Shown here in pieces: positions 1 to 64,000 of a stretch of 64,000 bases of DNA. The notes under the pieces are model-generated. The model saw only the letters and a list, made by a program, of their open reading frames with translations. It was not told where the DNA came from and did not search any database. The stretch is from assembly GCA_037974665.1 (NCBI GenBank), contig CM075768.1, forward strand, positions 66,615,816 through 66,679,815, read 5' to 3'. Position 1 is the first letter of the stretch, and each line of letters opens with the position of its first letter. Position numbers and translations under genes: made by a program. This stretch comes from Ehretia macrophylla (taxonomy: Eukaryota > Streptophyta > Magnoliopsida > Boraginales > Ehretiaceae).

Positions 1-78
1 AACTTCGAAGTTAACCGTGCTTGGGCGAGAGTAGTACTAGGATGGGTGACCCCTTGGGAAGTCCTCGTGTTGTACCCC
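1..78 (+). rRNA. 5S rRNA: 5S rRNA copy 1, cut by the window start
   Basis: Only gene positions 42-119 lie in the window. Differences from the window consensus: C46T, G56C, C95T, C114T. The C box is intact. Confidence 0.93.
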
Positions 79-548
79 CCTTTTCAATTTCTTTTCCTCC
101 GGTTTGGGTTGCCAAGATATTTTATCAACCACATTTCGATTATCGAATCCCACGGCACTGTGGCAAGGCAACTTCCATTCACGTGGAGGCTGGGCCAGCA
201 AACCGAGGGAGTAAGGCTTGTGACCAGGTCTCCTTCGCTCCGGTGCCCATAACTTTTGATTCGTAAGGAGTTACGCGGCGTACTGCATACCGTTGGAAAG
301 CTCTCCGAGAGCTCTACGACGGGGACAGCTAATTTTTAGCATTGCAATTTTTGGAGCCCAAAATTGAACGTTTTCATCAGTTTCGGGCCACTTTTCTAAT
401 TTAGCCCTATTTTTCCGTCCCGGATCGTACGTCATGAGCATTTAAAAGGACGACAACCTTACTCCCAGGACATTAGAGGACACTACATTGCATCGATATC
501 TCGTCTTGCGAGGATGCTGGGTTATTGAAGCGGATGAGTTGTTGTTAA

Positions 549-572
549 GCCCATTGGGCCTTCTGAATGGGC
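549..572. other. conserved hairpin upstream of each 5S gene (example, copy 2)
   Basis: GCCCATT and AATGGGC form a 7-bp stem with a 10-nt loop (GGGCCTTCTG) at -86 to -63. The same hairpin precedes nearly every copy. In P2-flanking units the loop often reads GCGCGTTCTG while the stem is retained. Role unknown. It lies outside the known plant 5S promoter elements. Confidence 0.6.
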
Positions 573-603
573 TATCTCTCTATGCTGGAACTGTGAACCG
601 TTA

Positions 604-634
604 ACACATAAAGGAATTGTGCCCTCAACATGAT
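604..634 (+). promoter_or_regulatory. upstream 5S promoter, common type P1 (example, copy 2)
   Basis: ACATAAAGG with ATAAA at -27 to -23, GC at -14/-13 and a pyrimidine (here T, usually C) at -1. These match the elements known upstream of plant 5S genes: a TATA-like box near -28, GC near -12, and C at -1. The proximal part reads GTGCCCTCAACATGAY. Most copies from 2 to 72 have this form or a near variant. Confidence 0.85.
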
Positions 635-753
635 GGGTGCGATAATACCAGCACTAATGCTCCGAATCCCATCAGAAATCCGAAGTTAAGCGTGCTTGGG
701 CGAGACTAGTACTAGGATGGGTGACCCCTGGGGAAGTCCTCGTGTTGCACCCC
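635..753 (+). rRNA. 5S rRNA: 5S rRNA copy 2
   Basis: Differences: C10A, A27T, G31A, C44A, G72C, C95T, T96G. The A box is intact. G72C at the IE edge is a marker shared with many copies that read GACTAGTACTAGG. Confidence 0.95.
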
Positions 754-755
754 CC

Positions 756-770
756 TTTTCAATTTTTTTT
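756..770 (+). terminator. Pol III terminator (example, copy 2)
   Basis: A TTTT run two bases past gene position 119, then CAA and an 8-T run. Nearly every copy has the same layout, TTTTCAATTTTTTTT. The first run should stop Pol III and the second acts as a backup. Confidence 0.9.
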
Positions 771-974
771 CCTCCGGTTAGGGTTGTCAAGATACTTTAT
801 CCACCACATTTCTATTATCGAATCCCACGGCACCTTGGGCAAGACAACTTCGCTTCACGTGGAGGCTGGGCTCACAAACCGAGGGCGTAGGGCTTGTGAC
901 CAACTCTCCGTCGCTCTGGTGCCCATAGCTTTGGATCCGTAAAGAGTTACGCGGAGCACGGTATACCGTTGGAA

Positions 975-989
975 AGCTCTCCGAGAGCT
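975..989. other. spacer palindrome AGCTCTC-C-GAGAGCT (example)
   Basis: A perfect 7-bp inverted repeat with a one-base centre, about +341 from the gene start. It is kept in most units. Direct repeats of AGCTCT inside it appear to have mediated the 10-11 bp deletions in units 74 and 84, with a similar loss in unit 62. Confidence 0.7.
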
Positions 990-1311
990 CTACGACAAGG
1001 GCAGTTAGCTTGCTAGTTGTGCCCTTTTTGGAGCTCAAAATCGAATGTTTTCATCAGTTTCGGGCCACTTTTCTGATTTAGCTGTGTTTTTCAGTCCCGG
1101 ATCGTACGTCGTGAGCATTTAAATGGACGACAACCTTACTAACAGGAAATTAGAGGACCCTACAATGCGTCGATATCTCGTCTTGCGAGGATGTTGCGTT
1201 GTTGTAGCAGATGGGTTGTCATTAAGCCCATTGGGCCATCTGAATGGGCTATCTCTTTAGGCTGGAACTGTGGACCATTAACACATAAAGGAATTGTGCC
1301 GTCAACATGTC

Positions 1312-1430
1312 GGGTGTGATCATACCAATACTAATGCACCGGATCCCATCAGAACTCCGAAGTTAAGCGTGCTTAGGCGTGAGTAGTATTAGGATGGGTG
1401 ACCCCCTGGGAAGTCCTCGTGTTGCACCCA
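1312..1430 (+). rRNA. 5S rRNA: 5S rRNA copy 3
   Basis: Differences: C6T, G17A, C18T, G64A, A69T, C78T, C119A. The same seven occur in copy 7. The upstream region reads GCCGTCAACATGT. Confidence 0.95.
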
Positions 1431-1989
1431 CCTTTTCAATTTTTTTTCCTCCAGTTAGGGTTGCCAAGATACTTTATCCACCACATTTCTATTATCGAAA
1501 CCCACTGCACCTTGGGCAAGACAACTTCGCTTCACGTGGAGGCTGGGCCAGCAAACCGACGGCTTAGGGCTTATGACCAGGTCTCCTTCGCTCCGGTGCC
1601 CATAACAATTGATACATAAGAAGTTACGCGGTGCACAGCATACCGTTGGAAAGCACTTTGAGAGCTCTACGATGGGGGCAACCTGCTTGCTCGATATGCC
1701 CTTTTTTAGAGCCCAAAATCGAATGTTTTTGTCAGTTTCGTGCCACTTTTCTTTTTTAGTTCTATTTTTTCATCCTGGATCGTACGTCGTGAGCTGTTAA
1801 AAGGACGACAACCTTACTCATGGGACATTATAGGGCCCTACAACGCGTCGATATCTCGTCTTGCGAGGATGCTGGGTTATTGAAGCGGATGGGTTGTCGT
1901 TAAGCACATTGCACCTTCTGAATGGGCCATCTCTCTAGGCTAGGACTGTGAACCGTTAACACATAAAGGAATTGTGCCCTCATCATGAC

Positions 1990-2108
1990 GGGTGCGATCA
2001 TACCAGCACCAATGCACTGGATCCCATCAGAACTCCGAAGTTAACCGTGCTTGGGCGAGACTTGCACTAGGATGGGTGGCCCCCTGGGAAGTCCTCGTGT
2101 TGCACCTC
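1990..2108 (+). rRNA. 5S rRNA: 5S rRNA copy 4
   Basis: Differences: T21C, C29T, G56C, G72C, A74T, T76C, A90G, C118T. Five of these recur in copy 8. A90G falls in the C box. Confidence 0.95.
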
Positions 2109-2665
2109 CTTTTTCAATTTTTTTCCTCCGGTTATGGTTGCCAAGATACTTTATCCACCACATTTCTATTATCGAATCCCACGGCACCTTGGGCAAGACA
2201 ACTTCGGTTCCCGTGGAGGCTGGGCCAGCAAACCGAGGGCGTAGGACTTGTGACCAACTCTCCGTCGCTCCGATGCCCATAACTTTGGATCTTTAAGGAG
2301 TTACGCGGCGCACAGCATACTGTTGGAAAGCTCTCCGAGAGCTCTACGACGGGGACAGCTAGTTTGCTAGCATTGCCCTTTTTGGAGCCCAAAATCAAAC
2401 GTTTTAATCATTTTCGGGCCACTTTTCTAATTTAGCTCTATTTTTCCGTCCCGGATCGCACGTCGTGAGCATTTAAAAGGACGACAAACTTACTCCCAGG
2501 ACATTAGCGGACCCTATAACGCGTCGATATCTCGTCATGCGAGGTTGCTGGGTTGTTGAAGCGGATGGGTTGTCGTTAAGCCCATTAGGCCTTCTGAATG
2601 GGCTATCTCTCTAGGGTGGAACTGTGAACCGTTAACACATAAAGGACTTGTGCCCTCAACATGAT

Positions 2666-2784
2666 GGGCGGGATCATACGAGCACTAATGCCCCGGATCC
2701 CATCAGAACTCCGAAGTTAAGCATGCTTGGGCGAGTGTAGTACTAGGATGGGTGACCCCCTGGGAAGTCCTCGTGTTACACCCC
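2666..2784 (+). rRNA. 5S rRNA: 5S rRNA copy 5
   Basis: Differences: T4C, C6G, C15G, A27C, G58A, A71T, G113A. G113A and C6G both fall in the terminal helix, which pairs 1-6 with 113-118. Confidence 0.94.
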
Positions 2785-3342
2785 CCTTTTCAATTTCTTT
2801 TCCTCCGGTTAGGGTTGCCAAGATAATTTATCCACCATATTTCTATTATCAAATCCCACGGTACCTTGGGCAAGACAACTTCACTTCACGTGGATGTTGG
2901 GCCAGCAAACCGAGGGCATAGGACTTGTGACCAACTCTCCGTCGCTCCGATGCCCATAACTTTGGATCCGTAAGGAGTTACGCGGCGCACAGCATACTGT
3001 TGGAAAGCTCTCCAAGAGCTCTACGACGGGGACAGCTAGTTTGCTAGCATTGCCCTTTTTGGAGCCCAAAATCAAACGTTTTCATCATTTTCGGGCCACT
3101 TTTCTAATTTAGCTCTATTTTTCCGTCCCGGATCGTACGTCATGAGCATTTAAAAGGACGACAACCTTACTCCCAGGACATTAGCAGACCCTACAACGCG
3201 TCGATATCTCATCATGCGAGGATGCTGGGTCGTTGAAGCTAATGGGTTGTCGTTAAGCCCATTGGGCCTTCTAAATGGGCTATCTCTCTATGCTGGAACT
3301 GTGAACCGTTAACACATAAAGGAATTGTGCCCTCAACATGAT

Positions 3343-3461
3343 GGGTGCGATCATACCAGCACTAATGCCCCGAATCCCATCAGAACTTCGAAGTTAAGCG
3401 TGCTTGGGCGAGACTAGTACTAGGATGGGTGACCCCCTGGGAAGTCCTCGTGTTGCACCCC
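3343..3461 (+). rRNA. 5S rRNA: 5S rRNA copy 6
   Basis: Differences: A27C, G31A, C46T, G72C. One of the better preserved copies. The T run begins directly after GCACCCC, without the usual extra C residues. Confidence 0.96.
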
Positions 3462-4017
3462 TTTTCAACTTTTTTTCCACCGGTTAGGGTTGTCAAGATA
3501 CTTTATCCACCACATTTCTATTATCGAATCCCACGGCACCTTGGGCAAGACAACTTCGCTTCATGTAGAGGCTGGGTCCACAAACCGAGGGCGTAGGGTT
3601 AGTGACCAGGTCTCCGTCGCTCCGGTGCCCATAACTTTTTATCCGTAAGGAGTTACGCGGCGCACAGCATACCGTTGGAAAGCTCTCCGAGAGCTCTACG
3701 ACAAGGGCAGTTAGCTTGCTAGTTGTGCCCTTTTTGGAGCTCAAAATCGAATGTTTTCATCAGTTTTGGGCCACTTTTCTGATTTAGTTGTGTTTTTCAG
3801 TCCCGGATCGTACGTCGTGAGCATTTAAATGGACGACAACCTTACTCACAGGAAATTAGAGGACCCTACAATGCGTCGATATCTCATCTTGCGAGGATGT
3901 TGCGTTGTTGTAGCAGATGGGTTGTCATTAAGCCCATTGGGCCATCTGAATGGGCTATCTCTTTAGGCTGGAACTGTGGACCGTTAACACATAAAGGAAT
4001 TGTGCCGTCAACATGTC

Positions 4018-4136
4018 GGGTGTGATCATACCAATACTAATGCACCGGATCCCATCAGAACTCCGAAGTTAAGCGTGCTTAGGCGTGAGTAGTATTAGGA
4101 TGGGTGACCCCCTGGGAAGTCCTCGTGTTGCACCCA
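4018..4136 (+). rRNA. 5S rRNA: 5S rRNA copy 7
   Basis: Differences: C6T, G17A, C18T, G64A, A69T, C78T, C119A, identical to copy 3 in the gene body. Confidence 0.95.
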
Positions 4137-4694
4137 CCTTTTCAATTTTTTTCCTCCGGTTAGGGTTACCAAGATACTTTATCCACCACATTTCTATTAT
4201 CGAATCCCACTGCACCTTGGGCAAGACAACTTCGCTTCACGTGGAGGCTGGGCCAGCAAACCGACCGCGTAGGGCTTGTGACCAGGGCTCCTTCCCTCTG
4301 GTGCCCATAACAATTGAGTCATAAGAAGTTACGCGGGGGACAGCATACCGTTGGAAAGCACTTTGAGAGCTCTACGATGGGGGCAACCTGCTTGCTCGAT
4401 ATGCCCTTTTTTGGAGCCCAAAATCGAATGTTTTCGTCAGTTTCGTGCCACTTTTCTTTTTTAGTTCTATTTTTTCATCTTGTATCGTACCGCGGGAGCT
4501 GTAAAAAGGACGACAAGCTTACTTCCGGGACATTATAGGGCCCTACAACGCGTCAATATCTCGTCTTGCGAGGATGCTGGGCTATTGAAGCGGATGGGTT
4601 GTCGTTAAGCACATTGCACCTTCTGAATGGGCCATCTCTCTAGGCTAGGACTGTGAACCGTTAACACATAAAGGAATTGTGCCCTCATCATGAC

Positions 4695-4813
4695 GGGAGC
4701 GATCATACTAGCACTAATGCACCGGATCCCATCAGAACTCCGAAGTTAACCGTGCTTGGGCGAGACTTGCACTAGGATGGGTGGCCCCCTGGGAAGTCCT
4801 CGTGTTGCACCCC
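4695..4813 (+). rRNA. 5S rRNA: 5S rRNA copy 8
   Basis: Differences: T4A, C15T, G56C, G72C, A74T, T76C, A90G. Sister of copy 4. Confidence 0.95.
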
Positions 4814-5370
4814 CTTTTTCAATTTTTTTCCTCCGGTTATGGTTGCCAAGATACTTTATCCACCACATTTCTATTATCGAATCCCACGGCACCTTGGGCA
4901 AGACAACTTCGGTTCCCGTGGAGGCTGGGCCAGCAAACCGAGGGCGTAGGACTTGTGACCAACTCTCCGTCGCTCCGATGCCCATAACTTTGGATCCGTA
5001 AGGAGTTACGCAGCGCACAACATACTGTTGGAAAGCTCTCCGAGAGCTCTACGACGGGGACAGCTAGTTTGCTAGCATTGCCCTTTTTGGAGCCCAAAAT
5101 CAAACGTTTTCATCATTTTCGGGCCACTTTTCTAATTTAGCTGTATTTTTCCGTCCTGGATCGTACGTCGTGAGTATTTAAAAGGATGACAACCTTACTC
5201 CCAGGACATTAGCGGACCCTACAACGCGTCGATATCTCGTCATGCGAGGTTGCTGGATTGTTGAAGCGGATGGGTTGTCGTTAAGCCCATTGGGCCTTCT
5301 GAATGGGCTATCTCTCTAGGCTGGAACTGTGAACCGTTAACACATAAAGGACTTGTGCCCTCAACATGAT

Positions 5371-5489
5371 GGGTGCGATCATACCAGCACTAATGCTCCG
5401 GATCCCATCAGAACTAACAAGTTAAGCGTGCTTGGGCGAGAGTAGTCTCAGGATGGGTGACCCCCTGGGTAGTCCTCGTGTTGCACTCC
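5371..5489 (+). rRNA. 5S rRNA: 5S rRNA copy 9
   Basis: Differences: A27T, C46A, C47A, G48C, A77C, C78T, T79C, A100T, C117T. The three-base change at 46-48 just before the A box is unique to this copy. Confidence 0.94.
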
Positions 5490-6045
5490 CCTTTTCAATT
5501 TTTTTTCCTCCGGTTAGGGTTGCCAAGATACTTTATCCACCACATTTCTATTATCGAATCCCACGGCACCTTGGGCAAGACAACTTCACTTCACGTGGAG
5601 GTTGGGCCAGCAAACCGAGGGCATAGGGCTTGTGACCACGTCTCCATCGCTCTGGTGCCCATAACTTTTGATCCGTAAGGAGTTACGCAGTGCACAACAT
5701 ACCGTTGGAAAGCTGTCCGAGAGCTCTACGACAGGGGAAACTAGCTTGCTCACTGTGCCCTTTTTGGAGCCCAAAATAGAACATTTTCATCAGTTTCGGG
5801 CCATTTTTTAATTTTGCTATGTTATTCCATCTCGTATCGTACGTCGTAAGCTGTTAAAAGGATGACAACCATACTCGCGGGACATTAGAGGACCCTACAA
5901 TGCGTCGATATCTCGTTTTACGAGGATGCTAGGTTGTTGAAGCAGATGGGTTGTCGTTAGGCCCATTGGCCTTCTTAATGGGCCATCTCTCTAGGTTGGG
6001 ATTGTGAACCGTTAACACATAAAGGAATTGTGCGATCAACATGAC

Positions 6046-6164
6046 GGGTGCTATCATACTAGCACTAATGCACCGGATCCCATCAGAACTCCGAAGTTAA
6101 GCGTGCCTGGGCGAGAGTGGTACTAGGATGGGTGACCCCCTGGGAAGTCCTCGTGCCGTACCCC
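6046..6164 (+). rRNA. 5S rRNA: 5S rRNA copy 10
   Basis: Differences: G7T, C15T, T62C, A74G, T111C, T112C, C114T. The promoter is the P2 type (GCGATCAAC). Confidence 0.94.
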
Positions 6165-6724
6165 CCCTTTTCAATTTTTGTCGCTCCGGTTAGCGTTGTC
6201 AAGATACTTTATCTACCATATTTCTATTATCGAATCGTACGACACCTTGGGCAAGAGAATTTTGCTTCACGTGGAGGCTGGGCCAGCAAATTGAGGGCGT
6301 AGGGCTTGTGACCAGGTCTCCTTCGCTCTGATGCCCATAACTTTTGATCCGTAAGGAGTTACGCGGCGCACAGCATACCGTTGGAAAGCTCTCCGAGAGC
6401 CCTACGACGGGGGCAGCAAACTTGCTCGCTATGCCATTTTTTGGAGACCAAAATTTAACATTTTCTTTAGTTTCGGGCCACTTTTCTTTTTTAGTTCTAT
6501 TTTTACGTCCCGGATCGTACATCGTGAGCTGTTAAAAGGAAGACAACCTTACTCACGGGACATTAGAGGGCCCTACAACGTGTCGATATCTCGTCTTCCG
6601 AGGATACTGGGTTGTTGAAGCGGATGGGTTGTCGTTAAGCCCATTGCGCGTTCTGAATGGGCCATCTCTCTAGGCTGGGACTGTGAACCGTAAACACATA
6701 AAGGAATTGTGCCCTCAACATGAC

Positions 6725-6843
6725 GGGTGTGATCATACCAGCACTAATGCACCGGATCCCATTAGAACTCCGAAGTTAAGCTTGCTTGGGCGAGACTAGT
6801 ACTAGGATAGGTGACCCCTTGGGAAGTCCTTGTGTTGCACCCC
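6725..6843 (+). rRNA. 5S rRNA: 5S rRNA copy 11
   Basis: Differences: C6T, C39T, G58T, G72C, G85A, C95T, C107T. The following spacer has GGTTATGGTTGCC, CTTTTTATTTG and GATATCACGTC, a second spacer type that recurs every few units. Confidence 0.95.
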
Positions 6844-7401
6844 CCTTTTCAATTTTTTTTCCTCCGGTTATGGTTGCCAAGATACTTTATCCACCACATT
6901 TCTATTATCGAATCCCACTGCACCTTGGGCCAGACAACTTCGCTTCAAGTTGAGGCTGGCCCCGCAAACCGAGAGCGTAGGGCTTGTGACCAGGTCTCCG
7001 TCGCTCCGGTGCCCATAGCTTTTTATTTGTAAGGAGTTATGCGGCGCACAACATACCGTTGGAAAGCACTTTGAGAGCTCAAGGACGGGGGCAGCTAGCA
7101 TGCTCGTTGTGCCCTTTTTGGAGCCCAAAATCGAACGTTTTAATCTGTTTCGGCCCATTTTTCAAATTTAGATCTGTTTTTCCATTCGGGATCGTAAGTC
7201 GTGAGCTGTTAAAAGGACGACAAACTTAAACGCGAGACATTAGACGGCCCTACAACGCGTCGATATCACGTCTTGTGCGGATACTGCGTTGTTGAAGAAG
7301 ATGGGTTGTTGTTAAGCCCATTGGGCCTTCTGAATGGGCCATCTCTCTAGGCTGAGACTGTGACCCGTTAACACATAAAGGAATTGTGCCCTCAACGTGA
7401 T

Positions 7402-7520
7402 GGGTGCGATCATACCAGCACTAATGCACCGGATCCCATCAAAACTCCGAAGTTAAACATGGTTGGGCGAGACAAGTACTAGGATGGGTAACCCACTGGG
7501 AAGTCCCCGTATTGCACCCC
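7402..7520 (+). rRNA. 5S rRNA: 5S rRNA copy 12
   Basis: Differences: G41A, G56A, G58A, C61G, G72C, T73A, G89A, C94A, T106C, G110A. Several fall in or next to the A and C boxes, so transcription is likely weakened. Confidence 0.93.
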
Positions 7521-7767
7521 TCTTTTCAATTTTTTTTTCCTCCGGTTAGGGTTGCTAAGATACTTTATCCACCACATTTCTAGTATCGAATCCCACGGCA
7601 CCTTGGGCAAGACAACTTGGCTTCACGTGGAGGCTAGGCCTACAAACCGAGGGCGTAGGGCTTGTGACCAGCTCTCTGTTGCTCCGGTGCCCATAACTTT
7701 GGATCCGTAAGGAGTTACGCGGCGCACAGCATACCGTTGGAAACCTCCCTGAGAGCTCTACGACGGG

Positions 7768-7791
7768 GGCAGCTAGCTTGCTAGCTATGCC
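7768..7791. other. spacer stem-loop, GCTAGC version
   Basis: GGCA-GCTAGC-TT-GCTAGC-TA-TGCC: a 6-bp inner stem and a 4-bp outer stem with a two-base bulge, about +367 from the gene start. Compare the GCCAGC/GCTGGC version at 15224 and the GCAAGC/GCTTGC version at 49843. Confidence 0.6.
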
Positions 7792-8079
7792 CTTTTTGGA
7801 GCTCAAAATCGAACATTTTCATCAGTTTCGGACCACTTTTCTAATTTAGCTCTGTTTTTCTGTCCCGGATCGTATGTCGTGAGCATTTAAAACGACGACA
7901 ACCTTACTCACAGGACATTAGAGGACCCTACAACGCGTCGATATCTCGTCTTGCGAGGATGCTGGGTTGTTGAAGCGGATGGGTTGTCGTTAAGCCCATT
8001 GGGCCTTCTAAATGGGCTATCTCTCTAGGCTGGAACTGTGAACCGTTAACACATAAAGGAATTGTGCCCTCAACATGAC

Positions 8080-8198
8080 GGGTGCGATCATACCAGAACT
8101 AATGCACCGGATCCCATCAGAACTCCGAAGTTAAGCGTGCTTGGTCTAGAGTAGTACTAGGATGGGTGACCCCCTGGGAAGTCCTCGTGTTGCACCCC
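8080..8198 (+). rRNA. 5S rRNA: 5S rRNA copy 13
   Basis: Differences: C18A, G66T, G68T. Otherwise at consensus. Both G changes sit at the end of the A box and in IE. Confidence 0.96.
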
Positions 8199-8756
8199 CA
8201 TTTCAATTTTTTTTCCAACAGTTTGGGTTGCCAAGATACTTTATCCACCACATTTCTATTATTGAATCCCACGGCACCCTGGGCAAGAGAACTTCCCTTC
8301 ACGTGGAGGCTGGGCCAGCAAACCGAGGGCGTAGGACTTGTGGCCAGGTCTCCTTCGCTCCGGTGCCCATAACTTTTGATCCGTAAGGAGTTACGCAGCG
8401 CACAGCATACCGTTGGAAAGCTTTTCGAGAGTTATACGACGGGGGCAGCTAGCTTGGACGCTGCGCCCTTTTTGGCGCCCAAAATCGAACGTTTTCATAT
8501 TTTTTCAGGCCACTTTTCTAATTTTGCTCTGTTATTCCGTCTCGTATCGTACGTCGTGAGCTGTTAAAAGGACAACAACCTTATTCGCAGGACATTAGAG
8601 GGCCCTACAATGCGTCGATATCTCGCCTTGCGAGGATGCTGGGTTGTTGAAGCCGATGGGTTGTCGTTAAGCCCATTGGGGCTTCTGAATGGGCCATCTC
8701 TCAAGGCTGGGACTGTGAACAGTTAATACATAAAGGAATTGTGCAGTCAACATGAC

Positions 8757-8876
8757 GGGTGCGATCATACCAGCACTAATGCACAGGATCCCATCAGAAC
8801 TCTGAAGTTAAGCGTGCTTGGGCGAGAGTAGTACTAGGATGGGTGACCCCCCTAGGATGTACTCGTGTTGCACCCC
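8757..8876 (+). rRNA. 5S rRNA: 5S rRNA copy 14, one-base insertion
   Basis: 120 nt. Differences: C29A, C47T, an extra C in the 91-95 C run, G97A, A101T, C104A. Upstream proximal region GCAGTCAAC. Confidence 0.92.
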
Positions 8877-9434
8877 CCTTTTAAATTTTTTTCCTCCGAT
8901 TTGGGTTGCCAAGATACTTTATCCACCACATTTCTATTATCGAATCCCATGGCAACTTGGGCAAGACAACTTCGCTTCACGTGGAGGCTGTGCCAGCAAA
9001 CCGAGGGCGTAGGGCTTGTAACCGGGTCTCTTTCGCTCCGGTGCCCATAACTTTTGATCCATAAGGAGTTACGCAGCACATAGCATACCGTTGGAAAGCT
9101 CTCTAAGAACCCTACGACAGGGGTAGCCAGCTTGCTCGCTATGCCCTTTTTTGGAGCCCAAAATTGAATGTTTTCTTCAGTTTCGGGCCACTTTTCTTTT
9201 TTAGCTCAGTTTTTCCGTCCCGGATCGTACGTCGTGAGTTGTTAAAAGGACAACATCCTTACTCACGGGACATTAGAGGGCCCCACAACGCGTCGATATC
9301 TCGTCTTGCGAGGATGCTGGGTTGTTGAAGCGGATGGGTTGTCGTTAAGCCCATTGCGCCTTCTGAATGGGCCATCTCTTTAGGCTGGGACTGTGAACCG
9401 TTAACACATAAAGGAATTGTGCCCTCAACATGAC

Positions 9435-9553
9435 GAGTGTGATCATACCAGCACTAATGCACCGGATCCTATTAGAACTCCGAAGTTAAGCTTGCTTTGG
9501 CGAGACTAGTACTAGGATGGGTGACCCCTTGGGAAGTCCTCGTGTTGCACCCC
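9435..9553 (+). rRNA. 5S rRNA: 5S rRNA copy 15
   Basis: Differences: G2A, C6T, C36T, C39T, G58T, G64T, G72C, C95T. Shares five with copy 11, four units earlier (2710 bp), and has the same spacer type. Confidence 0.95.
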
Positions 9554-10112
9554 TCTTTTCAATTTTTTTTTGTCCGGTTATGGTTGCCAAGATACTTTAT
9601 CCACCACATTTTTATTATCGAATCCCACTGCACCTTGGGCCAGACAACTTCGCTTCACGTTGAGACTGGGGCCCGCAAATCGAGGGCGTAGGGCTTGTGA
9701 CTAGGTCTCTGTCGCTCCGGTGCCCATAACTTTTTATTTGTAAGGCGGTACGCGGCACACAGCATACCATTGGAAAGCACTTCGAAAGCTCTACGACGGG
9801 GGCAGCTAGCTTCCTCGCTTTGCCCTTTTTGGAGACCAAAATCGAACGTTTTTATCTGTTTCGGGCCACTTTTCTAATTTAGCTCTGTTTTTCTGTTCCG
9901 GATCGTAAGTCGTGAGTTGTTAAAAGGACGACAAATTTGCTCGCGGGACATTAGAGGGCCCTACAACGCGTCGATACCACGTATTGTGAGGATACTGTGT
10001 TGTTGAAGTGGATGGGTTGTTGTTAATCCCATTGGGCCTTCTGAATTGGCCATCTCTCTAGGCTGGGACTATGAACCGTTAACACATAAAGGAATTGTAC
10101 GATCAACATGAC

Positions 10113-10231
10113 GGGTGCGATCATACCAGAACTAATGCACCGGATCCCATCAGAATTCCGATGTTAAGCGTGCTTGGGCGAGAGTAGTACTAGGATGGGT
10201 GAACCCCTGGGAAGTCCTCGTGTTGCACCCC
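10113..10231 (+). rRNA. 5S rRNA: 5S rRNA copy 16
   Basis: Differences: C18A, C44T, A50T, C91A. P2-type promoter (ACGATCAAC). Confidence 0.95.
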
Positions 10232-10789
10232 ACTTTTCAATTTTTTTTACTCCGGTTAGGCTTGCCAAGATGCTTTATCCACCACATTTCTATTATCAAA
10301 TCCCACGGCACCTTGGGAAAGACAACTTCGCTTCACGTGGAGGCTGGGCTAGCAAACCGAGGGCGTAGGGCTTGTGACCAGGTCTCCTTCGCTCCGGTGC
10401 CCTTAACTTTTGATCCGTAAGGAGTTACGCGGCGCACGGCATACCGTTGGAAAGCTCTCCGAGAGCTCTACGACGGGGGCAGCCAGCTTGCTCACTATGC
10501 CCTTTTTTGGAGCCCAAAATCGTACGTTTTCTTCAGTTTCGGGCCACTTTTCTTTTTTAGCTCTGTTTTTCCGTCCTGGATCGTACGTCGTGAGTTGTTA
10601 AAAGGACGCAACCTTACTCACGGGTCATTAGAGGGCCTTACAACGTGTCGATATCTCGTCCTGCGAGGATGCTGGGTTGTTGAAGCGGATGGGTTGTCGT
10701 TAAGCCCATTGCACCTTCTTAATGGACCATCTCTCTAGGCTGGGACTGTGAACCGTTAACACATAAAGGAATTGTGCCCTCAACATGAC

Positions 10790-10908
10790 GGGTGCGATCA
10801 TACCGGCACTAATGCACCAGATCCTATCAGAACTCCGAAGTTAAGAGTGCTTGGCGAGAGTAGTACTAGGATGGGTGACCCCCTCGGAAGTCCTCATGTT
10901 GCAACCCC
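10790..10908 (+). rRNA. 5S rRNA: 5S rRNA copy 17, compensating indels
   Basis: Net 119 nt, with one G lost from 64-66 (A box) and an extra A after 115. Also A16G, G30A, C36T, C57A, G97C, G108A. The A-box deletion probably harms TFIIIA binding. Confidence 0.92.
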
Positions 10909-11461
10909 TTTTTCAATTTTTTTTCTTCTGTTAGGGTTGCCAAGATACTTTATCCACCACAATTCTATTATCGAAATCCACGGCACCTTAGGCAAGACAA
11001 CTTCGCTTCACGTTGGGGCAGGGCCCGCAAACCGATGGCGTAGGGCTTGTGACCAGGTCTCCATCGCTTCGGTGCCCATAACTTTTAATCTGTAAGGAGT
11101 TACGCGGTGCACAACATACCGTTGCAAAGCACTTCGAGAGCTCTACGATGGGGGTAGCCAGCTTGCTCGCTGTGCCCTTTTTAGCGCCCAAAATCGAACG
11201 TTTTCATCAATTTCGGGCCACTTTTCTGATTTAGCATTGTTTTTTTGTTCTGGATCGTAAGTCATCAGCTGTTAAAAGGACGACAAACCTACTGGCGGGA
11301 CATTAGAGGGCCCTACAATGAGTCGATATCACGTCTTGCAAGGATGCTGCATTGTTGAATCGGATGGGTTGTTGTTAAGCCCATTGGGACTTTTGAATGG
11401 GCCCTCTTCTAGGTTGGGACTGTGAACCGTTAACACAAAGGAATTGTGCCCTCAACATGAT

Positions 11462-11580
11462 GGGTGCGATCATACCAACACTAATGCATCAGATCCCATC
11501 AGAACTCCGAAGTTAAGGGTGCTTGGGCGAGACTAGTACTAGGATGGGTGACCCACTGGGAAGTCCCCGTGTTGCACTCC
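11462..11580 (+). rRNA. 5S rRNA: 5S rRNA copy 18
   Basis: Differences: G17A, C28T, G30A, C57G, G72C, C94A, T106C, C117T. The upstream TATA-like region is two bases shorter (AACACAAAGG). Confidence 0.94.
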
Positions 11581-12138
11581 TCTTTTCAATTTTTTTTCCT
11601 TCAGTTAGGGTTGCCAAGATACTTTATCCACCACTATTCTATTATCGAATACCACGGCACCTTGGGCAAGACAACTTCGCTTCACTTGGAGGCTGGGCCC
11701 GCAAACTGAGGGCGTAGGGCTTGTGATCAAGTCTCCGTCGCTCCGGTGCCCATAACTTTTGATCTGTAAGGAGATACGCGGCGCACAGTATACCGTTGGA
11801 AAGCTCTCCGAGAGCTCTACAACGAGGGCAGTTAGGTTGCTAACTGTGCCCTTTTTGGAGCTCAAAATGGAATGTTTTCATCAGTTTTGGGCCACTTTTC
11901 TAATTTAGCTCTGCTTTTCCGTCCCGGATCGTACGTCGTGAGAATTTAAAAGGACGACAACCTTACTCACAGGACATTAGAGGACCCTACAATGCGTCGA
12001 TATCTCGTCTTGCGAGGATGCTGGGTTGTTGAGGCAGATGGGTTGTCATTAAGCCCATTGGGCCTTCTGAATGGGCTATCTCTCTAGGCTGGAACTGTGA
12101 ACCGTTAACACATAAAGGAATTGTGGCGTCAACATGTC

Positions 12139-12257
12139 GGGTGGGATCATACCAGCATTAATGCACCAGATCCCATCAGAACTCCGAAGTTAAGCGTGCT
12201 TAGACGAGAGTAGTATTAGGATGGGTGACCCCCTGGGAAGTCCTCATGTTGCACCCA
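12139..12257 (+). rRNA. 5S rRNA: 5S rRNA copy 19
   Basis: Differences: C6G, C20T, G30A, G64A, G66A, C78T, G108A, C119A. Shares G64A, C78T and C119A with copies 3 and 7. Confidence 0.94.
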
Positions 12258-12815
12258 CCTTTTCAATTTTTTTTCCTCCGGTTAGGGTTACCAAGACACT
12301 TTATCTGCCACATTTCTATTATCGAATCCAACTGCATCTTGTTCAAGACAACTTCGCTTCACGTGGAGGCTGGGCCAGCAAACTGAGGGCGTAGGCCCTG
12401 TGACCAGGTCTCCTTCGCTCTGGTGCCCATAACTTTTGATCCGTAACGAGTTACGTGGTGCATAGTATACCGTTGGAAAGCACTTCGAGAGCTCTACGAC
12501 GGGGGTAGCTAGCTTGCTCGCTGTGCCCTTTTTGGAGGCCAAAATCGAACATTTTCATCAGTTTCGGGCCACTTTTCTAATTTTTGTATGTTTTTCCGTC
12601 CAGGATCGTACGTCGTGAGCTGTTAAAAGGACGACAACCTTACTCATGGGAAATTAGAGGGCCCTACAACGCGTCGATATCTCGTCTTGCCAGGATGCTG
12701 GGTTGTTGAAGCGGAAGGGTTGTCGTTAAGCCCATTGGGCCTTCTGATTGGGCCATCTCTCTAGGCTGGGACTGTTAACCGTTAACACATTAAGGAATTG
12801 TGCGATCAACATGAC

Positions 12816-12934
12816 GGGTGCAATCATGCCAGCACTAATGCATCGGATCCTATCAGAACTCCGGAGTTAAGCGTGCTTGGGTGAGAGTAGTATTAGGATG
12901 GGTGACCCCCTAGGAAGTCCTCGTGTTGCACCAA
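12816..12934 (+). rRNA. 5S rRNA: 5S rRNA copy 20
   Basis: Differences: G7A, A13G, C28T, C36T, A49G, C67T, C78T, G97A, C118A, C119A. P2-type promoter (GCGATCAAC). The 3' end reads GCACCAACA, so the terminal helix is weakened. Confidence 0.92.
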
Positions 12935-13493
12935 CATTTTCAATTTTTTTTTCTCCGGTTAGGGTTGCCAAGATACTTTTTCCACCACATTTCTATTATC
13001 GAATCCCACGGCACCTTGGGCAAGACAACTTTGCTTCACGTGGAGGCTGGGCCCGCAAACCGAGGGCGTAGGGCTTGTGACCAGGTTTTCTTTGTTCCAG
13101 TTCCCATAACTTTTGATCCGCAAGGAGTTACGCGGCGCACAGCATACCGTTGGAAAGCTCTCCGAGAGCTCTATGACGAGGACATCTAGCTTGCTCGTTG
13201 TGCCCTTTTTTGGGGCCCAAAATTGAATGTTTTCATTAGTTTCAGTCCACTTTTCTTTTTTAGCTCTGTTTTGCCGTTCCGGATCGTACGTAGTGAGCTG
13301 TTAAAAGGACGACAACCTTACTCACGGGACATTAGAGGGCCATTCAACGTGTTGATATCTCTTCTTGGGAGGATGTTGGGTTGTTGAAGCGGATGGGTTG
13401 TCGTTAAGCCCACTACGCCTTCTGAATGGGCCATCTCTCTAGCCTGGGACAGTGAACCGTTAACACATAAAGGAATTGTGCCATCAACATGAC

Positions 13494-13612
13494 GGGTGCG
13501 ATCATACCAGCACTAATGCACCGGATCCCATCAGAACTCCGAAGTTAAGCGTGCTTGGGCGAGACTAGTACTAGGATGGGTGACCCCCTGGGAAGTCTTC
13601 ATGTTGCACCCC
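13494..13612 (+). rRNA. 5S rRNA: 5S rRNA copy 21
   Basis: Differences: G72C, C105T, G108A. The A and C boxes match consensus. Confidence 0.96.
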
Positions 13613-14170
13613 CCTTTTCAATTTTTTTTCATCCGGTTAGGGTTACCAAGATACTTTATCCACCACATTTCTATTATTGAATCCCACGGCACCTTGGGCA
13701 AGACAACTTATCATCACGTGGAGGCTGGGCCCGCAAACCGAGGGCGTAGGGCTTGTGACCAGGTCTCCGTCACTCCGGTGCCCATAACTTTTGATCCGTA
13801 AGGACTTACGCAGAACACAACATACAGTTGGAAAGCTCTCCGAGAGTTCTACGACATGGGAGCTAGCTTGCTTGCTAGGCCCTTTTTTGGAGCCCAAAAT
13901 CGAACATTTTCATCATTTTTGGGCCACTTTTCTTTTTTAGTTCTGTTTTTCAGTCCCGGATCGTACATAGTGAGCTGTTAAAAGGATGACAACCTTACTC
14001 ACGGGACATTAGAGGACCCTACAACTCGTCGATATCTCATCCTGCGAGGATGATGGGTTGTTAAAGCGGATGGGTTGTCGTTAAGCTCATTGCGTCTTTT
14101 GAATGGGCCATCTCTCTAGGCTGGGACTGTGAACCGTTAACACATAAAGGAATTGTGCCTTCAACATGAC

Positions 14171-14289
14171 TGGTGCGATCATACTAGCACTAATGCACCA
14201 GATCCCATCAGAACTCCGAAGTTAAGCTTGCTTGGGCGAGAGCAGTACTAGGATGGGTGACCCCCTGGGAAGCCCTCGTCTTGCACCCC
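14171..14289 (+). rRNA. 5S rRNA: 5S rRNA copy 22
   Basis: Differences: G1T, C15T, G30A, G58T, T73C, T103C, G110C. G1T, T73C, T103C and G110C recur in copy 29, and the two spacers share GGTAT-CGTCGTTCCGG and ACGACTGGAGTA motifs, so the two units derive from one duplication about 4.74 kb (seven units) apart. Confidence 0.95.
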
Positions 14290-14848
14290 CATTTTCAATT
14301 TTTTTTTCCTCCGGTTAGGGTTGCCAAGATCCTATATCCACCACATTTCTATTATCGAATCCCACGGCACCTTGGGCAAGACAACTTCACTTCATGTGGA
14401 GGCTGAGCCTGCAAACCGAGGCCGTAGGGCTTATGACCAGGTATCCGTCGTTCCGGTGCGCATAACTTTTGATCCATACGGAGTTACGCGGTGCACAACA
14501 TACCGTTGGAAAGCTCTTCGAGAGCTCTACGACTGGAGTAGTTAGCTTGCTCGCTTTGCCCTTTTTTGGGCCCAAAATTGAATGTTTTCATCAGTTTCCA
14601 GACACTTTTCTTATTTTGCTCTTTTATTCCGTCCCGTATCGTACGTCGTGAGCTGTTAAAAGGACGACAACCTTACTCGCGGGACATTAGACGGCCCTAC
14701 AACGCATCGATATCTTGTCTTGCGAGAATGCTAGGTTGTTGAAGCGGATGGGTTGTCGTTAAGCCCATTGGGCCTTCTGAAATGGCCATCTCTCTAGGCT
14801 GGGACTGTGAACAATCAACACATAAAGGAATTGTGCGCTCAACATGAC

Positions 14849-14966
14849 GAGTGCGATCATACCAGCACTAATGAACCAGATCCCATCAGAACTCCGTAGT
14901 TAAGCGTGCTTGGGTGAGAGTAGTACTAGGATGGGTGACGCCAGGGAAGTCCTCGTGTTGCACCCC
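14849..14966 (+). rRNA. 5S rRNA: 5S rRNA copy 23, one-base deletion
   Basis: 118 nt. Differences: G2A, C26A, G30A, A49T, C67T, C92G, one C lost from 91-95, T96A. Confidence 0.92.
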
Positions 14967-15223
14967 CCTTTTCAAATTTTTTTGCTCCGGTTAGGTTTGC
15001 CAAGATACTTTATCCACCACATTTCTATTATCGAATCCCACGGCACCTTGGCCAAGACAACTTCGCTTCACTTGGAGGCTGGGCCAGCAAAATCGGGGGC
15101 GTAGGGCTTGGGGCCAGGTCCCATTCGCTCCTGTGCCCATAACTTTTGATCCGTAAGGAGTTACGTGGCGCACAGCATACCGTTGGAAAGCTCTCTAGGA
15201 GCTCTACGACGGAGGCAGCCAGC

Positions 15224-15247
15224 TTGCTGGCTGTGCCCTTTTTTGTA
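15224..15247. other. spacer stem-loop, GCCAGC/GCTGGC version
   Basis: GGCA-GCCAGC-TT-GCTGGC-TG-TGCC. Relative to the GCTAGC version both arms have changed while pairing is kept. Many other units read GCCAGC-TT-GCTCGC, where the pairing is broken. Confidence 0.6.
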
Positions 15248-15526
15248 TCCCAAAATCGAACATTTTCATCAGTTTCGGGTCACTTTTCTAATTTAGTTCT
15301 ATTTTTCCATCCCGGATCGTATATCATGAGCTGTTAAAAGGATGACAACCTTACTCGCAGGACATTAGAAGGCCCTAAAACGCGTCGATATCTCGTCTTG
15401 TGAGGATGCTGGGTTGTTTAAGTGGATGGGTTGTCATTAAGCCCATTGGGCCTTCTGAATGGGCCATCTCTATGGGCTGGGACTGTGAACCGTTAACACA
15501 TAAAGGAATTGGGCCATCAACATGAC

Positions 15527-15645
15527 GGGTGTGATCATACGAGCACTAATGCACAGGATCCCATCAGAACTTCGAAGTTAAGCGTGCTTGGGCGAGAATA
15601 GTACTAGGATGGGTGACCCCCTGGGAAGTCCTCGGGTTGGACCCC
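15527..15645 (+). rRNA. 5S rRNA: 5S rRNA copy 24
   Basis: Differences: C6T, C15G, C29A, C46T, G72A, T109G, C114G. Confidence 0.94.
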
Positions 15646-16203
15646 AATTTTCAATTTTTTTTCTCCGGTTAGGGTTGCCAAGATACTTTATCCACCACAT
15701 TTCTATTATCAAATCCCACGGCACCTTGGGCAAGAAAACTTTACTTCACGTGGAGGCTGGGCCAGCAAACAGAGGGCGTAGGTCTTGTGACCAAGTCTTC
15801 TTTGCTCCGGTGACCATAACTTTTAATCCGTAAGGAGTTACGTGGCGCACAGCATACCGTTGGAAAGCTCTCCGAGAGCCCTACGACGAGGGCAGCCAAC
15901 TTGCTCGTTGTGCCCTTTTTTAGAGCCCAAAATCGAATGTTTTCATCAGTTTTGGGCCACTTTTCTTTTTTAGCTCTGTTTTTCCGTCCCTTATTGTACG
16001 TCGTGAGCTGTTAAAAGGACGACAACCTTACTCACGGGACATTAGAGGGCCCTACAACGCGACGATATCTCGTCTTGCGAGGATGCTGGATTGTTGAAGC
16101 GGACGGGTTGTCGTTAAGCCCATTGGGCCTTCTGAATGGGCCATCTCTCAAGGCTGGGACTGTGAACCGTTAACACATAAACGAATTGTGCCCTCAACAT
16201 GAC

Positions 16204-16322
16204 GGGTGCGATCATACCAGCACTAATGCACCATATCCCATCAGAACTCCGAAGTTAAGCGTGCTTGGGCGGGAGTTGTACTAGGATGGGTGATCCCCTG
16301 CGAAGTCCTCGTGTTGCACCCC
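16204..16322 (+). rRNA. 5S rRNA: 5S rRNA copy 25
   Basis: Differences: G30A, G31T, A69G, A74T, C91T, G98C. The TATA-like region reads ACATAAACG. Confidence 0.95.
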
Positions 16323-16881
16323 TCTTTTCAATTTTTTTTTCCTCCGGTTAGGGTTGCCAAGATACTTTATCCACCACATTTCTCTTATCGAATCCCATGG
16401 CACCTTGGGCAAGACAACTTCACTTCACGTGGAGGCTGGGCCAGCAATCCGAGGGCGTAGGGCTTGTGACCAGGTCTCCGTCGCTTCGGTGCCCATAACT
16501 TTTGCTCCTTAAGGAGTTACACGGCGCACAGCATACCGTTGGAAAGCTCTCCGAGAGCTCTACGACGGGGGGAGCCAGCTTGCTCGCTATGCCCTTTTTT
16601 GGAGCCCAAAATCGAATGTTTTCATCAATTTTGGGCCACTTTTCTTTTTTAGCCCTGTTTTTAAGTCCCGGATCGTACGTCGTGAGCTGTTAAAAGGATG
16701 ACAAACTTACTCACGGGACATTATAGGGCCCTACAACACGTCGATATCTCATCTTGTGAGGATGCTGGGTCATTGAAGCGGATGGATTGTCGTTAAGCAA
16801 ATTGCGCCTTCTAATGGGCCATCTCTCTAGGCTGGGACTGTGAACCGTTAACACATAAAGGAATTGTGCCCTCTACATGAC

Positions 16882-17000
16882 GGATGCGATCATAGTAGCA
16901 CCAATGCACCGGATCCCATCAGAACTCCGAAGTTAAGCGTGCTTGGGTAAGACTAGTACCAGGATGGGTGACCCCCTAGGAAGTCCTCGTGTTGCACCCC
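16882..17000 (+). rRNA. 5S rRNA: 5S rRNA copy 26
   Basis: Differences: G3A, C14G, C15T, T21C, C67T, G68A, G72C, T79C, G97A. Both bases of the 67/68 CpG are changed. Its downstream spacer is a sister of that after copy 27 (AAAAACTTACTCGTG, GGGTTATTGTTAAG, CTGAGAACCATT). Confidence 0.94.
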
Positions 17001-17558
17001 ACTTTTCCTTTTTTTTTCCTCCGGTTATGGTTGCCAAGATACTTTATCCACCACATTTCTATTATCGAATCCCATGGCACCTTGGGCAAGACAACTTCGC
17101 TTCACGTGGAGGCTGGGCCCACAAACCGAGGGCGTAGGGCTTGTGACCAGGTCTCTGTCGCTCCGGTGCCCATAAATTTTTATTTGTACAGAGTTACGCG
17201 GCGCACAGCATACCGCTGGAAGGCTCTTCGAGAGCTCTACGACGGGGGCAGCTAGCTTGCTCGTTGTGCCCTTTTTGGAGCCCAAAATCGAACGTTTTTA
17301 TGTGCTTCGGGCCACTTTTATAATTTAGCTCTGTTTTTCCATTCCGGATCGTACGTCGTGAGCTGTTAAAAAGATGAAAAACTTACTCGTGAAAAATTAG
17401 AGGGCCCTACAATGCATTGATATCACGTCTTGCGAGGATGTTGCATTATTGAAGCGGATGGGTTATTGTTAAGCCCATTGGGCCTTCTGAATGGGCCATC
17501 TCTCTAGGTTGGGACTGAGAACCATTAACACATAACGGAATTGTGCCATCAACATGAC

Positions 17559-17677
17559 GTGTGCGATCATACCAGCACTAATGCACCGGATCCCATCAGA
17601 ACTCCGAAGTTAAGCGAGCTTCGGCGAGAGTAGTACTAGGATGGGTGACCCCCTGGGAAGTCCACGTGTTGCACGCC
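17559..17677 (+). rRNA. 5S rRNA: 5S rRNA copy 27
   Basis: Differences: G2T, T59A, G64C, T106A, C117G. Upstream box ACATAACGG. Confidence 0.95.
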
Positions 17678-18234
17678 CCTTTTCAATTTTTTTTGCTCCG
17701 ATTTGGGTTGCCAAGATACTTTATCCACCATATTTCTATTATCGAATCCCACGGCACCTTGAGCAAGACAACTTCACTTCACGTGGAGGCTGGGCCCGAA
17801 AACCGAGGGCGTAGGGCTTGTAACCAGGTCTCGGTCGCTCTGGTGCCCATAAATTTTTATCTGTAAGGAATTATACGGCGCACAGCATACCGTTGGAAAA
17901 CTCTTCGAGAGCGCTATGACGGGGGCAGCTAGCTTGCTCGTTGTGCCCTTTTTGGAGCCCAAAATTGAACTTTTTATCTATTTTGGGCCACTTTTCTAAT
18001 TTTGCTATGTTTTTTCGTTCCGGATCGTACGTCGTGAGCTGTTAAAAGGATGAAAAACTTACTCGTGGAAAATGAGAGGGCCCTACAACGCGTCGATATC
18101 ACGTCTTGCGAGGATGTTGCGTTGTTGAAGCGGATGGGTTATTGTTAAGCCCATTGGGCCTTCTGAATGGGCCATCTCTCTAGGCTGGGACTGAGAACCA
18201 TTAACACATAAAGGAATTGTGCCATCAACATGAT

Positions 18235-18353
18235 GGGTGCGATCATACCAGCACTAATGCATCGGATCCCACCAGAACTCCGAAGTTAAGCGTGCTTGGG
18301 CAACAGTAGTATTAGGATGGGTGACCCCCTGGGAAGTCCTCGTGTTGCACCCC
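18235..18353 (+). rRNA. 5S rRNA: 5S rRNA copy 28
   Basis: Differences: C28T, T38C, G68A, G70C, C78T. Its spacer resembles that of copy 20 (GATCCGCAAGG, GTTTTGCCGT). Confidence 0.95.
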
Positions 18354-18912
18354 TATTTTCAATTTTTTTTTCTCCGATTAGGGTTGCCAAGATACTTTAT
18401 CCACCACATTTCTATTATCGAATCCCACGGCACCTTGGGCAAGACAACTTCACTTCACATGGAGGCTCCGCCCGCAAACCAACGGCATAGGGCTTGTGAC
18501 CTAGTCTTCTTCGCTCCAGTGCCCGTAACTTTTGATCCGCAAGGCGTTACGCAGCGTACATCATACCGTTGGAAAGCTCTCCGAGAGCTCTACGACGAGG
18601 GCAGCCAGCTTGCTCGCTGTACCCTTTTTTGGAGCCCAAAATCGAACGTTTTCATCAGTTTCGGGCCAATTTTCTTTTTTTGCTCTGTTTTGCCGTCCCG
18701 GATCGTACGTCGTGAGCTGTTAAAAGGACTGCAACCATACTCACGGGACTTTAGCGGGCCCTACAACGCGTCGATATCTCGTCTTGCGAGGATACTGGGT
18801 TGTTGAAACGGATGGGTTGTCATTAAGCCCATTGCACCTTCTGAATGGGCCATCTCTCTAGGCTGGGACTGTGAACCGTTAACACATAAAGGAATTGTGC
18901 CTTCAACATGAC

Positions 18913-19031
18913 TGGTGCGATCATACCAGCACTAATGCACCGGATCCCATCAGAACTCCGAAGTTAAGCGTGCTTGGGCGAGAGCAGTACTAGGATGGGT
19001 GACCCCTTGGGAAGCCCTCGTCTTGCACTCC
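18913..19031 (+). rRNA. 5S rRNA: 5S rRNA copy 29
   Basis: Differences: G1T, T73C, C95T, T103C, G110C, C117T. Sister of copy 22. Confidence 0.95.
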
Positions 19032-19589
19032 CCTTTTCAATTTTTTTTCCTCTGGTTAGGGTTGCCAAGATACTATATCCACCACATTTCTATTATGAAA
19101 TCCCACGGCACCTTGGGCAAGACAACTTCACTTCATGTGGAGGCTGGGCCCTCAAACCGAGGTCGTAGGGCTTGTGACCAGGTATTCGTCGTTCCGGTGC
19201 CCATAACTTTTGATCCATATGGAGTTACGCAGCGCACAACATACCGTTGTAAAGCTTTTTGAGAGCTCTACGACTGGAGTATCTAGCTTGCTCGTTGTGC
19301 CCTTTTTTGAGCCCAAAATCGAATGTTTTCATCAGTTTCGAGTCACTTTTCTTATTTTGCTCAGTTATTCCGTCCCGTATCGTACGTCGTGAGCTGTTAA
19401 AAGGACGACAACCTTACTCGCGGGACATTAGACGGCCCTACAACGCGTCGATATCTCGTCTTGCGAGGATGCTGGGTTGTTGAAGCGGATGGGTTGTCGT
19501 TAAGCCCATTCGGTCTTCTGAATGGGCCATATCTCTAGGCTGAGACTATGAACCGTTAACACATAAAGGAATTGTACGATCAACATGAC

Positions 19590-19708
19590 GGGTGCGATCA
19601 TACCAACACTAATGCACCGGATCCCATCAGAACTCCGAAGTTAAGTGTGCTTGGGCGAGAGTAGTATTAGAATGGGCGACCCCCTAGGAAGTCCTCATGT
19701 TGCACCCC
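19590..19708 (+). rRNA. 5S rRNA: 5S rRNA copy 30
   Basis: Differences: G17A, C57T, C78T, G82A, T88C, G97A, G108A. P2-type promoter. Two changes in the C box. Confidence 0.94.
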
Positions 19709-20266
19709 TCTTTTCAATTTTTTTGCTCCGGTTAGGGTTGCCAAGATACTTTATCCACCACATTTCTATTATCGAATCCCACGGCACCTTGGGCAAGACA
19801 ACTTCGCTTCACGTGGAGGCTGGGCCAGCAAACTGAGGGCGTAGGGCTTGTGACCAGGTCTCCTTCGCTCCGATTCCCATAACTTTTGATCCGTAAGGAG
19901 TTACGCGGCGCACAGCATACCGTTGGAAAGCTCTCCGGGAGCTCTACGACGAGGGCAGCTAGCTTGGTCGCTATGCCCCTTTTTGGAGCCCAAAATGGAA
20001 TGTTTTCATCAGTTTCGGGCTACTTTTCTTATTTATCCATGTTTTTCCGTCCCAGATCGTATGTCGTGAGCTGTTAAAAGAACGACAACCTTACTTACGG
20101 GACATTAGAGGGCCCTACAACTCGTCGATATCTCGTCTTGCGAGGATGCTGGGTTGTTGATGCGGATGGGTTGTCGTTAAGTCCATTGCGCCTTCTGAAT
20201 AGGCCATCTCTCTAAGCTGGGACTGTAAACCGTCAACACATAAAGGAATTGTGCTCTCAACATGAC

Positions 20267-20384
20267 GGGTGCGATCATACCAGCACTAATGCACCGGACC
20301 CCTTCAGAACTCCGAGGTAAGGCGTGGTTGGGCGAGAGTAGTCCTAGGATGGGTGACCCCTGGGAAGACCTCGTGTTACACCCC
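20267..20384 (+). rRNA. 5S rRNA: 5S rRNA copy 31, one-base deletion
   Basis: 118 nt. Differences: T33C, A37T, A50G, T53A, A55G, C61G, A77C, one C lost from 91-95, T103A, G113A. The A box is hit four times, so the copy is probably not transcribed efficiently. Confidence 0.9.
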
Positions 20385-20941
20385 CATTTTCAATTTTTTT
20401 TCCTCCGGTTAGGATTGCCAAGATACTTTATCCACCACATTTCTATTATCAAATCCCACGGTACCTTGGGCAAGACAACTTCGCTTCACGTAGAGGCTGG
20501 GCCCGCAAACCGAGGGCGTAGGGCTTGTGAGAAGGTCTCTGTCGCTCCGGTGCTGATAACTTTTGATCCGTAAGTAGTTACGCGGCGCACAGCATACTGT
20601 TGGAAAGCTCTCTGAGAGTTCTACGACGGTGGCAGCTAGGTTGCTCGCTTTGCCCATTTTGGAGCCCAAAATTGAACGTTTTCATCAGTTTTGGCCCAAT
20701 TTTCTAATTTAGCTCTATTTTTCTGTCCCGGATCGTACGTCGTGAGTTGTTAAAAGGATGCCAACTTTACTCGCGGGTCATTAGAGGGCCTACAACGCGT
20801 CGATATCTCATCTTGAGAGGATGCTAGGTTGTTGAAGCGGATGGGTTGTCGTTAAGCTCATTGGGCCTTCTGAATGGGCCATCTCTGTAGGCTGGGACTG
20901 TGAACCGTTAGCACATAAAGGAATTGTGCCCTCAACTTGAC

Positions 20942-21060
20942 GGGTGCGATCATACCATCACTAATGCACAGGATCCCATTAGAACTCAGAAGTTAAGCGT
21001 GCTTGGGTAAGAGTAGTACTAGGATGAGTGACCCCCTGTGTAGTCCTCGTGTTGCACCCC
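20942..21060 (+). rRNA. 5S rRNA: 5S rRNA copy 32
   Basis: Differences: G17T, C29A, C39T, C47A, C67T, G68A, G86A, G98T, A100T. Confidence 0.93.
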
Positions 21061-21618
21061 CCTTTAAATTTTTTTTTGCTCCGGTTAGGGTTGCCAAGAC
21101 ACATTATCCACCACATTTCTATTATCGAATCCCACGGCACCTTGGGCAAGACAACTTCGCATCACGTGGAGGCTGGGCCCGCAAACCGAGGGCGTCGGGC
21201 TTGTGACCAAGACTCCGTCGCTCCGGTGCCCATAACTTTTCATCCGTTAGGAGCTACGTGGTGCACAGCATACCGTTGGAAAGCCCTTCGATAGCTCTAC
21301 GACGGGGGTAGCTAGCTTGCTCGATGGGCCCTTTTTGGAGCACAAAATCGAATATTTTCATCAGTTTCGGGCCACTTTTCTAATTTTACTCTGTTATTCC
21401 GTCCCGTATCGTACATCGTGAGCTGTTGAAAGGACGACAACCTTACTCGCTGGACATTAGGGGGCCCAACAATGCGTCGGTATCTCGTCTTGCGAGGATG
21501 CTGGGTTCTTGAAGCGGATGGGTTGTCGTTAAGCCCATTGGGCCTTCTAAATGGGCCATCTCTCTAGGCTGGGACTGTGAACTGTTAACACAAAAAAGAA
21601 TTGCGCGATCAAGATGAC

Positions 21619-21737
21619 GGGTGCGATCATACCAGTACTAACGCACCGGATCCCATTAGAACTCCAAAGTTAAACGTCCCTAGGCGTGAGTAGTACTAGA
21701 ATGGATGACCCCCTGGGATGTCCTCGTGTTGCACCCC
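21619..21737 (+). rRNA. 5S rRNA: 5S rRNA copy 33, heavily diverged
   Basis: Differences: C18T, T24C, C39T, G48A, G56A, G60C, T62C, G64A, A69T, G82A, G87A, A101T. The A box has four changes. The upstream box has lost its T (ACAAAAAAG) and the proximal region is a P2 variant (GCGATCAAG). Likely a pseudogene in practice. Confidence 0.9.
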
Positions 21738-22296
21738 CCTTTTCAATTTTTTTTGCTCTGGTTTGGGTTGCCAAGATACTTTATCCACCACATTTCTATT
21801 ATCGAATCCCACGGCACCTTGGCCTAGACAACTTCGCTTCCCGTGGAGGCTGGGCCAGCAAACCGAGGGCATAGGGCTTGTGACTAGGTCTCCGTCGCTC
21901 TAGTGCCCATAACTTTTGATCCGTAAGGAGTTTCGCAGCGCACAGAATACCGTTGGAAAGCTCTCTGAGAGCTCTATGACTGGGGCAGCCAACTTGCTCG
22001 CTATGCCCATTTTTGGAGCACAAAATTGAACGTTTTCATCAGTTTTGGGCCATGTTTCTTTTTTAGCTCTGTTTTTTCGTCCCGGATCGTACGTTGTGAG
22101 CTGTTAAAAGGACGACAACCTTACTCACGGGATATTAGAGGACCCTACAACTCGTTGATATCTCGTCTTGCGAGGATGCTGGTTTGTTAAAGCGGATGGG
22201 TTGTTGTTAAGCCCATTACGCCTTCTAAATGGGCCATCTCTCTAGGCTGGGACAGTGAACCATCAACACATAAAGAAATTGTGCCCTCAACATAAT

Positions 22297-22415
22297 GGGT
22301 GCAATCATACTAGCTCTAATGCATCGGATCCCATCAGAACTCCGAAGTTAAGCGTGCTTAGGCGAGAGTAGTACTAGGATGGGTGACCCCCTGGGAAGTC
22401 CTCGTGTTGCACCCC
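22297..22415 (+). rRNA. 5S rRNA: 5S rRNA copy 34
   Basis: Differences: G7A, C15T, A19T, C28T, G64A. The 3' half is at consensus. Confidence 0.95.
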
Positions 22416-22968
22416 CATTTTCAATTTTTATTCCTCTGGTTAGGGTTGCCAAGATACTTTATCCACTACATTTCTATTAGCGAATACCACGGCACGTTGG
22501 GCAAGACAACTTCGCTTCATGTGGAGGTTGGGCCCGCAAACCGAGGGCGTTGGGCTTGTGACCAGGTCTCCATCGCTCCGGTGCCCATAACTTTCTATTT
22601 GTAAGGAGTTACGCGGCACACAGGATACCGTTGGAATGTTTTTCAAGAGCTCTACGATGGGGGCAGCCAGCTTGCTCGCTGTGCCCTTTTTGGAGTCCAA
22701 AATCGAACGTTTTTATCAGTTTCGGGGCACTTTTCTGATTTATCTCTTCTTTTCCGTTGTGGATCGTACGTCGTGACCCGTTAAAAGGACGAAAAACTTA
22801 CTCGCGGGACATTAGAGGGCCCTACAATGCGTCGATATCACGTCTTGTGAGGATGCTGTGTTGTTGAAGCGGATAGGTTGTTGTTAAGCCCATTGGGCCT
22901 TCTGAATGGGCCATCTCTCTAGGACTGTGAACCGTTAACACATAAAGGAATTGTGCCCTCAACATGAT

Positions 22969-23013
22969 GGGTGCGATCATACCAGCACTAACGAAGTCCT
23001 CGTGGTGCACTCC
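22969..23013 (+). pseudogene. 5S rRNA copy 35, internally deleted
   Basis: Only about 45 nt remain: gene positions 1-23 join directly to about position 99. All of the A box, IE and C box are gone. The upstream promoter and the downstream T run are kept. It cannot be transcribed from the internal promoter. Remaining changes: T111G, C117T. Confidence 0.95.
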
Positions 23014-23571
23014 CCTTTTCAATTTTTTTTCCTCCGATTAGGGTTGTCAAGATAATTTATCCACCACATTTCTATTATCGAATCCCACGGCTCCTTAGGC
23101 AAGACAACTTTGCCTCACGTGGAGGCTGGGCCCGCAAACCGAGGGCATAGGGCTTGTGACCAGGTCTCCGTCGCTCCGGTGCCCATAACTTTTTATCCGT
23201 AAGGAGTTACACGGCGCACAACATACCGTTGGAAAGCACTTCAAGAGCTCTACGACTGGGGCAGCTAGCTTGCTCGCTGTGCCCTTTTTGGAGACCAAAA
23301 TCAAACATTTTCATCAGTTTCGAGCCACTTTTCTAATTTTTTTCTGTTATTCTGTCCAGTATCGTACGTCGTGAGCTGTTAAAAGGAAGACAACCTTTCT
23401 CGTGGGACATTAGAGGGCCCTACAACGCGTCGATATCTCGTCTTGCGAGGATGCTGGGTAGTTGAAGTGGATGGGTTGTCGTTAAGCCCATTGGGCCTTC
23501 TGAATGGGCCATCTCTCCACGCTTGGACTGTGAACCGTTAACACATAAAGGAATTGTGCGATCAGCTTGAC

Positions 23572-23691
23572 GGGTGCGATCATACTAGCACTAATGCACC
23601 AGATCCCATCAGAACGCAAAAGTTAAGCATGCATGGGCGAGAGTAGTACTAGGATGGGTGACCCCCCTAGGAAGTCCTCGTGTTACACCGC
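23572..23691 (+). rRNA. 5S rRNA: 5S rRNA copy 36, one-base insertion
   Basis: 120 nt. Differences: C15T, G30A, T45G, C47A, G48A, G58A, T62A, extra C in 91-95, G97A, G113A, C118G. P2-type promoter variant (GCGATCAGC). Confidence 0.9.
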
Positions 23692-24249
23692 CCTTTTCAA
23701 TTTTTTTTGCTCCGATTAGGGTTGCCAAGATACTTTGTCCACCACATTTCTAATATCGAATCCCACGGCACCTTGGGCAAGAGAACTTCGCTTAACATGG
23801 AGGCTGGGCTAGCAAACCGAGGTCTTAGGGCTGGTGACCAGGTCTCCTTCGCTCCGGTGCCCATAACTTTTGATTTGTGAGGCGTTACGCAGCGGAAAGC
23901 ATACCGTCGGAAAGCTCTCCGACAGCTCTATGACAGGGGCAGCCCGCTTGCTCGCTATGCCCCTTTTTGGAGCCCAAAATCGAACGTATTCATCAGTTTC
24001 GGGACACTTTTATTTTTTAGATCTATTTTTTCGTCCCGAATCGAACGTCGTGAGCTGGTAAAAGGACGACAACCATACTCACGGGACATTAGAGGGCCCT
24101 ACAATGCGTCGATATCTCATATTGCGAGGATGCTGGGTTATGAAGCGGATAGGTTGTCGTTAAGCCCATTGCGCCTTCTGAATGGGCCTTTTCTCTAGGC
24201 TGGGACTGTGAACCGTAATCACATAAAGGAATTGTGCCCTCAACATGAC

Positions 24250-24368
24250 GGGTGCGATCATACCAGCACTAATGGACAGGATCCCATCAGAACTCCGAAG
24301 TTAAGCGTGCTTGGGCGAGAGCAGTACTAGGATTGGTGACCACCCGGGAAGTCCTCGTGCTGCATCCT
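24250..24368 (+). rRNA. 5S rRNA: 5S rRNA copy 37
   Basis: Differences: C26G, C29A, T73C, G85T, C93A, T96C, T111C, C116T, C119T. Confidence 0.93.
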
Positions 24369-24927
24369 CCTTTTCATCTTTTTTCCTCCGGTTAGGGTTG
24401 CCAAGATACTTTATCCACCACATTTCTATTATCGAATCCCACGGCACCTTGGGCAAGACAACTTCGCTTCACGTGGAGGCTGGGCCAGCAAATCGAGGGC
24501 GCAGGGCTTGTGACCAAGTCTCCTTCGCTCCGGTGCCCTTAACTTTTTATCCGTAAGGAGTTACGCGACGCACAGCATACTGTTGGAAAGCTCTCCAAGA
24601 GCTCTACAATGGGGGAAGCCAGTTTGCTCGCTATGCCCATTTTTGGAGCCCAAAATCGAATGTTTTTATCAGTTTTGGGCCATTTCTCTTTTTTAGCTCA
24701 GTTTTTTCCGTCCCAGATCGTACATCGTGAGCCGTTAAAAGGACGACAACCTTACTCACGGGACATTAGAGGGACCTACAACGCGTCGATATCTCTTCTT
24801 GCGAGGATGCTGGGTTGTTGAAGCGGATAGGTTGTCGTTAAGCCCATTGCGCCTTCTGAATGGGCCATCTCTCTAGGCTAGGGCCGTGAACCGTTAACAC
24901 ATAAAGGAATTGTGCCCTCAACATGAC

Positions 24928-25046
24928 GAGTGCGATCATACCAGCACTACTACACCAGATCCCAACAGAACTCTGAAGTTAAGCGTGCTTGGGCGAGAGT
25001 AGTACTAGGATGGGTGACCCCCTGGGAAGTCCTAATGTTGCACCCC
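24928..25046 (+). rRNA. 5S rRNA: 5S rRNA copy 38
   Basis: Differences: G2A, A23C, G25A, G30A, T38A, C47T, C107A, G108A. It is followed by an expanded C tract (25047-25059, CTCCCCCCCCGCC type) before the TTTT, unique in the window. Confidence 0.93.
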
Positions 25047-25614
25047 TCCCCCCCCGCCCTTTTCAATTTTATTTCCTTCGGTTAGGGTTGCCAAGATACT
25101 TTATCCACCACATTTCTATTATCGAATCCCACGGCACTTTGGGCAAGACAACTTCGCTTCCCGTGGAGGCTGTGCCCGCAAACTGAGGGCGTAGGGCTTG
25201 TGACCAAGTTTTCGTCGCTCTGGTGCCCATAACATTTGATCCGTAAGGAGTTACGCGGCGCACAGCATGCCGTTGGAAAGCTCTTCGAGAGCTCTACGAC
25301 GGGGGAAGATAGCTTTCTCGCTTTGCCCTTTTTGGAGCCAAAATCGAACGTTTTTATCTGTTTCAGTCCACTTTTCTAATTTAGCTATGTTTTTTCGTTC
25401 CGGATTGTACGTTGTGAGCTGTTAAAAGGATGGCAAACTTACTCGCCGGACATTAGAGGGCCTTACAACGCGTCGATATCACGTCTTGCGAGGATGCTGC
25501 GTTGTTGAAGCGGATGCGTTGTTGTTAAGCCCATTGGGCCTTCTGAATGGGCCATCTCCCTAGGCTGCGACTGTGAACCGTTAACACATAACGGAATTGT
25601 GCCATCAACATGAT

Positions 25615-25733
25615 GGGTGCAATCATACCAGAACTAATTCACCGGATCCCATCAGAACTCCGAAGTTAAGCTTGCTTGGGCGAGAGTGGTACTAGGATGG
25701 GTGACCCCCTGGGAAGTCCTCGTGTTGCACCCC
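25615..25733 (+). rRNA. 5S rRNA: 5S rRNA copy 39
   Basis: Differences: G7A, C18A, G25T, G58T, A74G. The 3' half from 75 is at consensus. Confidence 0.95.
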
Positions 25734-26290
25734 CCTTTTCAATTTTTTTTCCTCCGGTTAGGGTTGCAAAGATACTTTATCCACCACATTTCTATTATCG
25801 AATCCCACGGCACCTTAGGCAAGACAACTTCACTTCACGTGGTGGTTGGACCTGCAAACCGAGGGCGTAGGGCTTGTGACCAGGTCTCTATAGCTCCGGT
25901 GTCCATAACTTTTGATCCGTAAGGAGTTACGCGCGCACAGCATACCGTTGGAAAGCAATTCGAGAGCTCTACGACGGGGGCTGCTGGATTGCTCTCTTTG
26001 CCCTTTTTGGTGCCCAAAATCGAACGTTTTCATCAGTTTCAGGCCACTTTTCTAATTTTGCTATGCTATTCCGTACTGTATCGTAAGTCGTGAACTGTTA
26101 AAAGGACGGCAACCTTACACTCTGGACAATAGAGGGCCCTACAACGCGTCGATATCTCGTCTTACGAGGATGCTGGGTTGTTGAAGTGGATGGGTTGTCG
26201 TTAAGCCCATTGGGCCTTCTGAATGGGCCATCTCTCTAGGCTGGGATTGGGAACCGTTAACACATAAAGGAATTGTGCGATCCACATGAC

Positions 26291-26409
26291 GGGTGTGATC
26301 ATACCAGTACTAATGCACCGGATCCCATCAGAACTCCAAAGTTAAGTGTGCTTGGGCGAGAGTAGTACTAGGATGGGTGTCCCCCTGTGAAGTCCTCGAG
26401 TTGCACCCC
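26291..26409 (+). rRNA. 5S rRNA: 5S rRNA copy 40
   Basis: Differences: C6T, C18T, G48A, C57T, A90T, G98T, T109A. P2-type promoter (GCGATCCAC). Confidence 0.94.
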
Positions 26410-26956
26410 CTTTCCAATTTTTTTTGCTCCGGTTAGGGTTGCCAAGATACTTTATCGACCACATTTCTATTATCGAATCCCACGGCACCTTGGGCAAGAC
26501 AACTTCGCTTCATGTGGAGGCTGAGCCAGCAAACCGAGGGCGTAGGGCTTGTGATCGCTCTGGTACCCGTAACTTTTGATCTGTAGTGAGTTACGCAGCG
26601 CACAACATACCGTTGGAAAGCTCTCTGAGAGCTCTACGATGTGGGCAGCCAGCTTGCTCGCTTTGCCCCTTTTTGGAGCCCAAAATCAAATGATTTCATC
26701 AGTTTCGGGCCACTTTTCTTTTTTTGCTATGTTTTTCCGTTCCAGATCGTACGTCGTGAGCTGTTAAAGGGAAGACAACCTTACTCACGGGACATTAGAG
26801 GGCCCTACAACACGTCGATATCTCGTCTTGCGGGGATGCTGGGTTGTTGAAGCGGATGGGCTGTCGTTATACCCATTGGGCCTTCTGAATGGGCTATCTC
26901 TCTAGGCTGGAATTGTGAACCGTTAACACATAAAGGAATTGTGCCCTCAACATGAC

Positions 26957-27075
26957 GGGTGCAATCGTACCAGCACTAATGCACCGGATCCCATCAGAAC
27001 TCCGAAGTTAAGCGTGTTTAGGCGAGAGTAATACTAGGATGGGTGACCCCCTGGGAAGTACTCGTGTTGCACCCC
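26957..27075 (+). rRNA. 5S rRNA: 5S rRNA copy 41
   Basis: Differences: G7A, A11G, C61T, G64A, G75A, C104A. Confidence 0.95.
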
Positions 27076-27633
27076 CGTTTTCAATTTTTTTTCCTCCGGT
27101 TAGGGTTGCCAAGATACTTTATCCACCACATTTCTATTATCGAATCCTAAAGCACCTTGGGCAAGACAACTTCGCTTCACGTGGAGGCTGGGCCTGCAAA
27201 CAGAGGGCGTAGGGCTTGTGACCAGGTCTCTGTCGCTCCGGTGCCCATAACTTTTGATCCGTAAGGAGTTACGCGGCGCACAGCATAACGTTGGAAAGCA
27301 CTTCGAGAGCTCTACGATGGTGGCAGCTGGATTGCTCGCTTTGCCCTTTTTTCAGCCCAAAATTAAACGTTTTCTTCAGTTTCGGGCCACTTTTCTAATT
27401 TTGCTATGTTATTCCGTCCAGTTTCGTACGTCGTGAACTGTTAAAAGGATGACAACCTTACTCGCAGGACATTAGAGGGCCCTAAAATGCATCGATATCT
27501 CGTCTTGCGAGGATGCTGGGTTGTTGAAGCGGATGGGTTGTCGTTAAGCCCATTGGGCATTCTTAATGGGTCATCTCTCTAGGCTTGGACTGTGAACCGT
27601 TAACACATAAAGGAATTGTGCCCTCAACATGAC

Positions 27634-27752
27634 GGGTGCGATCATACCAGTACTAATCCATCGGATCCCATCAGAACTCCGTAGTTAAGCGTGCTTGGGC
27701 GAGACTAGTACTAGGATGGGTGACCCCCTGGGAAGTCCTCGTGTTGCACACC
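27634..27752 (+). rRNA. 5S rRNA: 5S rRNA copy 42
   Basis: Differences: C18T, G25C, C28T, A49T, G72C, C117A. Confidence 0.95.
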
Positions 27753-28310
27753 CCTTTTCAATTTTTTTTGCTCCGGTTAGGATTGCCAAGTTACTTTATC
27801 CACCACATTTCTATTATCGAATCCCACAGCACCTTGGGCAAGACAACTTCGCTTCACGTGGAGGCCGAGCCAGCAAACCGAGGGCGTAGGGCTTGTGACC
27901 AACTCTCCTTCGCTCCGGTGCCCCTAACTTTTTGATCCGTAAGGAGTTACGCGGCGCACAACATACAGTTGGAAAGCTCTATGAGAGCTCTACGACGGGG
28001 GCAGCCATCTTGCGTGCTATGACCTTTTTTGGAGCCCAAAATCAAATGTTTTCATCAGTTTCGGGCCACTTTTCTTTTTTAGCTCTATTTTTCCGTCCTG
28101 GATCATACGTCGTGAGCTGTTAAAAGGACGACAACCTTACCACTGGACATTAGAGGGCCCTACAATGAGTCAATATCTCGTCTTGCGACGATGCTGCGTT
28201 GTTGAAAAGGATGGGTTGTCGTTAACCCATTGGGCCTTTTGAATGGGCTATCTCTCTAGGCTGGGACTGTGAACCATTAACATATAATGGAATTGTTCCC
28301 TCAACATGAC

Positions 28311-28429
28311 GGGTGTGATCATACAAGCACTAATGCACCGGGTCCCATCAGAACTCCGAAGTTAAGCGTGCTTGGGCGAGAGTAGTTCTAGGATGGGTGA
28401 CCCCCTGGGAAGTACTTGTGTTGCACCCC
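28311..28429 (+). rRNA. 5S rRNA: 5S rRNA copy 43
   Basis: Differences: C6T, C15A, A32G, A77T, C104A, C107T. Upstream box ATATAATGG. Confidence 0.95.
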
Positions 28430-28987
28430 CCTTTTCAATTTTTTTTCCTCCGGTTATGGTTGCCAAGATACTTTATCCACCACATTTCTATTATCGAATC
28501 CCACGACACCTTGGGCAAGACAACTTCCCTTCACGTGGAGGCTAGGCCAGCAAATCGAGGGCGTAAGGCTTTTGACGAGGTCTCCGTCGCTCCGGTGCCC
28601 ATAACTTTTTATCTGTAAGGAGTTACGTGGCGCACAGCATACCGTTGGAAAGCACTTCGAGAGCTCTACGATAGGGGCAGCTACCTTGCTCGCTGTGCCC
28701 TTTTTGGTGCCCAAAATCGAACGTTTTTATTTGTTTCAGTCCACTTTTCTAATTTATCTCTATTTTTCCGTTCCGGATCGTAAGTCGTGAGCTCTTAAAA
28801 GGCCGCCAAACTTACTCTTTGGACATTAGAGGGCCCTACAACGCGTCGATATCTCGTCTTGCGAGGATGATGGGTTGTTGAAGCGGATGGGTTGTCGTTA
28901 AGCCTATTGGGCCTTCTGAATGGGCCATCTCTCTAGGTTGGGATTGTGAACCGTTAACACATAAAAGAATTGTGCCATCAACATGAC

Positions 28988-29106
28988 GGCTACGATCATA
29001 CCAGTACTAATGCACCGGATCCCATCAGAACTCCGAAGTTAAGCTTGCTTGGGCGAGAGTAGTACTAGGATGGGTGACCCCCTGGGAAGTCCTCGTGTTG
29101 CACCTC
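28988..29106 (+). rRNA. 5S rRNA: 5S rRNA copy 44
   Basis: Differences: G3C, G5A, C18T, G58T, C118T. Its spacer is a sister of that after copy 46 (shared CCGTAGGAATGCACTTCAAG and GCTGGATTGCTCGC). Confidence 0.95.
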
Positions 29107-29664
29107 CCTTTTCAATTTTTTTTCCTTCGGTTAGGGTTGCCAAGATACTTTATCCACCATAATTCTATTATCGAATCCCACGGAACCTTGGGCAAGACAA
29201 CTTCGCTTCACTTGGAGGCTGGTCCCGCAAAACGAGGGCGTAGGGCTTGTGACCAGGTCTCTGTCGCTCCGGTGCCCATAACTTTTGATCCGTAAGGAGT
29301 TACACGGCCCACATCATACCGTAGGAATGCACTTCAAGAGCTCTACGATGGGGGCAGCTGGATTGCTCGCTGTGCCTTTTTTGGAGTCCAAAATCGAACA
29401 TTTTTATCTGTTTCGGGCCACTTTTCTTATTTTTCTATGTTTTTCCGTTCCGGATCGTACGTCGTGAGCTGGTAAAAGAACGACAAATTTACTCGCGGGA
29501 TATTAGAGGGCCCTACAATGCATCGATATCACATCTTGTGAGGATGCTTCATTGTTGAAGCGGATGAGTTGTTGTTAAGCCCATTGGGCCTTCTGAATTG
29601 GCCATCTCTCTAGGCTGGGACTGTGAACCGTTAACACATAACGGAATGGTGCCCTCAACATGAT

Positions 29665-29783
29665 GGGTGCGATCATACCAGCACTATTGCACCGTATCCC
29701 ATCAGAACTCCAAAGTTAAGCGTTCTTGGACCAGACTAGTACTAGGATGGGTGACCCCCTGGGAAGTCCACGTGTTGCACCCC
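29665..29783 (+). rRNA. 5S rRNA: 5S rRNA copy 45
   Basis: Differences: A23T, G31T, G48A, G60T, G66A, G68C, G72C, T106A. A23T, G60T and G72C recur in copy 47, two units on. Confidence 0.94.
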
Positions 29784-30341
29784 CCTTTTCAATTTTTTTT
29801 CCTCCTGTTAGGGTTGCCAAGATACTTTATCCACCACATTTCTATTATCGAAATGCATGGCACCTTGGGCAAGACAACTTCGCTTCACGTGGAGAATGGT
29901 CCCGCAAACCGAGGGTATAGGGCTTGTGACCAGGTCTCCGTCGCTCCGGTGCCCATAACTTTTGATCCGTAAGGAGTTACGAGGCGCACAACATTCCGTT
30001 GGAAAGCTCTCCGAGAGCTCTACGACTGGAGCAGCAAGATTGCTTTCTGTGACTTTTTTGGAGCCCAAAATCGAACGTTTTCTTCAATTTCGGGCTACTT
30101 TTCTAATTTAGCTCTGTTTTTCCGTCCCAAATCGTATGTCGTGAGCTGTTTAAAGGGCGACAAACTTACTCGCGGGACATTATAGGGCCCTACAATGCGT
30201 CGATATCACATCCTGCGAGGATGCTTCATTGTTGAAGAGGATGGGATGTCGTTAAGCCCATTGGGCTTTCTGAAAGGGCCATTTCTCTAGGCTGGGATTG
30301 TGAACCGTTAACACATAATGGAATTGTGCCCTCAACATGAT

Positions 30342-30460
30342 GGGTGTGATCCTACCAGCACTAATGCACCGGATCCCATCAGAACTCCGAAGTTAAGAGT
30401 GCTTGGGCCAGACTAGTACTAGGATGGGTGACCCCCTGGGAAGTCCTCGTGTTGCACCCC
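30342..30460 (+). rRNA. 5S rRNA: 5S rRNA copy 46
   Basis: Differences: C6T, A11C, C57A, G68C, G72C. Shares G68C with copy 45. Confidence 0.95.
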
Positions 30461-31018
30461 CCTTTTCAATTTTTTTAATTCCGGTTAGGGTTGCCAAGAT
30501 ACTTTATCCACCACATTTCTATTATCGAATCCCACGGCACCTTGGGCAAGACAAGTTTCCTTCACGTGGAGGCTGGTCTCGCAAACCGAGGGCGTAGGGC
30601 TTGTGACCAGGTCTCTGTCGCTCCGGTGCCCATAACTTTTGATCCGTAAGGAGTTACACGGCCCAGATCATACCGTAGGAATGCACTTCAAGAGCTCTAC
30701 GATGGGGGCAGCTGGATTGCTCGCTGTGCCTGTTTTGGAGCCCAAAATCGAACGTTTTTATCTGTTTCGGGCCACTTTTCTTATTTTGCTATGTTTTTCC
30801 GTTTCGGATCGTACGTCGTGAGCAGTTAAAAGAATGACAAACTTACTCGCGGGACACTAGAGGGCCCTACAACGCATCGATATCATATCTTTTGAGGATG
30901 CTTCATTGTTGAAGCGGATGAGTTGTTGTTAAGCCCATTGGGCGTTCTAAATTGGCCATCTCTCTAGGCTGGGACTGTGAACCGTTAACACATAACGGAA
31001 TGGTGCCCTCAACATGAT

Positions 31019-31137
31019 GGGTGCGATAATACCAGCACTATTGCACCGGATCCCATCAGAACTCCGAAGTTAAGCGTTCTTGGGCAAGACTAGTACTAGG
31101 ATGGGTGACCCCCTGGGAAGTCCTCATGTTGCACCCA
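31019..31137 (+). rRNA. 5S rRNA: 5S rRNA copy 47
   Basis: Differences: C10A, A23T, G60T, G68A, G72C, G108A, C119A. Upstream box ACATAACGG. Confidence 0.94.
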
Positions 31138-31695
31138 CCTTTTCAATTTTTTTTTCCCCAGTTAGGGTTGCCAAGATACTTTATCCACAACATTTCTATT
31201 ACCGAATCCCACGGCACCTTGGGCAAGACAACTTCGCTACACGTAGAGGCTGGGCCCTTAATCAGAGGGCGTAGGGCTTAGGACAAGGTCTCTGTCGCTC
31301 CGATGCCCATAACTTTTGATCCGTAAGGAGTTACGCAGCGCACAGAATACCGTAGGAATGCACTTAAAGAGCTATACGATGGGGGCAGCTGGATTGCTCG
31401 CTGTGCCAGTTTTGGAGCCCCAAATCGAACGTTTTTATCTATTTCGGGCCACTTTTCTTATTTTGCTATGTTTTTCCGTTTCGGATCGTACGTCGTGAGC
31501 TGTTAAAAGAATGACAAACTTACTCGCGGGACACTAGAGGGCCCTACAACCCATCGATATCATATCTTGTGAGGATGCTTCATTGTTGAAGCGGATGAGT
31601 TGTTGTTAAGCCCATTGGGCGTTCTGAATTGGCCATCTCTCTAGGCTGGGACTGTGAACCGTTAACACATAACAGAATGGTGCCCTCAACATGAT

Positions 31696-31814
31696 GGGTG
31701 CGATAATACCAGCACTAATGCACCGGATCCCATCAGAACTCCGAAGTTAAGCGTGCTTGGGCGAGAGTAGTACTAGGATGGGTGACCCCCTGGGAAGTCC
31801 TCATGTTGCACCCC
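31696..31814 (+). rRNA. 5S rRNA: 5S rRNA copy 48, near consensus
   Basis: Only two differences: C10A and G108A. The internal promoter boxes are perfect. The upstream box is slightly altered (ACATAACAG). One of the best candidates here for a functional gene. Confidence 0.97.
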
Positions 31815-32373
31815 CCTTTTCAAATTTTTTTGTGCCGGTTAGGGTTTCCAAGATACTTTATCCACCACATTTCTATTATCGAATCCCACGGCACCTTGGG
31901 CAAGACAACTTCGCTTCACCTGGAGACTGGGCCAGGAAACTGAGGCCGCAAGACTTGTGACTAGGTCACCTTCGCTCCGGTGCCCATAACTTTTGATCCG
32001 TAAGGAGTTATGTGGCGCACAGCATACCGTTGCGATGCTCTCCGAGAGCTCTACGTCAGGGGCAGCCTGTTTGCTCGCTATGCCCTTTTTTGAAGGCCAA
32101 ACTCGAACGTTTTCATCAGTTTTGGGCCACTTTTCTTTTTTAGCTCTGTTTTTCAGTCCCGGATCGTAAGTCGTGAGCTGTTAAAAGGACGACAACCTTA
32201 CTCACGGGACATTAGAGGGTCCTACAACGCGTCGATATCTCGTCTTGCGAGGATGCTAGGTTGAAAAAGCTGATGGGTTGTCATTAAGCCCATTGGGCAT
32301 TCTGAATGGGCCATCTCACTAGGCTTGGACTGTGAACCGTTAACACATAAAGGAATTGTGCCCGTAACATGAC

Positions 32374-32492
32374 GGGTGCGATCATACTAGCACTAATGCA
32401 CCGGATCCCATCAGAACTCCGAAGTTAAGCGTGCTTGGGCGAGAGTAGTACTAGGATGGGTAACCCCCTGGGAAGTCAAAGTGTTGTATCCC
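32374..32492 (+). rRNA. 5S rRNA: 5S rRNA copy 49
   Basis: Differences: C15T, G89A, C105A, T106A, C107A, C114T, C116T. The A box is perfect. The 105-107 triple change alters helix IV/V sequence. Confidence 0.94.
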
Positions 32493-33049
32493 CCTTTTCA
32501 ATTTTTTTTGCCCCAGTTAGGGTCGCCAAGATACTTTATCCACCACATTTCTATTATCGAATACCACGGCACCTTGGGCAAGACAATTTCGCTTCACGTG
32601 AAGGTTGGGCCCGCAAACTGAGGGCGTAGGGCTTGTGACCAGGTTTCTGTCGCTCCGGTGACCATAACTTTTTATCTGTAAGGAGTTACGCGGCGCATAG
32701 CATACCGTCGGAAAGCTCTTCGAGAGCTCTACGACGGGGGTAGCTAGCTTGCTCGCTATGCCCTTTTTGGAGCCCAAAATCAAACATTTTTATTCGTTTC
32801 GGGCCACTTTTCTAATTTAGCTGTGTTTTTCTGTTCCAGATCGTATGTCGTGAGCTGTTAAAAGAACGACAACTTACTCGCGTGACATTAGAGGGCCCTA
32901 CAACGCATCGATATCACATCGTGTGAGGATGCTGCTTTGTTGAAGCGAATGGGTTGTTGGTAAGCCCATTGCGCCTTCTGAATGGGCCATCTCCCTAGGC
33001 TGGGACTGTGAACCGTTAATACATATAGGAATTGTGCCCTCAATATGAT

Positions 33050-33168
33050 GGGTGTGATCATACCAGCACTAATACACCGGATCCCATTAGAACTCCGAAG
33101 TTAAGCGTGCTTGGGCGAGACTAGTACTAGGATGGGTGACCCATTAGGAAGTCCTCGTGTTGCACCCC
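33050..33168 (+). rRNA. 5S rRNA: 5S rRNA copy 50
   Basis: Differences: C6T, G25A, C39T, G72C, C94A, C95T, G97A. Upstream box ACATATAGG. Confidence 0.94.
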
Positions 33169-33725
33169 CCTTTTCAATTTTTTTTCCTCCGGTCATGGTT
33201 GCCAAGATACTTTATCCACCACATTTCTATTATCGAATCCCACGGCACCTTGGGCAAGACAACTTCGCTTCACGTGGATGCTGGGCCCGCAAACGAGGGC
33301 GTAGGGCTTGTGACCAGCTCTCCGTCGCTCCGGTGCCCATTACTTTTGATCCGTAAGGAGTTACGCGGTGCACAGCATAACGTTGGAAAGCTCTTCGAGA
33401 GCTCTATGACGGGGGCTGCTAGATTGCTCGCTCAGACCTTTTTGGAGCCCAAAATTGAACGTTTTCATCAGTTTCGGGCCACTTTTCTAATTTTGCTATG
33501 TTGTTTCGTCCCGTATCATACGTCGTGAACAGTTAAAAGGATGACAACCTTACTACCGGGACATTAGAGGGCCCTACAACGCGTCGATATCTCGTATTTC
33601 GAGGATGCTGGGTTGTTGAAGTGGATGGGTTGTCGTTAAGCCCATTGGGCCTTCTGAATGGGCCATCTCTCTAGGCTGGGACTGTGAACCTTTAACACAT
33701 AAAGGAATTGTGCAATCAACATGAC

Positions 33726-33844
33726 TGGTGCGATCATACTAGAACTAATGCACCGGATCCCATCAGAACTCCGAAGTTAAACGTGCTTGGTAGATAATAG
33801 TACTTGGATGGGTGGCCCCCTCGGAAGTCCTCGTGTTGTACCCC
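33726..33844 (+). rRNA. 5S rRNA: 5S rRNA copy 51, heavily diverged
   Basis: Differences: G1T, C15T, C18A, G56A, G66T, C67A, G70T, G72A, A80T, A90G, G97C, C114T. IE is largely lost. Confidence 0.91.
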
Positions 33845-34391
33845 CCTTTTCAATTTTTTTTGCTCCGGTTAGGGTTGCCAAGATACTTTATCCACCACAT
33901 TTCTATTATCGAATCGTACGGCACCTTGGGCAAGACAACTTCGCTTCACGTGGAGGCTGGGCCCGCAAACTGAGGGCGTAGGGCTTGTGACCAGGTCACC
34001 TTTGCTCCGGTGCCCATAACTTTTGATCTGTAAGGAGTTACGCGGCGCACAGCATACCGTTGGAAAGCTCACCGAGAGCTCTACGACTGGGGCAGCCAAC
34101 TTGCTCTCTTTACCCATTTTTGGAACCCAAAATCGAACGTTTTCATCAGTTTTCGGCCACTTTTCTAATTTTGCTCTGTTATTCCGTCTTGTATCGTACG
34201 TCGTGAACTGTTAAAAGGACGACAACCTTACTCAAGGGACATTAGAGGGCCCTACAACGCGTCGATATCTCGTCTTGCGTGGATGCTGGGTTGTTGAAGC
34301 AGATGGGTTGTCGTTAAGCCCATTGGGCCTTCTGAATTGGCCATCTTTATAGGCTGGGACTGTGAACCGTTAACACATAAAGGAATTGTGT

Positions 34392-34424
34392 GATCAACAT
34401 GACGGGTGCGATCAACATGACGGG
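34392..34424 (+). repeat. 15-bp direct repeat at a gene deletion junction
   Basis: GATCAACATGACGGG at 34392-34406 and again at 34410-34424. The first is the promoter plus +1 to +3 of copy 52. The second lies inside the gene, directly before the resumed CCAGACTAGTACTAGG. This is the scar of a slipped or unequal exchange. Confidence 0.9.
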
Positions 34425-34477
34425 CCAGACTAGTACTAGGATGGGTGACCCCCTGGGAAGTCCCTGTGTTGCACGCC
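34404..34477 (+). pseudogene. 5S rRNA copy 52, internally deleted
   Basis: 74 nt. Gene positions 1-10 are followed by a repeat of the promoter-proximal sequence, then by the gene from about position 67. The A box is gone and the C box is kept. The retained 3' part (CCAGACTAG) resembles copies 45 and 46. Probably not transcribed. Confidence 0.94.
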
Positions 34478-35035
34478 CTTTTCAATTTTTTTTGCTCCGG
34501 TTAGGGTTGCCAAGATACTTTATCCAACAAATTTCTATTATCGAATCCCACGGCACCTTGGGCAAGACAACTTCGCTTCACGTGGAGGCTGGGCTAGCAA
34601 ACCGAAGGCGGAGGGCTTGTGACCAAGTATCCTTCGCTCTGGTTCCCATAACTTTTGATCCGTAAGGAGTTATGCGGCGCACAACATAGCGTTGGAAAGC
34701 TCTCTGAGAGGTCTACGATGAGGGCAGCTAGCTTGCTCGCTATGCCCTTTTTTATAGCACAAAATTGAATGTTTTCATCAGATTCGGGCCACTTTTCTTT
34801 TTTAGCTCTGTTTTTCCGTCGTGGATCGTACGTCGTGATCTGTTAAAAGGATGACAACCTTACTCACGGGACATTAGAGGGCCCTACAACCCGTCAATAT
34901 CTCGTCTTGCGAGGATGCTGGGTTGTTGAAGTGGGTGGGTTGTCGTTAAGCCCATTGCGCCTTCTGAATTGGCCATCTCTCTAGGCTTGGATGGTGAACC
35001 ATTAACACATAAAGGAATTGTGCCATCAACATGAC

Positions 35036-35154
35036 GGGTGCGATCATACCAGCACTAATGCACCAGATCCCATCAAAACTCCGAAGTTAAGCGTGCTTGG
35101 GCGAGATTAGTACTAGGATGGGTGACCCCCTGGGAAGTCATCGTGTTTCACCCC
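35036..35154 (+). rRNA. 5S rRNA: 5S rRNA copy 53
   Basis: Differences: G30A, G41A, G72T, C105A, G113T. It faces the inverted copy 54; the two transcripts converge. Confidence 0.95.
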
Positions 35155-35472
35155 CCTTTTCAATTTTTTTTCCTCCGGTTATGGTTGCCAAGATCATTTA
35201 TCCACCACATTTCTATTATCGAATCCCATGGCACCTTGGGCAAGACAACTTCGCTTCACGTGGAGGCTGGGCCCGCAAACCGAGGGCGCAGGGCTTTTGA
35301 CCAGGTCTCCGTTGCTCCGGTGCCCATAACTTTTTATCTAAAAGGAGTTACGCGGTGCACAGCATACCGTTGGAAAGCTTTTCGAGAGCTCTACGACGGG
35401 GGCAGCTAGCTTGCTCGCGGTGCCCTTTTTGGAGCCCAAAATCAAATGTTTTTATCTATTTCGGGCCACTTT

Positions 35473-35893
35473 AGGTGCCGTGAGATTCGATAATAGAAAT
35501 GTGGAGGATAAAGTATCTTGGCAACCCTAACTGGAGCAAAAAAAAATTGAAAAGGGGGTGCAACACGAGGACTTCCCAGGGGGTCACCTATCCTAGTACT
35601 ACTCTCGTCCAAGCACGCTTAACTTCGGAGTTCTGATGGGATCCGGAGCATTAGTGCTGGTATGATCGCACTCGTCATGGTTAGGGCACAATTCCTTTAT
35701 GTTTTAACGGTTCACACTTCTAGCCTAGAGAGATGGGCCATTCAGAAGGCCCGATGGGCTTAACGAGAACCTATCCGCTTCAAGACAAGATATCGACGTG
35801 TTGTAAGGTCCTCTAATATCCTACGAGTAAGGTTGTCGTTCTTTTAACAGCTCACGACGTACGATCTAGAACTGAAAAACAGAGCTAAATTAA
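35473..35893 (-). repeat. inverted array segment, about 421 bp
   Basis: Reverse complement of contiguous array sequence: spacer 3' part (from TTAATTTAGCTCTG), promoter, a complete 5S gene, terminator, and spacer 5' part up to CACGGCACCT. The left flank stops at GGGCCACTT, immediately upstream of the sequence that starts the inverted piece. The right flank resumes at TCTCCATCGCTCC, with about 70 bp of spacer missing. This fits an in-place inversion with a small loss rather than an insertion. Confidence 0.93.
35555..35673 (-). rRNA. 5S rRNA: 5S rRNA copy 54, on the minus strand
   Basis: A full 119-nt gene read leftward from 35673. Differences: G2A, A27T, G66A, G85A, fewer than in most copies. 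The upstream box (ACATAAAGG) and a T-rich terminator are present on the same strand. It is convergent with copy 53 and divergent from copy 55. Confidence 0.96.
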
Positions 35894-36301
35894 TTCTCCA
35901 TCGCTCCGGTGCCCATAACTTTTGATACATAAGGAGTTACGCGACACACAGCATACCGTTGGAAAGCTCTTCGAGAGCTCTACGACGGGGGCAGCCAGCT
36001 TGCTCGCTATGCCTTTTTTTGAGCCCATAATCGAATGTTTTCATAAGTCTTGGGCAACTTTTCTTTTTTAGCTTTGTTTTTTCCATCCCGAATCGTACGT
36101 CGTGAGCTATTAAAAGGACGACAACCTTACTCACGGGACCTTAGAGGGCCCTACAACGCGTTGATGTCTTGTCTTGCGAGGATATGGGTTGTTGAAGCGG
36201 ATGTGTTGTCGTTAAGCCCATTGGGCCTTCTGAATGGGCTATCTCTCTAGGCAGGGACTGTGAACCGTTAACAAATAAAGAAATTGTGCCCTCAACATGA
36301 T

Positions 36302-47564: not shown

Positions 47565-48122
47565 CCTCTTCAATTTTTTTTCCTCCGGTTAGGGTTGTCA
47601 AGATACTTTATCCACCATATTTCTATTATCGAATCCCACGGCACATTGGGCAAGACAAATTCGCTTCACGCAGAGGCTGGGCCAGCAAACCGAGGGCTTA
47701 GGGCTTGTGACCAGGTCTCCTTCGCTCCGGTGCCCATAACTTTTGATCCGTAAGGAGTTACGCGGCGCACAGCATACCGTTGGAAAGCTCTTCGAGAGCT
47801 CTACCATGGGGGCAGCTAGCTTGCTCACTGTGCCCTTTTTGGAGCCCAAAATTGAACATTTTCATCCGTTTCGGGCCACTTTTCTAATTTTGATCTATTA
47901 ATCCGTCCCGTATCGTACGTCATGAGCTGTTAAAAGGACGACGACCTTACTCGCGGGACATTAGAGGGCCTTACAATGCGTCGATATCTCATCTTGCGAG
48001 GATGCTGGGTTGTTGAAGCGGATGGGTTGTCGTTAAGCCCATAGGGCTTTCTGAATGGGCCATCTCTTTAGGCTGGGACTGTGAACCATTAACACCTACA
48101 GGAATTGTACGATCAACATGAC

Positions 48123-48241
48123 GGGTAGAATCATACCAGCACTAATGAACCGGATCCCATTAGAACTCCGAAGTTAAGCGTGCTTGGGCGAGAGTAGTAC
48201 TAGGATGGGTGATCCCCTAGGAAGTCCTCATGTTACACCCC
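48123..48241 (+). rRNA. 5S rRNA: 5S rRNA copy 67
   Basis: Differences: G5A, C6G, G7A, C26A, C39T, C91T, G97A, G108A, G113A. P2-type promoter. The terminal helix is hit on both strands (5, 6 and 113). The A box is perfect. Confidence 0.93.
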
Positions 48242-48801
48242 CTATTTTCAATTTTTTTTGCTCCGGTTAGGGTTGCCAAGATACTTTATCCACCACATTT
48301 CTAATATCGAATCGTACGGCACCTTGGGCAAGCCAACTTCGCTTCATGTGGAAGCTGGGCCCACAAACCTAGGGCATACGGCTTGTGACTAGGTCACCTT
48401 CGCTCCGGTGCCCATAACTTTTGATCCGTAAGGAGTTACGTGGCGCACAACATACCGTTTGAAAGCTCTCTGAGAGCTCTACGACTTGGGCAGCCAGCTT
48501 GCACGCTATGCCCTTTTTTGGAACCCAAAATCGAACATTTTCATCAGTTTCGGGCCACTTTTCTTTTTTAGCTCTATTTTTCCGTCTCGGATCGTACGTC
48601 GTGAGCTGTTAAAAGGATGACAACCTTACTCACGGGACATTAGAGGGCCCTACATCGCGTCGATATCTCGTCTTGCGAGGATGCTGGGTTGTTGAAGCGG
48701 ATGGGTTGTCGTTAAGCCCATTGCGCGTTCTGAATGGGCCATCTTTCTTGTCTAGGATTGTGAACCATCAACACATATAGGAATTGTGCCCTCAACATGA
48801 C

Positions 48802-48920
48802 GGGTGTGATCATACCAGCACTAATGCACCGGATCCCATTAGAACTCTAAAGTTAAGCGTGCTTAGGCGAGACAAGTACTAGGATGGGTGACCCCCTGGG
48901 AAGTCCTCATGTTGCACCCC
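48802..48920 (+). rRNA. 5S rRNA: 5S rRNA copy 68
   Basis: Differences: C6T, C39T, C47T, G48A, G64A, G72C, T73A, G108A. Confidence 0.94.
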
Positions 48921-49478
48921 CCTTTTCAATTTTTTTTCCTCCGGTTATGGTTGCCAAGAAACTTTATCCGCCACACTTCTATTATCGAATACCACGGCAC
49001 CTTGGGCAAGACAACTCCGCTTCACGTTGAGGCTGGGCTCGCAAACCGAGGGCGTAAGGCTTGTGAGCAGGTCTCCGTCGCTCCGGTGCCCATAACTTTT
49101 TTTCTGTAAGGTGTTACGCGGCGCACAGCATACCGTTGGAATGCACTTCGAGAGCTCTACGACGGGGGCTGCTAGCTTGCTTGTTGTGCCCTTTTTGGAG
49201 CCCAAAATTGAACATTTTTATCTGTTTTGGGCCACTTTTCTAGTTTAGCTTTGTGTTTCCGTTCCGAATCGTAAGTCGTGAGCTGTTAAAAGGATGACAA
49301 ACTTACTCGCGGGACATTAGAGGGCCCTACAATGTGTCGATATCACGTCTTGCGAGGATGCTGCATTGTTGAAGCAGATGGGTTGTTGTTAAGCCCACTA
49401 GGCCTTCTGAATGGGCCATCTCTCTAGGCTGGGACTGTGAACCGTTAACACATAAAGAAATTGTGCCCTCAACATGAT

Positions 49479-49596
49479 GGGTGCGATCATACCAGCACTA
49501 ATGCACCGGATCCCACCAGAGCTCTGAAGTTAAGCATGCTTAGCGAGACTAGTACTAGGATGGCCAACCCCTTGGGAAGTCCTCGTGTTGTACCCC
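49479..49596 (+). rRNA. 5S rRNA: 5S rRNA copy 69, one-base deletion
   Basis: 118 nt. One G is lost from 64-66 with G64A. Also T38C, A43G, C47T, G58A, G72C, G87C, T88C, G89A, C95T, C114T. Both the A and C boxes are damaged, so probably non-functional. Confidence 0.91.
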
Positions 49597-49842
49597 CCTT
49601 TTCAATTTTTTTTCCTCCGGTTAGGGTTGCCAAGATACTTTTTCCACCACATTTCTATTATCGAATCCCACGGCACCTTGGGCAAGACAACTTCACTTCA
49701 CGTGGAGGCTGGGCCCGTAAACCGAGGGCGTAGGGCATATGACCAGCTCTTCATCGCTCCGTTGCCCATAACTTTTGATCTGCAAGGAGTTACGCGCCGC
49801 ACAGCATACCGTTGAAAATATCTCTGAGAGCTCTACAACGGG

Positions 49843-49866
49843 GGCAGCAAGCTTGCTTGCTGTGCC
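49843..49866. other. spacer stem-loop, GCAAGC/GCTTGC version
   Basis: GGCA-GCAAGC-TT-GCTTGC-TG-TGCC. Third version of the stem-loop at 7768 and 15224. Many units of the 52-64 kb block carry close forms of this version. Confidence 0.6.
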
Positions 49867-50153
49867 CTTTTTGGAGCCCAAAATCGAATGTTTTCATAAG
49901 TTTCAGGCCACTTTACAAATTTAGCTTTTTTTTTCGTCCCGGATCGTATATCGTGAGCTGTTAAAAGGACAACAACCTTACTCACAGGACATTAACGGAC
50001 CCTACAACACGTCGATATCTCATCTTTCGTGGATGCTGGGTTATTGAAGCGGATGGGTTGTCGTTAAGCCTATTGGGCCTTCGGAATGGGCCATCTCTTT
50101 AGGCTGGGACTGTGAACCGTTAACACATAAAGGAATTGTATGATCAACATGAC

Positions 50154-50272
50154 GGGTGCGATCATACCAGTACTAATGCACCGGATCCCATCAGAACTCT
50201 GAAGTTAAGCGTGCTTGGGCGAGAGTAGTACTAGGATGGGTGACCCCCTGGGAAGTCCTCGTGTTGCACCCC
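50154..50272 (+). rRNA. 5S rRNA: 5S rRNA copy 70, near consensus
   Basis: Only two differences: C18T and C47T. All internal boxes are perfect. The P2-type promoter has ATGATCAAC. A good candidate for a functional gene. Confidence 0.97.
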
Positions 50273-50830
50273 CCTTTTCAATTTTTTTTGCCCCGGTTAG
50301 GGTTGCCAAGATACTTTATCCACCACATTTCTATTATCGAATCGTACGACACCTTGGGCAAGACAACTTCGCTTCACGTGGAGGCTGGGCCCGAAACCGA
50401 GGGCATAGGGCTTATGACCTGGTCACCTTGGCTCCGGTGCCCATAACTTTTGATCCGTAATGAGTTACGCGGCGCACAGCATACCGTTGGAAAGCTCTCT
50501 GAGAGCTCTACGACGAGAGAAGCCAGCTTGCTCATTATGCCCTTTTTTGGATCCCAAAATCAAACGTTTTCATCAGTTTCGGGCCACATTTCTTTTTTAG
50601 CTCAGTTTTTCCGTCCCGGATCGCACATTGTGAGTTGTTAAAAGGAGGACAACTTTACTCACAGGACATTATAGGGCCCTACAACGCGTCGATATGTCAT
50701 ATTGCGAGGATGTTGGGTTGTTGAAGTGAATGGGTTGTCGTTAAGCCCATTGCGCGTTCTGAATGGGCCATCTCTCTTGGCTGGGACTGTGAACTGTTAA
50801 CACATAAAGGAATTGTGCCCTCAACATGAC

Positions 50831-50949
50831 GGGTGCGATCATACCAGCACTAATGCACCGGATCCCATCAGAACTCTAAAGTTAAAAGTGCTTGGGCGAG
50901 ACTAGTACAAGGATGGGTGACCCCCTGGGAAGTCCTCGCGTTGCACCCC
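50831..50949 (+). rRNA. 5S rRNA: 5S rRNA copy 71
   Basis: Differences: C47T, G48A, G56A, C57A, G72C, T79A, T109C. Same unit type as copies 60, 64 and 68. Confidence 0.95.
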
Positions 50950-51507
50950 CCTTTTCAATTTTTTTTCCTTCGGTTATGGTTCCCAAGATACTTTATCCAC
51001 CACATTTCTATTATCGAATCCCACGGCACCATGGGCAACACAACTTCGCTTCACGTTGAGGGTGGGCCCGCAAACCGAGGGCGTAAGGCTTGTGACCGGG
51101 TCTCCGTCGCTCCGGTGCCCATAACTTTTTATCTGTAAGGAGTTACGCGACGCACAACATACCGTTGGAAAACACTTCGAGATCTCTACGACGGGGGCAG
51201 CTAGCTTGCTCGCTGTGCCCTTTTTGGAGCTCAAATTCAAACGTTTTTATCTGTTTCAGGCCACTTTTCTAATTTAGCTCTCTTTTTCCTTTCTGGATCG
51301 TAAGTCGTGAGCTGTTAAAAGGATGACAAACTTACTCGCTGGACATTAGAGGGCCCTACAATGCGTCGATATCACGTCTTGCGAGGATGCTGCAGTGTTA
51401 AAGCGGATGGGTTGTTGTTAAGCCCATTGGGTCTTCTGAATAGACCATCTCTCTGGGATGGGACTGTGAATCGTTAACACATAAAGGAATTGTGCCCTCA
51501 ACATGAT

Positions 51508-51626
51508 AGGTGTGATCATACCAGCACTAATGTGCCGGATCCCATTAGAACTCCGAAGTTAAGCGTGCTTGGTCAAGTTTAGTACTAGGGTGAGTGACCC
51601 CCTTGGAAGTCCTCGTGTTGTACCCC
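51508..51626 (+). rRNA. 5S rRNA: 5S rRNA copy 72, heavily diverged
   Basis: Differences: G1A, C6T, C26T, A27G, C39T, G66T, G68A, A71T, G72T, A83G, G86A, G97T, C114T. Last copy with the ACATAAAGG promoter. Confidence 0.91.
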
Positions 51627-52184
51627 CATTTTCAATTTTTTTTCCTCCGGTTAGGGTTGCCAAGATACTTTATCTACCACATTTCTATTATCGAATCCCA
51701 CGGTACCTTGGGCAAGACAACTTCGCTTCACGTGGAGGCTAGGCCCGCAAATCGAGGGCGTATGGCTTGTGACCAGGTCTCCGTCGCTCCGGTGCCTATA
51801 ACTTTTGATCCGTAAGGAGTTACGCGGAGCACAGCATACCGTTGGAAAGCTCTCCGAGAGCTCTACGACGGGGTAGCTAGTTTGCTCGCTGTGTCATTTT
51901 TTGTAGCCCAAAATTGAACGTTTTAATCAGTTTCGGGATACTTTACTATTTTAGCTATGTTTTTCCATCCCGGATCGTAAGTCGTGAGATGTTAAAAGGA
52001 CGACAACCTTACTCGCGTGACATTAGAGGGCCCTACAATGCGTCGATATCACGTATTGCGACGATGTTGCGTTGTTGAAGCGGATGGGTTGTTGTTAAGC
52101 CCATTGGGCCTTCTGAATGGGCTATCTCTCTAGGGTGGGACTGTGAACCGTTAACAAAAAAAGGAATTCTACCCCCACCATGAC

Positions 52185-52303
52185 GGGTGCGATCATACAA
52201 GCATTAATGCTCTGGATCCCATAAGAACTCCGAAGTTAAGCGTGCTTGGGCGAGAGTAGTACTACGATGGGTGACCACGTGGGAAGTCCTCGTGTTGCAC
52301 CCC
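52185..52303 (+). rRNA. 5S rRNA: 5S rRNA copy 73
   Basis: Differences: C15A, C20T, A27T, C29T, C39A, G81C, C93A, C95G. Shares C15A, C95G and spacer markers (TGATTCGGGTTGCCGAG, TGTGACAAGGTC) with copy 83. Confidence 0.94.
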
Positions 52304-52860
52304 CTATTTCAATTTTTTTCCTCTGATTCGGGTTGCCGAGATACTTTATCCACCACATTTCTATTATCGAATTCCACGGCACCTTGGGCAAGACAACTTC
52401 GCTTCACGTGGAGGCTGGGCCTGCAAACCGAGGGCGTAGGGCTTGTGACAAGGTCTCCGTCGCCACGGTGCCCATAACTTATGATCTGTAAGGAGTTACG
52501 CGGCGCATAGCATACCATTGGAAAGCTCTCCGAGAGCTCTACGACGGGGGTAGCAAGCTCGCTTGCTGTACCCTTTTTGGAGCTCAAAATCGAACGTTTT
52601 CATAAGTTTCGGGCCACTTTTCTAATTAAGCTATGTTTTTCCGTCTCGGATCGTACGTCGTGAGTTGTTAAAAGAACGACAACCTTACTCGCGGGACATT
52701 AGAGGGCCCTACAATGCATCGATATCACGTCTTGCGAGGATGCTGCGTTGTTGAAACGGATGGGTTGTTGTTAAGCCCATTGGGCCTTCTGAATGGGCCA
52801 TCTCTCTAGGCTGGGACTGTGAACCGTTAACACAAAAAGGAATTTTACCCCCACCATGAC

Positions 52861-52979
52861 GGGTGCGATCATACCAGCACTAATGCACCGGATCCCATTA
52901 CAACTCCGGTGTTAAGCGTGCTTGGGATAGAGTAGTGCTAGGATGGATGACCCCCTGGGAAGTCCTCGTGTTGCACCCC
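52861..52979 (+). rRNA. 5S rRNA: 5S rRNA copy 74
   Basis: Differences: C39T, G41C, A49G, A50T, C67A, G68T, A77G, G87A. The spacer has a short deletion at the AGCTCT palindrome (near 53200), also present after copy 84. Confidence 0.94.
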
Positions 52980-53495
52980 CCTTTTCAATTTTTTTTCCTC
53001 CGATTTGGGTTGCCGAGATACTTTATCCAGCACATTTCTATTATCGAATCCCACGGCACCTTGGGCAAAACAACTTCGCTTCACATGGAGGCTGGGCCTG
53101 CAAACCGAGGGCGTAGGGCTTGTTACCAGGACTCCGTCGCTCCGGTGCCCAAAACTTTTGATCCGTAAGGAGTAACGCGGCGCACAGCATACCGTTGTAA
53201 AGCTCTACGACGGGGGCAGCAAGCTTGCTTGCTATGCCCTTTTTGGAGCCCAAAATCTAACGTTTTCATCAATTTCAGACAACTTTTCTTATTAAGCTCT
53301 TTTTTTTCGTCCCGGATCGTACGTCGTGAGTGGTTAAAAGGAAGACAACCTTACTCGCTGGACATTAGAGGGCCCTACAATGCGTCGATATCACGTCTTG
53401 CGAGGATGCTGCGTTGTTGAAGCAGATGGATTGTTGTTAAGCCCATTGGGCCTTCTAAATGGGCCATATCTCTAGGCTGGGACGGTGAACCGTTA

Positions 53496-53526
53496 ACACA
53501 AAAAGGAATTCTACCCCCGACATGAC
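53496..53526 (+). promoter_or_regulatory. upstream 5S promoter, P3 variant (example, copy 75)
   Basis: ACAAAAAGGAATTCTACCCCC. The TATA-like ATAAA at -27 to -23 is AAAAA, the GC at -14/-13 is replaced, and a GAATTC (EcoRI) site is created at 53506-53511. In plants the -28 region and GC at -12 are known to aid 5S transcription, so this form may be weaker. That is inference. Confidence 0.8.
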
Positions 53527-53645
53527 GGGTGCGATCATACTAGCACTAATGCACCGGATCCCATCAGAACTCCGAAGTTAAGCGTGCTTGGGCGAGAGTT
53601 GTACTATGATGGGTGACCCCTTGGGAAGTCCTCGTGTTGCACCCC
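53527..53645 (+). rRNA. 5S rRNA: 5S rRNA copy 75
   Basis: Differences: C15T, A74T, G81T, C95T. The following spacer lacks 9 bp in the T-rich stretch near 53960. Confidence 0.96.
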
Positions 53646-54194
53646 CCTTTTCAAATTTTTTTCCTCTGGTTTGGGTTTCCAAGATACTTTATCAACCACA
53701 TTTCTATTATCGAATCCCACGGCACCTTGGGCAAGACAACTTCGCTTCACGTGGAAGCTGGGCCCGCAAACCGAGGGCGTAGGGCTAGTGACCAGGAGTC
53801 CGTCGCTCTGGTGCCCATAACTTTTGATCCGTAAGGAGTTATGCGGCGCACAATATACCGTTGGAAAGCACTTCGAGAACTCTACGACGGGGGCATCAAG
53901 CTTTCTTGCTGTGCCCTTTTTGGAGCCCAAAATCGAACGTTTTCATCAGTTTCGGGCCACTAAGCTCTGTTTTTCTGTCCCGGATCGTACGTCGTGAGCT
54001 TTTAAAAGGACGACAACCTTACTCGCTGGACATTAGAGGGCCCTACAATGCGTCGATATGACGTCTTACGAGGATGCTGCGTTGTTGAAGCGGATGGGTT
54101 GTTGTTAAGGCCATTGGGCCTTCTGAATGGGCCATCACTCTAGGCTGGGACTGTGAACCGTTAACACAAAAAAGAATTCTACCCCTACCATGAC

Positions 54195-54313
54195 GGGTGC
54201 GATCATACCAGTACTAATGCGCCGGTTCCCATCAGAACTCCGAAGTTAAGCGTGCTTGGGTAAGATTAGTACTATGATGGGTGACACCTTGGGAAGTCCT
54301 CGTGTTGCACCCC
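54195..54313 (+). rRNA. 5S rRNA: 5S rRNA copy 76
   Basis: Differences: C18T, A27G, A32T, C67T, G68A, G72T, G81T, C92A, C95T. Shares A32T, C67T, G68A, G72T and C95T with copy 79, three units on. Confidence 0.94.
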
Positions 54314-54870
54314 CCTTTTCATTTTTTTTCCTCCGGTTTGGGTTGCCAAGATACTTTATCCACCACATTTCTATTATCGAATCCCACAGCACCTTGGGCA
54401 AGACAACTTCGCTTCACGTGGAAGCTGGGCCCGCAAACCTAGGGCGTAGGGCTTGTGACCAGTAGTCCGTCGCTCTGGTGCCCATAACTTTTGATCCGTA
54501 AGGAGTTTTGCGGTGCACAATATACCATTGGAAAGCACTTCGAGAGCTCTACGACAGGGGCAGCAAGCTTTCTTACTGTGCCCTTTTTGGACCCCAAAAT
54601 CGAACATTTTCATCAGTTTTGGGCCACTTTTTTTATTAAGCTCTATTTTTTCGTCCTGGATCGTACGTCGTGAGCTGTTAAAAGGATGACTACCTTACTC
54701 GCTCGACATTAGAGGGCCCTACAATGCGTCGATATCACGTCTTGCGAGGATGCTGCATTGTTGAAGAGGATGGGTTGTTCTTAAGCCCATTGGGCCATCT
54801 GAATGGGCCATCTCTCTAGGCTGGGACTGTGAACTGTTAACACAAAAAAGAATTCTACCCCCACCATGAC

Positions 54871-54989
54871 GGGTGTGATCATACTAGCACTAATGCACCG
54901 GATCCCATCAGAACTCTGAAGTTAAGCATGCTTCGGCGAGAGTAGTACTAGGATGGCCGACTCCTTGTGAAGTCCTCGTGTTGCACCCC
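54871..54989 (+). rRNA. 5S rRNA: 5S rRNA copy 77
   Basis: Differences: C6T, C15T, C47T, G58A, G64C, G87C, T88C, C92T, C95T, G98T. The C box is damaged. The unit is short (617 bp) because of a spacer deletion near 55090. Confidence 0.93.
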
Positions 54990-55069
54990 CCTTTTCAATT
55001 TTTTTTCCGCAGGTTATGGTTGCCAAGATACTTTATCCACCACATTTCTATTATCGAATCTCATGGCAC

Positions 55070-55105
55070 CTTCGGCAAGACAACTTCGCTCCGGTGCCCA
55101 TAACT
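55070..55105 (+). other. spacer deletion scar, about 60-67 bp
   Basis: CAAGACAACTTCGCT joins directly to CCGGTGCCCATAAC. The intervening TCACGTGGAGGCTGGGC...GTC segment is missing. The two ends share TCGCT, so a short-homology deletion is likely. Confidence 0.85.
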
Positions 55106-55487
55106 TTTGATACATAAGGAGTTACGCGGTGCACAGCATACCGTTGGAAAGCTCATCGAGAGCTCTACGATAGGGGCAGCTAGCTTGCTCGCTGTGCCCT
55201 TTTTGGAGCCCAAAATCGAACATTTTAATCAGTTTTAGGCCACTTTTCTGGTTTTTGCTCTGTTTTTCCGTCCCGGATCGTACGTCACGAGCTGTTAAAA
55301 GGACGACAACCTTACTCGCTGGACATTAGAGGGCCCTACAATGCGTCGATATCACGTCTTGTGTGGATGCTACGTTGTTGAAGCGGATGGGTTGTGGTTA
55401 AGCCCATTGGGCCTTCTGAATGGGCCATCTCTCTAGGTTGGAACTGTGAACCATTAACACAAAAAGGAATTCTACCCCCAACATAAC

Positions 55488-55606
55488 GGGTGCGATCATA
55501 CCAGCACTAATGCACCGGATCAAATCAGAACTTCGATGTTAAGCGTGCTTGGGCGAGAGTAGTACTAGGATGGGTGACCTCCTGGGAAGTCCTCGTGTTG
55601 CACCCC
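55488..55606 (+). rRNA. 5S rRNA: 5S rRNA copy 78
   Basis: Differences: C35A, C36A, C46T, A50T, C93T. C93T gives GGGTGACCTCC, the form common in other plants. C35A, C36A and C46T are shared with copy 87. Confidence 0.95.
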
Positions 55607-56163
55607 CTTTTCAATTTTTTTTCCTCCGGTTAGGGTTGCCAAGATACTTTATCCACCATATTTTTATTATCGAATCCCACGGCACCTTGGGCAAGACAAC
55701 TTCGCTTCACGTGGAGGCTGGGCCCGCAAACCGAGGGCGTAGGGCTTGTGACCAGGCCTCCGTCACTCCGGTGCCCATAACTTTTGATCCGTAAGGAGTT
55801 ACGGGACGCACAACATACCATTGGAAAGCGCTCCGAGAGCTCTATGACGGGGGTAGCAAGCTTTCTTGCTCTGCCCTTTTTGGAGCCCAAAATCGAACGT
55901 TTTCATTAGTTTCGGGCCACTTTTCTTATTAGGCTCTGGTTTTCTATCCCAGATCGTACATCGTGTGCTTTTAAAAGGACGACAACCTTACTCGCTGGAC
56001 ATTAGAGGGCCCTACAATGCGTCGATATGACGTCTTGCGAGGATACTGCGTGGTGGAAGCGGATGGGTTGTTGTTAAGGCCATTGGGCCTTTTGAATGGG
56101 CCATCACTCTAGGCTGGGACTGTGAACCGTTAACACAAAAAGGAATTCTACCCCTACCATGGC

Positions 56164-56282
56164 GGGTGCGATCATACCAGCACTAATGCACCGGTTCCCA
56201 TCATAACTCCGAAGTTAAGCGTGCTTGGGTAAGATTAGTACTAGGATGGGTGACCCCTTGGGAAGTCTTCGTGTTGCACCCC
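56164..56282 (+). rRNA. 5S rRNA: 5S rRNA copy 79
   Basis: Differences: A32T, G41T, C67T, G68A, G72T, C95T, C105T. Sister of copy 76; the upstream spacers also share GATATGACGTC, TTAAGGCCATTGGG and CATCACTCTAGG. Confidence 0.94.
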
Positions 56283-56839
56283 CCTTTTCAATTTTTTTTC
56301 TTCGGTTAGGGTTGCCAAGATACTTTATCCACCACAATTCTATTATCGAATCCCACGGCACCTTGGGCAAGACAACTTCGCTTCACTTGGAGGCTGGGCC
56401 CCCAAACCGAGGGCGGAGGGCTTGTGACAAGGTCTCCGTCGCTCCGGTGCCCATAACTTTTGATCCGTAAGGAGTTACGAGGCGCACAGCATACCGTTGG
56501 AAAGCTCTCTGAGAGCTCTACGACGGCGGCGCCAAGCTTTCTAGCTTTGCCCTTTTTGGAGCCCAAAATCAAATGTTTACGTTAGTTTCGGGCCACTTTT
56601 CTTATTAAGCTCTGTTTTTTGGTCCCGGATCGTACGTCCTGAGCTGTTAAAAGGACGACAACCCTTCTCGCAGGAGATTAGAGGGCCCTACAATGCGTCG
56701 ATATCACGTCTTGCGAGGATGCTGCATTGTTGAAGCGGATGGGTTGTTGTTAAGCCTATTGGTCCTTCTGAATGGGCCATCTCTCTAGGCTAGGACAGTG
56801 AAACGTTAACACAAAAAGGAATTCCACCCCCGACATGAC

Positions 56840-56958
56840 GGGTGCGATCATACCAGCACAAATGAACCGAATCCCATCAGAACTCCGAAGTTAAGCGTGC
56901 TAGGGCGAGAGTCGTACTAGGATTGGTGACCCCTTGGGAAGTCCTCGCGTTGCACCCC
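56840..56958 (+). rRNA. 5S rRNA: 5S rRNA copy 80
   Basis: Differences: T21A, C26A, G31A, T63A, A74C, G85T, C95T, T109C. Confidence 0.94.
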
Positions 56959-57516
56959 TCTTTTCAACTTTTTTTCCTCCGATTTGGGTTGCCAAGATAC
57001 TTTATCCACCACAATTCTATTATCGAATCCCACGGCACCTTGGGCAAGACAACTTTGCTTCACTTGGAGGCTGGGCCCGCAAACCGAGGGCGTAAGGCTT
57101 GTGACCAAGTCTCCATCACTCCGGTGCCCATAACTTTTGATCCGTAAGGAGTTACGCGGTGCACAGCATACCGTTGGAAAGCTCTTCGAAAGCTCTACCA
57201 CGGTGGGAGCTAGCTTGCTCGCTGTGCCCTTTTTGGAGGCCAAAATCGAACATTTTCATCAGTTTTAGGCCACTTTTCTTATTACGATCTGTTTTTCCGT
57301 CCCGGATCGTACGTCATGAGCTGTTAAAAGGACGATAACCTTAGTCGAGGGACATTAGAGGGCACTACAATGCATCGATATCACGTCTTGCAAGGATGCT
57401 ACGTTGTTGAAGCGGATGGGTTGTTGTTAAGCCCATTGGGCCTTCTGAATGGGCCATCTCTCTAGGCTGGGATTGTGAACCGTTAACACAAAAAGGAATT
57501 CTATCCCCACCATGAC

Positions 57517-57635
57517 GGGTGTGATCATACCAGCACTAATGCACTGAATCCCATCAGAACTCTGAAGTTAAGCTTGCTTGGGCGAGAGTAGTACAAGGAT
57601 GGGTGACCCCCTGGGAAGTACTCGTGTTGCACCCA
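57517..57635 (+). rRNA. 5S rRNA: 5S rRNA copy 81
   Basis: Differences: C6T, C29T, G31A, C47T, G58T, T79A, C104A, C119A. Confidence 0.94.
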
Positions 57636-58193
57636 CCTTTTCAATTTTTTTTGCTCCGATTTAGGTTGCCAAGATACTTTATCCACCACATTTCTATTAT
57701 CGAATCCCACGGCACCTTGGGCAAGACAACTTCGCTTCACGTGGAGGCTGGGCCCGCAAACCGAGGGCGTAGGGCTTGTGACCAGGTCTCCATCGCTCCG
57801 GTGCCCATAACTTTTGATCCGTAAGGAGTTACGCGGCGCACAACATACCGTTGGAAAGCTCTCCGAGAGCTCAACTACGAGCGTAGCAAGCTTGCTTGCT
57901 GTGCAGATTTTGGAGCCCAAAATCGAATGTTTTCATCAGTTTCGGGCCAATTTTCTTGTTAAGCTCTGTTTTTCCGTCCTGGATCGTACGTCGTGAGCTG
58001 TTAAAAGGACGACAACTTTGCTCGCGGGACATTAGGGGGCCCTACAATGCGTCGATATCACGTCATGCGAGGATGCTGCATTGTTGAAACGGGTGGGTTG
58101 TTGTTAAGCCCATTGGGCCTTCTGAATGGGCCATCTCTCTAGGCTAGGACTGTGAAACGTTAACACAAAAAGGAATTCTACCCCAGACATGAC

Positions 58194-58312
58194 GGGTGCG
58201 ATCAAACCAGCACTAATGCCCCGGATCCCATCAGAACTCCGAAGTTAAGCGTGCTTGGGCGAGAGTAGTACTAGGATGGGTGACCCCTTGGGAAGTCCTC
58301 GTGTTGCACCCC
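58194..58312 (+). rRNA. 5S rRNA: 5S rRNA copy 82, near consensus
   Basis: Differences: T12A, A27C, C95T. All internal boxes are at consensus. Confidence 0.97.
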
Positions 58313-58870
58313 TCTTTTCAATTTTTTTTCCTCCGGTTAAGGTTGCCAAGAAACTTTATCAATCACATTTCTATTATCGAATCCCACGGTGCCTAGGGCA
58401 AGACAACTTCGCTTCCCGTGGAGGTTGGGCCCGCAAACCGAGGGCGTAGGGCTTGTGACCAGGTCTCCGTCGCTCCGGTGCACATAACTTTTAATCCGTA
58501 AGGAGTTACGCAGTGCACAGCATACCGTTGGAAAGCTCTCCGAGAGCACTACGACGGGGGTAGCAAGCTTGCTTGCTGTGCCCTTTTTGGAGCCCAAAAT
58601 CGAACGTTTTCATCAGTTTCGGGCCACTTTTTTTATTAAGCTCTGTTTTTCCGTCCCGGATCGTACGTCGTGAGCTGTTAAAAGGACGACAACCTTACTC
58701 ACTGGCAATTAGAGGGCCCTACAATGCGTCGATATCACATCTTGCTAGGATGCTGCGTTGTTGAAGCGGATGGGTTGTTGTTAAGCCCATTGGGCCTTCT
58801 GAATGGGCCATCTCTCTAGGGTGGGACTGTGAACCGTTAACAAAAAAAGTAATTCTAACCCCACCATGAC

Positions 58871-58989
58871 GGGTGCGATCATACAAACACTAATGCACAG
58901 GATCCCATCAGAACTCCGAAGTTAAGCGTGCTTGGGCGAGAGTAGTACTAGGATGGGTGACCCCGTGGGAAGTCCTCGTGTTGCACCCC
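58871..58989 (+). rRNA. 5S rRNA: 5S rRNA copy 83
   Basis: Differences: C15A, G17A, C29A, C95G. Sister of copy 73, but with fewer private changes. Confidence 0.96.
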
Positions 58990-59545
58990 CCTTTTCAATT
59001 TTTTTCCACTGATTCGGGTTGCCGAGATACTTTATCCACCATATTTCTATTATCGAATCCCACGGCACCTTGGGAATGACAACTTCGCTTCACGTGGAGG
59101 CTGGGCCCGCAAACCGAGGGCGTAGGGCTTGTGACAAGGTCTCCGTCGCTACGGTGCCCATAACTTTTGATCTGTAAGGAGTTACGCGGCGCATAGCATA
59201 CCATTGGAAAGCTCTCCGAGAGCACTACGACGGGGGTAGCAAGCTTGCTTGCTGTGCCCTTTTTGGAGCCCAAAATCGAACGTTTCAACAGTTTCGGTCC
59301 ACTTTTCTAATTAAGCTCTGTTTTTCCGTCTCAGATCGTACGTCGTGGGTTGTTAAAAGACTGAAAACCTTACTCGCGGGACCTTAGAGGGCCCTACAAT
59401 GCGTCGATATCTCATCTTGCGAGGATTCTGCGTTGTTAAAGCGGATGGGTTGTTGTTAAGCCCATTGGGCCTTCTGAATAGGCCATCTCTCTAGCCTGAG
59501 ACTGTGAACCGTTAACACAAAAAATAATTTTACCCCCACCATGAC

Positions 59546-59664
59546 GGGTGCGATCATACCGGCACTAATGCACCGGATCCCATCAGAACTCCAGTGTTAA
59601 GCGTGCTTGTGCGAGAGTAGTGCTAGGATGGATGACCCCCTGGGAAGTCCTCGTGTTGCACCCC
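59546..59664 (+). rRNA. 5S rRNA: 5S rRNA copy 84
   Basis: Differences: A16G, G48A, A49G, A50T, G65T, A77G, G87A. Shares four with copy 74, plus the short spacer deletion near 59888. Confidence 0.95.
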
Positions 59665-60211
59665 CCTTTTCAAGTTTTTTTCCTCCGATTTGGGTTGCCG
59701 AGATACTTTATCCAGCCCATTTCTATTCTCGAATCCCACGGCACCTTGGCCAAAACAACCTCGCTTCCCATTGAGGCTGCGCCCCCAAACCGAGGGCGTA
59801 GGGCTTGTGACCAGGACTCCGTCGCTCCGGTGCCCATAACTTTTGATCCGTAAGGAGTAACGCAGCGCACAGCATACCGTTGGAAATCTCTACGATGGGG
59901 GTAGCAATCTTGCTTGCTATGCCCTTTTTGGAGCCCAAAATCTAACGTTTTCATTTGTTTCGGGCCACTTTTCTTATTAAGCTCTATTTTTCCATCCCGG
60001 ATCGTACGTCGTGAGCTGTTAAAAGGACGACAACCATACTCGCTGGATATTAGAGGGCCCTACAATGCGTTGATATCACGTCTTGCGAGGATACTACGTT
60101 GTTGAAGCGGATGGGTTGTTGTTAAGCCCATTGGGCCTTCTAAATGGGCCATCTCTCTAGGCTGGGACTGTGAACCGTTAACACAAAATGGAATTCTACC
60201 CCGGGCATGAC

Positions 60212-60330
60212 GGGTACGATCATACTAGCACTAATTCACTGGATCCCATCAGAACTCCAAAGTTAAGCGTGCTTGGGCAAGAGTAGTGCTAGGATGGTTG
60301 ACCCCCTGGGATGTCCTCGTGTTGCACCCC
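60212..60330 (+). rRNA. 5S rRNA: 5S rRNA copy 85 (unit looks like a 75/76 hybrid)
   Basis: Differences: G5A, C15T, G25T, C29T, G48A, G68A, A77G, G87T, A101T. C15T matches copy 75, while the downstream spacer (CAAACCTAGGGC, GGAGTTTTGCGG, TTTTGGACCCCAAAAT) matches copy 76. Confidence 0.94.
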
Positions 60331-60887
60331 CCTATTCAATTTTTTTTCTCCGGTTTGGGTTGCCAAGATACTTTATCCACCACATTTCTATTATCGAATC
60401 CCACGGTACCTTGGGCAAGACAACTTCGCTTCAAGTGGAAGCTGGGCCCGCAAACCTAGGGCATAAGGCTTGTGACCAGGTCTCCGTCGCTCCGGTGCCC
60501 ATAACTTTTGATCCGTAAGGAGTTTTGCGGTGCACAATATACCATTGGAAAGCACTTCGAGAGCTCTACGACGGGGGCAGCAAGCTTTCTTGCTGTGCCC
60601 TTTTTGGACCCCAAAATAGAACATTTTCATCAGTTTCGGGCCACTTTTCTTATTAAGCTCTATTTTTTTATCCCGGATTGTACGTGGTGAGCTATTAAAA
60701 GGATGATAACCTTACTCGCTGGACATTAGAGGGCCCTACAATGCGTCGATATCACGTCCTGCGAGGACGCTGCATTGTTGAAGCGGATGGGTTGTTGTTA
60801 AGCCCATTGGGCCTTCTGAATGGGCCATCTCTCTAGGCTGGGACTGTGAACTGTTAACACAAACAAGAATTCTACCCCCACCATGAT

Positions 60888-61006
60888 GAGTGTGATCATA
60901 CCAGCACTAATGCACCGGATCCCATCAAAACTCTAAAGTTAAGCCTGCTTGGGCGACAGTAGTACTAGGATGGGTGACCCCAAGGCAAGTCCTCGTGTTG
61001 CACCTC
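60888..61006 (+). rRNA. 5S rRNA: 5S rRNA copy 86
   Basis: Differences: G2A, C6T, G41A, C47T, G48A, G58C, G70C, C95A, T96A, G99C, C118T. Confidence 0.93.
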
Positions 61007-61564
61007 CCTTGTCAATTTTTTTTGCTCCGGTTAGGATTGCCAAGATACTTTATCCACCACATTTCTATTATCGAATCCAACGGCACCTTGGGCAAGACAA
61101 CTTCACTTCACGTGGAAGCTGGGCCAATAAACCGAGGGCGTAGGGCTTCTGACCAGGTCTCCGTCGCTTCGGTGCCCATAACTATTGATCCGTAAGGAGT
61201 TGCGCGTCGCACAGCATACCGTTGGAAAGCTATCTGAGAGCTCTACGATGGGGGCAGCTAGTTTGCTCGCTTTGCGCTTTTCAGAGCTCAAAATCGAACA
61301 TTTTCATCAGTTTCGGGCCACTTTTCTTATTAAGCTCTGTTTTTCCATCCCGGATCGTACGTCGTGAGCTGTTAAAAGGACCACAATCTTACTCGCGGGA
61401 CTTTAGTGGGCCCTACAATGCGTCGATATCACGTCTTGTGTGGATGCTGCGTTGTTGAAGCGGATGGGTTGTTGTTAAGCCCATTGGGCCTTCTGAATGG
61501 GCCATCTCTCTAGGCTGGGACCATGAACCGTTAACACAAAAAGGAATTCTACCCCCAACATAAC

Positions 61565-61683
61565 GGGTGCGATCATACCAGCACTAATGCACCGGATCAA
61601 GTCAGAACTTCGAAGTTAAGCGTGCTTGGGCGAGAATAGTACTAGGATGGGTGACCCCCTTCGAAGTCCTCGTGTTGCACCCC
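61565..61683 (+). rRNA. 5S rRNA: 5S rRNA copy 87
   Basis: Differences: C35A, C36A, A37G, C46T, G72A, G97T, G98C. Sister of copy 78; both are preceded by CCCCCAACATAACGGG. Confidence 0.95.
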
Positions 61684-62239
61684 CCATTTCAAATTTTTTT
61701 CCTCCGGTTAGGGTTGCCAAGATACTTTATCCACCATATTTCTATTATCGAATCCCACGGCACCTTGGGCAAGACAAATTCGCTTCACGTGGAGGCTGGG
61801 CCCGCAAACCGAGGGCGTACGGCTTGTGACCAGGCCTCCATCGCTCCGGTGCCCATAACTTTTGATCTGTAAGGAGTTACGCGGCATAGCATACCGTTGG
61901 AAAGCTCTTCGATATCTCTATGACGGGGGTAGCAAACTTGCTCATTGTGCCCTTTTTGGAGCCCAAAATCAAACGTTTTCATCAGTTTTGGGACACTTTT
62001 CTTATTAGGCTCTCTTTTTCCATCCCGGATCGTACGTCGTGAGCTGTTAAAAGGATGACAACCTTACTCGCTGGACATTAGAGGGCCTTACAACGCGTTG
62101 ATATCACGTCTTGCGAGGATGCAGCGTTGTTAAAGCGGATGGGTTGTCGTTAAGCCCATTGGGCCTTCCGAATGGTCCATCTCTCTAGGCTGGGACTGTG
62201 AACCGTTAACACAAAAAGGAATTCTACCCCAACCATGAT

Positions 62240-62358
62240 GGGTGCGATCATACCAGCACTAATGCACTGGATCCCATCAGAACTCCGAAGTTAATCGTGC
62301 TTGGGCGAGAGTAGTACTAGGATGGGTGACCCCCTGGGAAGTCCTCGTGTTGCACCCC
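62240..62358 (+). rRNA. 5S rRNA: 5S rRNA copy 88, near consensus
   Basis: Only C29T and G56T. The C box is perfect. Upstream region P3. Confidence 0.97.
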
Positions 62359-62915
62359 CCTTTTCAATTTTTTTCCTCCGGTTAGGGTTGCCAAGATACT
62401 TTATCCACCACATTTCTATTATCGAATCCCACGGCACCTTGGGCAAGACAACTTCGCTTCACGTGGAGGCTGGGCCCGCAAACCGAGGGCGTTAGGCTTG
62501 TGACCAGGTCTCTGTCGCTCCGGTGCCCATAACTTTTGATCCGTAAGGAGTTACACGGCGCACAGCATACTGTTGGAAAGCTCTCCGAGAGCTCTACAAT
62601 GGGGGCAGCAAGCTTGCTCGCTGTGCCATTTTTGGAACCCAAAATTGAACGTTTTCATCAGTTTCGTGTCACTTTTCTTATTAAGCACTTTTTTTTCGTC
62701 CCGGATCGTACGTCGTGAGTTGTTAAAAGGATGACAACTTTCCTTGCGGGACATTAGAGGGCCCTACAATGCGTCGATATCACGCCTTGCAAGGATGCTG
62801 CGTTGTTGAAGTGGATGGGTTGTTGTTAAGCCCATTGGGCCTTCTGAATGGGCCATCTCTCTAGGGTGGGACTGTGAACCATTAACACAAAAAGGAATTC
62901 TACCCCCACCATGAC

Positions 62916-63033
62916 GGGTATGATCATACCAGCACTAATGTAACGGATCCCATTACAACTCCGAAGTTTAGCGTGCTTGGGCGAGAGTAGTACTAGGATG
63001 GGTGACCCCCTGGAAGTCCTCGTGTTGCACCCC
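62916..63033 (+). rRNA. 5S rRNA: 5S rRNA copy 89, one-base deletion
   Basis: 118 nt. Differences: G5A, C6T, C26T, C28A, C39T, G41C, A54T, one G lost from 97-99. Confidence 0.92.
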
Positions 63034-63588
63034 CCTTTTCAATTTTTTTGCTCCGGTTAGGGTTGCCAAGATACTTTATCCACCATATTTCTATTATCGA
63101 ATCCCACAGCACCTTGGGCAAGACAACTTCGCTTCACGTGGAGGCCGGGCCCGCATACCGAGGGCGTAGGGCTTGTGAGCAGGTCTCCATCGCTCCGGTG
63201 CCCATAACTTTTGATCCGGAAGGAGTTACGCGGTGCATAGCATACCGTTGGAAAGCTCTCCGAGAGCTCTACAACGGGGGCAGCAAGCTTTCTTGCCCTA
63301 CCCTTTTTGGAGCCCAAAATCGAACGTTTTCATCAGTTTCGGGCCACTTTTCTTATTAAGCTCTGTTTCCGTCTCGGATCGTACGTCGTGAGCAGTTAAA
63401 AGGATGACAACCTTACTCGTTGGACATTAGAGGGCCATACAATGCGTTGATATCACGTCTTGCGAGGATGCTGCGTTGTTGGAGCGGATGGGTTGTTGTT
63501 AAGCCCATTGGGCATTCTGAATGGGCCATCTCTCAAGGCTGGGACTGTGAACCGTTAACACAAAAAAGAATTCTACCCCCACCATGAC

Positions 63589-63707
63589 CGGTGCGATCAT
63601 ATCAGCACTAATGCACCGGATCCCATCAGAACTCCGAAGTTAAACGTGCTTGGGGGAGAGTAGTACTAGGATAGGTGACCCCCTAGGATGTCCTCGTGTT
63701 GCACCCC
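63589..63707 (+). rRNA. 5S rRNA: 5S rRNA copy 90
   Basis: Differences: G1C, C14T, G56A, C67G, G85A, G97A, A101T. Its spacer runs to the end of the window, which closes in the T-rich mid-spacer region with no further gene. Confidence 0.94.
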
Positions 63708-64000
63708 CCTTTTCAATTTTTTTTCCTCCGGTTAGGGTTGCCAAGATACTTAATCCATCCCATTTCTATTACCGAATCCCACGGTACCTTGGGCAATGCA
63801 ACTTCGCTTCACGTAGAGGCTAGGCCCGCAAACCGAGTCCGTAGGGCTTGTGACCAAGTCTCCGTCGCTCCGGTGCCCATAACTTTTGATCCGCAAGGCG
63901 TTACACGGCACACAGCATACCGTTGGGATGCTTTCCGAGAGCTCTACGATGGGGGCAACAAGATTGCTCGCTCTGCCATTTTTGGAGCCCAAAATCGAAC

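What the first reader, a model, noticed from the sequence alone, without database searches (positions are those of the whole stretch)
35473..35893. A single inverted 5S unit inside an otherwise one-way array
One 421-bp block with a complete, well-preserved 5S gene (four changes) lies on the minus strand. The left flank ends where the inverted piece begins in normal order, and the right flank resumes about 70 bp further on. This is an in-place inversion with a small loss, not an insertion from elsewhere. Copies 53 and 54 converge, so read-through could make double-stranded 5S RNA.
Basis: seen in the sequence. Interest (0 to 1): 0.75.

Follow-up and report, generated by a model that had tools for sequence, protein, structure and literature searches.

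The report
Small flipped unit in decaying 5S array
One ribosomal 5S gene copy in a long, decaying, plant-type tandem array appears to have been cut out and put back backwards in place, with about 70 letters lost; it looks like an ordinary DNA-repair scar, and the sequence gives no clear sign that it does anything special.

Summary
The window is a plant-type 5S rDNA array (677-bp unit). Of 88 Rfam 5S hits, 87 are on + and one, 35555-35673, is on -; a minus-strand scan finds no other unit-sized stretch.

In unit coordinates (1 = first base of 5S) the left flank ends at 437 (35472). The block 35473-35892 reads 440..677,1..201 backwards, two unmatched bases follow, and the right flank resumes at 271 (35895). 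The flanking + genes start 1266 bp apart: two units less the junction losses and a 19-bp internal deletion, as an in-place inversion predicts. Neither junction shows microhomology, suggesting end-joining of two breaks (inferred).

The block differs by 13% from each flank, so it is not a fold-back read artefact; only reads can exclude other misassembly.

The double-stranded RNA idea is weak: both convergent genes keep T-run terminators, and CHH C>T decay over the three arms is as expected (16 seen, 15.7 expected), although the inverted copy alone is high (11 against 4.9). The gene's four changes are unremarkable (13 of 87 blocks have four or fewer). Inverted 5S blocks are published. A small, ordinary rearrangement.

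The parts
35036..35472 (+). left flank: 5S gene 35036-35154 and spacer to unit position 437, normal orientation
   Evidence: Rfam hit 95.1 bits; alignment to unit consensus
35473..35892 (-). inverted block, unit positions 440..677,1..201 on the minus strand, 19 bp (548-566) missing inside; end may be 35893
   Evidence: alignment, minus-strand scan, junction layout
35555..35673 (-). 5S rRNA gene of the inverted block, full length, four changes from the array consensus
   Evidence: Rfam 102.5 bits; changes listed
35893..35894 (.). two bases at the right junction that match neither side (filler; the first may be unit position 439 with C>T)
35895..36301 (+). right flank: spacer resuming at unit position 271, up to the next + gene; unit positions 202-270 are missing at the junction
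36302..36420 (+). next 5S gene, normal orientation, divergent from the inverted gene
   Evidence: Rfam 94.9 bits
35157..35171 (+). T4 and T8 runs just past the + gene (terminator-like)
35538..35553 (-). T4 and T9 runs just past the inverted gene, on its strand (terminator-like)

Best explanation
A single-unit micro-inversion inside a decaying 5S rDNA array. Two double-strand breaks, one at unit position 437-440 of one repeat and one in the 201-271 interval of the next, freed a piece of about 440 bp that was rejoined backwards by end-joining without microhomology, losing about 2 bp at one break and 69 bp at the other. The 19-bp gap inside the block is probably a separate small deletion between short TTG repeats; its order relative to the inversion is unknown. 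Shown: orientation, junctions, losses, length accounting, decay. Inferred: the two-break end-joining mechanism, and that the inverted copy has no new function and decays with the rest of the array.
For: One unit-sized minus-strand block in 64 kb. Left flank ends at unit 437 and the block begins at 440. Start-to-start distance of flanking + genes is 1266 = 1354 - 2 - 69 - 19 + 2 of filler. No homology at either junction, 2-bp filler at one. The block differs from each flanking arm by 0.133-0.134, more than the arms differ from each other (0.103), against a fold-back artefact. Deletions at nearby unit positions occur elsewhere in the array: 435-443 at 53961, 266-276 at 26555, 216-276 at 55086.
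Against: The block is no closer to its neighbours than to other units: its nearest is 40 places away at 0.107, so similarity does not independently show a local origin; the test has little power, as adjacent + units differ by 0.115 and those more than 30 units apart by 0.125. No reads were available, so misassembly is not formally excluded. Template switching could give the same sequence.
Confidence: 0.8

Rival explanations
1. Replication template switching: a stalled fork jumped to the opposite strand in the next repeat at unit position 201, copied back to 440, and returned at 271.
For: Gives the same final sequence; repeats can stall forks (recalled).
Against: No microhomology at either switch point; that copying ended just where it had left off (437/440) has no special reason in this model; about 420 bp is long for such events (recalled).
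Confidence: 0.09
2. Assembly error: the inverted unit is not in the genome.
For: Tandem arrays are hard to assemble; no reads could be examined.
Against: A fold-back read would give a copy nearly identical to a flank, but the block differs by 13.3% and 13.4% from the two flanking arms and has four variants seen in none of the other 86 blocks. Losses and spacing fit one simple event.
Confidence: 0.07
3. A 5S piece from elsewhere in the array or genome was inserted backwards into a gap left by a deletion.
For: The block's nearest relative is 40 places away, not a neighbour.
Against: Needs a target loss of about 510 bp and an insert that happens to start within 1-2 bp of the unit position where the flank stops (about 1-2% by chance). 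Remote nearest relatives are usual in this part of the array.
Confidence: 0.04

Closest known systems
[quoted passage not shown]
   Same: 5S arrays holding units in inverted orientation, seen in long reads (11 of 286 reads, 639 of 7769 genes)
   Different: There whole blocks of tandems are inverted and significant pseudogenisation is said to be absent; here one 420-bp piece lies in a decayed array
Maize Mo17 rDNA arrays, PMC10335936 (passages seen)
   Same: Complete plant arrays with more diverse, TE-bearing old ends; a 3.42-Mb inverted stretch in the 45S array
   Different: All maize 5S copies are in the same orientation; the 45S inversion is thousands of times larger
Arabidopsis Col-0 chromosome 3 5S clusters of different strand orientation, PMC9757041 (passages seen)
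   Same: 5S units on both strands at one chromosomal region of a plant
   Different: Separate clusters, not one unit flipped within an array
Inverted monomers near human macrosatellites DXZ4 and SST1, PMC3081327 and PMC3018141 (passages seen)
   Same: Single or partial monomers inverted relative to a tandem array
   Different: Not rDNA; they lie beside or far from the array, not inside it

Membership tests
5S rRNA gene (Rfam RF00001) | full-length match above gathering score | tested here: met
   35555-35673, model positions 1-120 of 120, 102.5 bits against 38
Functional plant 5S gene | intact internal promoter, upstream elements and terminator | tested here: inconclusive
   Upstream stretch ATAAA..GCCC..C and T runs are kept; changes at unit 66 and 85, the latter inside the recalled C-box interval 80-97. 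Box positions recalled, not from a call.
Functional plant 5S gene | transcription | not testable with these tools
   no RNA data
In-place inversion | piece abuts its original position and no net gain of units | tested here: met
   437|440 abutment and 1266-bp spacing
End-joining junction | little or no microhomology, small losses or filler | tested here: met
   0 bp at the left, 0 bp with 2-bp filler at the right
Fold-back read artefact | inverted copy nearly identical to a flank | tested here: not met
   0.133 and 0.134 from the flanking arms
Inverted repeat that feeds RNA-directed DNA methylation | raised CHH-type decay over both arms | tested here: not met
   three arms together 16 seen, 15.7 expected; inverted copy alone 11 against 4.9, left arm 0 against 5.4, right arm 5 against 5.4. 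An indirect mark only.
Inverted repeat that feeds RNA-directed DNA methylation | 24-nt siRNAs and CHH methylation at the locus | not testable with these tools
   no small-RNA or methylation data

The most novel reading that the evidence does not exclude
The flip made a roughly 420-bp hairpin source whose transcripts are diced into siRNAs, so that one inverted copy helps keep the array methylated and silent. The inverted copy's CHH-context decay, the most extreme of 87 blocks (11 against 4.9 expected, uncorrected P 0.008), would be a trace of this.
Probability: 0.04. Interest if true: 0.55.

Novelty: new member of a known kind. Interest (0 to 1): 0.22.

Why it matters
It shows base by base how one unit of an rDNA array can be flipped, probably by break repair, and kept, in a part of the array where units have few close relatives left. 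It is a clean junction and a possible marker, but it changes no accepted idea. If the siRNA reading were true, a single inverted unit could act as a silencing source for a whole array.

Tried and rejected
Whole-genome search: no genome is held for this window, so other arrays could not be checked for the same junctions. A spacer pattern scanned in viral contigs gave 0 matches. The species is not identified. 'Plant-type' rests on the 119-bp gene (called typical of plants in PMC9055855, passages), on CHG sites decaying almost as fast as CG sites and on recalled plant upstream elements.

Local-origin test by similarity: little power, since neighbouring units are only slightly more alike than distant ones (0.115 against 0.125; none of 2000 permutations as low). 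Isolation test: the inverted block's nearest relative is the second most distant of 87 (0.107), but the five blocks on each side also have remote nearest relatives (0.080-0.103), so I do not claim that the inversion stopped exchange.

Gene-preservation test: 4 gene changes given 35 in all, P = 0.08, not significant. C>T plus G>A share of the block, 20 of 35 against 1188 of 2640 in the other 86 blocks, P = 0.17. Site-by-site, all C/G transitions 20 against 13.1, P 0.036, driven by CHH. CHH excess in the inverted copy: P = 0.008, not corrected for the contexts tried; three other blocks also reach 11 CHH changes (P 0.013-0.017); the left arm goes the other way (0 against 5.4, P 0.003), and the three arms together show nothing. 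The block was not used for the consensus, while most others were, which leans slightly towards more changes in it.

Breakpoint hot spots: three other deletions lie near the inversion breakpoints; suggestive, not tested for significance.

Literature: ten searches, all but aimed at inverted units. I saw no description of a single in-place inverted 5S unit in their listings or in the passages read, but one search listed 20 of 321 papers and one search listed 12 of 47, the library lacks most subscription papers, and I saw passages only of PMC8961926, PMC5437419, PMC10335936, PMC9055855, PMC9757041, PMC3081327, PMC3018141 and PMC2754527.

Full report
What the window is. The window is a tandem array of 5S rRNA genes with a 677-bp unit. 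Rfam gives 88 hits, one of them cut by the window start; 87 are on + and one on -. A consensus unit was built from the 72 + units with a spacing of 674-680 bp, leaving the inverted one out. A 3705-bp insertion at 39581-43285 is the only stretch of 6 bp or more not covered by matches to the unit. No whole genome is held for the window, and the species was not identified.

The observation. A minus-strand scan with the doubled consensus lists five rows: one long match, 35890-35473, two parts of it, and one 33-bp stretch at E=0.006 listed twice. In unit coordinates the left flank runs to 437 at 35472. The block 35473-35892 is 440..677 followed by 1..201 on the minus strand, with 19 bp (548-566) missing inside. 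Two bases, 35893-35894, match neither side, and the right flank resumes at 271 at 35895. Both junction sequences occur once in the window.

In place or from elsewhere. The + genes on either side start at 35036 and 36302, 1266 bp apart. Two units are 1354 bp. Take away 2 bp (438-439), 69 bp (202-270) and 19 bp (internal deletion), add 2 bp of filler, and 1266 remains. The block begins 1-2 bp from the unit position where the flank stops. A chance match within 3 bp has a probability of about 1% for one named end (7/677) and 2% for either. A piece from elsewhere would also need a target loss of about 510 bp. In-place inversion is therefore the simplest reading. Sequence similarity cannot test it well, because adjacent units differ by 0.115 and those more than 30 units apart by 0.125; the block's nearest relative is 40 places away.

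Mechanism. There is no microhomology at either junction and about 2 bp of filler at one. This fits two breaks rejoined by end-joining (inference). Template switching could make the same product but usually leaves microhomology (recalled). The internal 19-bp gap lies between TTG repeats, as the alignment shows, and looks like a separate small deletion. In 83 gene-to-gene spans examined (the two spans holding the inversion and the 3.7-kb insertion were left out) twelve indels of 5 bp or more were listed, three of them in one broken gene. Deletions of unit positions 435-443, 266-276 and 216-276 lie near the inversion breakpoints, so these positions may be break-prone; this was not tested.

Artefact. 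A fold-back read would give a copy nearly identical to a flank. The block differs by 13.3% and 13.4% from the two flanking arms, which differ from each other by 10.3%. It carries four variants seen in none of the other 86 blocks, close to the usual number. I put misassembly of another kind at 7%.

State of the array. Of 92 matches, five partial ones were dropped, leaving 87 blocks. Blocks differ from the consensus at 30.7 of 439 positions on average; the inverted one has 35 (68th lowest of 87). In the other 86 blocks 45% of changes are C>T or G>A. Over the 72 consensus units, CG and CHG sites change most (12.2% and 11.5% in genes, 16.1% and 14.2% in spacers). Genes change at about three quarters of the spacer rate or a little more in each context, and the promoter intervals, whose positions I recall, are not spared. 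The tract therefore looks like methylated, silent, decaying copies (inference). The inverted gene has four changes; 13 of 87 blocks have four or fewer. Its spacer part has 31 against a mean of 23.8; three of 87 are higher.

Exchange. The closest pairs are a four-unit duplication at about 0.4-5.6 kb (0.016-0.068 at four units apart) and two adjacent units at 30.8-31.9 kb (0.041); several weaker pairs lie at 52-62 kb. The five blocks on either side of the inversion have remote nearest relatives (means 0.094 and 0.095, all blocks 0.080). The inverted block's own value, 0.107, is the second largest of 87.

Convergent transcription. The genes at 35036-35154 (+) and 35555-35673 (-) converge with 400 bp between their 3' ends. 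Each is followed at once by T4 and then T8 or T9, which end Pol III transcripts (established knowledge, recalled). Read-through into double-stranded RNA is therefore not expected from Pol III. The flip does create inverted-repeat arms of about 420 bp (366 identities, 50 mismatches, 21 gap positions on the left) that fold strongly as a single strand (-417.9 kcal/mol; no shuffles are made at this length). In Arabidopsis, loss of 5S siRNAs in Pol IV, RDR2 and other mutants is reported (PMC2754527, passages); the passages I saw do not invoke inverted copies. As an indirect test I counted C>T decay by context against site-specific rates. The inverted copy has 11 CHH changes against 4.9 expected (P 0.008, uncorrected; the most extreme of 87, though three others also have 11). 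The left arm has 0 against 5.4 and the right arm 5 against 5.4; together 16 against 15.7. A hairpin effect should touch both arms, so I read this as not supported, while the excess in the inverted copy stays unexplained.

Comparison. Inverted 5S blocks are known in pike (PMC5437419). Maize 5S copies are all in one orientation, while maize 45S has a 3.42-Mb inverted stretch (PMC10335936). Arabidopsis Col-0 has two 5S clusters of different strand orientation on chromosome 3 (PMC9757041). Inverted monomers are known near human macrosatellites (PMC3081327, PMC3018141). I saw passages of these papers only. A single in-place inverted 5S unit was not described in what I saw, but it is a small instance of a known kind of change.

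Verdict. Observation confirmed; in-place inversion supported (0.8); double-stranded RNA reading not supported. Interest 0.22.

Noticed in passing
39581-43285: A 3705-bp insertion that starts TG and ends CA, flanked by a 5-bp direct repeat GTTGA, with no terminal self-repeat and a longest stop-free frame of 157 codons: looks like a solo LTR in a 5S spacer. It holds a 98-bp tandem duplication at 41915-42104.
   Followed up: partly
1-64000: 5S genes change at about three quarters of the spacer rate in CG, CHG, CHH and A/T contexts alike, with promoter intervals not spared; the tract looks largely pseudogenic.
   Followed up: partly
397-5571: Recent four-unit segmental duplication: blocks at 397, 1074, 1752, 2428 pair with 3105, 3780, 4457, 5133 (distances 0.055, 0.016, 0.039, 0.068).
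   Followed up: partly
22922-23095 and 34388-34424: Two broken 5S genes: one lacks unit positions 24-97, the other has several gaps and an 18-bp direct duplication. Neither reached the Rfam threshold.
   Followed up: no
45088, 53201 and 59886: The same 11-bp deletion (unit positions 341-351, 6 bp of microhomology) in three separate units: spread by exchange or arisen repeatedly.
   Followed up: no
35473-35892: The inverted copy has the most extreme CHH-context C>T excess of 87 blocks (11 against 4.9), while the left arm has none (0 against 5.4); unexplained, may be chance.
   Followed up: partly
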